Source: a virus | DNA: 39,112 bases | Strand: one strand, 5' to 3' | IMG/VR virus record: IMGVR_UViG_3300009088_000003 | Location: 1 to 39,112 of that record | Part shown: in pieces, positions 1 to 39,112 of the stretch | How the letters are laid out: each line of letters starts with the position of its first letter | Position numbering within the stretch: the first letter of the stretch is position 1 | Notes under the pieces: generated by a model | What the model saw: the letters and a program-made list of their open reading frames with translations, nothing else | Databases searched by the model: none | Told to the model about the DNA's origin: nothing | Translations under genes and position numbers: made by a program

Positions 1-194
1 AGATTCTCGACGACCTCGGTGCCGGCCCCGCATTCGAAACTGATCTGCGCCATGATGTGCGCGATCAGCAAGTTCGATTCGATCCCATACTTCTCGAACA
101 CAGTCGGCGCGACGCTGGCGATGCCGTCCCGCAGGCCGGGGATCAGGTTGTCCCCGGACGGCCACAAGTTGAACAGGGCGTTAACGAAGGCCAT
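1..194 (-). CDS. Endolysin, GH19 chitinase-like (partial, 3' end missing)
   Basis: Only the first 64 codons are present; the gene runs off the left edge. The start ATG follows directly after the TAA of the esterase gene. The visible N-terminus has the helical layout of GH19 (lysozyme-like) endolysins: a KYGI segment near residue 35, then AHIMAQISFECGAG, which corresponds to the family's AxFLAQ-x-HESG block. Glu54 of SFECG aligns with the general-acid glutamate. The usual His before that Glu is Phe here. The family cleaves the peptidoglycan sugar backbone at the end of infection. No signal peptide is seen, so export would need a holin. Membrane proteins at 9174-9458 and 31647-31853 are candidates. 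Confidence 0.75.
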   Translation of the reverse strand, partial: MAFVNALFNLWPSGDNLIPGLRDGIASVAPTVFEKYGIESNLLIAHIMAQISFECGAGTEVVEN

Positions 195-1088
195 TTAAAA
201 AGGCGCCCCTGAAGCATGCATGGCGTTGTAGACAATGGTTGCGGCCGCGGCAGCACCAGTGTCGTTGAAGTGAATGTTGTCGGCATTGCGATTACTGGCG
301 TTCAGAGAGTCTAAATTGCCGCCAGAGAAAATAGTCGTTCCGTTAACAAGGGCGATCTGAGCATTTTGAACAGCGGTGGAAACTGCTCCGCCATTCCATG
401 TTTCTTCAGCGACGAAAGTGCGAAACCCTGTAAGCCCGCAGGAACCCATTGAGGAAAACATTGAATTCCAAGAATTAGTGTAGTTGACCTGTGAGGTTCC
501 TACGGATTGATCACTCTCGCCTTGACCCCAGAAGAAGGCAAAAGTCACGCCGGTCGTCGACGGGGTCATGCCTCGAGATGCAAGCCGAGAAATAACTTGG
601 CAGACACGATTGTAGAGAGTGGCGGTGGACCAATTAGCGACAGTGGTACCGCTAATGGCGACAGGTGCGACAACGACACGATCGAAGTTGGCATTGGTTA
701 CGAAGGTGTCGGCTACACGAGCGGCGATATTGCCTGGGCCTTGTGGAGCGGTGGTACCGAGTTGAGTGCCGCACATTGCGGCGGTTATGCTGTAACTGCC
801 AGAGTCGTAGAGGTTGAAGCCATCAACGACGGAGGAATTGGTCGGAGTGAAGAGAGTTGGGGTGATGTCTTGCCAGTTGGATTGACCTGCAGTGATCAGG
901 ACTAGGGTCTTAAGGGCCGGGTTTATGGTTTGATTTCGGCCGGTGCCACAGCCGGATTGGACAGCAGCACCAAAGGTTACATCGTTGATTTGGCCCGACC
1001 ATGGATCTGGTTTCGGATTAGCGTAGCGAGAGGCACCTAGCGACGTGAAAGCGAGAAGGGCCAGTAGAATGAAGACGCGAATCCTCAT
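195..1088 (-). CDS. Secreted SGNH/CE6-type acetylesterase, fibre-associated
   Basis: 297 residues. The ATG at 1088 overlaps the upstream fibre gene by ATGA. That start is preferred over a longer reading because it begins a Sec-type signal peptide (Arg-Ile-Arg, then a hydrophobic run to about residue 18). The SGNH/carbohydrate esterase 6 pattern is clear: nucleophile Ser70 in the AGQSN block, WGQGESD at 187-193, and the Asp270/His273 pair in the DNIHF block. Family members remove O-acetyl groups from sugars such as sialic acid or xylan. In a fibre cluster next to the endolysin, I infer that it deacetylates capsule or O-antigen during adsorption. The signal peptide is unusual for a virion protein. 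Confidence 0.82.
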   Translation of the reverse strand: MRIRVFILLALLAFTSLGASRYANPKPDPWSGQINDVTFGAAVQSGCGTGRNQTINPALKTLVLITAGQSNWQDITPTLFTPTNSSVVDGFNLYDSGSYSITAAMCGTQLGTTAPQGPGNIAARVADTFVTNANFDRVVVAPVAISGTTVANWSTATLYNRVCQVISRLASRGMTPSTTGVTFAFFWGQGESDQSVGTSQVNYTNSWNSMFSSMGSCGLTGFRTFVAEETWNGGAVSTAVQNAQIALVNGTTIFSGGNLDSLNASNRNADNIHFNDTGAAAAATIVYNAMHASGAPF

Positions 1089-2839
1089 TGCCAAAGCTCC
1101 GCGTGGATTCCGGTTTGAAGATACGCCACACCAGCCGTGCCATCCCAAGTTGAGGCGGTGGTGGTGGTATTGAATTCAATTGCAGCATAGGTGTGATAGC
1201 CAAGGCCGGGCACACCGGAATAGGTACCAACCACGAGCTGAACAGTAGCTTGTCCAGATCCAATGAAACCGGTAGTGCCAGAGAAAGCGGTCGTGGAATC
1301 TATGCCAATACCGGCGGCCATATTTGTCGATGCGCCTGGAACGCCAGTAGCATAATATTTTATGTAAATTGGATCTTCGTTCAATCCGCGAAGTTGAAGA
1401 ACGACGCAGGAAGTAGAACCATTTATCTCGCGCCAAGTATTGGCTACAGCGTAGGTCCAACTTGCACTATTGATGCCAAGCATCGTAGAAACAGGAACGC
1501 GGTTATAAGCATTGAAAACCGCGAAATTAGCGCCGGTGCATGCAGCAGCGAAACCACCATAGGTGAAATTGATCAGCGCCGAACCATCACTACGTATCGA
1601 ACCGATATAGGTGCCAAAGCCCGCGGCAGGGCCGTTGGTGATCGTGGCGTTATTGGTCCAGATGCCCTGGTTCAGGAGCAAGGCGGTGCCCGCAGAACGC
1701 GTGGTATCGTTGGTCCAAGGCGGGCCTCGAGTACAACGATTAGTTGGGCCCGTGTCGATCCAGCAGAAAATGTCATAAATCGATGTATTGGCGACCGCCG
1801 CCGGGGATTTCGTTGCATCGGTGGTAAGCTGGGAAACTTCAGCGAAGCACGTGGAAACGAAGTTCGAGCCGTTCCATATCGGGATGATGCAGCCGCCATA
1901 AGGCGTCACGAATACGGTATTGGCAGCCGCTTGAGAAGACGTCATCACCTGCACACCCGAGGCGAGAGTGACGCGAACCTGTGGGGTGATGGGAAGTGTG
2001 AAGGTACCGCCTGCAGGCGCGGTAAAAGTGCCATCGGCACGCAGGAAATTAGTAGTGCCGCCGCCCGAAGCGGGGACCGCGCCAGACAGCCCACTCGTAA
2101 ACGTATTTATCAATGCGGTGAGCTGCGTTTGGGTCAGTGCGGCCGGCGTTCCGCCCGCAACTGAGCCAAGAACGGTGTTGGCCCCAATTGTTGGCAAATC
2201 AGTATAGGCTATTGCCCGCGCATTGAACCCGAAGGCTCCGGTTCCGAATAGCGGGACATTGTTGGTTCCGGTAAGCGCTGATTGAACTGTCCCCGATAGT
2301 GGCGACGATGCATCCGAGCGCATCGCAGTAAGGGCGGATCCATTCACCACTGACAGGCCAGTAGTAGCCGTTGGATTGGCGAACGCGGCAGTGCCGCCAG
2401 GAGTGCCGCAATCCTTTAGCCCGCCACCGACAGTAGTGAAACAAGCGCTATCACCGACGACAACCGGCAACGGGGAAACCGTCGGGAAACCTTGCGCAGC
2501 CCCATTGACAATAAATGACAGACTTTGCGCGGCAGCCGTGCCGTAATTTTGCAGGCTAATAGTGGCGGAACCGGTGGTTGACGCCCCGAAGCAAAGCTGA
2601 TTGCGACCGGCGGCGGTCTGCACGTCGGACGATACGCAGATGCCAGCCCCGCCGTTATTGGTCACGCCAATCGAACTGATTGGGCTATTGGTTGCTGATC
2701 CTCCATCCCCAACCACGCCCGAGGTCACCCAGTAAGGAACATGCCCCCGCGTGACGCTGCCTGATTGCTGAACTGCCTGCTGCGCTATCGCAGGAGTGAC
2801 GAATAACGTCAGGACCAGTAGTGCGCTGCGAATTTTCAT
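1085..2839 (-). CDS. Tail fibre-like protein with signal peptide
   Basis: 584 residues, starting with a textbook Sec signal peptide: Lys-Ile-Arg, a hydrophobic core, and AIA before QQ. Just after it comes QSGSVTRGHVPYWVTSG-VVGDGG, a motif I associate with alphaproteobacterial phage fibres. The body is rich in Gly, Ser, Thr and Ala with short hydrophobic strands, and has an FLRADGTFTAPAGG segment near residue 270 that is typical of collagen- or beta-helix-like fibre stalks. The C-terminal third (about 290-584) looks like a beta-rich head with several cysteines and ends in HAELWQ. It overlaps its upstream neighbour by 4 bp (ATGA) and the esterase by 4 bp. It is probably a receptor-binding fibre; its ligand cannot be read from the sequence. 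Confidence 0.75.
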   Translation of the reverse strand: MKIRSALLVLTLFVTPAIAQQAVQQSGSVTRGHVPYWVTSGVVGDGGSATNSPISSIGVTNNGGAGICVSSDVQTAAGRNQLCFGASTTGSATISLQNYGTAAAQSLSFIVNGAAQGFPTVSPLPVVVGDSACFTTVGGGLKDCGTPGGTAAFANPTATTGLSVVNGSALTAMRSDASSPLSGTVQSALTGTNNVPLFGTGAFGFNARAIAYTDLPTIGANTVLGSVAGGTPAALTQTQLTALINTFTSGLSGAVPASGGGTTNFLRADGTFTAPAGGTFTLPITPQVRVTLASGVQVMTSSQAAANTVFVTPYGGCIIPIWNGSNFVSTCFAEVSQLTTDATKSPAAVANTSIYDIFCWIDTGPTNRCTRGPPWTNDTTRSAGTALLLNQGIWTNNATITNGPAAGFGTYIGSIRSDGSALINFTYGGFAAACTGANFAVFNAYNRVPVSTMLGINSASWTYAVANTWREINGSTSCVVLQLRGLNEDPIYIKYYATGVPGASTNMAAGIGIDSTTAFSGTTGFIGSGQATVQLVVGTYSGVPGLGYHTYAAIEFNTTTTASTWDGTAGVAYLQTGIHAELWQ

Positions 2840-3351
2840 AATGATGCACTGCCTATGGTCAGATCCACACCAATTGCATAGATGTCGGCGTTACGGGCTG
2901 CACCTTGCGGGGTCGTCAGCGATAAAAATATCTGGTTAGCGGTGAGATTTGCAGTTGAAAACCGCGCTGAGTTCGCGAACGCCGTCAGCGTCGCCTGCAT
3001 CAGAAGATTCGCATTGGTGAGAGCCGAATAAACCTGCCCGGCGGCAACGATCGCACTGCCGCTCTTGGAAGCACCGGTGTAAAATCCGCCCGCAGCCGTA
3101 GTAATAGAACCCGATGCGTTTGTGATGATGATTCCGGTCAATTGAAAAACCTGGATCGCGCTCTGCACCACGATCGGTTGGTCATTGGTGGAATTGAAGT
3201 CGGCGTTCTGCAGAACGCCTAGTATGCGCTGTCCTGCCACCTGAGGACCGGCATCGCCGATCACGCCATTGGAAATCCACTTTGCTAGGTGGTTGCGGGT
3301 GACCGGCTGGATGAATTCGACGCTCACTGGATCATAAAACCTTGAATTCAA
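2836..3351 (-). CDS. Small fibre-related structural protein
   Basis: 171 residues if translation begins at the TTG at 3351, 20 bp inside the upstream gene. A GTG at 3327, just after that gene's stop, is an alternative. Neither start has a convincing ribosome site. Near the N-terminus is PVTRNHLAKWISNGVIGDAG, clearly the same module as SVTRGHVPYWVTSGVVGDGG in the next gene, so the two proteins share an attachment domain. The remainder is Ala-, Thr- and Ser-rich and beta-like. There is no signal peptide, unlike its fibre neighbours. I infer an adaptor or short fibre subunit. Confidence 0.7.
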   Translation of the reverse strand: MNSRFYDPVSVEFIQPVTRNHLAKWISNGVIGDAGPQVAGQRILGVLQNADFNSTNDQPIVVQSAIQVFQLTGIIITNASGSITTAAGGFYTGASKSGSAIVAAGQVYSALTNANLLMQATLTAFANSARFSTANLTANQIFLSLTTPQGAARNADIYAIGVDLTIGSASL

Positions 3352-3601
3352 TCGCTGATACGGATATCGTCCCAGCCGTAGCTATCGCCCATAATTCCGC
3401 TTGAGCTGCTGCTTCCGAAATAATGAACGGCCTGCCGCCAAGAATCTTTAAGCCATTCGATGAGTCGAGATCCGATCCTCCGACCGCAAAATCATTTGAC
3501 GATTCCACCGCGCCCTGTACCCGGGTCGCGTCAGAACTCCAAATTTGCACTGCCACAGTCGTTACGGAATTCACGGATGATTTTGCGGTTATTAACTTCA
3601 T
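3332..3601 (-). CDS. Small virion protein, unknown
   Basis: 89 residues. The ATG at 3601 has AGGA seven bases upstream. The sequence alternates polar and hydrophobic residues (VTTVAVQIWSSD, RPFIISEAAAQAELWAIAT, TISVSAIEFKVL), as expected of a small all-beta structural protein. The RPFIISEAAAQAELWAI stretch resembles small head- or tail-decoration proteins that occur singly among phage fibre genes. It lies between two other small fibre-cluster genes and overlaps the next one by 20 bp. I do not recognise a named family. Confidence 0.65.
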   Translation of the reverse strand: MKLITAKSSVNSVTTVAVQIWSSDATRVQGAVESSNDFAVGGSDLDSSNGLKILGGRPFIISEAAAQAELWAIATAGTISVSAIEFKVL

Positions 3602-3610
3602 GGTACGATC

Positions 3611-3970
3611 CTATCTATAACTAACTGTGATGTCTGAAGATGTTGCAGAACCGGTTACCAATGTTAATCCGATGCCGTAAGCAACATCATAAAGTAGGCA
3701 TTGCGGCAGGAACCCGGTGGCCGGCAGGGTAATCGTTCCAATTTTGGTGCCTGCTGCGGATGTTCCATCGTAGATTGTTATAGTCGACGAGCCGATAGGA
3801 TTATTAAAACAAACAGTGTGCAGAATGCCATTGCCCGTTCGGGCCAATGCGGTTCCTGTCCCTGTGATATTCAAATACTGGTAACTAGGATTGGATTGCG
3901 CGCAGGCGGCGGCGATCCATGCGAGCGACAGGAATAATCCAGTCAAAATAGCCTTGAAATGTCGCTTCAT
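3611..3970 (-). CDS. Small beta-rich virion protein with signal peptide
   Basis: 119 residues from the ATG at 3970. It has GGAGG five bases upstream and begins a signal peptide: Lys-Arg-His, a hydrophobic core ILTGLFLSLAWIAAA, and ACA before QS. An in-frame start further upstream would run into the previous gene and lose this layout. The mature part has the pattern of small phage beta-sandwich proteins: GILHTVCFNNP, TITIYDGTSAAGTKIGTI, GLTLVTGSATSSDITVSYR. The two Cys in the mature part (VCFN and QCLL) could pair once exported. The role is unknown; it is probably a fibre-tip or decoration component. Confidence 0.72.
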   Translation of the reverse strand: MKRHFKAILTGLFLSLAWIAAACAQSNPSYQYLNITGTGTALARTGNGILHTVCFNNPIGSSTITIYDGTSAAGTKIGTITLPATGFLPQCLLYDVAYGIGLTLVTGSATSSDITVSYR

Positions 3971-3990
3971 CACTTCCTCCGTATTTGGAA

Positions 3991-6531
3991 CTAGTTTAGC
4001 ATTGAAGGGGGTCCGATGTAAAACGACTGTGAAACACTCGTAAACTGACGGGATTGCAGATAACAAGACCAAAAACCGTGCTGATCGACAAAAGCAGCCG
4101 GCAATACGCATAAAGTATAGGTTCGGCTTTCAAAAATGCCTTTTGGGGTTCCAACATCAATTAACCCGACATAAGTGTCCGGCGACGTAATCATGAACTG
4201 GATACCATCGGGCTTGGTGAAAATCATGCTGTAGGAATCGGTCAGATTAAGCTCCGAACCCGCATCGATCAACACGGCAATCGCCTCCCCCACAATGACA
4301 TTATTAGTTGCTGGCGCTTGGAAAAAACGCAAGATATTCACATTGCCAAAAGCAGCATCCAAAGCGATTACTTTTGCCGCGGTCAATCTCGTGGGAATTG
4401 GCGGGATTGGCGGGATTGGCGGAATCAAAATACCAAATATTTCCTGTAATCGATCCGGTATCTTAAGCAGCTTGATCTGATCGAAAAAATTCTGCGTAGC
4501 ATAAAAACTCGCCAGTGACGGCGATGATCCAGCAAACGGACCTTGCGCAAATTCGTTTGAACGCTTGAGACTTATTTTAGCAAACCAATCAACTAGCGCA
4601 TTTTTAATGGTAATTGATTGCGCGGTCGCCTGCAAAAACTCGAAACTGATAGGCGGCTGTTTGATCTTTACAATATCGAAAAACGAAGTCGTTTCTATGA
4701 TCGGCACTAGGAATGGTGCACCGAATGCTTCTTGCGTACGCTCCGGTATTTTCAACAATTTTACTTTATCAAACCACGCTTCATAGGACTCCGGCGTCCA
4801 GAATCGTTGCGGATAGAGCTCGCCGAATCGCTTTGGCGGTTTTAACAGCCTACCGGCATCAAACCAATTCGTGACCGAAAGATTGAAAGAAATTACCAGC
4901 GGCGCCATATCGGTCGGTTTATCGATGATCGGCGGCTTTGGTCTTATCATATCGAAAAAGACCTGTGTGATATAGGCATTGGTCAGCGTCGGCGATGTTC
5001 CTGAAAACGGCCCTTGGGTGAACTCACTAGGACGTTTTAACCAGATTGATTCAAAGAACGGCTGTTCAACAATAGCTAAAGCAACCGTTACGATCGGTGG
5101 GAATACTGGAAGTTGATCGATAATGGGTTGCTTGAGTTTGATAGACTCGAAGAAGGCCGTCGTTTTTATGTTCGACGGCAGAAATGGAACACCGAATGAT
5201 TCGGATAAGCGTTCTGATATTTTCAACAAGCTGTTGGGATCGAAAAAGGATGAAGTTGCAAAGGTACCAGATAGTGGCGGCGAGGTTCCTGTAAATGGAC
5301 CTTGAGTAAATTCGGTAGAGCGCTTTAGCCAAAGCGGTTCGAAGAATGGTTGTTCAACAACGAAAAAGGCAGCGGCCGGAAGAGGATTGAATAGTATTGG
5401 TGCGTTATCTATGGTTGGCTGTTTGAGCCGGATCGTTTCGAAGAATGGCTGCTCAACCACAGTGCTGAGTGTAGCTGCGCGCAGTATTGGTGACGTCTCT
5501 ACCACAGGCTGCTTCAGCCGGATCGATTCGAACTGTGTATCCCCTGCAAGCTTCGGTGGAGGGAATCGAGGAACGATGTCAGGAATAGTGATTATTGATT
5601 GCTTCAGCTTGACCACATCGAAGAAAGCTGATGTTGCAAATATAGGGACTGTGATACTAGGCGGAAAAGCTAGATTCGGCTTAAATCTAAATTCTGGGCC
5701 AAGATTTGGTGCGTAGAATTCGGCGGTGCCACCAAGGGTTACTGCGGCTACAACAGTGGTACCGACTAGCGTCGCAAAGATTTCGTCTTCGGGATAGATG
5801 AGGAAGCAATAGGGATCGGCGTGGAGTAGTGAGGCTTCGCCGGCAGTAAGGATGCGATTCCAACCGGCCCAGTAGTAGATATATCCGTTCAGGCCCCCAC
5901 CAAAGTTCTGGGCATTGGCGGTGCCGCTGTTGAGATTGACCTGCTGGCCAGTGGTCGCGTTGGTGGTGGTTATTGCGCTGACTGAGGTATCCAGCTTGCC
6001 GTCAAAGTACATCAATCCAGCAGTACCTGACGTCGCCACAAATACGCCGGTATGGTAGACATTGGCGGTAAGTGACGCAGCATAGTTAAGCTGGGTGCCA
6101 CCGTTGTTACAGAAAAACGAAAGGTTGGGCCCTGTTATTACATTGAATCCGGCGACATCGACTGAAGCAGTCCCGGTGGATGTGAAATAGTTGGGGGTGC
6201 CTAAGGTGCCAAAGAATCCCGATGCGACAGAATAAGGCGCGGTGTTGGTAAATTTCTGGGTGGCCTGATTGCCCAGAGGAAGTGTGATCGAATCCGAGGT
6301 CGACGTTCCTGGGTATTTGAGGCCGTTACCGAATACGGACGTCGATGTGGTTAGTCGGGTAGTGGACGCGATGATCGCGCCGTGGCCGCTGTTTATCAGA
6401 TCAATAACCTGACCGCCAGCATCGTAGGCGTAAAATACAAGGCCAACTGCAAGCGGATGCCCTCGGTTAATGCGAGGAATGCTTCCCCAAGGCCTCTTCT
6501 GTCCACTACGATATGGTATAGGAAGTTGCAA
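3991..6531 (-). CDS. LamG-headed multi-repeat receptor-binding protein
   Basis: 846 residues in four parts. Residues 25-245 look like a LamG/concanavalin-type jelly roll, ending in GYIYYWAGWNRILTAGEA. Residues 300-700 hold 13 degenerate repeats, each starting with (F/W)F(D/E) and continuing to (K/R)LK(Q/R)P, at 303, 334, 363, 396, 429, 460, 492, 525, 556, 586, 617, 649 and 682. The spacing is 29-33. Residues 703-713 are a Pro-Pro-Ile hinge. Residues 716-846 form a beta-rich domain with FTKPDGIQF and VGTPKGIF. The position between tail proteins and fibres suggests a receptor-binding or tail-spoke protein, with the repeats as a rod or a binding surface. I know no named family for the repeats. 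Confidence 0.78.
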   Translation of the reverse strand: MQLPIPYRSGQKRPWGSIPRINRGHPLAVGLVFYAYDAGGQVIDLINSGHGAIIASTTRLTTSTSVFGNGLKYPGTSTSDSITLPLGNQATQKFTNTAPYSVASGFFGTLGTPNYFTSTGTASVDVAGFNVITGPNLSFFCNNGGTQLNYAASLTANVYHTGVFVATSGTAGLMYFDGKLDTSVSAITTTNATTGQQVNLNSGTANAQNFGGGLNGYIYYWAGWNRILTAGEASLLHADPYCFLIYPEDEIFATLVGTTVVAAVTLGGTAEFYAPNLGPEFRFKPNLAFPPSITVPIFATSAFFDVVKLKQSIITIPDIVPRFPPPKLAGDTQFESIRLKQPVVETSPILRAATLSTVVEQPFFETIRLKQPTIDNAPILFNPLPAAAFFVVEQPFFEPLWLKRSTEFTQGPFTGTSPPLSGTFATSSFFDPNSLLKISERLSESFGVPFLPSNIKTTAFFESIKLKQPIIDQLPVFPPIVTVALAIVEQPFFESIWLKRPSEFTQGPFSGTSPTLTNAYITQVFFDMIRPKPPIIDKPTDMAPLVISFNLSVTNWFDAGRLLKPPKRFGELYPQRFWTPESYEAWFDKVKLLKIPERTQEAFGAPFLVPIIETTSFFDIVKIKQPPISFEFLQATAQSITIKNALVDWFAKISLKRSNEFAQGPFAGSSPSLASFYATQNFFDQIKLLKIPDRLQEIFGILIPPIPPIPPIPTRLTAAKVIALDAAFGNVNILRFFQAPATNNVIVGEAIAVLIDAGSELNLTDSYSMIFTKPDGIQFMITSPDTYVGLIDVGTPKGIFESRTYTLCVLPAAFVDQHGFWSCYLQSRQFTSVSQSFYIGPPSMLN
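4400..4425 (-). repeat. 9-bp tandem repeat coding a Pro-Pro-Ile hinge
   Basis: The plus strand reads GGCGGGATT twice and then a partial copy (4400-4425), preceded by a related GGGAATT. On the coding strand this gives PPIPPIPPIP, at residues 703-712 of the 846-residue protein. It joins the last repeat to the C-terminal domain. Such an array can change length by slippage in steps of three residues without breaking the frame. Confidence 0.75.
4432..5625 (-). repeat. 13 tandem ~31-residue coding repeats
   Basis: This segment of the 846-residue gene encodes 13 diverged repeats in three flavours. Type A has FF(D/E)x(I/V)(K/R)LKQP. Type B has LKR(S/P) followed by EFTQGPFxGTSP. Type C has LLKIPERxQExFG. 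The order is roughly A A A B C A B A C C A B C, which suggests that an A-B-C unit of about 95 residues was itself duplicated. The DNA copies have diverged strongly, so the array is old and under protein-level constraint rather than freshly amplified. Confidence 0.8.
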
Positions 6532-6540
6532 AACCGTTCC

Positions 6541-7029
6541 TTAGTATTGAACGGCGACTGGCCCAACTTTGATCACGTGACCAGAAGCAGAAAGTGCTAC
6601 GCCGGTGCGGTTGCCGATATAGAGTTTGGTTGACCACCATGGAAGGCGAGTGATACCGGAAGCAGCATAAATGTCATTCGCAGCAGTGGCGACATTAGCG
6701 AAAGGGATTATGAAATCAGGCGGACGAGGCAAGTCTGTGGCCGAAGCGTAGTTAGCCTTTTCAAAAGAGGTGCCGCCATCAGGGGAGTAGATAAACCAGC
6801 CTTCAATGAAGCCGCCAGCGGCTGGAGTAAAAGCTCCGCCCGTTAGCATATGAACTTGACCCCAAATACCATTGGCGAAACTGGATTGGGTGAACACACC
6901 GGATGTGCCGCCAACACTGGAAATGACGTTGGCGGTGGAGGCTAACGCATTTAACTCAGTGGTCATCAACGTGACCGGGGTGGTGATGAAGCCACTAGTG
7001 CCCGCGGCTTCAAGGAAATTGGTGGCCAC
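6541..7029 (-). CDS. Small tail/virion structural protein
   Basis: 162 residues from a GTG at 7029 with GGAGG seven bases upstream. The protein is beta-rich, with GGFIEGWFIYSPDGG-type segments followed by DLPRPPDFIIPFANV and ending in VIKVGPVAVQY. I have seen this layout in small virion proteins of podoviruses, usually near the fibres. It lies three bases downstream of the 124-residue gene and nine bases before the repeat protein. No enzymatic motif is visible. It is probably a structural subunit of the tail or spoke. Confidence 0.7.
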   Translation of the reverse strand: MATNFLEAAGTSGFITTPVTLMTTELNALASTANVISSVGGTSGVFTQSSFANGIWGQVHMLTGGAFTPAAGGFIEGWFIYSPDGGTSFEKANYASATDLPRPPDFIIPFANVATAANDIYAASGITRLPWWSTKLYIGNRTGVALSASGHVIKVGPVAVQY

Positions 7030-7032
7030 GGT

Positions 7033-7407
7033 TTATCCTCCTGTGACAGCGTTGAGGATCGCCCTTGCTCCAGCTTGAGTTGTGACGGCTTGGCCACCGA
7101 CATAGGCGACGATGCCGTCCATAATGGTTTTGGCCTGCGCGATTTGGTTGGACGACACCGCACGAGATAGAGTTGGATATGTAGTTAGACTGATTGGGTG
7201 GGCGACGTTTGGTGTGCCATCAGCTGCGCCGGATGATCCGTCTGCGTTGAGGGCAGTAGTGGCCATCGCGGCAACGACTGTTGCCACTGCGTCATCGGTC
7301 CACGCTGCATCGAGGGTCAGCATTTGCTGATAGATGCTCAGCAATTGTTGCGATAGCGACATTAACTGGTTCGCGACTTGAATTGCTTGGGATTGTTGTG
7401 TGGCCAT
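7033..7407 (-). CDS. Small helical virion protein, unknown
   Basis: 124 residues. The N-terminal 45 are Gln-, Leu- and Ser-rich and strongly helical (VANQLMSLSQQLLSIYQQM). The middle is Ala-rich, and the C-terminus is small-residue-rich and ends AGARAILNAVTGG. The start ATG overlaps the stop of the upstream gene by one base. There is no catalytic motif and no signal peptide. Helical proteins of this size occur beside the beta-sandwich virion genes in this position. I infer a structural or assembly role only from context. Confidence 0.65.
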   Translation of the reverse strand: MATQQSQAIQVANQLMSLSQQLLSIYQQMLTLDAAWTDDAVATVVAAMATTALNADGSSGAADGTPNVAHPISLTTYPTLSRAVSSNQIAQAKTIMDGIVAYVGGQAVTTQAGARAILNAVTGG

Positions 7408-7979
7408 TAGTTGAGACTTTCAAGAGAGTACTGATGAACTAGAATGGAATTGGAAGCGCTGGCTGTGGACCATGTACCGAAAAAGTCGACGACGTTGGTG
7501 GCGGTGGAGTCAAAACCAGTTCCAACAGCGGGAGCCGTAGCAGGAAGCATTAGACTTTCAGCGATACCGGCCGCCGCACCTAAGGCAGCGGCACTGGTCC
7601 AAGAGCCAATCCCTAGGATATTAGCCGATGTGCCTGATCCGATAGCCCGGCAAGTCAGGATTGCTTCAAATTCCCAGGTATCGTTGGTCTGGGCCGTTGT
7701 GTTAAGGCTCATAGCCCCGCCGTTGAAGACAACAGTTGTGGCTCCAAATCTTACATCAAGAGTAAGGGTGCCAGGAGCAGCCGTCAAAGTAGATATTCGT
7801 CCTCTGGCAGATACACGAATCGACTTGCCTGGAACCCAGAAGAAGTTCGAGGGTAGCGTGAATCGGGCAGCAGGGGGGATGAGGCTGGTGGCCGTGATCG
7901 TATTTGTTAACGCAGTGCCATCAATCTGCGAGGTGATTAGGCATTCCTGAAATGACAGTGCTGGGCCACCCGACATCAT
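7407..7979 (-). CDS. Beta-sandwich virion protein
   Basis: 190 residues. The ATG at 7979 overlaps the upstream stop by ATGA. The strand pattern is that of a jelly-roll phage structural protein: RFTLPSNFFWVPGKSIRVSARGRI, then TLTLDVRFGATTVVF and NDTWEFEAILTCRAIG, with a C-terminal ILVHQYSLESL. This set of segments is common in small virion proteins of phages from Alphaproteobacteria. It fits a decoration or tail-associated protein, and nothing suggests an enzyme. It is co-translated with its neighbours. Confidence 0.7.
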   Translation of the reverse strand: MMSGGPALSFQECLITSQIDGTALTNTITATSLIPPAARFTLPSNFFWVPGKSIRVSARGRISTLTAAPGTLTLDVRFGATTVVFNGGAMSLNTTAQTNDTWEFEAILTCRAIGSGTSANILGIGSWTSAAALGAAAGIAESLMLPATAPAVGTGFDSTATNVVDFFGTWSTASASNSILVHQYSLESLN

Positions 7980-8335
7980 TTATCTCCAAAGTTGGCCAGC
8001 GTTGTCTTTCGCCCACTGGCTCGAAGAAGGGCGTTGTAGCTTTCAGGGTCGTGATGTTTGATTTCGCTCCACTTGGCTGCAACGCCAGGAATACCAATGC
8101 CTGCTGGTGCGCCGACGAAATCGATTTTCATCCATCCAGTGGAAAGGAAGCATTTGCGACAAATGATACGCCTGTCTGATCTGTTGTCATCATCGACATA
8201 AACATCGAGGTGATAGTTGTCGGTTAAACGTGCGTGCTTTGCCTCATCAAGACTATTCGTGACAGCATCGAAGTAATCACCTTGACCCATTTGGCCACGA
8301 ATCTGCTCGATTGGATCATGTTCACACATTGCCAA
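7976..8335 (-). CDS. Small Cys-containing protein, unknown
   Basis: 119 residues, overlapping the gene upstream by 14 bp and the one downstream by 4 bp. The middle has RRIICRKCFLSTGWMKIDFVG, a single CxxC that could bind metal, perhaps with MCEHD at the N-terminus supplying further ligands. The N-terminal half is acidic. I do not recognise the family. It forms a pair with the next upstream gene, which is also a CxxC protein, and they interrupt a row of beta-rich virion genes. A small metal-binding assembly or host-interaction protein is possible. Confidence 0.6.
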   Translation of the reverse strand: MAMCEHDPIEQIRGQMGQGDYFDAVTNSLDEAKHARLTDNYHLDVYVDDDNRSDRRIICRKCFLSTGWMKIDFVGAPAGIGIPGVAAKWSEIKHHDPESYNALLRASGRKTTLANFGDK

Positions 8336-8612
8336 GTCTCACTTTGTTTGCAAATTCAAATTCTTCTCGATCAATACGGTCACGGAAGTAAGAACATATC
8401 TCACCACTGTTTAGTTTAATTTTGCAGCGGCCGCAGATGTCCTTGTCACAAACACTGCAGCATTCCGCAACGGCAGAAGCTGGTAGCGGCTTTTTAGTTG
8501 TGGCATCACACATGAATATAGTCTTAGCGCAGTGCCGACAGACCAGAAGGTCCGCCTCGTAATCAGGACGATCCGAGCCGTAATTTTTTCTTATTGTCCA
8601 ACCAACTGCCAA
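8322..8612 (-). CDS. Small zinc-ribbon-like protein
   Basis: 96 residues from a TTG at 8612; no ATG fits, and GGAA lies six bases upstream. Three paired cysteine sets are visible: LLVCRHCAKT at 24-30, ECCSVCDKDICGRC in the middle, and a single Cys in EICSYF. This suggests one or two zinc sites. The C-terminus (FRDRIDREEFEFANKVRLG) is helical and charged. The function is unknown. The zinc pattern resembles host-interaction or nucleic-acid-binding proteins more than structural ones. Its place between virion genes is odd. Confidence 0.6.
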   Translation of the reverse strand: MAVGWTIRKNYGSDRPDYEADLLVCRHCAKTIFMCDATTKKPLPASAVAECCSVCDKDICGRCKIKLNSGEICSYFRDRIDREEFEFANKVRLGNV

Positions 8613-8615
8613 AGA

Positions 8616-9104
8616 TCATTCCACAGTAAAATGCTGCGCCACTGCGGTTGATGTATAGTTCGTCGACTTGGCGCGGCAAGCAATGCCCTTCAGATTCACC
8701 GCAGGGATGATCAGCGGTGTCAAACGGAAGTCGGCATAGGCGATACGCTGGCTCTGACGCTGGTTGGTGGTAAAAGCCAACAGGCTCGAGTTCGCGGTGA
8801 TCGTACCTTCGGCTGTGAAGTTCGCAGCATAAGTCAGCAGTGCTGCTGCGTCAGCACCATCCGGCGTTGGGTTTGGCGTAACCGCGCTGGACGTGCCGGC
8901 CGCGGTCTGCTGCGACCAATCCCAGACAATCTGGCAATCGGTGGAAACCGCTGCACCGTCCGCACCGACTTCGACTTCATCAATCCAGCCACGGCGTAGT
9001 GTGGTGACGCCAGTCGCCGCTGTAGTGGCTAGTAGCGTCTTATAGGTAGTTGTAAGAACCTGCTCGGAACCGCCGAGTTGATTGGAATTTGCATACCGAG
9101 CCAT
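8616..9104 (-). CDS. Beta-rich virion protein
   Basis: 162 residues from the ATG at 9104, with AGGAG nine bases upstream after a 69-base gap in which the gene order resumes. The sequence contains TTTYKTLLATTAATG, RRGWIDEVEVGADGAAVSTDCQIVWDWSQQ, and a C-terminal KGIACRAKSTNYTSTAVAQHFTVE. This pattern of a small virion beta protein occurs in many podoviruses close to the fibre genes. No signal peptide and no catalytic motif are seen. As the first gene after a gap it may begin a separate tail transcript. Confidence 0.72.
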   Translation of the reverse strand: MARYANSNQLGGSEQVLTTTYKTLLATTAATGVTTLRRGWIDEVEVGADGAAVSTDCQIVWDWSQQTAAGTSSAVTPNPTPDGADAAALLTYAANFTAEGTITANSSLLAFTTNQRQSQRIAYADFRLTPLIIPAVNLKGIACRAKSTNYTSTAVAQHFTVE

Positions 9105-9122
9105 TTCATCTTCTCCTATGAT

Positions 9123-9150
9123 GTTACAGGTAAAATAGTGCCATTCACAA
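9123..9150 (-). promoter_or_regulatory. Weak candidate promoter for tail genes
   Basis: In the 69-base gap between 9105 and 9173 the minus strand has TTGTGA (9150-9145), 16 bases, then TGTAAC (9128-9123). Each hexamer matches four of six sigma70 consensus bases. It is one of the longer gaps in this minus-strand series. Phage-specific late promoters would look different, so this is only a candidate. Confidence 0.25.
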
Positions 9151-9173
9151 ATGCAGAATGTATTCTTTTTTTA

Positions 9174-9458
9174 TCACTTCCTCCGCACGATGTAATTCGC
9201 CGCCAACGTGAACAGGCCGTAGATGGTCAGCGACAAGATTTGCCGATCATTCGGCTCGGGCGTCACCATCCAAAGGTAAAACGCGCCTCCGACAGTGATC
9301 AGGGTAAACAGGTCGGTAGCTGCGGTCAGCGCCCGCGCACTGAGCGTCTTGATGCCCAGCGTGATCATGGCAATCGCGACCGCATTGGGATCGGGCTGTG
9401 CCGGCTGATCAGTTTCCGTTCCGCCGACGATCTCGAAGCCCGGGTTCTCCTTCGCCAT
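9174..9458 (-). CDS. Two-helix membrane protein, holin candidate
   Basis: 94 residues. After a polar 28-residue N-terminus there are two hydrophobic segments: one within TDLFTLITVGGAFYLWMV, and ILSLTIYGLFTLAANYIV. They are separated by a short polar loop (PEPNDRQ), and the chain ends in a basic Arg-Arg-Lys. Length, two helices and a basic tail fit class II holins. It overlaps the preceding 88-residue gene by 50 bp and follows the ejection-protein genes, a usual place for lysis genes in podoviruses. The endolysin lies much further downstream in this window. A virion membrane-anchor role is the main alternative. Confidence 0.6.
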   Translation of the reverse strand: MAKENPGFEIVGGTETDQPAQPDPNAVAIAMITLGIKTLSARALTAATDLFTLITVGGAFYLWMVTPEPNDRQILSLTIYGLFTLAANYIVRRK

Positions 9459-9675
9459 CTTCTTGCTCCGTTGCGTGGATGTTAGCCGTGAAATTGTCGA
9501 AATTCGGCAGGTCGTCGGTCGGCTCGTCGCGACCCTTGTTCTTCATGGTCCAGACGTAATAGGGCGTCAGAGCCTTGAAGGCATCGATCCGATCGCCCAG
9601 CGCAACACTGTCCGCACGCGCTTCCTTGGCGATCTCGGCCGCCAACTGGTCCATTTCGTCGGTAAAATCACTCAT
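9409..9675 (-). CDS. Small acidic/charged phage protein
   Basis: 88 residues. The ATG at 9675 overlaps the stop of the 1003-residue gene by ATGA. The N-terminal half is helical and acidic (TDEMDQLAAEIAKEA), followed by RIDAFKALTPYYVWTM, a motif I recognise from small proteins downstream of podoviral internal virion genes. The C-terminal end is low-complexity acidic, then Arg-rich. The last 50 bp are shared with the holin candidate in another frame. Its function is unknown; the context suggests a virion or assembly role. Confidence 0.7.
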   Translation of the reverse strand: MSDFTDEMDQLAAEIAKEARADSVALGDRIDAFKALTPYYVWTMKNKGRDEPTDDLPNFDNFTANIHATEQEDGEGEPGLRDRRRNGN

Positions 9676-12600
9676 TCCGGCTCCTGCTCGACGGCCTCGG
9701 CAGCACTGGCCCCCATCGCCCCGCCACGCTGCAAGGCAGCCCTCAATTCCGCCCGCGCGGCTTCCTTGGCCTGCGGATCGCGAGACGTTAGCCCCTTCCG
9801 GAGCCAGCGCAAAGTCGAGGGCGAGGTCAAAAGAGCCCGCACGCCGTTGTAATAGGCCGTCAGGGCGGCACGGGCACCGGCATTGGCCCCCGGAATGAGC
9901 TTTGCGGGCCCGGCCAGCTTGCCAAGCCCGGAAGCCCGCCCGAATGGGTTTTCGACCGCGCTTTGCGCCATCATCGACCCGCCCATGTCCTCGCCCCCGC
10001 CGCGCAATGTCTTGCCGCTCATCAAGAGCCTCATCTCCTTGGCCAGCATATGCATGTCGTCGAGAGTGATGCCCGGGAACATCAGCGCCTGGATCTCGGG
10101 CGATGTCGCCGCCAGCTTCTCGCCGGGCTCGAGTGTCTCGGATAAGAACCGCTGCGTCCAAATTTGACGCATCAACTGGAATTCAGGTGATTTCTCCCCG
10201 CCGGGGAAGGCGCGGCTGGCCGCCACGATCAGGTCGGAATCGCCTAGGATCTTGTCGACCGCCTTATTGGCACCGACGGTGCTTTCGCTCAGAAATGCCA
10301 GCGGATCGGGCTTCTTATTTGCAGCCATCTCCTTCTTGACCGCGGATTCGACCTTCTTCATCTCGTTTTGCAGCAACTTCAACGGGTCCGAAGCGGCCTT
10401 AACCTCCGCATCGGCGACCGCCGAGCGTGCACGCAAGATGATGTCGTTGGCGGTGTCACCCGGACGCGGCGCGATCGGCAGCTTGCCACGCAACTGCTTG
10501 ATATAAAGCGCCTGCTGCCGCAAGCGCGCGCCGCCTTGGTCACCATGCCGCACCTCGAGCACGCCGTTCTGCGCGCGGTCCTCAACCATATTGGCGAATT
10601 TAAGCCCGTCGACCGACCCAGCCAGTTGCGGGGACTGCGCCATCATCTCCTGCACGTCGGCGGCGCGCACCGCGTCCCATGTCTGCGGCCCGACCGTGTT
10701 TCGAATCGTGGTCGCAACCTCGCTCTTACCGTCCCGGACAGCGATCTTCAGCAGTGCCTTGGGATCGGCCTGCAGGCCGCTATCGAGCGCTTTCACCAGC
10801 GACTTGATCTGCTGGTTATTGAGCGGTCCCATGTTCTCGCGGTAGAAATCGTCCGCCAAGCGCAGCAAGCGGGATGCCTCACGCAGCTCGGGCGCATTTT
10901 CGACCGCATGCAAGGCTTCGTTGATGCCATGCTCCATATGCTTGAGCGCGCCGTTCTTGACGTCGGAGGTCAGGGCATTCCACTTGATGTCCTGCCGAAG
11001 CTGGGTGCGGAGTTCATGCAGTTCCGACCAAGTCGCCGCCACCGGTTCACGGATAACCTCACCATTTTCCCCGACTTCACCCGCCATGGTCGCGATGCGC
11101 CGCACAATGGTCGGGTGCGAGGCGGCAAACCCCTCCGGCAACTGGGCGATCAGCGCCTGCGCGCGTCCCGCAAGAGCCTCGGCTCCCTCGGGCACCAATC
11201 CGTTCGAGACGGTATTGGCGTTGCCGTACATCTGAGTGGCGCGCTGACCGATGCTGCGCCGCAGGGCAACGAAGCTCTCGGCGACCGTGCGCCAGAGATC
11301 GCCGGCGTTATGCCCGACCTGCGCAACCCGGATCGCGTCATTGGCCTGACGCTCGATGTCGCGGAATCCTTCCTGCACCAAGTTATCCGCGGCGATCTTT
11401 GCCTGCTCGGCAGTCTTCACTACGCTCTCGTTGCGAGTGCGATGCGCCTCGATATTAGGCGCATGCTTGGCTTCGACCGCCGCTCGCCGATTGGCCAGTT
11501 CCTCAGCCAGTCTAGCGTCGGCCTCGGTTGACTCCTGCAAGGCCTTAGCCTGATGCGACTCCCGCAGCAGGATACCGGCCTTCTCGGTCGATACCGCCGC
11601 CTTCGGATGAACCAGCGAGTCCTCGACGATCGATCCGATGTCCTTGGACGCCAGAATGTCCTTGGCCCGCTTGTCCATGAAGCGCTCGGCATTGGCCAGA
11701 TAGGTGTCGGTCGCATCGAATTTCTGTTGCAAGGTTTCAGCGACGTTGCCCACATGCGGTGCCGACTTGAACATCGCCGACGGCGACACCGCCGTGCCAG
11801 GCTTTGACAGGCCGAACGACCCGCCGGGCGTCTCGCCGCGTTCGGCGATTTTAAGCCCGGTCTCGACCGCCTCGGGATCGGCGCCGAGGAACTTGGCAGT
11901 TGTCTTGGCCGCGCCGCGGCCGACCGCTTTCGCGCCTTCCTTAAACGCTGGCGCAGCAGCAGCGACCGCCCGGCCCCCGACGTCACCGGCCGCACCCGCA
12001 TATCCCGCCATACGGGCGTTGGCTTCGCCACCTTCGGGATCGTAGACCCCGGCCAATTGGGCGAATATGTCGTTGATGCGCTGGCCCGCGTAGCCGCCCG
12101 CGTAGCCGCCTGCAGCACCTCCCAGAACCGTACCGGCGCCCGGACCAATCGCTGTACCTGCCGCACCGCCCAGCAGGCCGCCTCCGCCCGCCAACACTGT
12201 GGGGATGGCCTCGGAAGCGATAGCTCCCGTCACCGCGCTCAGGCCGCGTCCCGGTTTGCGGAACTTGCCGCCTTCATCCTCGATATAAAAGCCGCCAGAC
12301 GGGTCTTCCCGCACCTTGCCCGGATAGAACTTCTCGAGCGCCATCTTCCGACCTTTGTCGGAATGGGCGATGTCGTAGAGGGTCTGCGGGGTGAAATCGA
12401 TGCCCTCATATTTCGGCTTGGTACGCACCGCACCGGTCGGATCGGCATACTCAGCGCCTTCCTCAAGCGCAAGATAGTCTTCCTTGTTGCGGATCGGCTT
12501 GAAGCGCTGCTTGCCCTCGGGATCCAGATAAGCCGTGCCATGCCGCACGTTCTCATAATCCTGCGGCGAAGCTACTTTCGGCAGTTCCTTCTGGATGGTC

Positions 12601-12683
12601 TGATGGCCAAGCTCAAGCGCGCCCGCGGCACCAATATCGCCGGAATACATGCCTTGAGTGTCAAGGGGAAGACCGTCATCCAT
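9672..12683 (-). CDS. Large internal virion (ejection) protein
   Basis: 1003 residues, the largest protein here. Near the N-terminus two copies of DYxx(V/L)xxGxxYxDPxGxxRxKP follow each other (42-63 and 69-90), a small module seen in large phage internal proteins. Residues about 150-215 are a Gly/Ala zipper-like stretch (LGGAAGGYAGGYAG) able to pass through membrane. The rest (about 340-970) is long amphipathic helix with many Ala, Gln and Glu. Size, helix content and place after two other helical proteins match podoviral ejection proteins that form the trans-envelope DNA channel. No transglycosylase motif is visible. It starts TGATG on the upstream stop. Confidence 0.75.
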   Translation of the reverse strand: MDDGLPLDTQGMYSGDIGAAGALELGHQTIQKELPKVASPQDYENVRHGTAYLDPEGKQRFKPIRNKEDYLALEEGAEYADPTGAVRTKPKYEGIDFTPQTLYDIAHSDKGRKMALEKFYPGKVREDPSGGFYIEDEGGKFRKPGRGLSAVTGAIASEAIPTVLAGGGGLLGGAAGTAIGPGAGTVLGGAAGGYAGGYAGQRINDIFAQLAGVYDPEGGEANARMAGYAGAAGDVGGRAVAAAAPAFKEGAKAVGRGAAKTTAKFLGADPEAVETGLKIAERGETPGGSFGLSKPGTAVSPSAMFKSAPHVGNVAETLQQKFDATDTYLANAERFMDKRAKDILASKDIGSIVEDSLVHPKAAVSTEKAGILLRESHQAKALQESTEADARLAEELANRRAAVEAKHAPNIEAHRTRNESVVKTAEQAKIAADNLVQEGFRDIERQANDAIRVAQVGHNAGDLWRTVAESFVALRRSIGQRATQMYGNANTVSNGLVPEGAEALAGRAQALIAQLPEGFAASHPTIVRRIATMAGEVGENGEVIREPVAATWSELHELRTQLRQDIKWNALTSDVKNGALKHMEHGINEALHAVENAPELREASRLLRLADDFYRENMGPLNNQQIKSLVKALDSGLQADPKALLKIAVRDGKSEVATTIRNTVGPQTWDAVRAADVQEMMAQSPQLAGSVDGLKFANMVEDRAQNGVLEVRHGDQGGARLRQQALYIKQLRGKLPIAPRPGDTANDIILRARSAVADAEVKAASDPLKLLQNEMKKVESAVKKEMAANKKPDPLAFLSESTVGANKAVDKILGDSDLIVAASRAFPGGEKSPEFQLMRQIWTQRFLSETLEPGEKLAATSPEIQALMFPGITLDDMHMLAKEMRLLMSGKTLRGGGEDMGGSMMAQSAVENPFGRASGLGKLAGPAKLIPGANAGARAALTAYYNGVRALLTSPSTLRWLRKGLTSRDPQAKEAARAELRAALQRGGAMGASAAEAVEQEPE

Positions 12684-14419
12684 CAGGGTTTCACCGGATC
12701 ATTCAGCCAAGGGGCATCTTTGCCTTTCGGCTCTTCGGCTCGCGCCGGCGCGCTTTCTTCACCCCCGGACACCGGACCTTTACCCTGTCCACGAGCCTTA
12801 ATCTGCTCCTTGATCCTTTTGATAACCGGACGTAATTCGACAATCGCACGCACCGTGTTGGCACCGGTATCGCCCGGGTTTAACCCGGCGAATATGACCG
12901 AGGCATCCTTGGCTTCCGACGACAGCGGCCGGCCGGTCCGGTCATTGACAACCGACTGCCCCCACTCCTTTAACTCGGTCGCTACACGTTGGAACTGCTT
13001 GCGATCGGTCTCGTTCGATCCCAGGATGTTGCTGATCGCTTCGACCGGACGTGTCAACGTACCACCCAAGCCGGTGATCGCCTTGTGCTTGAGCAGGAGA
13101 CTATCCATCTCGTCCATGGCCGTCTCCATGCGCTCGGCCTTTTGGTACGCAATATCGTCTGCATGGACATCGTGCGCACTCGGTATCTGCACAGTCTTGT
13201 TGTACTCGCGCTCCGCCTCGACAATCGATATCGGCTTGCCCTCATCGGCATGTTTTTTCTGGATTTCTTCGATCGCGCGAGTCTTGCGCGCCTGCGAGCT
13301 CTGCGACGTGCCCCCGACCCCACCGCCCCGCGTCGTCGATAACCCGAACTGCTGCAGGAGCTGTGCATCCCGCTCCGGCGCGATAACACCGCCATTAGCG
13401 TTCATCTCCATCTCACGCGCATCCTGATAGCCCTGGATATTAGGTGCCCTGATACTGAATTTCTGATGGATATCTGCAAGACCCTCAGCGAACTCCTGCG
13501 GATTCTTCTTGATGTTCGCTTGCACGTATTTGCCGACCGCCTCCTGCTCGGCGGTGCCGTACTTGCCTCCGCCATCGAACACACGCTGAATTTGGGCGGC
13601 GAGCTGGATCTTGTCTTGCGCCGGGTCACCGGTGTTCGGTGGATTGGCCTTAATCGCATTGACGGCGGCTTTCTGAACCGCGTGCAAGTCAGTGGCCTCG
13701 GCCGCCTTCATCATCTGCTCGTGGGCTTGCGCCCGCGACGCCTGCAGCTCATAAACCTCCTTGATCATGCCATGCTCGGCCAGCATCAGCATCTGGCTGT
13801 CACCGAATCGCGTCGCCGCATTGCGCATCTTGGCGTCCGAGGCGACCTGATCAGCACTCCCCAGCGACAATGCATCGCTATAAAGCTCATGCTGGGTCTT
13901 GAAGCGCTGGTCGGCCAGCTTGACGTTGGTCTTGAACGCGTCATAGGCGCGCTCATAACCCTTCTCGTTGCCTTCCTTGATCGAGTTGATAGCGCCGGCC
14001 ATGCCGTTGATGGCGTTTTCCATCGGTGCCTTGGTAAAAGCACTTGCGACCATGGCAAACAGGCCGCCAGCGGAACCGAAACCCTCGATCGGGTCGCTCT
14101 CCCAGCGCTTGTGCTCCTTCTCGGCGTCCCACGGTCTGGGGAGTTCGGCCGCCGCGACGCCTTCCTGGGCGAACGCTTGCTCTCGCCGCGTCCTATCCTT
14201 GGCCTGTTGGGCGTCGGATTCGGCGGACAACTTTGTATCAGATTGGACCTTCTGGCGTTTCAAGTCGGTCAAGCTGGATACCAGCCCGGACACGGATTTG
14301 TCTTCAGCGGTCGGTGTCAGATCGGCAATCGCCGGGGAGGCGGGCGCATCCCCCTGACTACTGGTAAGATTGCCCTGCATCCGACCATCTTCGCTGAATA
14401 CTGGAAGTGCATCTGCCAT
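12683..14419 (-). CDS. Internal virion/ejection protein
   Basis: 578 residues, largely helical with long charged stretches, e.g. QKVQSDTKLSAESDAQQAKD near residue 60. A Gly-containing hydrophobic patch (EGFGSAGGLFAMVASAFT) near 115-130 could insert in a membrane. A Gly/Ser linker near residue 365 (GGGVGGTSQSS) separates two helical halves. It lies between the 418- and 1003-residue proteins and is coupled to the latter by TGATG. This three-gene arrangement is that of ejection proteins in short-tailed phages. No enzymatic motif is seen. Confidence 0.72.
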   Translation of the reverse strand: MADALPVFSEDGRMQGNLTSSQGDAPASPAIADLTPTAEDKSVSGLVSSLTDLKRQKVQSDTKLSAESDAQQAKDRTRREQAFAQEGVAAAELPRPWDAEKEHKRWESDPIEGFGSAGGLFAMVASAFTKAPMENAINGMAGAINSIKEGNEKGYERAYDAFKTNVKLADQRFKTQHELYSDALSLGSADQVASDAKMRNAATRFGDSQMLMLAEHGMIKEVYELQASRAQAHEQMMKAAEATDLHAVQKAAVNAIKANPPNTGDPAQDKIQLAAQIQRVFDGGGKYGTAEQEAVGKYVQANIKKNPQEFAEGLADIHQKFSIRAPNIQGYQDAREMEMNANGGVIAPERDAQLLQQFGLSTTRGGGVGGTSQSSQARKTRAIEEIQKKHADEGKPISIVEAEREYNKTVQIPSAHDVHADDIAYQKAERMETAMDEMDSLLLKHKAITGLGGTLTRPVEAISNILGSNETDRKQFQRVATELKEWGQSVVNDRTGRPLSSEAKDASVIFAGLNPGDTGANTVRAIVELRPVIKRIKEQIKARGQGKGPVSGGEESAPARAEEPKGKDAPWLNDPVKP

Positions 14420-14422
14420 GCA

Positions 14423-15679
14423 TCATGCCGCGCTGACGCTAATATTGGTCCCGCCAATCGTGGATTGCGACCGCCCGTTCATCGCCGCCGCCAGCGTGGC
14501 AATCGCTTTGCCGGTATTCGCCGCGGCCGCCGTGTCGTTCTGCACCAGAGCCTGATAGAGCTGACCGGACAGTCCTGCGGCGCCCTGCCCAGCGCTAACA
14601 AGACTGGATCCAGATGAGAACAACTGCGCCGCCACCTGTGACTGCATGGCAGGCTTCGAGGCATCGATTTTCGCCAGCTCAGCTGCCAGCGCGGTGTTTT
14701 GCGTCGGGTCGGTGTTTTGCCCCTGCTGGGCCGCATTGGAAATCGCCGATGTCTTGGCCGCCGCAATTGCCTGATCGACCTGCGATTGATAGCCGGCCGG
14801 GAGGGTGCCGCTGGCCAGATATTGCTGCAAGGCTTCGCCCGAAGCCATCAACTTGTTACTGTTCGCCGTCGCCTGTTGCGCGTCAGCCGTCAACGCTTTC
14901 TGATTCGCTGTGTTCTTCTGCCCTTGCAGGATATTATAACCGAGCCCGCCGGCACCGAGAGCGATACCGAGGGGGTTGGAGGTCAGCGACTTCATGGCGC
15001 CCGAGCCCGCCTTGCTCAGCAGGTCCGAGATCGAGCTGGATGTGCCTGCCCCCGCTGCGGGAGTGGTCCCGGTCGCCGCTGTGCCCGCCGCCGTTGCATC
15101 AATCGGCGTGGTAACCCCGGACGGCGCCGCAATCGATGAAGCTCCACCTGCGCTGGGCGCACCACTCGGGCCCACCCCGGGCACCGCCGCCGTACCGGTG
15201 TCGAACACCGAGCTCCCGCCACCCATGCTGGCGTTGGCGTTCGCTACACTCGGGGACAACCCCGCGCTCGGGCTTACGGAAGTCGCCCCGCCGAAAGCAG
15301 ACGGCGTTATGGCGCCAGCATTGAAGCCGGAAGCCCCCGGAGCGCCCATGAACGCCTCTGCAGTGCCAAGAGCGGTGCCGCCACCGGCACCCAAAAGCCC
15401 GGCAATATCGCCCGCGCCGCCCGCCAAAGCTGTGCCCGCCAATCCCGTGGTTCCGCCAGCCAAACCGGCCCCAGTGCCGACAATATCGGCCAATCCGCCA
15501 GCACCTGCCCCGATTCCCTCGACGCCACCGATCGTCGCAAGGCCGGTTTCAAAGGCGGGGGCGGCAGCGCCTGCGCCAAGCCCCGCAGCTGCGGCTTCAC
15601 CGCCACCAAACAACCCGGCCAGAATATCGCCGCCACCGAATAAAGCAGCCAGACCTTCACCGATACCAAGATCAGGCAT
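14423..15679 (-). CDS. Gly/Ala-rich internal virion protein
   Basis: 418 residues. The first 210 are extremely rich in Gly, Ala, Ser and Thr (GAGAGGLADIVGTGAGLAGG), low-complexity and probably flexible or zipper-like. The C-terminal half (about 215-418) is helical: SISDLLSKAGSGAMKSL, a GIALGAGGLGYNILQGQ hydrophobic patch, then Ala/Gln-rich heptads. Small proteins of this style start the ejection gene trio in several podovirus groups. It ends three bases before the 578-residue gene. The low-complexity half makes exact family assignment unreliable. Confidence 0.7.
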   Translation of the reverse strand: MPDLGIGEGLAALFGGGDILAGLFGGGEAAAAGLGAGAAAPAFETGLATIGGVEGIGAGAGGLADIVGTGAGLAGGTTGLAGTALAGGAGDIAGLLGAGGGTALGTAEAFMGAPGASGFNAGAITPSAFGGATSVSPSAGLSPSVANANASMGGGSSVFDTGTAAVPGVGPSGAPSAGGASSIAAPSGVTTPIDATAAGTAATGTTPAAGAGTSSSISDLLSKAGSGAMKSLTSNPLGIALGAGGLGYNILQGQKNTANQKALTADAQQATANSNKLMASGEALQQYLASGTLPAGYQSQVDQAIAAAKTSAISNAAQQGQNTDPTQNTALAAELAKIDASKPAMQSQVAAQLFSSGSSLVSAGQGAAGLSGQLYQALVQNDTAAAANTGKAIATLAAAMNGRSQSTIGGTNISVSAA

Positions 15680-16145
15680 ATTGCGCTCCTGCGGGCTTTT
15701 TCAGCTTCAGACTATAACCGATCTTGAAGGGTTTGAAACCTTTGAGTTCCCACAACCGGCCGGCCGAGTAATCCGCGCAGGTCTCGGTCTCGATCTTGAA
15801 TACCCCGCGGGCGACCAGCTTTTCCAGCATAAAATCCATCATCCGGCTCTCAATCAGCCCCCGGGTCACCGGCCGCTGAGCGACGAAATAGGTCGGGATA
15901 TGCGCCACCATCTCCTGCATCGCATTCGGATGGGGATAGATGAACGCCGCCATGTAACCGACCGGCACGCCCTCATCGCGCGCCATAATCAGCAGTAGGG
16001 ACTGCCGATCTTCGAATTGCCGATAAAACGACCAGTTCGGCTTGCACGTCACCTCGCAGTCGCCGGTATGCGTCCATTGCGCCGGCAGCAGGCTCTCGAT
16101 ATCCGGCTGCGCATCCGCCAGGCGCTCGACGACGAAGTCAACCAT
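15672..16145 (-). CDS. GNAT-fold acetyltransferase-like protein
   Basis: 157 residues. The ATG at 16145 overlaps the upstream stop by one base (TGATG). The order of elements suggests a GNAT fold: a helix pair, the SLLLIMARDEGVPVGYMAAF beta segment (typical of the central strand before the acetyl-CoA loop), and a C-terminal helix-strand pair ending GRLWELKGFKPFKIGYSLKL, like the family's YxxxGF block. The canonical (R/Q)xxGx(G/A) pyrophosphate loop is not evident; TRGLIESRM sits where it should be. It may therefore be an inactive fold used structurally. Such proteins commonly lie just upstream of podoviral ejection genes. Confidence 0.65.
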   Translation of the reverse strand: MVDFVVERLADAQPDIESLLPAQWTHTGDCEVTCKPNWSFYRQFEDRQSLLLIMARDEGVPVGYMAAFIYPHPNAMQEMVAHIPTYFVAQRPVTRGLIESRMMDFMLEKLVARGVFKIETETCADYSAGRLWELKGFKPFKIGYSLKLKKPAGAQYA

Positions 16146-16621
16146 CAAACCCTCGCGTGCGTGACCTTGGTGTCGAACAGGCGACCGAGACGCGCCTCAA
16201 TCAAATTCTTAGGCACGTCGCTACTCTCACACACAATGATGCGTTCAGCGCTCTGCCGCGTACCCCATAACTTGATATGGCTGTAAAAGTCAGCAGCGTT
16301 CTCGAGCTGCTCCTTGTTGCTGCGATCCTCGACCCAAACGAACCGCTCCTGCACCACCTTGACAGATTTGATGCCGGGACTATGCACCAATTGAGCCAGC
16401 GCGACCGCGTGATCCTGGTAGAAAAACGCGTGTTCGTTGTCATAAATAAGTCCGCTAAGATAAGCGCCCACCAACCTTTCCGGCAATTCGGGGAAAATCG
16501 CGGCGAAGCGCTTAAGCAGCCACGGACCATGTTTTGACAAATCGGGAGACTCAAACCGGCGCACTAAAGCGGGCGCTCGGACTTCCTCAATAGTCTCGAT
16601 CTTCGATGCTACTTCACTCAT
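16145..16621 (-). CDS. Phage GNAT-like protein, paired with neighbour
   Basis: 158 residues. It contains AVALAQLVHSPGIKSVKVVQ and then FVWVEDRSNKE, an order that fits the central strands of a GNAT-like fold. A helix rich in Glu (EQLENAADFYSHIKLW) and a C-terminal CESSDVPKNLIEARLGRLF follow. It is stop-to-start coupled (TGATG) with the next GNAT-like gene, and its own start touches the upstream stop. Tandem GNAT-like genes in this position are familiar from podoviruses of Alpha- and Betaproteobacteria. Their substrate is unknown. No acetyl-CoA loop is clear. Confidence 0.6.
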   Translation of the reverse strand: MSEVASKIETIEEVRAPALVRRFESPDLSKHGPWLLKRFAAIFPELPERLVGAYLSGLIYDNEHAFFYQDHAVALAQLVHSPGIKSVKVVQERFVWVEDRSNKEQLENAADFYSHIKLWGTRQSAERIIVCESSDVPKNLIEARLGRLFDTKVTHARV

Positions 16622-16962
16622 TAGCCAATCTCCAAAATATTTGACGCTTGTATGTGTTCAGATGCGTTAAGCCATATCCATGCAGACAGCAGTTTCTGAT
16701 CCTTCCAATCTATCCCTGTGAGATCTTGTCCAGCAATACCTAAAATAGAATTTTGCGCGTCGTGCATAAGCTGATGCTGATACTCCCATTCGCCAGGATT
16801 GTCAGGATTCACGGGATCAAGAATGTATTCCGGAAGCGCGACCTTGATAAGCTCATAAATCGTGCGATTGATGTCCCGATGATGCGCCATGTGCGTAAAT
16901 GACCATTGCGCCCGTTCCTGATCAGTAGTTGGAACGTTATAAAGATTTGCCAGCCCGCTCAC
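16621..16962 (-). CDS. Small phage protein, unknown
   Basis: 113 residues from a GTG at 16962 that overlaps the upstream stop as GTGA. The protein is helical, with TTDQERAQWSFTHMAHHRDI, EYQHQLMHDAQNSILGI and KLLSAWIWLNASEHIQ. The closely placed His residues (HMAHH, HQLMH) could bind metal, but no known motif is evident. Proteins with the AHHRDI and LLSAWIWLNASEH blocks are common near podoviral adaptor genes. It is probably a structural or assembly factor. Confidence 0.68.
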   Translation of the reverse strand: MSGLANLYNVPTTDQERAQWSFTHMAHHRDINRTIYELIKVALPEYILDPVNPDNPGEWEYQHQLMHDAQNSILGIAGQDLTGIDWKDQKLLSAWIWLNASEHIQASNILEIG

Positions 16963-17726
16963 GGCACTGCCCTCATTGCAAGATATCGATAAATGCCGCT
17001 ATTAGAAGCCAATGACGCCGAAGCTGCATTAATCAAACGGATATTGACCGATGCCACCGAGCTAACCGAACTAACCGATCCTACCGCCGTCACCATACCC
17101 ATGTAAGAAACGCCTGTCGCACCCAGCGAGGGAGGATTCACCTGCACGAAATCGCCAACCGCCGGAATCGCCGTGCCCTGCCCCGACAAAGTAAAAAGCT
17201 GATCCTGCGATGACCAGCCCGGAGTAGCCGTAAACGTCAGTGTCGGACTATTTCCCGACAGTAAATTGGTCAGCGTGGCCTGGTTTATTTGCACCGCACC
17301 AAATTTTACCGACGTATTGGTAATCGCTGTAGACGAAACAAGATGAAAACCTCCAGCTCCCGAATTCAAACTTGCATCGAACTGCAAGGTGAAAGCATTG
17401 CCGATGACGATTTCTCCGCCAACCAGCAATTGAGGCCCAGTGCTCGTATCCTTGTACACATTTAAAATGCCTACACTACCGACCTGTGCAGTCACCGCGC
17501 TGGTGTTGCTGGCTGCTGCAATGCCGGAAAATGCCATGTTAGTCGTGTAAGCCGAAATTGTCGAACTCGGCACGACACCCGCCCCGTTCTGAGTCAGCGT
17601 CAAGGCGTTGGTTCCAGACACAGTGCACGGGATAGGTGCCGCCGCACTCAAAGTGAGCGTGTTGTTGTCCAACGCAACGAGACTATTCGTCAGGTTATTT
17701 TCGAATTGGGTTAGACTATAAGCCAT
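16959..17726 (-). CDS. Beta-rich virion protein
   Basis: 255 residues, with an N-terminal helix (YSLTQFENNLTNSLVALDN) followed by Ser-, Thr- and Val-rich strands. Near the C-terminus a short SV-SS repeat (GSVSSVSSVASV) precedes NIRLINAASASLASNSGIYRYL. The gene begins one base after the hub-like gene ends. The layout suggests a tail-tip or hub-associated structural subunit. No catalytic residues can be identified and I do not recognise a family name. Confidence 0.65.
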   Translation of the reverse strand: MAYSLTQFENNLTNSLVALDNNTLTLSAAAPIPCTVSGTNALTLTQNGAGVVPSSTISAYTTNMAFSGIAAASNTSAVTAQVGSVGILNVYKDTSTGPQLLVGGEIVIGNAFTLQFDASLNSGAGGFHLVSSTAITNTSVKFGAVQINQATLTNLLSGNSPTLTFTATPGWSSQDQLFTLSGQGTAIPAVGDFVQVNPPSLGATGVSYMGMVTAVGSVSSVSSVASVNIRLINAASASLASNSGIYRYLAMRAVP

Positions 17727-17727
17727 T

Positions 17728-19341
17728 CTACCCTCGGTTCCCCGCGATCGTATCCTGAATCATGATCGACACGATCGCCATATCGGCCGCATTGGTGGTC
17801 ACTGTAAAGCCTGTCAACACTCCCGACTGCGCCACGGCGGCAGGACCAAACACCGAATAAGAACTTCCGCCGCCCGCCAGCCATGTCGATACCTGTCCGG
17901 CGAGAGTCAACCATGTCGAAACAAGACCTCCTGCAGTCAACCACGTTGCAATATTCGGCGTGACTGCGGCCAATCCGGAATTAGAACTAGTCTCATTATC
18001 GATCGCAACATTAATGGTCGGCGACAATGGACTATAATACCGAACAATACCCCACAGTCGCGTCACAAACTTCGTAAATTGATATCCGCCGGGTTTGTCC
18101 CACAACTTGGTCTGTGCTGTTTTCTGGAAAGCCGTGGAAGGTTGAAAAAATAATTTATACAACGCCCTTCCATCAGTGCCCCACGCCGTCAACACCGAAT
18201 TGATCTCTTGGAACTGAATATAGACGAGATTGACATCTTGCTCGGATGCCCACCACTGCTTACCGTTCCACATCAGGAGCTTGTTGACCTGCTGACCTTT
18301 CACCGGGTCAATGATCGGCAACAAGAGAATCCATATTTTCTTCCCAAACACGATGGCCTTGGCTGCCGACGGAACAATATTGCCAAAATTAGCCACAGTG
18401 TTGTAGACACCGTCCAGCATCTCGCTGATCTTGGTAACCGCGCCACCGTAAGATACCTGCGCACCGAATGGGTTGGCAAATAATATATTGCGATTGAACA
18501 CATCGACCGTCGAAGGCCATGGCGTACCAACTTCGGGATCAGCATTTTGATTCGTAAACGTCGTGATGGGCGTTGCGCCGGAAGTTTGCACGCCCGAAAT
18601 ATAATTCACAGACGAATCTGCAATTAAATAAAGGAACCCGTTGGTCTGCTTCAATTGCGTAAAACCAACACGCAGGAAACTATCAGCAGAAGTAAAATTA
18701 CCTCCACCATTGGCTGATGAGAAATCCAATGTTGCACCAGGCGCACTGAATGTAATGGTTGGGCCATTCGCAATCCAAACCCGGCCTGTATATATTTCGA
18801 TCGCGGTACCGCTAATACCAAGAGGTACCGTTCCTCCGCCTGCAGGGAGGCTTTGCCCCGGTAAAAAAAATGTCGTGCCATCCCAAAGGAAATAACCGTT
18901 GGTTTGTTTGGCTACCATTAAAATATATCGGCTTCCATATTGTGCGAATCCGACATTGACACGCGATGGATTCTGGATCGTGCTTGCAGGCGCAACGGTG
19001 TTAGCCACACCGGTCGATGTATTAACGGCAACAACACTACCGTCAGATTGCACGAGGATGGAATAAGGCGTCGAACCTATATTTCCAAAGTCGAAGAACG
19101 CAACAGTCAGCGCGCCCGGCGCCGTGTAAACCGCCGCTGAAACGCCATACATCGTCCGCAGATTCCGCTTCGGCCCAAGAGGCATGAAACCATCAAGCCA
19201 TGCCGCCTGCTTATCATCGACTCCCGGACGCAAAGTCGCGGTGTTGATGCCCTCGAAGTCTTCGAACATCAAGGGATCGGGCGGCCCCGCAGGGGTATAC
19301 GGGGTCGGTTGATCGCCTTGAAGTTGTTGGGCTTCAATCAT
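17728..19341 (-). CDS. Tail hub/DNA-plug-like protein
   Basis: 537 residues from the ATG at 19341, which overlaps the upstream stop (TGATG); a TTG one codon earlier is less likely. The body has many short beta strands with turns (GRVWIANGPTITFSAPG, NPFGAQVSYGG). It resembles the P22 gp10-like hub group: DPEVGTPWPSTVDVFNRNI and later KISEMLDGVYNTV. This fits the gene order adaptor, adaptor, hub in short-tailed phages. Near the C-terminus three 10-residue copies of (A/S)TWL(T/A)xxGxV follow each other. I infer it closes or extends the portal after packaging. Confidence 0.65.
   Translation of the reverse strand: MIEAQQLQGDQPTPYTPAGPPDPLMFEDFEGINTATLRPGVDDKQAAWLDGFMPLGPKRNLRTMYGVSAAVYTAPGALTVAFFDFGNIGSTPYSILVQSDGSVVAVNTSTGVANTVAPASTIQNPSRVNVGFAQYGSRYILMVAKQTNGYFLWDGTTFFLPGQSLPAGGGTVPLGISGTAIEIYTGRVWIANGPTITFSAPGATLDFSSANGGGNFTSADSFLRVGFTQLKQTNGFLYLIADSSVNYISGVQTSGATPITTFTNQNADPEVGTPWPSTVDVFNRNILFANPFGAQVSYGGAVTKISEMLDGVYNTVANFGNIVPSAAKAIVFGKKIWILLLPIIDPVKGQQVNKLLMWNGKQWWASEQDVNLVYIQFQEINSVLTAWGTDGRALYKLFFQPSTAFQKTAQTKLWDKPGGYQFTKFVTRLWGIVRYYSPLSPTINVAIDNETSSNSGLAAVTPNIATWLTAGGLVSTWLTLAGQVSTWLAGGGSSYSVFGPAAVAQSGVLTGFTVTTNAADMAIVSIMIQDTIAGNRG
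17860..17949 (-). repeat. Three 30-bp coding repeats, STWL motif
   Basis: Three consecutive 30-base units encode ATWLTAGGLV, STWLTLAGQV and STWLAGGGSS near the C-terminus of the hub-like protein. The DNA copies share runs such as CAACCATGTCGA on the plus strand. This is a recent in-frame tandem duplication compared with the rest of the gene. Confidence 0.75.
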
Positions 19342-20273
19342 CAATAGCGACCATATTGATTTACTGTTCGATTCGGCCGCGCCTGTGTCGAATAGCCAAG
19401 CGTTCGCATGTCAAATTCATTCTGATAGAACTTCGCGGCATTCCAGTTCTGCAATTCCATATAAGCAAGCTGTGTCGCCATGTACGGCACGGCATCAGTC
19501 CACGGCTGCGGGATCGGCTCGGGGATTGAATTATCAAGCTGCATGTCGGTCGGCGTGCAGAAGCAATCGAATTCCACCTGATAAGTTTGCGATGGCAGGG
19601 GGTAGACATAAAAACTGCCGCTTGCGCCCTGACCGAATTGTGAGGCAAAGGAAGGAACGTATTGGTATTGAAACGGATATTGCCTAATCTGCGCCTGATA
19701 AACGCTGAAAGCGTACATCGGCAGTGAGTATCGATAATTCGAATAGATCAAACTCACGCTCTTGATTGCGTGCACCGTGTCGACACCCGGCCAGTTACCA
19801 AGAAAAATGTCGGAAAAATTATAAACCTCCTGCCCTTGATTCAGCAGATTGATGGGAGACATAATAGGTTGAATCTGCGCGCCAGTGCCTATTCCATCAA
19901 CAATCGTAATCTGAGGATTAAAATACCCATCTCCCCCGTCATTTATAATAATATTGTTTATGGCACTTCCACTCAAAAGAGCCGTAGCCGTCGCCTGTCT
20001 ACCGTTGGGATTCGGTAATAAGCCGCTGGGAAAATCAGGAGTGGTTATCGTTGCGATCGGTGCAGTATAACCCGATCCAGCATTTATAATATTTGCCGAT
20101 ACGATTTGCCCCGAGATAGGCGTCAAACGGCGAATGCATTGCGTGCGACCGGCAACCTCTCGCCGTGCCCGGTTGATGTAAACCATCAAGTCGTCGGGAT
20201 TCTCGAACTCCTGCTTCTGCTCGCGCAAGAAGCGCTGGGTTTGCTGAAGATAAGTGAAAGCATTTACGATCAT
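19341..20273 (-). CDS. Head-tail adaptor-like protein 2, with inserted beta module
   Basis: 310 residues. The ATG at 20273 overlaps the upstream stop by ATGA. N-terminal FTYLQQTQRFL, an INRARREVAGRTQCIR helix, and C-terminal FGQGASGSFYVYPLPSQTY and PWTDAVPYMATQLAYMELQNWNAAKFY all match equivalent blocks in the gene just upstream, so the two are tandem paralogs. Between residues 55 and 140 this copy holds an extra segment with two GxGY turns (INAGSGYTAPIATI and DGGDGYFNPQITI), like modules in the 389-residue protein at 21653-22822. Context suggests a ring under the portal. Confidence 0.75.
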   Translation of the reverse strand: MIVNAFTYLQQTQRFLREQKQEFENPDDLMVYINRARREVAGRTQCIRRLTPISGQIVSANIINAGSGYTAPIATITTPDFPSGLLPNPNGRQATATALLSGSAINNIIINDGGDGYFNPQITIVDGIGTGAQIQPIMSPINLLNQGQEVYNFSDIFLGNWPGVDTVHAIKSVSLIYSNYRYSLPMYAFSVYQAQIRQYPFQYQYVPSFASQFGQGASGSFYVYPLPSQTYQVEFDCFCTPTDMQLDNSIPEPIPQPWTDAVPYMATQLAYMELQNWNAAKFYQNEFDMRTLGYSTQARPNRTVNQYGRY

Positions 20274-21034
20274 GCGGCACCGCCCTTCGCAACACCCATC
20301 TTCACACCTTGCGCGGGATCGCCAGCCTGCCGATACATCCACGTGTTGACGTCGGGATTAGCCTGCCTGCGCGCTCGACTCATGAACTCGTTATAATGCC
20401 CCTTGTACATCTGTGCGGCATCCGCCATGCGCGCATTGGTCTGTGCCGACATCAAGGCGAAGTAAGCCGCGAAGAACGGCACCGCATCGGTCCACAAATA
20501 CGGGAGAGCTTCCGCGGTGGTGTCGTCGACCAGCGGGATCGGATAACACACCGAGTTGCAGTTCAATTGATAGATGTCATCGGGAAGTGGCGAGACGTAA
20601 AAATTGCCGCCGCCAACCTGCGTATTCGCTACCCCGCTCGGCGCCGCGCCCTGACCAAATTGTGCCCACTGTTTCGGCGGACCCGATGACGGCACAGCGG
20701 TATTGAGTTCGTACAACGTGAACCACGGCCACGGGCGAGGGGTCATCCATAACTCGCCAGAGCCGACGACATAACTCATACTACCGACATTGATGATGCC
20801 TTGCACGCCGGTCGTCGCGGCGACACCGACATTGACATCTTGGAACCGATATGGGCGTTGGGCGACAACGGTCGAGATTGTTCCGATAACCCGGATGCAC
20901 TCGCCCTCACCCGCGACTTGCCCGCGCGAGATGTTGATCCATCGCGTCAGATCAGCATCAGTGTAAAGGCTGGTCGACTGCGTGCCGGGGAGCTGCAAAA
21001 GACTTCTTGTTTGTTGAAGATAGGACGTAAGCAA
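20270..21034 (-). CDS. Head-tail adaptor-like protein 1
   Basis: 254 residues from a TTG at 21034, with AAGGAG nine bases upstream inside a perfect hairpin (21035-21053). No ATG fits. LTSYLQQTRSLLQ, YTDADLTRWINISRGQVAGE and the C-terminal YLWTDAVPFFAAYFALMSAQTNARM align with the next gene. Proteins with this YTDxDLTRWIN pattern are small helical adaptor-like proteins in podoviruses, near the portal and hub. Two related subunits may form successive rings or a mixed ring. The hairpin suggests that its translation is tuned relative to the coat genes upstream. Confidence 0.75.
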   Translation of the reverse strand: MLTSYLQQTRSLLQLPGTQSTSLYTDADLTRWINISRGQVAGEGECIRVIGTISTVVAQRPYRFQDVNVGVAATTGVQGIINVGSMSYVVGSGELWMTPRPWPWFTLYELNTAVPSSGPPKQWAQFGQGAAPSGVANTQVGGGNFYVSPLPDDIYQLNCNSVCYPIPLVDDTTAEALPYLWTDAVPFFAAYFALMSAQTNARMADAAQMYKGHYNEFMSRARRQANPDVNTWMYRQAGDPAQGVKMGVAKGGAA

Positions 21035-21053
21035 GGCAAAGCACTCCTTTGCC
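21035..21053 (-). promoter_or_regulatory. Hairpin covering the ribosome site of adaptor 1
   Basis: In the minus-strand RNA, GGCAAAG and CTTTGCC form a perfect 7-bp stem around a five-base loop (GAGTG). The Shine-Dalgarno GGAG straddles stem and loop, and the TTG start follows directly after the stem. Folding would hide the ribosome site, so opening by an upstream ribosome could couple translation. There is no U-tract, so it is not a typical terminator. Confidence 0.55.
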
Positions 21054-21061
21054 GGCCAGTC

Positions 21062-21313
21062 CTACTTCACCGGGATCATGATGATGGAAACCCCGGGGAT
21101 CGACCGCTCGGCGTCGTACCTATACACCGCTAACGCGCCGTCCGGACCCTTGCACGTCACGTAATCGTTGTCCCGCATATTCTGCTGCATATTCGGGACA
21201 TTATTCAACTGCGTGTCTCCAGCCGAATCCGTGTCCCCGATCGAGATCGTGAGCGGGGTGTAACGGGTACCTGCATTAATACCCGTCAGGGACTGGCTGA
21301 AGGTCTGGGCCAT
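21062..21313 (-). CDS. Small virion protein, unknown
   Basis: 83 residues. The ATG at 21313 has GGGAG six bases upstream; a TTG one codon earlier is possible but weaker. The sequence is polar and beta-prone (RYTPLTISIGDTDSAGD), then NDYVTCKGPDGALAVYRYD, and ends GVSIIMIPVK. I see no known motif. It lies among small structural genes between coat and adaptors, where head-completion or decoration proteins are usual. Its start is four bases from the upstream stop. Confidence 0.65.
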   Translation of the reverse strand: MAQTFSQSLTGINAGTRYTPLTISIGDTDSAGDTQLNNVPNMQQNMRDNDYVTCKGPDGALAVYRYDAERSIPGVSIIMIPVK

Positions 21314-21316
21314 CAA

Positions 21317-21643
21317 TCACTCCCGCGTGGCCTGAGCGAACCATAAATCAATCGAAGGCGATGAAGATCCGCTGATTAATACAACATTTGCACGGATGCC
21401 GACACTAGCTCCCATCCGCCCGGCGTCCATATGCTCTCCGCTTTGACGCCCAGGCCCCCACGCAGTAAATTTTGACCAATGAATTCCATCCAGTGAAAGT
21501 TCAACATCCACCTGAACATCTGTCGCACCGCTAAAAACACCTTGAAGCGAAACGTCTTCAAAACAACGCGGTTGATCGAACATAAATGGCGTACCGGCAC
21601 CCGTCGCGGTAGCGCCTACGATCAACTGCTTTAGGTAAGACAT
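21317..21643 (-). CDS. Small beta-sandwich virion protein
   Basis: 108 residues. SLQGVFSGATDVQVDVELSLDG followed by HWSKFTAWGPG and a C-terminal GIRANVVLISGSSSPSIDLWFAQ is the layout of small beta-sandwich proteins found in phage heads or tails. It starts ten bases after the 389-residue gene and is followed closely by the 83-residue gene. Decoration or connector-accessory function is inferred from position alone. Confidence 0.65.
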   Translation of the reverse strand: MSYLKQLIVGATATGAGTPFMFDQPRCFEDVSLQGVFSGATDVQVDVELSLDGIHWSKFTAWGPGRQSGEHMDAGRMGASVGIRANVVLISGSSSPSIDLWFAQATRE

Positions 21644-21652
21644 TGCAAATCC

Positions 21653-22822
21653 TTATGGAGCCGGCTGAATAAAAATAGCATCCGGGCGGCTACCCATGGT
21701 CAGCACGACAGTTGCAACCGTGCCTGCTGCCCCGACCGCCGCACCAACTGCAACGGTTGGCGCGCTTTCAAACAAACCGCCATCGAAAACAGTTCCGAGC
21801 TGATTTATTGTTATAGAGCTGCCGATATTTGCAGGGCGTGGTTCGAACTCAAGCAGCTGAAAATTCAAACTGTTGGTGATCGATCCCTGTAACGGAGCGC
21901 CGCCAAAAGTTGTCACCAAAGCAGGGCCGCCCAAACCGGCACCCGTTACGCTTGAAGAAATCACGGTCTGCATCACATTCGCCGTCAATGTGCCAGATGC
22001 GCCGGCACCGCCGACCGAAATAGTAACCGATCCCAACGAGCCGTTGATGAGTGGGCCGCCATTATTGGTCACCAGTGCGCCTGTGATCGCACCGGCCGAG
22101 AACAGCGAGAACGACACTGAGGCGGTAGTGATGCCAACCGCCAAGTTCGGATCGAACGGTGATGGCACAACAACCGCGACCGGGGCTGTAGGATAACCGG
22201 CACCCGCATTGATCATACTAACCGATGCGATCGAACCGCCGGCACCCAAAATCGCAATGGCCATCGCCGGAATGCCGCCGACACCGTTGGCATTCGCCTG
22301 CGCCGGGGGCGGCGGCGGGATCATGATAATCGGAGCAACACCATAACCATTGCCTGCAGTCGGAACAGCAAGCGAGAACGTGGCGCTAGAAGCAAGGGCG
22401 CCGCCTACAATCGGCAGCAAGGTAGGAATGGCCACACCCGTCTGGAACGCACCAATAACCGTAAGCGTCGTGGTGGCCTGAACGTAGTTAGTGCCGCCGT
22501 TCAAAATCGAAGCACTCACCACACAGCCCGTGAGATTGGCGATGCGGCTCGTAAAACCATCCGACGAGATGAAAGTCATCCCGCGCGTCCATGCCGCCCC
22601 CGTTACTATCTGCCAGACGTTGGTGACCGGATCCAAAAATTGCAGGACCATGTACATCCCCATCGAGACGTACCAGTCACCAGCCGGCAAGACGAAGCTG
22701 TCGCCCGGCGAAAGCGCAAGACGATTGCTCGATGCATCAGCTGGCGCGTTGAACAGCTGCGTGGGAAACAGATTCTGGGGTAATGGGAGCCCCTGACCTG
22801 GCCCCGCCAAAGGAATCGGCAT
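21653..22822 (-). CDS. Virion protein with GxGY beta repeats
   Basis: 389 residues. The N-terminus (PLPQNLFPTQLFNAP, then SPGDSFVLPAGDWYVSMG) looks like a capsid-binding beta domain. From about residue 105, short modules repeat: LNGGTNYVQATTTLTV, TAGNGYGVAPIIMI, INAGAGYPTAPVAVVV. The xxGxGYxxxPxxxx turn is common in phage fibre and surface proteins. A poly-Pro stretch (IPPPPPAQ) sits between them. It follows the coat and antisense HNH genes, so a head fibre or decoration protein is likely. The C-terminus (RPANIGSSITINQLGTVFDGG) is beta-rich. The same GxGY module is found inserted in the second adaptor. Confidence 0.7.
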   Translation of the reverse strand: MPIPLAGPGQGLPLPQNLFPTQLFNAPADASSNRLALSPGDSFVLPAGDWYVSMGMYMVLQFLDPVTNVWQIVTGAAWTRGMTFISSDGFTSRIANLTGCVVSASILNGGTNYVQATTTLTVIGAFQTGVAIPTLLPIVGGALASSATFSLAVPTAGNGYGVAPIIMIPPPPPAQANANGVGGIPAMAIAILGAGGSIASVSMINAGAGYPTAPVAVVVPSPFDPNLAVGITTASVSFSLFSAGAITGALVTNNGGPLINGSLGSVTISVGGAGASGTLTANVMQTVISSSVTGAGLGGPALVTTFGGAPLQGSITNSLNFQLLEFEPRPANIGSSITINQLGTVFDGGLFESAPTVAVGAAVGAAGTVATVVLTMGSRPDAIFIQPAP

Positions 22823-22882
22823 ACCTTTACCTCATGCTGCTTGTATGGTACGAACCTTCACCGAAACAGAAGGACGATAGCC

Positions 22883-23584
22883 ATGGGTGAAAATCAAAGT
22901 CTCGGAGAAGAGAAGATAGGTGCATGTGCGTGGTGCCAAGAACCCTTCGCCAAAAAGCGCTGGGATCAAAAATTCTGCCGACGACGCTGTTCCGAACGAG
23001 GAAAAACATCGCATTCCACACCTTGGAAAGAACGCCCTGATCGCGCTGAGATGAATGCTGCCCGCAAAGCACGCTATCATGCCAACCGCGAAGCCATTTG
23101 TGAAAAAGCTCGCCGCGATCGGCAAGAAAATCCCGATAAATGGAAAGCGAAAGATCGAGAAGACTATCAGCGCAATAAAGAAGCGCATAATAAACGCGCT
23201 GCGAAATACAAAAAATCCCATCCAGAAGTGGGAACCAAATCTTATCGAACGGCACGGGAAAAACGGCCGTGGGAATGGCCTTTGATAAATGCCCGGGGAC
23301 GTTCTCAGAAAAAAGGCTTTGCATTCGATCTTACTCGTGAATGGTGCGAAGCAAAATGGACCGGAACCTGCGCGCTATCAGGATTGCCGTTCTCATTCGG
23401 ATCACAAGACCATCATCCTTTCTCGCCTAGCATTGATCGCATCGAAAGCTCAAAGGGCTACACCCAAGATAACTGCAGGTTCGTCCTCTTCGCCGTGAAC
23501 TCCTTTAAAGGCACTGGCACCGACGAGCAGATGCTCGAAATTGCTAACGCCTTGATATTGTTATCAAAAAGCCGCACCCAATAG
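22883..23584 (+). CDS. HNH homing-type endonuclease
   Basis: 233 residues on the plus strand, antisense to the structural genes; its last 21 bp overlap the 3' end of the coat gene. The ATG at 22883 has AAGGA upstream. Residues 15-36 form a CxxC...CxxxC zinc site (CAWCQEPF...KFCRRRC). The middle (50-130) is a Lys/Arg/Glu-rich linker helix. The C-terminal catalytic part has SGLPF, SIDRIESSKGY at 183-193 and DNCRFV at 196-201, the pattern of phage HNH nucleases that spread between genomes. It is most likely a selfish homing element beside the coat gene. Confidence 0.85.
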   Translation: MGENQSLGEEKIGACAWCQEPFAKKRWDQKFCRRRCSERGKTSHSTPWKERPDRAEMNAARKARYHANREAICEKARRDRQENPDKWKAKDREDYQRNKEAHNKRAAKYKKSHPEVGTKSYRTAREKRPWEWPLINARGRSQKKGFAFDLTREWCEAKWTGTCALSGLPFSFGSQDHHPFSPSIDRIESSKGYTQDNCRFVLFAVNSFKGTGTDEQMLEIANALILLSKSRTQ

Positions 23585-24604
23585 TCCAGTGCCATGAAAC
23601 CCGGAAACTGACTTGGCGGAAAGGATGTCATATCCAACGACCACGACACCTTGCTGCCCCATCTGGCCAAGCGGCACCAGCGAGTAGAAGCCCGAGAAGT
23701 CGAACGCGGCATCCTCTGACATGTACATCGACGTATACTTGACGTTGATGCCGTACACCTCGCCTTTCGGACAGAAGTGGTCAGCGAAGATCGGGACGCC
23801 CGACACGACGAGATTCGGGAACGAGGACCGCACCGCAGTATCCATCGTGTAGGTCGAGCCGGGCGGCGGGTTGAGCTGCTCGATCGATATGAAGGTGTTG
23901 TTAATCGTGGCATAGTCACCCGGATTCATCACTACGAAAGTGACCGCCTCACCGCCGGCAGCGTCGGTGGTACCGGCCAGCAGCGTCGCCATACCGGCGC
24001 GCGTGAAGCCTGCCGCGCCTTGTGAGTAGGTGCCAGAATTCAAATTGATGAGCTGACCCTTGAAAGCCGAGTTGCCCGCCGCGTTCCGGTTGATGCCGCC
24101 GTAGGTCGGAACGTTGGTGCCATCATCGAAGGCGTTGTAAAACGAATCCGGCATTTGCGGATTGGCCGCGTTATTCGTAAACGATAACCGCGCCATGTTC
24201 TGGCGGGTGACCGCATAGACATCATTCATGCGGGTCTTCAGGAGAGATAGTTCGCGGTCGGTCGCCTGAATGATCGTCTCGCCGAACGGCAAAGGAACCG
24301 GGACCACCCAGTAAGCCAGATACCATTGGCCGTTTTGTACGCCGGGGGTGATGACGGGGCTATTGAATCCTCCGCCATAGCCGGTCCACTGACCTTGGAC
24401 CATCGAGTTGCCCTGCAAGGGGATGGTCACCTGATTTAGGCCGCCGGCCGCGCGCTGCGCGTTGCCAGTCATGTAGAACAAAGTTGGAGAGCCGAAATAG
24501 ATTTGGACAAAGAGCCTTGGGACGAAACTTCTTCGAGTCACACTTGACAACTCTGTATAAAGCGACCCTGCAGCAGGCGAAACGCCTAATCCGGGAAGTG
24601 GCAT
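23564..24604 (-). CDS. Major capsid protein
   Basis: 346 residues. The ATG at 24604 has AGGAG six bases upstream, directly after the scaffold-like gene. Blocks typical of this coat family include SSVTRRSFVPRLFVQIYFG, VQGQWTGYGGGF, a MNPGDYATINNTFISIEQLN segment and a C-terminal DFSGFYSLVPLGQMGQQGVVVVGYD. Length and gene order (scaffold, then coat) match the HK97-fold coat of short-tailed phages without an N-terminal cleavage domain. No protease gene is seen nearby. The antisense HNH gene overlaps its last codons. Confidence 0.82.
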   Translation of the reverse strand: MPLPGLGVSPAAGSLYTELSSVTRRSFVPRLFVQIYFGSPTLFYMTGNAQRAAGGLNQVTIPLQGNSMVQGQWTGYGGGFNSPVITPGVQNGQWYLAYWVVPVPLPFGETIIQATDRELSLLKTRMNDVYAVTRQNMARLSFTNNAANPQMPDSFYNAFDDGTNVPTYGGINRNAAGNSAFKGQLINLNSGTYSQGAAGFTRAGMATLLAGTTDAAGGEAVTFVVMNPGDYATINNTFISIEQLNPPPGSTYTMDTAVRSSFPNLVVSGVPIFADHFCPKGEVYGINVKYTSMYMSEDAAFDFSGFYSLVPLGQMGQQGVVVVGYDILSAKSVSGFHGTGLLGAAF

Positions 24605-24618
24605 CTCAAACTCCTAAA

Positions 24619-25215
24619 TTAGCGCTTACCTGCGCGAAAATCCTGCAGCGCGGCTGTTGTCATTTGGTTCGTGACATAGTCGTTCTCGCCTTTCGACGCG
24701 ATCAACTGCTTGATCAGCTCGTCCGACTTGTCGTTGACATCGGCAAAACCCCAAGAGGTTCCCGTCATTCCGCCGCCCGGCGTGGCCGGCACTGCCGGCG
24801 GATTGGCACGCTCGAAAATCGCGACCGCATCATCTACATCAAGAAGACCCTTAGTCTCCATTAGCTTGCGGACGGCCTCGACACCTTCATCGGTGTAGCG
24901 ATGCTCGTTCTTCAGCCGGGCAAATGCCTTGGCCTGTTTGTCGGCGATCGATGCGAGGGTCTGCTCACGCTTCTCATCGTCACGCTCTTTCTTCAGCGCG
25001 GCGATCTGATCCGTCAGCTCCGTCCTCATAGCGGTCATGGGCTCATTCGCCAGCCGCTCTTGGTCGAGGAAAGGCGTCGAGGCGTTCGGATCAACCAGTT
25101 TATGGGCTTCCTCGAGTTTGCGACGCGCTTTCGGGTCCGCGACGATCCTCGAAGCCACGCCTTGCAGCGCCAGCATCCGGTTATAATCGCCCTCGTCGAC
25201 CTCGATCTTCGCCAT
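24619..25215 (-). CDS. Scaffolding-like protein
   Basis: 198 residues, highly charged and helical. A long coiled-coil stretch lies around residues 60-105 (LTDQIAALKKERDDEKREQT), an Ala/Pro/Gly linker near 140-150, and a basic C-terminus ending FRAGKR. A helical protein with a basic tail directly before the coat gene is the hallmark of scaffolding proteins, which bind coat by their C-terminus and guide procapsid assembly. The start overlaps the upstream stop (TAATG). Family-level assignment is by features and position. Confidence 0.72.
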   Translation of the reverse strand: MAKIEVDEGDYNRMLALQGVASRIVADPKARRKLEEAHKLVDPNASTPFLDQERLANEPMTAMRTELTDQIAALKKERDDEKREQTLASIADKQAKAFARLKNEHRYTDEGVEAVRKLMETKGLLDVDDAVAIFERANPPAVPATPGGGMTGTSWGFADVNDKSDELIKQLIASKGENDYVTNQMTTAALQDFRAGKR

Positions 25216-25397
25216 TACTTGCCTCCGTTCGGCACGTGACCGAGCGTCATGCCGGGCGCATATTGCCGCACCGGCAGATGCGATTCGCGACCGCCGATCT
25301 CGAGCTTGTTCATACTGAAGCGATCGATCGGCTCTTGAGGCAAGTCGGACGACGGAATGACTTTGGTCGAATTGTAAAAAATGTTGACGTTCGACAC
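25215..25397 (-). CDS. Small paralog 3 of a tandem trio
   Basis: 60 residues from a GTG at 25397, with GGGAGG ten bases upstream. VNIFYNSTKVIPSSD is followed by LEIGGRESHLPVRQYAPGM and GHVPNGGK, nearly the same layout as the gene just upstream. The conserved GGR-SHLP and PGMT-HVPN blocks are not in a family that I can name. The trio sits between the Pro/Gly-rich protein and scaffold, so it may act in head assembly. Confidence 0.72.
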   Translation of the reverse strand: MSNVNIFYNSTKVIPSSDLPQEPIDRFSMNKLEIGGRESHLPVRQYAPGMTLGHVPNGGK

Positions 25398-25400
25398 GAC

Positions 25401-25583
25401 TTACTTACCTCCCGGTACAGTACCGGCATTCGGCACGTGGCTGATAGTCATGCCCGGCGACTTCTGCTGGGCGGGCAGATGCGACTTGCGGCCTCCAATG
25501 TCGATCTGCTCCATATCGACCCGAATAATCTGTTCATCGGAAGTCGGGATCGACTTGACCGGGTTCTGGAAAATATTGGCCAT
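25401..25583 (-). CDS. Small paralog 2 of a tandem trio
   Basis: 60 residues. AAGGAG lies seven bases before the ATG at 25583 and overlaps the stop of the previous gene (TAAGGAG). ANIFQNPVKSIPTSDEQ, then IDIGGRKSHLPAQQKSPGM and SHVPNAG, aligns with the next gene at more than half of positions. It is therefore a clear tandem duplicate. Function is unknown; a small minor capsid or assembly protein is plausible from position. It is separated by three bases from paralog 3. Confidence 0.72.
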   Translation of the reverse strand: MANIFQNPVKSIPTSDEQIIRVDMEQIDIGGRKSHLPAQQKSPGMTISHVPNAGTVPGGK

Positions 25584-25594
25584 TCCTTTACTCC

Positions 25595-25771
25595 TTAGTA
25601 ATCATGACCGCGCCGACGCGGCTGAATGTTCTCGACGGATCGATCCTGCGGCATTGCCGCGGGCAGGTAATTCTTGCGCATATCCGGCATGGTCTGCGCT
25701 ACTCGGACAATCAACGGATCGTTGCTGTTGTCGATCGGCGGCATTTCCGCTTTGGTCTCGAAAATGTTCAT
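25595..25771 (-). CDS. Small paralog 1 of a tandem trio (diverged)
   Basis: 58 residues. The ATG at 25771 overlaps the upstream stop by ATGA. MNIFETKAEMPPIDNSND matches the N-terminal NIF-N6-(I/M)P-x-(S/D) pattern of the next two genes. MPDMRKNYLPAAMPQD corresponds to the GGR-SHLP block with the Gly-Gly lost. The C-terminus (QPRRRGHDY) is basic and unlike the others. It is the most diverged of the three. Confidence 0.68.
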   Translation of the reverse strand: MNIFETKAEMPPIDNSNDPLIVRVAQTMPDMRKNYLPAAMPQDRSVENIQPRRRGHDY

Positions 25772-26175
25772 GCGGCCATCCCCGGCTGGGGAGCTGGCGG
25801 CTGGCCGCCCCCTGGCGCTCCACCGGCGCCCATCAATCGCTGCTTGAGCGCCTGCATCTGTTGATTGTTCTGAGCCATGTTGCGCTGCTGGGCCTCAATC
25901 GAATTCTTTTGCGCGGCCGGAGTCACAGAACCATTTGGCACAAACTTAACGAGAGAACTGAGAGCTTTCAAAACGGCCTGACCTGCTTCGGAACTCGCGC
26001 CCAGTTCGGGCAACGCGGCTTCCAGTTGCTTGACGATGACTCCCAGCTTCTGCATGCCGGCAGCTTCGTAGCCCTTATTCGGAGTAGCGCCCGTTGCCGA
26101 GGTTTGTCCGAAGGGGGGCTGCTGAGGCTGTCCACCAGGGGCGGCACCCGGCGCTGCAGGAGCTGGGATTGGCAT
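25768..26175 (-). CDS. Pro/Gly/Gln-rich head-region protein
   Basis: 135 residues. The N-terminal 30 residues are Pro-, Ala-, Gly- and Gln-rich (PAPAAPGAAPGGQPQQPP), as is the C-terminus (GGAPGGGQPPAPQPG). The centre is helical (MQKLGVIVKQLEAALPEL, then QQRNMAQNNQQMQALKQRL). Disordered ends around a helical core are frequent in assembly or virion-internal proteins just after the portal. It ends in ATGA overlap with the first gene of the small trio. No known domain. Confidence 0.65.
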   Translation of the reverse strand: MPIPAPAAPGAAPGGQPQQPPFGQTSATGATPNKGYEAAGMQKLGVIVKQLEAALPELGASSEAGQAVLKALSSLVKFVPNGSVTPAAQKNSIEAQQRNMAQNNQQMQALKQRLMGAGGAPGGGQPPAPQPGMAA

Positions 26176-26178
26176 GGG

Positions 26179-26223
26179 TTACTTGCGGTGCTTCCGCTTG
26201 CCCCGGCGATTGCGTTCGATCAT
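26179..26223 (-). CDS. 14-residue highly basic micro-ORF
   Basis: ATG at 26223, TAA at 26179, encoding MIERNRRGKRKHRK, with nine basic residues out of 14. A strong ribosome site (AAGGAG) lies eight bases upstream. It starts the minus-strand series after the plus-strand island and stops three bases before the next ATG, so it could be a leader peptide that couples translation or a genuine basic micro-protein. The strength of the ribosome site argues that it is translated. Confidence 0.5.
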   Translation of the reverse strand: MIERNRRGKRKHRK

Positions 26224-26254
26224 GGCTCGCTCCTTTTGAGTGGTGTGAATCGAC

Positions 26255-26268
26255 GCACGACATCGTGC
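26255..26268. promoter_or_regulatory. Perfect 14-bp palindrome in the divergent control region
   Basis: GCACGACATCGTGC: two 6-bp arms with a CA centre. It lies in the only region where plus and minus genes diverge from separate control elements. On the minus strand it falls between TTGACC (26276-26271) and a weak TCGATT (26253-26248), spaced 17 bases, so it could be an operator for the structural series. The XRE or HTH protein of the island would be a natural binder. This is inference. Confidence 0.4.
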
Positions 26269-26312
26269 TCGGTCAACCTCGTTTGGTTACAAGGAGATAG
26301 CCAGCGCCATAA

Positions 26313-26341
26313 TTGACACGGCCTACTAAATTTTGTATAGG
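26313..26341 (+). promoter_or_regulatory. Sigma70-type promoter for the plus-strand island
   Basis: TTGACA (26313-26318), a 17-base spacer, then TATAGG (26336-26341). The -35 box is perfect, the spacing ideal, and the -10 matches four of six. Transcription would begin near 26348, just before the HTH gene at 26357. It is the best promoter match I see in the window and would be read by host polymerase, so this island may be expressed early or in the prophage state. Confidence 0.65.
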
Positions 26342-26356
26342 TTCCATGGAAATTAG

Positions 26357-26590
26357 ATGAACGGCGCGTTTTTTATGGAAATAGGCAACTCGTCCCTCTC
26401 CCGGACGTGGCTCACCGCCAAGGAAGCCGCGAACTACGCCGGCGTCACCCCGCAAACCCTCTACAGTTATTTGAAATTACGAAAAGGCCGGCCGCCATTC
26501 TTCCGGCTCGCCGGCAAGACGCAAGGCAAGTTGAGATTCCCCCGCGAAGAATTCATCCAATGGGCCAACGGCTCAGCAAAACAAGGATAG
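26357..26590 (+). CDS. Excisionase/MerR-like HTH DNA-binding protein
   Basis: 77 residues. The ATG at 26357 has GGAA six bases upstream; an ATG at residue 7 has no ribosome site. TWLTAKEAANYAGVTPQTLYSYL is a winged-helix HTH of the HTH_17 (excisionase/AlpA-like) type, and KLRFPREEFIQWANG is the wing and closing helix that the family uses to hold DNA. A serine recombinase is encoded about 8 kb away, so it could be its directionality factor, or simply a repressor of the divergent genes. It is first gene after a strong promoter. Confidence 0.78.
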   Translation: MNGAFFMEIGNSSLSRTWLTAKEAANYAGVTPQTLYSYLKLRKGRPPFFRLAGKTQGKLRFPREEFIQWANGSAKQG

Positions 26591-26594
26591 CTTG

Positions 26595-26954
26595 ATGTAC
26601 AGCCTCTCGATTCACTTCGGCTCAAACGCCATTGTCTGGGCACTACTGTTTAAAGAAGAAACAAACGCAGGAACAGTTTACAACGCCTATGTCGATTTCA
26701 AACTAACGACAGGAAGCGATGAAAACGGAATCCTAATTGGCCGCGACGACTTCGGCCAATCCTTCGCTATTCCGATGAACGAAATCAGTGGCATCCTGCT
26801 CGAAGACCTCGATCAGATCGAAGAAGCCCGCATCCAACGCAGTCTCGCCGACGAGCGCTGCAAAGCGAAGTTCATGGCGAGAGCGAAATCCGATCCAACC
26901 ATCCGACAAGCGATGGGACAAGGGCCGGGAATCGTCTCGCCGTTTCCTCGCTAA
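26595..26954 (+). CDS. Small phage protein, unknown
   Basis: 119 residues from the ATG at 26595, with AAGGA seven bases upstream and four bases after the HTH gene's stop. The N-terminal part (IVWALLFKEETNAGTVYNAY) is beta-rich, the centre has DFGQSFAIPMNEISGILLEDLDQIEEARI, and the C-terminus is charged helix with DPTIRQAMG. I have seen similar FGQSxxI...GxxLEDL proteins in podoviruses, without known function. It shares the plus-strand promoter with the HTH gene. Confidence 0.65.
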   Translation: MYSLSIHFGSNAIVWALLFKEETNAGTVYNAYVDFKLTTGSDENGILIGRDDFGQSFAIPMNEISGILLEDLDQIEEARIQRSLADERCKAKFMARAKSDPTIRQAMGQGPGIVSPFPR

Positions 26955-26959
26955 ATATA

Positions 26960-27058
26960 ATGGCTACCGTCGTTAAGAACATGCTCGATTGGTTCGTCCG
27001 TTACGGACCAAGATGCTACTGGAACCAAGGATCATCTACCCGCGAATACAACCACTAA
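26960..27058 (+). CDS. 32-codon ORF following the island genes
   Basis: ATG at 26960, TAA at 27058: it begins MATVVKNMLDWFVRYGP and ends with a polar tail in Asn-His. It follows the 119-residue gene by five bases but has no clear ribosome site. Its stop lies inside the first copy of the portal-end repeat, so its 3' end may have been created by that recombination. Low-confidence gene. Confidence 0.3.
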   Translation: MATVVKNMLDWFVRYGPRCYWNQGSSTREYNH

Positions 27059-27087
27059 TGCTTCCCCATGTGACAGCATTTTCTCGA
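27049..27087. repeat. Direct repeat copy A (relic of portal 3' end)
   Basis: 39 bp that match 27431-27468 at 35 positions (three substitutions, one 1-bp insertion). Read on the minus strand it corresponds to the last codons of the portal gene (EKMLSHG). The inserted base shifts the frame. Two of the three substitutions are synonymous in the portal frame and the third lies just past the stop, so copy A looks like the end of a related phage's portal gene rather than a random duplicate. Confidence 0.8.
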
Positions 27088-27189
27088 ATGGATAGCGCAA
27101 GTGCCCCTAGAAACATTCCTATTTTTTGGAATCTACGCCGTCCTTGTGTGTTTTTTCCTGCGCTGGGTTTTCAGTCATTGAAAAGGTCA

Positions 27190-27426
27190 ATGATGACGCT
27201 ATTTGCTAACTATATTAGGGAAGCTAGAGAGGACAAAGGCCTGTCTCTTACCGAAGCGGCCGAACTAATCGGATGCACAAAATCATATTTGTGGGACTTG
27301 GAACATGCGCGCGCAAAAAATCCTACGATTACAATTTTAGTGGGTATTACAAAAGCGCTAGATCTTTACCTAGACGATCTGGCGCTGGCTGCGGCTGCTT
27401 CAATCGCCTCACCCAAACGCTCTTGA
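27190..27426 (+). CDS. XRE-family HTH regulator
   Basis: 78 residues. Two adjacent ATG codons (27190 and 27193) follow AAAGG; either could be used. FANYIREAREDKGLSLTEAAELIG is followed by TKSYLWDLEHARAKNPTITILVGITKALDL, a clear Cro/C1-type HTH. The Ala-rich tail is short. The gene lies on the plus strand between two direct-repeat copies of the portal gene end and points toward the portal gene, ending 10 bp before it. It may regulate the island or act as a moron repressor. Longer upstream in-frame sequence does not look like protein. Confidence 0.8.
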   Translation: MMTLFANYIREAREDKGLSLTEAAELIGCTKSYLWDLEHARAKNPTITILVGITKALDLYLDDLALAAAASIASPKRS

Positions 27427-27430
27427 TCGC

Positions 27431-27468
27431 CAACCGCTAATGCTTCCCATGCGACAGCATCTTCTCGA
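27431..27468. repeat. Direct repeat copy B (functional portal 3' end)
   Basis: 38 bp including the last codons and stop of the portal gene, matching copy A at 27049-27087. The two copies bracket 343 bp that hold the XRE gene, giving the look of a cassette inserted by recombination at the portal gene end. Confidence 0.8.
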
Positions 27469-29149
27469 TCGCCTTGTCCTTGCCCTCGGGTGACAAGACG
27501 CCGAGAAGTTGCTTCTGCATCTCCGACCCCGCCTTCTTCCGCTCCCTGAGCGAGGCCTTGGCGCTCTCCTTGTTGGGTAGCGGGAGATTGTCGATCGCAT
27601 ACTCACCATCGACATCGCCGGTCTTACGCAGCGCAAAGATCAACTGTTGCGCTTCATCGGCAAAGATCGGGCTCGACGAATGACTGTCAACAGTCACGCG
27701 CCAATCTTCCGGCAAGTCGGTTAGCATGAACCCGGTTTCTTCCATCTTCTCCGGGTCGGTCCAGAACTTCCGGTCCTCCTTGGCTTCCATCATCGTCGTG
27801 GTGAGGTCGGCGCACACCGCACAGGTCCGCTCCATCAACAATGCGCGATCGCGCAACGTCGGCGAAGCCGTTTTCATCAGCGTATTGGCGTGACTGCCGG
27901 CCCGCACGCCCTGCTCCCCCTTGCCCTGCATGATCTCGGGGAAACTGCCGAGGGTGTTGATCATCTCGAGCATGAACTTGATCGCCGGCAGTAGTTCCGG
28001 AGGGAATTTCGGGGTCAAATCCTCAGCACCGCCACCCTGGCCCATGTTCATATAGCCGGATAGTCGGAATTGGGCGTAAGCCTCATCAGTGATGGTATTG
28101 TCGCCCTTGAAAGCAATGATTTTGTCAATCTGCAAGCCAATCAACCGCTTCATGTCCTCGCACCACTGTGCCAGCAGGCCCTGCGGCTCAATCAAATCCA
28201 CCAACTCACTGCGCCCCCAGAACCAATTGGTCACCGGGTTCGGCTGAATCAGTCGGTACGGCTGCAATCGACTTTTCTCGATCAGCAAATTCGACAATTT
28301 AAATCGCGACAGCAGGATATCCGGATGAACCATCTGGATGACGGCGTAATCATCCTCCCCCTTGATCCACAACTCGTGCATCTGCACGGTCGGGGCGCCG
28401 TCGGTCGGTCCCATCACTCCGTAATTCGGGTCGTTACCGAGCTGTACGATGCCGCCAGGTCTCGGACGCGTGGCACCGGAGATACCGGTGTCCAGTTGGG
28501 AGGTCGACAGCACCTGATGAAAGAAACTATCCGGCCCGTCACCGCCTTGACCCTTGCTGGAATGGGTCATGACTTGCTCATACAGCTTTTTCGCATCCGG
28601 GAAATTCCAGATGCGCTGCCATACCTCGGGCCCGGTTAGCGTCGAGGTCTCACACAGTACCTCTTGGTTCTCGATATCGTTCTCGCCTTCACGGTAAACG
28701 CCGAAATTCCACGGCATCACCAGTTTTTTCTCGTAAGAAATCCGTTCCGGACCGTCCTTCTTGGGCCACTGTTTCAGCAGCGAACCGCCGTATTTAAGAC
28801 CCTCGAACACGCCGCGTGCGAACAACATATCAGTCGACGTCTTCTCCCACTGTCGGGTAAGATGCTTGGCAACAACCTCGCCACGCTTGATTATGTTGGG
28901 TGGATAAGCGTTGTCAAAATCAATTGCGAACTTCAACTCGATCGGCGAGAACAGGTGCGATGCCGTCCGTTCAAGATGCGTGCTCATCATATTGATGAGC
29001 GCCTTGCTGCCGTCGTACTTCCCGGTCTCGGCGATCTGATTCAGCATCCGGTAATAGGCGGCCCGCATGCCTTGACTGACCCGACAAACCTCGATCAACT
29101 CATTCGCAAAGGGGACGAGCTCGTTCTTGCCTGTCGGGATCGTGATCAT
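27437..29149 (-). CDS. Portal protein
   Basis: 570 residues, overlapping the zinc-ribbon gene by ATGA. It has the head-to-tail connector pattern of podoviruses: a helical N-terminus (AYYRMLNQIAETGKYDG), a long central region with NFGVYREGENDIEN and LYEQV, a WIKGEDDYAVIQMVHPDIL clip or wing part, then RSELVDLIEPQGLLAQWCED and a C-terminal crown with LGSFPEIMQGKGEQGVRAG. That last block matches portals of short-tailed phages. Twelve copies form the DNA gate bound by the terminase, encoded two genes upstream. Its 3' end is duplicated downstream. Confidence 0.85.
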   Translation of the reverse strand: MITIPTGKNELVPFANELIEVCRVSQGMRAAYYRMLNQIAETGKYDGSKALINMMSTHLERTASHLFSPIELKFAIDFDNAYPPNIIKRGEVVAKHLTRQWEKTSTDMLFARGVFEGLKYGGSLLKQWPKKDGPERISYEKKLVMPWNFGVYREGENDIENQEVLCETSTLTGPEVWQRIWNFPDAKKLYEQVMTHSSKGQGGDGPDSFFHQVLSTSQLDTGISGATRPRPGGIVQLGNDPNYGVMGPTDGAPTVQMHELWIKGEDDYAVIQMVHPDILLSRFKLSNLLIEKSRLQPYRLIQPNPVTNWFWGRSELVDLIEPQGLLAQWCEDMKRLIGLQIDKIIAFKGDNTITDEAYAQFRLSGYMNMGQGGGAEDLTPKFPPELLPAIKFMLEMINTLGSFPEIMQGKGEQGVRAGSHANTLMKTASPTLRDRALLMERTCAVCADLTTTMMEAKEDRKFWTDPEKMEETGFMLTDLPEDWRVTVDSHSSSPIFADEAQQLIFALRKTGDVDGEYAIDNLPLPNKESAKASLRERKKAGSEMQKQLLGVLSPEGKDKAIEKMLSHGKH

Positions 29150-29688
29150 ACTGGCGACCTGTAATTCGGATTATCGCTGATCTGCAGGGGAAGTGGCGCT
29201 TGTCCAACCGGCGGCAGAAGACGCTGCATGCGGTTGCGCTCGCGCAAGCCGGCGTAAGGAGCGTCTCCGGTATGCGCGTTGGCGGCGCGCGCCTGAGCGT
29301 CAGCGGTATGCCCAAACCCGACAGGCATGCCCTGGCGCTGCATAGCATCCATGTGCTGGGTGACGGGATTTACGACGTCCTTGGTGGCGAACTGGGTGTC
29401 GTTGCGATCATTCAGGTCAGTGATCTTGAGGCCGTTCATTTCGCTAACAGGGACGCCGGCCATCGCCGCGGCCATCTCGGCGCGCTGTTCCGAACCATCC
29501 ATAATGTCACGCGCCACCTTGTCGTTATTCTTCGACTTCTGGCTGAGGAAGGCCGGACACACAATGTCATCGTCGGCGCGACGATTGTTGATATCTTCGT
29601 CGCATAAAACGCAACGGTCAGGCCAACCTTCGGTGACATCGTACTTGAATTTACCGCGGCATTTTGGGCACTTTAAAACAACAGCCAT
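29146..29688 (-). CDS. Zinc-ribbon protein between terminase and portal
   Basis: 180 residues. The ATG at 29688 has GGAG six bases upstream, and the gene starts one base after the terminase stop. Residues 7-29 (LKCPKCRGKF, then DRCVLCDED) form a zinc ribbon. The remainder is polar, with DIMDGSEQRAEMAAAMAGVPVSEMNG and Pro/Asn-rich ends. Such a protein between terminase and portal is frequent in podoviruses of Alphaproteobacteria. A packaging or portal-associated role is inferred from position. Confidence 0.7.
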   Translation of the reverse strand: MAVVLKCPKCRGKFKYDVTEGWPDRCVLCDEDINNRRADDDIVCPAFLSQKSKNNDKVARDIMDGSEQRAEMAAAMAGVPVSEMNGLKITDLNDRNDTQFATKDVVNPVTQHMDAMQRQGMPVGFGHTADAQARAANAHTGDAPYAGLRERNRMQRLLPPVGQAPLPLQISDNPNYRSPV

Positions 29689-29689
29689 A

Positions 29690-31600
29690 TCATCTCCGTC
29701 CGTACCGCCACGCCGCCTTCATCGCCAACCGCTGCTGGTCCAGCCGCGACTTCTGCTTCTGTCCCATGAACGCCGACATCATGTTCTGATTGAACAAGGC
29801 CGTCTGGTCAACCACGCTGCGCTGCTTCTTTACCGCCTCGGCCTCCCTGGTCCGCCGCTGAATGATCAGGTTGCGTCGGATCTTGGTGTCCCAGTAGTGC
29901 ACAGCCATAGCGGCAGCGATCACCCGGTCATCCTTCAGATTGCCCTCGGCCGCGATCGAATCCCCATCCCGGGCGATCGTCTTCATTTCCTCGATCAAGT
30001 CGTGCGATCGCACCCGCAACTGGGCGTTACTGACCACGCCACGCAATTCCTCAAGAATCATCACCTTGGTCTGCGTCGACATCTTCCAATGCCACGCCGA
30101 CCCCCCACCGTTCAGCGAGTCCGGCCGGGCATAAATGAACTGCTTGACGTTGCGAAATATATTCTTGATGCCCTGTTCCTCAAGCGGCGCGTAACCATTC
30201 TCAATCTGGAACTTTAAGGACTTCAATTCCTGCAGGACGGCACCGCCGGGGCCGTTGATCTCGAGGATGTAAAAAACCTCGGACATCGGCTCGTTACCGT
30301 ACCACGCCATGATCCCAGCCATCACCCATGCTAGATGCTTGGTCGAAATCATCGAGTAGGCGTACTCAGCAACCTGGTCCACGCCATCGGCGTAGCATCG
30401 TAGCACCTGCAGGGAAGACCGGTCGTTGTGCTCGTTCTCACCGAAGGCTGGGTCCGCACTTAGAACGTAGACCGCCTCAGGAGATGGCTGCTCCCATACT
30501 TTCAGCTCGATGTTGCGAGTGTTCTCGGCCTTGTAGACCTTCATGTCCGAGAACTCCGTACCGGGCAAAAACATGTACGGCACGAATTTGCGGCTGACCC
30601 ACTTATCGGTCTGCTCCTTTAGCTTCTCACCAGCAAAGAACACGCTACCGGTCTGTTGGAATGCCTCGTCCTCGGTCCACGGATCTTCCTGCTTTTGCAA
30701 GGAATTGCCTTCGAAACCAGCATCGACGTCACCATCATCGCGCGCCGCAGGATCGACCAGCCGACGGTACCACGCCAATTGCTCTTGGCTGACGTCGAAG
30801 TCGTAGAGGCGCTTGACCTCGTTGATCTTGTACTGCTCATCCTTGGTCGGCGGTTGCTCGCCATAAAGTATCCAGTCGGGGGTGCCTCGCTCAATCAACT
30901 GACCGTCATGAGCCCACCAGCCAATGAAAATACAGACGCAGTGAGCGGTGTCCTCTCGAGCATGCCTCCAGCTTACTTCCCAGCTGTTGTACCCGCGAGC
31001 GGTAGACTCGCGAATATAAAGTCGATCGGGGTTGGAATCCGACAGCGATCGGTTGAAGGAAATCAAACCTTCCTCGTTATCGTAGGAGCACAGTTCGGAC
31101 AGGTGCGCCATCGACAAGCCAGCCGACCGGCCGAGAGTGCCAGAAGTTTTAGTCTTCTTAACGCCAGCCGACTTGAACAGGATTTTCGAATTATTAGCGA
31201 GAGTAAGCCCGTCCCGGTTATCTTTCTTAATCGCCGGAAATTTCAACCGTTCCGGAAGATCGCCAACCATGGTCACGAGCTCATCTCGCGCCAGGTTCTT
31301 ATTCTCATTGGAATCAAATACTAACGCACCCGACAAACCCTTGTGAATTCCAAGGTAGAAAGTGGAAAGGGCGCGGGCGATTGTGGTGATACCGAGCTGT
31401 CGGGACTTGAGACAATAAATGTCGTGCTTGTCTTCCTCCAAGCCGTCGAGAGTCTTGGTAATGAAGTGCCGCTGACCCCAGTAAAGGTTATCTCCGAGGG
31501 AAACGAATCCGAGGTTCTTTGAGTTGATTCGGCATTGGGACAAAAAGGCATAAAATGCTTCCTCGAACGCAACCCGCTTCTGGTGGGACCAGCCTGCCAT
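29690..31600 (-). CDS. terL: Terminase large subunit
   Basis: 636 residues. Walker A is CLKSRQLGITT (63-73), Walker B with catalytic Glu is LSMAHLSE (162-169, Glu169), and the coupling region is near STARGYNSW. The nuclease half has VLSADPAFGENEHND (Asp383 is a probable metal ligand) and a later EDPWTEDEAFQQTG block precedes it. It is an ATP-driven motor that packages DNA through the portal and cuts it. It is transcribed away from the plus-strand 68-residue gene. No small subunit is recognisable in the window; the small genes just upstream are KTSC and an 83-residue protein. The long C-terminal tail (about 560-636) is basic. Confidence 0.9.
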   Translation of the reverse strand: MAGWSHQKRVAFEEAFYAFLSQCRINSKNLGFVSLGDNLYWGQRHFITKTLDGLEEDKHDIYCLKSRQLGITTIARALSTFYLGIHKGLSGALVFDSNENKNLARDELVTMVGDLPERLKFPAIKKDNRDGLTLANNSKILFKSAGVKKTKTSGTLGRSAGLSMAHLSELCSYDNEEGLISFNRSLSDSNPDRLYIRESTARGYNSWEVSWRHAREDTAHCVCIFIGWWAHDGQLIERGTPDWILYGEQPPTKDEQYKINEVKRLYDFDVSQEQLAWYRRLVDPAARDDGDVDAGFEGNSLQKQEDPWTEDEAFQQTGSVFFAGEKLKEQTDKWVSRKFVPYMFLPGTEFSDMKVYKAENTRNIELKVWEQPSPEAVYVLSADPAFGENEHNDRSSLQVLRCYADGVDQVAEYAYSMISTKHLAWVMAGIMAWYGNEPMSEVFYILEINGPGGAVLQELKSLKFQIENGYAPLEEQGIKNIFRNVKQFIYARPDSLNGGGSAWHWKMSTQTKVMILEELRGVVSNAQLRVRSHDLIEEMKTIARDGDSIAAEGNLKDDRVIAAAMAVHYWDTKIRRNLIIQRRTREAEAVKKQRSVVDQTALFNQNMMSAFMGQKQKSRLDQQRLAMKAAWRYGRR

Positions 31601-31634
31601 GGAACTTTATAGCCTCGGAACACTTGAAGTTCCA
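31600..31634. repeat. 8-bp inverted repeat between divergent genes
   Basis: TGGAACTT (31600-31607) and AAGTTCCA (31627-31634) flank 19 bases, with an additional GGAAC inside at 31617-31621. It lies between terL (minus) and the membrane-protein gene (plus), overlapping the terL start. It could be an operator or an RNA hairpin that limits terL translation, whose ribosome site is weak. Confidence 0.4.
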
Positions 31635-31646
31635 CAGGAGGCTACC

Positions 31647-31853
31647 ATGCCTGACCTCATAATCCAGCTTATTATCATAATGTTGGTGTGCGGCTTCATC
31701 TATTGGGTGTGGCTGAAACTAGCCCCGCTGATGCCGATCGCCGAACCCTTCGCCAGTATCATCAACGTGTTGGTGGTGATTCTGATCGGTGCAATCGTGC
31801 TGTTCTATGCGATCATTCCGCTGCTGCATCAGCTTGCACATCTGCGATTCTAA
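31647..31853 (+). CDS. Two-helix membrane protein, holin candidate (plus strand)
   Basis: 68 residues. The ATG at 31647 has a perfect AGGAGG six bases upstream; a longer in-frame start at 31599 lacks one. Two hydrophobic segments (LIIQLIIIMLVCGFIYWVWL and the INVLVVILIGAIVLFYAIIP region) are separated by LAPLMPIAEPF. It resembles small two-helix membrane proteins found singly in many proteobacterial phages, often proposed as holins. It faces against the surrounding genes, and its stop overlaps the converging 83-residue gene by four bases. Lysis or membrane-stress role is inferred. Confidence 0.6.
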   Translation: MPDLIIQLIIIMLVCGFIYWVWLKLAPLMPIAEPFASIINVLVVILIGAIVLFYAIIPLLHQLAHLRF

Positions 31854-32101
31854 CGACCAAACCCCTGCCGATTACGCGGATCCAGCGACTGCATGGCAAC
31901 GTCGGCCAACGTCTTGACCGCAGCCCAGAAAATAGACGGCTCATCCTGATTGAGCATTAAGGAGCTGAAAGGATCCCCTCCAGGCGGCACCATCAGGAAG
32001 GCGCCGCCAAATGTCGCGTCCTTATTCATCCGTATCTGGGCAGCCATCTGCTCGAACAAAAGGGCGCGGACTTCACTGGGACCGGGTTGGTCGTCAGACA
32101 T
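31850..32101 (-). CDS. Small phage protein, unknown
   Basis: 83 residues from the ATG at 32101, overlapping the KTSC gene by 8 bp. It contains EVRALLFEQMAAQIRMNKDATFGGAFLMVPPGGDPFSSLML and then an amphipathic FWAAVKTLADVAMQSLD. Helical proteins of this size preceding terL could be small terminase subunits, but there is no HTH that I can see. The stop region converges with the membrane-protein gene. Unknown function. Confidence 0.65.
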   Translation of the reverse strand: MSDDQPGPSEVRALLFEQMAAQIRMNKDATFGGAFLMVPPGGDPFSSLMLNQDEPSIFWAAVKTLADVAMQSLDPRNRQGFGR

Positions 32102-32315
32102 ATCGCCAACTATCCGCAAACGGCTTGATCTCGTCCAGGAACATCCCGCCGACCGACGCGGCATGCGACAACCGCTCGGCTACACCTTCATCAAAGCCCT
32201 TGTAGGCGGCAGTCCGGCCCTTCTTCTTGAATTTAACAAGCACTTCCTCAGTCTCCGGGTCCCATCCGACCTCGGACACCATCTCGGAAAAAACCGATTT
32301 CATCCAGCCGGCCAT
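32094..32315 (-). CDS. KTSC-domain protein
   Basis: 73 residues. VGWDPETEEVLVKFKKKG, followed by AAYKGFDEGVAERL, AASVGGMFLDEIKPF and a terminal WRYV, spans the whole KTSC domain as known from bacteria and phages. KTSC is a small stand-alone domain, named after a conserved motif, whose function is not established; it often occurs as an extension of lysyl-tRNA synthetase or in phages. It overlaps the TPR-glycosyltransferase gene by 16 bp and the next gene by 8 bp, and precedes terL. Confidence 0.8.
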   Translation of the reverse strand: MAGWMKSVFSEMVSEVGWDPETEEVLVKFKKKGRTAAYKGFDEGVAERLSHAASVGGMFLDEIKPFADSWRYV

Positions 32316-33700
32316 ACTCGCTCCTTCAACGCTTCAACGATTCGCTCGAACACAGGCTCCCATCTCATATCGTCTGTTTGTTGAAACACACGAGTTTTCG
32401 GCGTCCACAACCTATTTTCTCCATTGCAACCTAGACGATAGTCGCGTCCTAAATGTGAATATGGTATCCAACACTCTTTATCGCACATACTTGAAATATG
32501 CCCAAGAGCTGATTCTACAGTTATTACTAAATCAAGTTCTTGCAAAATTGAACAGGTGTCAGCTACGTCTCGCGCATATCCACTAAGGTCACGAATCAGT
32601 GGAGCAAACCCCCACAAATTAAGATCGCTTTTTTTTGCATCCATTTGCAATGCATAAAGTTGAACATTGGGAATTTTATACAATTCCATGAAGTGGTGAA
32701 TCGGAATATTCCGATGCTTATCGATGTCGTTCAACGGCGAACCGGCCCATGCGACACCGATATGAAACTTGCGATCCGACACCATCCAATCCTTGCGCAT
32801 CGGCGGCCGCGGCATATCGATGTTGGGGGCCGACTTTATTTCTTCATCGTTAAATCCCAAAGCGAAAGGGAGAGAGACGAACGTCGACCACGCATCCGCA
32901 TCACCCGGGAAATTTGAAGGTGAGGGCATAAAGTTAATGTTTTCGATATGACGGAATGCGTGCTCGAATACCCGTCGTAACTCGGACTGTACACACATGT
33001 GGATAAATCTACAGCGTGATGCAGCATCAAATACAAAGCGGGAATAGGATAGGGTATCGCCGAGACCCTGATCGGCAACCAAGAACAATGTCTTGCCATA
33101 TTCCCCCTTCCACTTCGGATACGGATACAACAAGAAATTCGGCAGGCGCGCTGGGAAGCGGGCCTCGAATGCCTTCAAGCCGGCGGCATACTGTCGGTCG
33201 AACAGCAAGGCAAACGCCAATTGAAATTCGGCGATCGCCATGCCTGCGGTGTCGTTCTTGTCGGCGAGCTCGAAACACTTTTTTGCACAGCTTACAGCGG
33301 TCGCAGTGGCGCCAAATATCTGATGAATCATTCCGCAATGCATCCACGGCAGTGATGACTTCGGTTCTAAATCAATTGCTTCGTGTAGTAGTAGCAGAGC
33401 TTCATTATGCCCACCTGTTTTCATCAATTCCCAAGCAAGATTAGTAAGCGTTTTGTGTCGTTCGTTTTTCGTCATCTCCCCTTCCAGCGCGCGACGAAAT
33501 AACGCCACTGCTGCATGGGGCCTAATCAAATCGGAAGCTACACATCCGTTCACATAGTAAGCATGTGACCATGAAGGATCGGCGTAGCAAGCGCTAGCAA
33601 GCAATTGATAACTGTGATCTTGATTAGTTGGTTGGGATTTATCGCGTGCTGCTTCCTCGCCTTTTACCAACAGCTTTGTAGCTTGCTCCCGCTTACTCAC
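32300..33700 (-). CDS. TPR-repeat glycosyltransferase
   Basis: 466 residues, starting at a GTG (33700) that overlaps the HNH gene's stop by 8 bp; a longer reading from 33832 would cover 140 bp of that gene and is unlikely. TPR-like helices occupy about 30-190 (TNLAWELMKTGGHNEALLLLHEAIDLEP). The catalytic part has the GT9/GT41-like blocks: FLVADQGLGDTLSYSRF at 206-222, HIGVAWAGSP, HRNIPI, LDLVITVESALGHI, and a closing WTPKTRVFQQTDDMRW. Such proteins transfer sugars to cell-surface or protein acceptors and are common in Hyphomicrobiales. It may modify host surface sugars or virion proteins. Confidence 0.78.
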   Translation of the reverse strand: MSKREQATKLLVKGEEAARDKSQPTNQDHSYQLLASACYADPSWSHAYYVNGCVASDLIRPHAAVALFRRALEGEMTKNERHKTLTNLAWELMKTGGHNEALLLLHEAIDLEPKSSLPWMHCGMIHQIFGATATAVSCAKKCFELADKNDTAGMAIAEFQLAFALLFDRQYAAGLKAFEARFPARLPNFLLYPYPKWKGEYGKTLFLVADQGLGDTLSYSRFVFDAASRCRFIHMCVQSELRRVFEHAFRHIENINFMPSPSNFPGDADAWSTFVSLPFALGFNDEEIKSAPNIDMPRPPMRKDWMVSDRKFHIGVAWAGSPLNDIDKHRNIPIHHFMELYKIPNVQLYALQMDAKKSDLNLWGFAPLIRDLSGYARDVADTCSILQELDLVITVESALGHISSMCDKECWIPYSHLGRDYRLGCNGENRLWTPKTRVFQQTDDMRWEPVFERIVEALKERVWPAG

Positions 33701-34190
33701 GATGTTTAGCTTTCCGTGCTTTAATAGTGATCGCGCGGCAGGCCATACACACCCTCGCTCCGTCACTGTTTCGTATTTCCCCGTTAAGCAAATGCCCGCG
33801 TTTACAATGCGTTTGTTTTGCTGCTTTAACACGAACGCGCGTCGGTCCTACCCCACGCATAGTATTTTCGCGATACGTCACAGGTTCGAGATGTCCAGGA
33901 TTAACGCAACATCGCATGCGACATTTGTGATCGAGTATCATCCCTGTGGGGACTGGCCCAACAAAATATTCGTATGCAACAATGTGAGCATACTGCATTT
34001 GTTGATTGCCTTCCGACAAATATCCTATCCCCATTTTACCGTAGCCGTTCCAATTAAGTGCCCCCATCCAAATATAACAACCCGAATTAGGTTCCGGAAA
34101 CGCAAACCGCTCATACCGTTCCTCGAAAGGAATACGGCCATCTCCTGGTTTGAATCTTCCATCACCCACTGATCTTGTCTTTCCACTCAT
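33693..34190 (-). CDS. HNH endonuclease
   Basis: 165 residues, overlapping the coiled-coil gene upstream by 29 bp. It carries an HNH core: AHIVAYEYFVGPVPTGM with His69, ILDHKCR (Asp87, His88), CCVNPGHLEPVTYREN (Asn97, His100), and a C-terminal zinc-like HCKRGHLL...CMACR. The layout is that of free-standing phage HNH_3-type nucleases. On the same strand as its neighbours, it could be a homing endonuclease that entered between two genes or an aid to packaging. Overlapping ends suggest that it is well integrated into translation. Confidence 0.82.
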   Translation of the reverse strand: MSGKTRSVGDGRFKPGDGRIPFEERYERFAFPEPNSGCYIWMGALNWNGYGKMGIGYLSEGNQQMQYAHIVAYEYFVGPVPTGMILDHKCRMRCCVNPGHLEPVTYRENTMRGVGPTRVRVKAAKQTHCKRGHLLNGEIRNSDGARVCMACRAITIKARKAKHRE

Positions 34191-34635
34191 TCCGAAAATC
34201 CGACGCCAGACAAACAGTGTGCGACATGCGCTTGCCGAGCGTGCCCGGGATCGCTACCGCACCCTCGTGCACCCACTCCTTGGTGTCCTCACGTTGCCGC
34301 ATCGCCATGCCATCACGACAATATTGACAAATCTGCTTACAGTTCGACTCAAACGCGTCAGCGGTCATTGTCACATCACTTTCCTTTTTCTCCGAAGAAT
34401 CGTCGGAACTTTCCAAAGGGTCGGCATTCTCCACAATCTGCAATTTGTCTTCCAGACTATTCAATTCCCGCTTGCGCTGATCAAGCACAGCGTGATGTGG
34501 AGCGAAGGCGCTCTGACTTCGCATCGCGAGCTCTTCCTCTCGCGCAATCAAAAAATCGGCCTCTTTCTCAATAGCCGCCGTCACCCGAACGGCCACCCCG
34601 GCCGCCAGCGCTAGCTTCTCCTTCAGCCGATCCAT
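34162..34635 (-). CDS. Coiled-coil Cys-rich protein, start uncertain
   Basis: 157 residues from the ATG at 34635, with AAGGA seven bases upstream. The frame stays open upstream for 28 more codons to a CTG at 34719, which overlaps the recombinase stop (CTGA) and has AGGAG eight bases before it. That extension reads HTFRQGKCTVCGLTYFDLWS, a plausible zinc knuckle. The body is helical (EEELAMRS, VLDQRKRELNSLEDKLQIV) and then Cys-rich (NCKQICQYCRDG), WVHEGAV and HTVCLASDFRNEWK. Function unknown; a packaging or DNA-binding role is possible from the zinc sites and position upstream of terL. Confidence 0.65.
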   Translation of the reverse strand: MDRLKEKLALAAGVAVRVTAAIEKEADFLIAREEELAMRSQSAFAPHHAVLDQRKRELNSLEDKLQIVENADPLESSDDSSEKKESDVTMTADAFESNCKQICQYCRDGMAMRQREDTKEWVHEGAVAIPGTLGKRMSHTVCLASDFRNEWKDKISG

Positions 34636-34715
34636 TTCCGCATCCTTGCACGACCACAGGTCAAAATAAGTCAGTCCGCATACCGTACACTTCCCCTGCC
34701 GGAAAGTATGCTCGG

Positions 34716-35417
34716 TCAGGCCGGGATCTCCTGTATCAGCAACCGACGAACCGCCATCGACGTGAACGGCTTACCAGCCCGAGACAGCATGCCCTCCTTG
34801 GCCAACTGCTTCACCATCGAATCGTAACTCGGATGCTTACGAGAATGATATAAATCATGCATCCGATTAACGATTTCGGCCTCGTCCTGATTGATCTCGA
34901 TCGTCGAGGCGCGACCTTGGCCAACCTTGCGGTACCCAAACGGTACGTTGCCTACCGGACGCCCCGCTTTCTTGTTGGCTCTTCGTCCGTCAGCCGTTCT
35001 TTCCTTGATCCTGATTCGTTCCATGTCAGCAACCGCCGCCAGGATCGTCATGATCAACTTACCAACGCCGGTCGAAATTGGCTCATTAGAAATGTCGAAC
35101 AACACAAGTTCGACACCCTTAGCCTTGAACACCTCGAACATGTCGATGGCGTCAGAGGCGGACCGAAACATGCGGTCGAGTTTCGATGCAATCACGGTGT
35201 CACCATGTTGCATGGTTTTCAGCAGGTCTTCGCCACCTTCCCGCTTGGCCAGTTTGGTGGCGCCGGACACCCCGGCGTCGGTGAAAATCTGTACCCCCCA
35301 CTTGTCAACACCGCGGGTGCGGGCGAAGCCCTCGATCACATCGGTCTGGACCTGCAAGGACGATCGGTCAGCATTGGCCTGATCAGCGCTTGAAACGCGA
35401 ATATAACCAAGGATCAT
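34716..35417 (-). CDS. Compact serine recombinase
   Basis: 233 residues. The ATG at 35417 has GGGAGGGG upstream. The catalytic domain is intact: GYIRVSS with the nucleophile probably Ser9, the SKLDRMFRS block with Arg82 and Arg85, and ADMERIRIKERT, the long helix. After residue 155 follows PFGYRKVG...IEINQDEAEIVNRM...GMLSRAGKPFTSMAVRRLL, a Recombinase-domain (PF07508-like) segment, and the protein ends there without the zinc and coiled-coil parts of large serine integrases. It could integrate or resolve the phage genome, or invert a segment. An inverted repeat lies just upstream at 35429-35459. Confidence 0.85.
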   Translation of the reverse strand: MILGYIRVSSADQANADRSSLQVQTDVIEGFARTRGVDKWGVQIFTDAGVSGATKLAKREGGEDLLKTMQHGDTVIASKLDRMFRSASDAIDMFEVFKAKGVELVLFDISNEPISTGVGKLIMTILAAVADMERIRIKERTADGRRANKKAGRPVGNVPFGYRKVGQGRASTIEINQDEAEIVNRMHDLYHSRKHPSYDSMVKQLAKEGMLSRAGKPFTSMAVRRLLIQEIPA

Positions 35418-35428
35418 TTTCCCCTCCC

Positions 35429-35459
35429 GTTAAATGTAGTCAATATGTACTACGTTAAC
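35429..35459. promoter_or_regulatory. Imperfect inverted repeat at the recombinase gene (recombination or operator site?)
   Basis: GTTAAATGTAGT, an 8-bp centre CAATATGT, then ACTACGTTAAC. The arms match over GTTAA and GTAGT with a one-base offset. It lies between the recombinase start and the end of the 71-residue gene, covering that gene's stop. Serine recombinases bind imperfect palindromes of about this length, so it may be a crossover or attachment site, or an autoregulatory operator. Confidence 0.45.
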
Positions 35460-35665
35460 CGTCCCTCGTCAACCAATTCTCCCAGATGATAAGCGATAAG
35501 GTTTAAGTCGGTTACTACCGACTCGGCAATCCGCAAGCCAACTTCCGCCAACACCTTGACCTTCTCCCGTTCGGCCGGTGGCATGTCAGCGCCGACTATC
35601 TCGCTAGCCATATGGTGAAGAATTAGAAACCACGCTTCGATATCATTTTGCGTTGCTATTGGCAT
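35450..35665 (-). CDS. Small helical protein, unknown
   Basis: 71 residues. The ATG at 35665 has GGAGAG upstream and lies inside the end of the epimerase gene (23-bp overlap); a longer in-frame reading has no such site. The sequence is a helical acidic protein (NDIEAWFLILHHMASEIVGADMPPAEREKVKVLAEVGLRIAESV) ending YHLGELVDEGRLT. No known motif. It separates the sugar cassette from the recombinase. Confidence 0.65.
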   Translation of the reverse strand: MPIATQNDIEAWFLILHHMASEIVGADMPPAEREKVKVLAEVGLRIAESVVTDLNLIAYHLGELVDEGRLT

Positions 35666-36662
35666 GCGCTCTCTCCGTCTGCTGCTTGATCCACGAATAG
35701 GTTTCCGGCAAACCCTCCCATAACGAGGTATCCGGCTCCCAGCCAAGCCGCTCCAAACAAAGCCGATTGTCACTCGTGCGCGCCCAAACCCCGGTCGGTC
35801 CTTCCGTCGGCGTCCACGCCATCACCTTGCCGGCCACACTGCAAATGGTTTCGAACAATTCCTGAATCGTAAACGAGTCCGAATGAGAAATATTAACGGG
35901 CTTATCATAGTCATCGGCCATCAATCGAATCATGCCGTCAATCGTATCGTCGACATAGGTGAACGAGCGCGATTGCTGCCCATCTCCCCAAAGCTCGATC
36001 GGTGCGCCATAAGGTGCGGTAGCGACCTTGCGGCAGATCGCAGCCACAACTTTCGATCGCGGCTCCTTCCATTCGCAATACGGTCCATAGGTGTTGCCAA
36101 GACGGCCGATCGCAATCTTGAAACCGTGATTACGCGCGTAAGCGTCATACAGTTTCTCGGCGAACAGTTTCTCCTGGCCGAATGCAAATGTGTTGAAACT
36201 GGCATCAGACTCGCGGCAAGGAGGCACTGCGTAATGTTCGGGCGCAGCGATGCGCTCATTGGCAAACGGATCAATGCTGAAAGTGTCGGGATAGACACAT
36301 TGCGAGGAAGCGAAAAATATCTTGCCGACACCGCCGGTTTTCTTGATCGCTTCCAGCGTGTGCAAATTTATTCGGACTGACTCGGTGAGGATGTCAGCGT
36401 CGTTAGAACCAGTGCCGATCCACCCCAATCCGCCAACAGAACCGGCCAATTGCCAAACGCAATCGAAATCATGGCGCCAAAAATGAGCGTGATAGTCAGA
36501 AGTGTTGCAAAGATCCAAGATGTTAAATTCATTAGCGATGGATTTTCTGTAAACAGGGTGATGACGAGCAACGCTGACGACATACTGGCCTTCGGCACGC
36601 AATCGATTTTCGAGATGTGAACCTAGAAATCCGGCAGCACCTAGAATTAAATTCTTTTTCAT
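35643..36662 (-). CDS. GDP-mannose 3,5-epimerase-like SDR with Tyr-to-Phe at the active site
   Basis: 339 residues, an extended short-chain dehydrogenase/reductase. GAAGFLGSH at 8-16 is the NAD-binding turn. Blocks match plant-type GDP-mannose 3,5-epimerase: VGGLGWIG (76-83), FFASSQCVYPD (116-126), YGPYCEWKEPRSK (192-204), WGDGQQSRSFTYVDD (225-239), and EGPTGVWARTSDNRL at 287-301. Cys122 and Lys204 correspond to the acid/base pair Cys145/Lys217 of the Arabidopsis enzyme. The SDR Tyr-x3-Lys is Phe161-x3-Lys165 (TTC codon), so the oxidising step may be impaired. It overlaps its 3' neighbour by 23 bp. It may make GDP-L-galactose or a related sugar for the nearby transferases. Confidence 0.8.
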   Translation of the reverse strand: MKKNLILGAAGFLGSHLENRLRAEGQYVVSVARHHPVYRKSIANEFNILDLCNTSDYHAHFWRHDFDCVWQLAGSVGGLGWIGTGSNDADILTESVRINLHTLEAIKKTGGVGKIFFASSQCVYPDTFSIDPFANERIAAPEHYAVPPCRESDASFNTFAFGQEKLFAEKLYDAYARNHGFKIAIGRLGNTYGPYCEWKEPRSKVVAAICRKVATAPYGAPIELWGDGQQSRSFTYVDDTIDGMIRLMADDYDKPVNISHSDSFTIQELFETICSVAGKVMAWTPTEGPTGVWARTSDNRLCLERLGWEPDTSLWEGLPETYSWIKQQTERAHANSNAK

Positions 36663-36892
36663 CAGAATTCATCCTCACCCTTCAACTCCAACGGATCCTT
36701 GGTAAGAATATATTTTGCAATGGCTTCCGCCGTCGTTACAATATTTCCATCCGAAGCAGTTGCGTTCGCAGCAATAGCCATATTAACGCATCGAATTCGA
36801 AAGTCCTGCCACAAATGAGCCCATTCCGTCGGTGACAATTTTTCGTCATCATTTTCAATTAGTTTCTTCGGCGTCTTTTCTTTTTTAAACAT
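36662..36892 (-). CDS. Small helical protein, unknown
   Basis: 76 residues, starting TAATG on the glycosyltransferase stop and ending one base into the epimerase start. The N-terminus is Lys- and Glu-rich (KKEKTPKKLIENDDEKL), followed by TEWAHLWQDFRIRCVNMAIAANATA and a TTAEAIAKYILTKD helix. No known motif. It is co-translated with the sugar cassette and appears in the place where phages often have small conserved helical proteins. Function unknown. Confidence 0.6.
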   Translation of the reverse strand: MFKKEKTPKKLIENDDEKLSPTEWAHLWQDFRIRCVNMAIAANATASDGNIVTTAEAIAKYILTKDPLELKGEDEF

Positions 36893-38127
36893 TATTTCGC
36901 CTTCGGAAGTTGTGACCAGTCAAACCTGAAAGTGGTGTCGATCATCTGCGCCTCACTGCAGGCGAGGCCGTAGAACGCCGCGCCCTGCTCGAAGTCGATG
37001 GTGACCTGCCGCGGTACCGGGCCGCCGGGCACGTTGCAGGAGATCGGCTGGCCGCTATCGGGCGGCAAGGCAGGAGACGCCTTGAACCCGGAACGGCGAT
37101 CCTCGATGATGATTCCGGCGCCGTTGATCCCGCCGGTAACGAGGAACGAGCACGGGCCCGAGACGTGAACGGACAAGGACATCCCGCCTTCACCGGCGCG
37201 GTAGGCGAAAGGGCCAAAACCTTGACTTCGCTGATGTTCAATATTGCCAAACCACAACGTGCTTGGAATCGCTTTCATCTGGTGCGGGAATAAAAGCATG
37301 GAAGCGCCATCGCGGTGGATCATGCCGGGCACTTCGGGGACATAATAACCCTTGCGGATGTTGTCGAGGCAAGCAGCGTACTTATGAAACGCTGTATCAC
37401 TTCGCATCAATTCGTTATTTTTGCGGGTCTCAAGCTCCAATCCTTGCAATTCAAGCGGATGATCTTGCCCAATCATCCGACACTTCGCCGGAGTGAGTGC
37501 CAAGCTGGCTAATCCGTGGCGGGCGAGCTGGGCTTCCCATCCCCAGTCAACCGTGGTCCATTGTTCGTTGCCTCTAAACGCCGCATAAGTTCGGAGATCA
37601 ATCCCACTGAGCATAGCAAACAGGCGCACCGAATCAGGCCACCACGCTGTGCGAAAATTTTGAAGGACAATTTTCGCAGCTATTCTTGTAAAGATAATGG
37701 CGCCAGCACCGATGTTGTGCATGACGGCGTAGCCATCTCGCTGGATAAGGACTCGGTCGACGTAAGATCTTGGGGAAACAGCTCCAACTTCGAGTCCATC
37801 TCGTTTTCCTTTATCAAACAACGTCATTGTCGGCTCATACCAATCCTGATCCAGAAGAACATCATCTTCCAAAATCATAATGTGCGTGTATTCCGAATGA
37901 CGAATCGCCTCACTCAACTTCCACGCTATCGCCACATCTGCACCGCCAAGCACCGTCGCTTGTTTGGCGGTCCTGTCCGCATGATTCATGAAGTAGGACA
38001 AATCCTCATCTTTTGTCGAAGCGTCCGCCCATATTATATCAACGGGAGCATCACTTATCGGCGGAAATGTCTGTGACGCCAGATCAATGCGATTACGCGT
38101 TGAATACATCACCACGACATTATTCAT
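36892..38127 (-). CDS. GT-A glycosyltransferase fused to a beta domain
   Basis: 411 residues; the ATG at 38127 overlaps the upstream gene by 8 bp. Residues 1-230 are a GT-A fold: VVVMYSTRNRIDLASQ, IMILEDDVLLDQDWYEP with an acidic metal motif Glu87-Asp88-Asp89, AGAIIFTR, and VDWGWEAQLARHG. Residues 290-411 look like a beta-sandwich (PCSFLVTGGINGAGIIIEDRR, PRQVTIDF) resembling carbohydrate-binding modules. The DNA that codes for this part is about 68% GC over 36961-37200, against about 49% over 37621-37860 in the catalytic part, so the domain was probably acquired. Donor and acceptor unknown. Confidence 0.75.
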   Translation of the reverse strand: MNNVVVMYSTRNRIDLASQTFPPISDAPVDIIWADASTKDEDLSYFMNHADRTAKQATVLGGADVAIAWKLSEAIRHSEYTHIMILEDDVLLDQDWYEPTMTLFDKGKRDGLEVGAVSPRSYVDRVLIQRDGYAVMHNIGAGAIIFTRIAAKIVLQNFRTAWWPDSVRLFAMLSGIDLRTYAAFRGNEQWTTVDWGWEAQLARHGLASLALTPAKCRMIGQDHPLELQGLELETRKNNELMRSDTAFHKYAACLDNIRKGYYVPEVPGMIHRDGASMLLFPHQMKAIPSTLWFGNIEHQRSQGFGPFAYRAGEGGMSLSVHVSGPCSFLVTGGINGAGIIIEDRRSGFKASPALPPDSGQPISCNVPGGPVPRQVTIDFEQGAAFYGLACSEAQMIDTTFRFDWSQLPKAK

Positions 38128-39112
38128 CGTTTTTATCCCGCAGCAAGTTGTAAACTAATACATCTTCGCAATCTTTCAACCACAACAATGCCGCGTCCAC
38201 CGACTCAATCGGAAGGAACGGCCAATAACGTAGTTGTTCGTAAATTATCTGCACGTCCTCGATCACCGACTTGCCTAGCAGGATCAGGCTATCGAGCACG
38301 GCGGCTAACTGCTGCACATTCTCCATTCCGTCGATCTCGGCACGCAAATCCTTGAGATGCCCGTTGGACACCCTCTCCTGGTAAGTGAGCGGCGGGCCGA
38401 AATGAACATGCAACTCTCGCTCGCGCATTACACGCTGGGTTATAAGACTAGCATAAATATCCGTATGACGACCGACACCCGGCATCTGAAAAAATGCCGG
38501 AATAAATTCGCGAATCACCGCGGTATTCTGGCTATTAAACACAGTCCATGTGTGAGGGTCGACGACTATTCCGGTGCTTCCGAGGATATGGACATTGGTA
38601 ATATCGGGACGATGCTCCATACGGGTCACGGCATCGATGTCAGGATCACCAATCACGAGGCCGGCGACGACACCAATCCGGGCATCGGTGCCTGGCGAGG
38701 CCATCTTGCTGACCGGTTTGTTGTGCGGAAAACCGCGGTGGCGAGTAGCGGGAATCAGCAAGGAGCCAGGGTCGAACCAACCAGTCTCGCTGGTGACTTT
38801 GATGCCGTTGAATCTGCGATGAAGCAAATCCATGCTATCAAAATGATAGCGGTCAACAGGCAAATTATCCATATCCCACGAGTAGATGACGTCGGCGCCC
38901 CACTTCAGCGCCTCGAGGAAAGCAATGTTGCGCCTCGCCAACGTGTTCCAGCCGATCGCCTCGCTGCACTTCCACTTCCCCTGCGAGGCCGGCATCAAAT
39001 AATCATAATTACCGATGCCGGTCTGCGCCGTGATGATGTCGGAATGTGGGGACTTCTCATCGCCCACAACGAAGAACTTCACGTCATCCGAGCACTTGCG
39101 CATCAGCTTGAG
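38120..39112 (-). CDS. STELLO-like glycosyltransferase (partial, 5' end missing)
   Basis: At least 330 residues; the frame is open to the right edge, and the first ATG (39103) is preceded by in-frame LKL, so the true start probably lies outside. FFVVGDEKSPHSDI is followed by LARRNIAFLEALKWGADVIYSWDMDNLPV, matching the STELLO/DUF288 layout where a DDDN-type metal motif follows an alpha-helix (here Asp77-Met-Asp79-Asn80, counted from 39103). SETGWFDPGSLLIPATRHRGFP and TDIYASLITQRVM continue the fold. Its C-terminal region is helical. It begins the sugar cassette and overlaps the next gene by 8 bp. Confidence 0.72.
   Translation of the reverse strand, partial: LKLMRKCSDDVKFFVVGDEKSPHSDIITAQTGIGNYDYLMPASQGKWKCSEAIGWNTLARRNIAFLEALKWGADVIYSWDMDNLPVDRYHFDSMDLLHRRFNGIKVTSETGWFDPGSLLIPATRHRGFPHNKPVSKMASPGTDARIGVVAGLVIGDPDIDAVTRMEHRPDITNVHILGSTGIVVDPHTWTVFNSQNTAVIREFIPAFFQMPGVGRHTDIYASLITQRVMRERELHVHFGPPLTYQERVSNGHLKDLRAEIDGMENVQQLAAVLDSLILLGKSVIEDVQIIYEQLRYWPFLPIESVDAALLWLKDCEDVLVYNLLRDKNDE

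Follow-up and report, generated by a model that had tools for sequence, protein, structure and literature searches.

Genomic context and domain organization

The window analyzed here, the whole stretch of 39,112 nt spanning positions 1 to 39,112 of IMGVR_UViG_3300009088_000003, encodes homologs of terminase, portal and major capsid proteins and presumably derives from a "soil-type" phage, judging by the source of related records and by the phage's relatives. On its minus strand, an open reading frame at 3991..6531 encodes an 846-aa protein with head homologs in contigs L002, L004, L028, L029, L031, L033 and others. Its start codon is TTG, a choice backed by L002 (ATG) and L004 (TTG), which begin at the same point (MQL..). 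The protein comprises a head (residues 1-262; 5746..6531), supported by Foldseek matches in PDB and BFVD, by alignment and by dN/dS against L002, and ending in the conserved joint DPYCFLIYPEDEIFATLVG; a linker (residues 263-302; 5626..5745) that includes EFRFKPNLAFPP and is kept in L002; an array of 13 units (residues 303-712; 4396..5625), defined by unit alignment, profile and shuffles; and a C-terminal region (residues 713-846; 3994..4395) that is not present in the relatives examined and found no match in phage records.

Directly upstream, as in the relatives checked, lies a 162-residue partner gene (MATNFLEAAG...; 6541..7029, minus strand), then a 124-residue gene (7033..7407, minus strand) whose order is conserved in L002 and L004. 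Also upstream is a tape-measure-like gene with a weak PHROGs match (E=2.8e-6). Gene order and this weak match nearby indicate that the 846-aa protein is probably tail-associated. As in a tail fiber or adhesin, the gene sits in an apparent tail module and joins a conserved part to parts that are exchanged in relatives. At its other end, the array gene is overlapped by an open reading frame (3611-4111, minus strand) that looks signal-peptide-like when read from an internal Met (MKRHFKAILTGLFLSLAWIAAACAQ). Signal-peptide-like starts also occur on genes downstream in L002 and L004, which is odd for virion proteins.

A degenerate array of 31-residue units

The units start at residues 303, 333, 363, 396, 429, 460, 492, 525, 556, 586, 617, 649 and 682, with spacings of 30, 30, 33, 33, 31, 32, 33, 31, 30, 31, 32 and 33 residues. 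They consist of a core of the form (F/W)F(D/E)xx(K/R)LK(Q/R)P followed by a variable, proline-rich spacer; unit 2 begins QFE, unlike the other 12. The mean pairwise score between units is 34.6, compared to 18.0 ± 0.46 after shuffling (200 shuffles; maximum, 19.2), and the array contains 12 occurrences of [FW]F[DEA], where 5000 shuffles gave 0.84 on average and never more than 6. A unit profile, itself built from the 13 window units plus those of L002, recovers 13/13 window units at 23-42 bits each. The 13-copy, ~31-residue array proposed in the initial annotation is therefore real, its degenerate units of 30-33 residues lying far above shuffled controls. Its assigned extent (residues 303-700; nt 4432-5625) is right at the start but too short at the end, where the last unit, with a proline-rich PPIPPIPPI linker inside it (4396..4422, minus strand; Tandem Repeats Finder period 9, 100% match), reaches about residue 712 (nt 4396).

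Conservation across the 20 units of the window and L002 is strongest for F at position 2 (20/20) and D/E at position 3 (19/20), followed by L at position 7 (16/20) and K at position 8 (14/20). Information is concentrated in columns 1-12, and the proline-rich remainder is conserved within sub-types only. These sub-types run A A A B C A B A' C' C A B C along the 13 units, with mutual identities of 52-61% among B units 4, 7 and 12 and of 42-55% among C units 5, 10 and 13. The sub-types that had been described are thus recognizable, but the strict A-B-C order that went with them is not, since only units 3-5 and 11-13 preserve the whole super-unit, which recurs once more as A-B-A'-C'-C. Because synonymous sites are near or beyond saturation in most unit pairs, duplication of a ~95-residue unit is plausible but no firmer than that.

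Unit copies are only about 50-67% identical in DNA, and Tandem Repeats Finder run on the array DNA reports the PPIPPIP linker alone, which together mark an old, protein-level repeat. Against L002, the nearest relative, pooled dN/dS is 0.18 over 114 codons of the array and 0.098 in the head, which indicates purifying selection on the array. Neither a low-complexity artifact nor recent tandem duplication of DNA can explain it: copies differ at about 33-50% of DNA positions, most pairs are at or near saturation at synonymous sites, and selection has been purifying.

Searches of Pfam, PHROGs, NCBIfam and PDB sequences found nothing that covers the array, the nearest being a single sub-threshold PHROGs match of 16 residues (E=0.088), and we found no description of the FFD-KLKQP repeat in the open-access literature. 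The earlier impression that it belongs to no named repeat class thus survives these searches, with no library family or PDB chain covering the array.

Apparent gain or loss of whole units in the nearest relative

Only one other viral contig with the FFD-KLKQP repeat was found, IMGVR_UViG_3300021086_000007 (L002/L003); a search of viral contigs with the degenerate pattern FFE.I[KR]LK[QR]P returned L002 and otherwise apparently chance matches. Chance pattern matches in L015 and L017 fell in an identical 818-residue terminase-like frame, seemingly with an intein-like insertion. The L002 protein is 665 aa long, its head is 90% identical to that of the window, and its array has 7 units (29-41 bits each) compared to 13, followed by an unrelated-looking C-terminus.

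The best window counterparts of L002 units 1-5 are units 1, 3, 4, 6 and 8, in the same order; the joins between them fall exactly at the FF(D/E) core, and the DNA alignment of the two phages breaks into separate, shifted segments inside the array. The L002 array is thus apparently collinear with a subset of the window units, lost or gained at unit borders. This is the pattern that whole-unit loss or gain by recombination would leave, in either direction.

A conserved head joined to different arrays

More than a dozen relatives were collected by pattern scans for the joint (DPYxF..YPE) and the N-terminus (IPRIN..HPLA). By blastp, head identity to the window falls from 90% in L002 to 62% in L028, 42% in L031, 41% in L004, 38% in L029, 36% in L032, 34% in L076 and L033, and 29% in L026 and L023; the head match spans only 44 residues in L083 and 23 in L079. 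At the joint, these relatives bear at least four other aromatic- and proline-containing arrays (33-38 residues), several simpler ones of ~20 residues, or apparently none. The 62%-identical head of L028 is followed by a wholly different array (YNxNLFTNPIPFxxFDWxKP, period 33/67), while L004 has WYQPL units with a period of 36, L031 has a WFxPLSEPVRxKPxLxxxQQ array with a period of 36/73 in the next open reading frame, L083 has QWGPKLTPSGP units with a period of 37, and L076 has a 24-residue Ala/Ser/Pro repeat. Simpler repeats follow the head in L079, L080-L082, L023 and L032, and L026 apparently has no array after its head.

Several of the relatives are fragmentary contigs, and in L028, L029, L031 and L083 all or part of the array occupies an open reading frame apart from that of the head. 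In L028 (6971-11302, plus strand), the head and a few units end at a stop, after which a second open reading frame carries a non-repeat domain and a long stretch of additional units of this type, so that the array is split over two frames; a domain in L076 belongs to the same PHROGs family (phrog_10080) as the frame after the L028 array. In L031 (4026-6599, plus strand), the array is carried by a second open reading frame that follows the head frame; the head frame ends in a sequence (SEDRFHQPW...) resembling a unit's beginning, and a frame change may thus interrupt this gene. The array of L083 is much longer than that of the window, with a 1122-residue open reading frame after the LamG-head gene (456-3821, minus strand) consisting mostly of the ~37-residue QWGPKLTPSGP repeat.

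The 162-residue upstream gene is 91%, 86% and 57% identical in L002, L004 and L083, beside arrays that differ. Since both this gene and the head persist next to different arrays, the surroundings are conserved and the array is the part that changes. The presence of different arrays behind the same front end makes the array look like an exchangeable spacer or stalk.

Sequence relationships among the arrays

The WFxPLSEPVRxKPxLxxxQQ arrays of L013, L031, L039 and L043 resemble that of the window in having aromatic-led, proline-rich, cysteine-free units, here of 33-36 residues, but share no detectable sequence homology with its units. A profile of this type built from L013 scores 154 bits on L031, 71 bits on the Pseudolabrys metagenome-assembled genome (MAG) L039 and 48 bits on L043; because it recognizes L031, the same array type is found both head-less (L013) and after a window-type head (L031). 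On the window array, profiles of this type reach only 0.7-2.1 bits, where shuffled maxima are 6-9 bits, and the window unit profile likewise stays below shuffled maxima on the WFxPLSEPVR arrays. Neither the window, L004 nor L028 type matches the WFxPLSEPVR type, or one another, above shuffled controls. Homology of all the aromatic arrays, which is suggested by eye (WFEPIKLKRP compared to WFEPVRFKPR), consequently lacks statistical support. Since profile scores stay below those of shuffles, the arrays are best described as analogous modules at one place and not as one proven family. The types nonetheless have in common a period of 31-36 residues, 10-15% aromatic residues, 12-17% proline, no cysteine and low glycine.

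Among GTDB genomes, the pattern WF.[PATS]LSEPVR.K returned nothing, and a looser pattern gave 42 loci with arrays in only two. Within the order of the Pseudolabrys MAG, WFxPLSEPVR-type arrays occur in 2/397 genomes, that MAG included, and the window protein in 0/397.

Predicted structure of the head and the array

AlphaFold models the head with moderate confidence as a beta sandwich, all beta, with pLDDT mostly 60-80. Foldseek with this model gave 247 PDB matches at E<=0.001, of which the best 50 are mainly sialidases and neurotoxin-type binding domains and include AbnA domain 4 (TM 0.68 by target). The top BFVD match is ConA-like, and many phages have predicted LamG proteins that look similar to the head, among them entries annotated as virion structural, tail-hub and tail-fiber proteins. 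Laminin_G_3 (PF13385) scores 15.9 bits on the head, below its gathering cutoff of 27.6. The head is therefore LamG/ConA-like by predicted fold only, its Pfam score being sub-threshold, and these clear similarities to lectin domains of the ConA-like class and to LamG proteins of phages support the LamG-like head that had been anticipated from the sequence.

For the array, AlphaFold returned a pLDDT of about 30 when the full protein was modeled as a monomer (9 alignment rows) and of 51, with a pTM of 0.14, when four units were modeled alone with sibling units as rows (5 rows). With alignments this shallow, low pLDDT is uninformative and is not evidence of disorder. Many phage fibers fold only as trimers. 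Since the models here are monomers, they leave room for a folded repeat in which the units supply beta strands for either a solenoid or a trimeric fiber shaft of beta structure, as would also suit the regular period, hydrophobic composition, lack of cysteine and low glycine. The very-low-confidence array models, however, contain no predicted strands, the four-unit model found no fold match in BFVD, and the unit length drifts from 30 to 33 with the drift placed in the spacer, so we regard a folded shaft of this kind as rather unlikely. The solenoid or fibrous rod of the initial annotation is accordingly unproven, as these monomer models gave the array no confident fold, and its beta C-terminal domain is not supported, pLDDT there being about 30.

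Another reading is that the array, taken alone, is largely unfolded, and that each (F/W)F(D/E)xxKLK(Q/R)P core docks as a linear motif in the pocket of a repeated virion subunit, so that the protein would follow the tail or wind around it as a decorated rope. Such an arrangement would account for conservation limited to a ~10-residue core, for a proline-rich spacer that varies freely at nearly constant length, for the near-constant spacing of units (30-33) in both phages and for the missing AlphaFold fold of the lone chain. The last of these may only mirror a shallow alignment, though, and the binding partner is putative. Mean hydropathy of the array (0.509) is also well above the disorder boundary of 0.415, unusual for a disordered chain, and its composition argues against plain disorder. 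We therefore consider docking along the tail a doubtful explanation.

Proposed role of the array

We consider it somewhat probable that the array is the middle part of a modular, tail-associated adhesin or fiber-like protein of an uncultured tailed phage, in which it serves as an exchangeable stalk or spacer that evolves unit by unit. The conserved head region would anchor or display the protein on the virion, and the array would determine how far the protein reaches and how far the head stands from the variable C-terminal part. We infer this role from the position of the array between a conserved head and a variable end, from the change in unit number and from replacement by other arrays whose units are about as long. 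Neither the array nor the C-terminus yielded a confident structure, so that an extended stalk is a proposal. Array length would shift by whole-unit loss or gain, probably when conserved cores of different units recombine, and entire arrays would be swapped by exchange at the joint after the head. The constrained element would be the ~10-residue aromatic/basic core, with the ~20-residue proline-rich rest free to vary.

Variation in unit number could also mean that every unit is a small element that binds carbohydrates or surfaces, with copy number tuning avidity, which would fit the tail-side context, the aromatic-rich units and the LamG head of the protein. A binding domain of this size would be short, however, and no family or fold match backs binding, which makes a receptor-binding array improbable. 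Tuning of avidity by copy number has been suggested for the tail-associated BACON tandem repeats of crAss-like phages (PMC6949934), the closest published parallel that we found. Those repeats likewise belong to a presumed phage tail protein and their units evolve by duplication and exchange. BACON is, however, a recognized domain family, whereas the window units are ~31 residues long with a much shorter core and have no family match or predicted fold; no Pfam match, to BACON or otherwise, was found in the window array, and the phages concerned and their hosts appear unrelated to those of the window. Phage structural proteins of the LamG/ConA-like kind (Laminin_G_3, PF13385) have a fold in common with head residues 1-262, but no tool matched the array. 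FFD-KLKQP is thus a real, rare and new repeat, in that no searched family covers it, within a protein that is itself of a known modular phage kind, as the BACON parallel illustrates.

Were the array an exchangeable stalk, the presumed adhesin would swap its spacer and not its tip, changing length unit by unit. More broadly, though somewhat doubtfully, one conserved LamG-headed protein in a family of environmental phages may dock many unrelated arrays of ~20-38-residue units, exchanged as cassettes and resized unit by unit. FFD-KLKQP would then be one among several structural repeat classes not described before, and the aromatic-led, proline-rich arrays of 31-38 residues may have in common a new stalk fold that sequence comparison can no longer recognize. 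The arrays are repeat proteins missing from the searched family libraries and are possible targets for structure determination.

Other genes in the window

A sialate-acetylesterase-like gene (SASA, PF03629, E=3e-6; 195-1148, minus strand) possibly encodes a tail-borne glycan deacetylase. At the other end of the window, also on the minus strand, are a gene resembling NAD-dependent epimerase/GDP-mannose dehydratase (PF01370, E=2e-38; 35643-36662) and a serine recombinase gene (PF00239, E=1.5e-31; 34716-35417), which adjoins an HNH endonuclease gene at 33693-34190.
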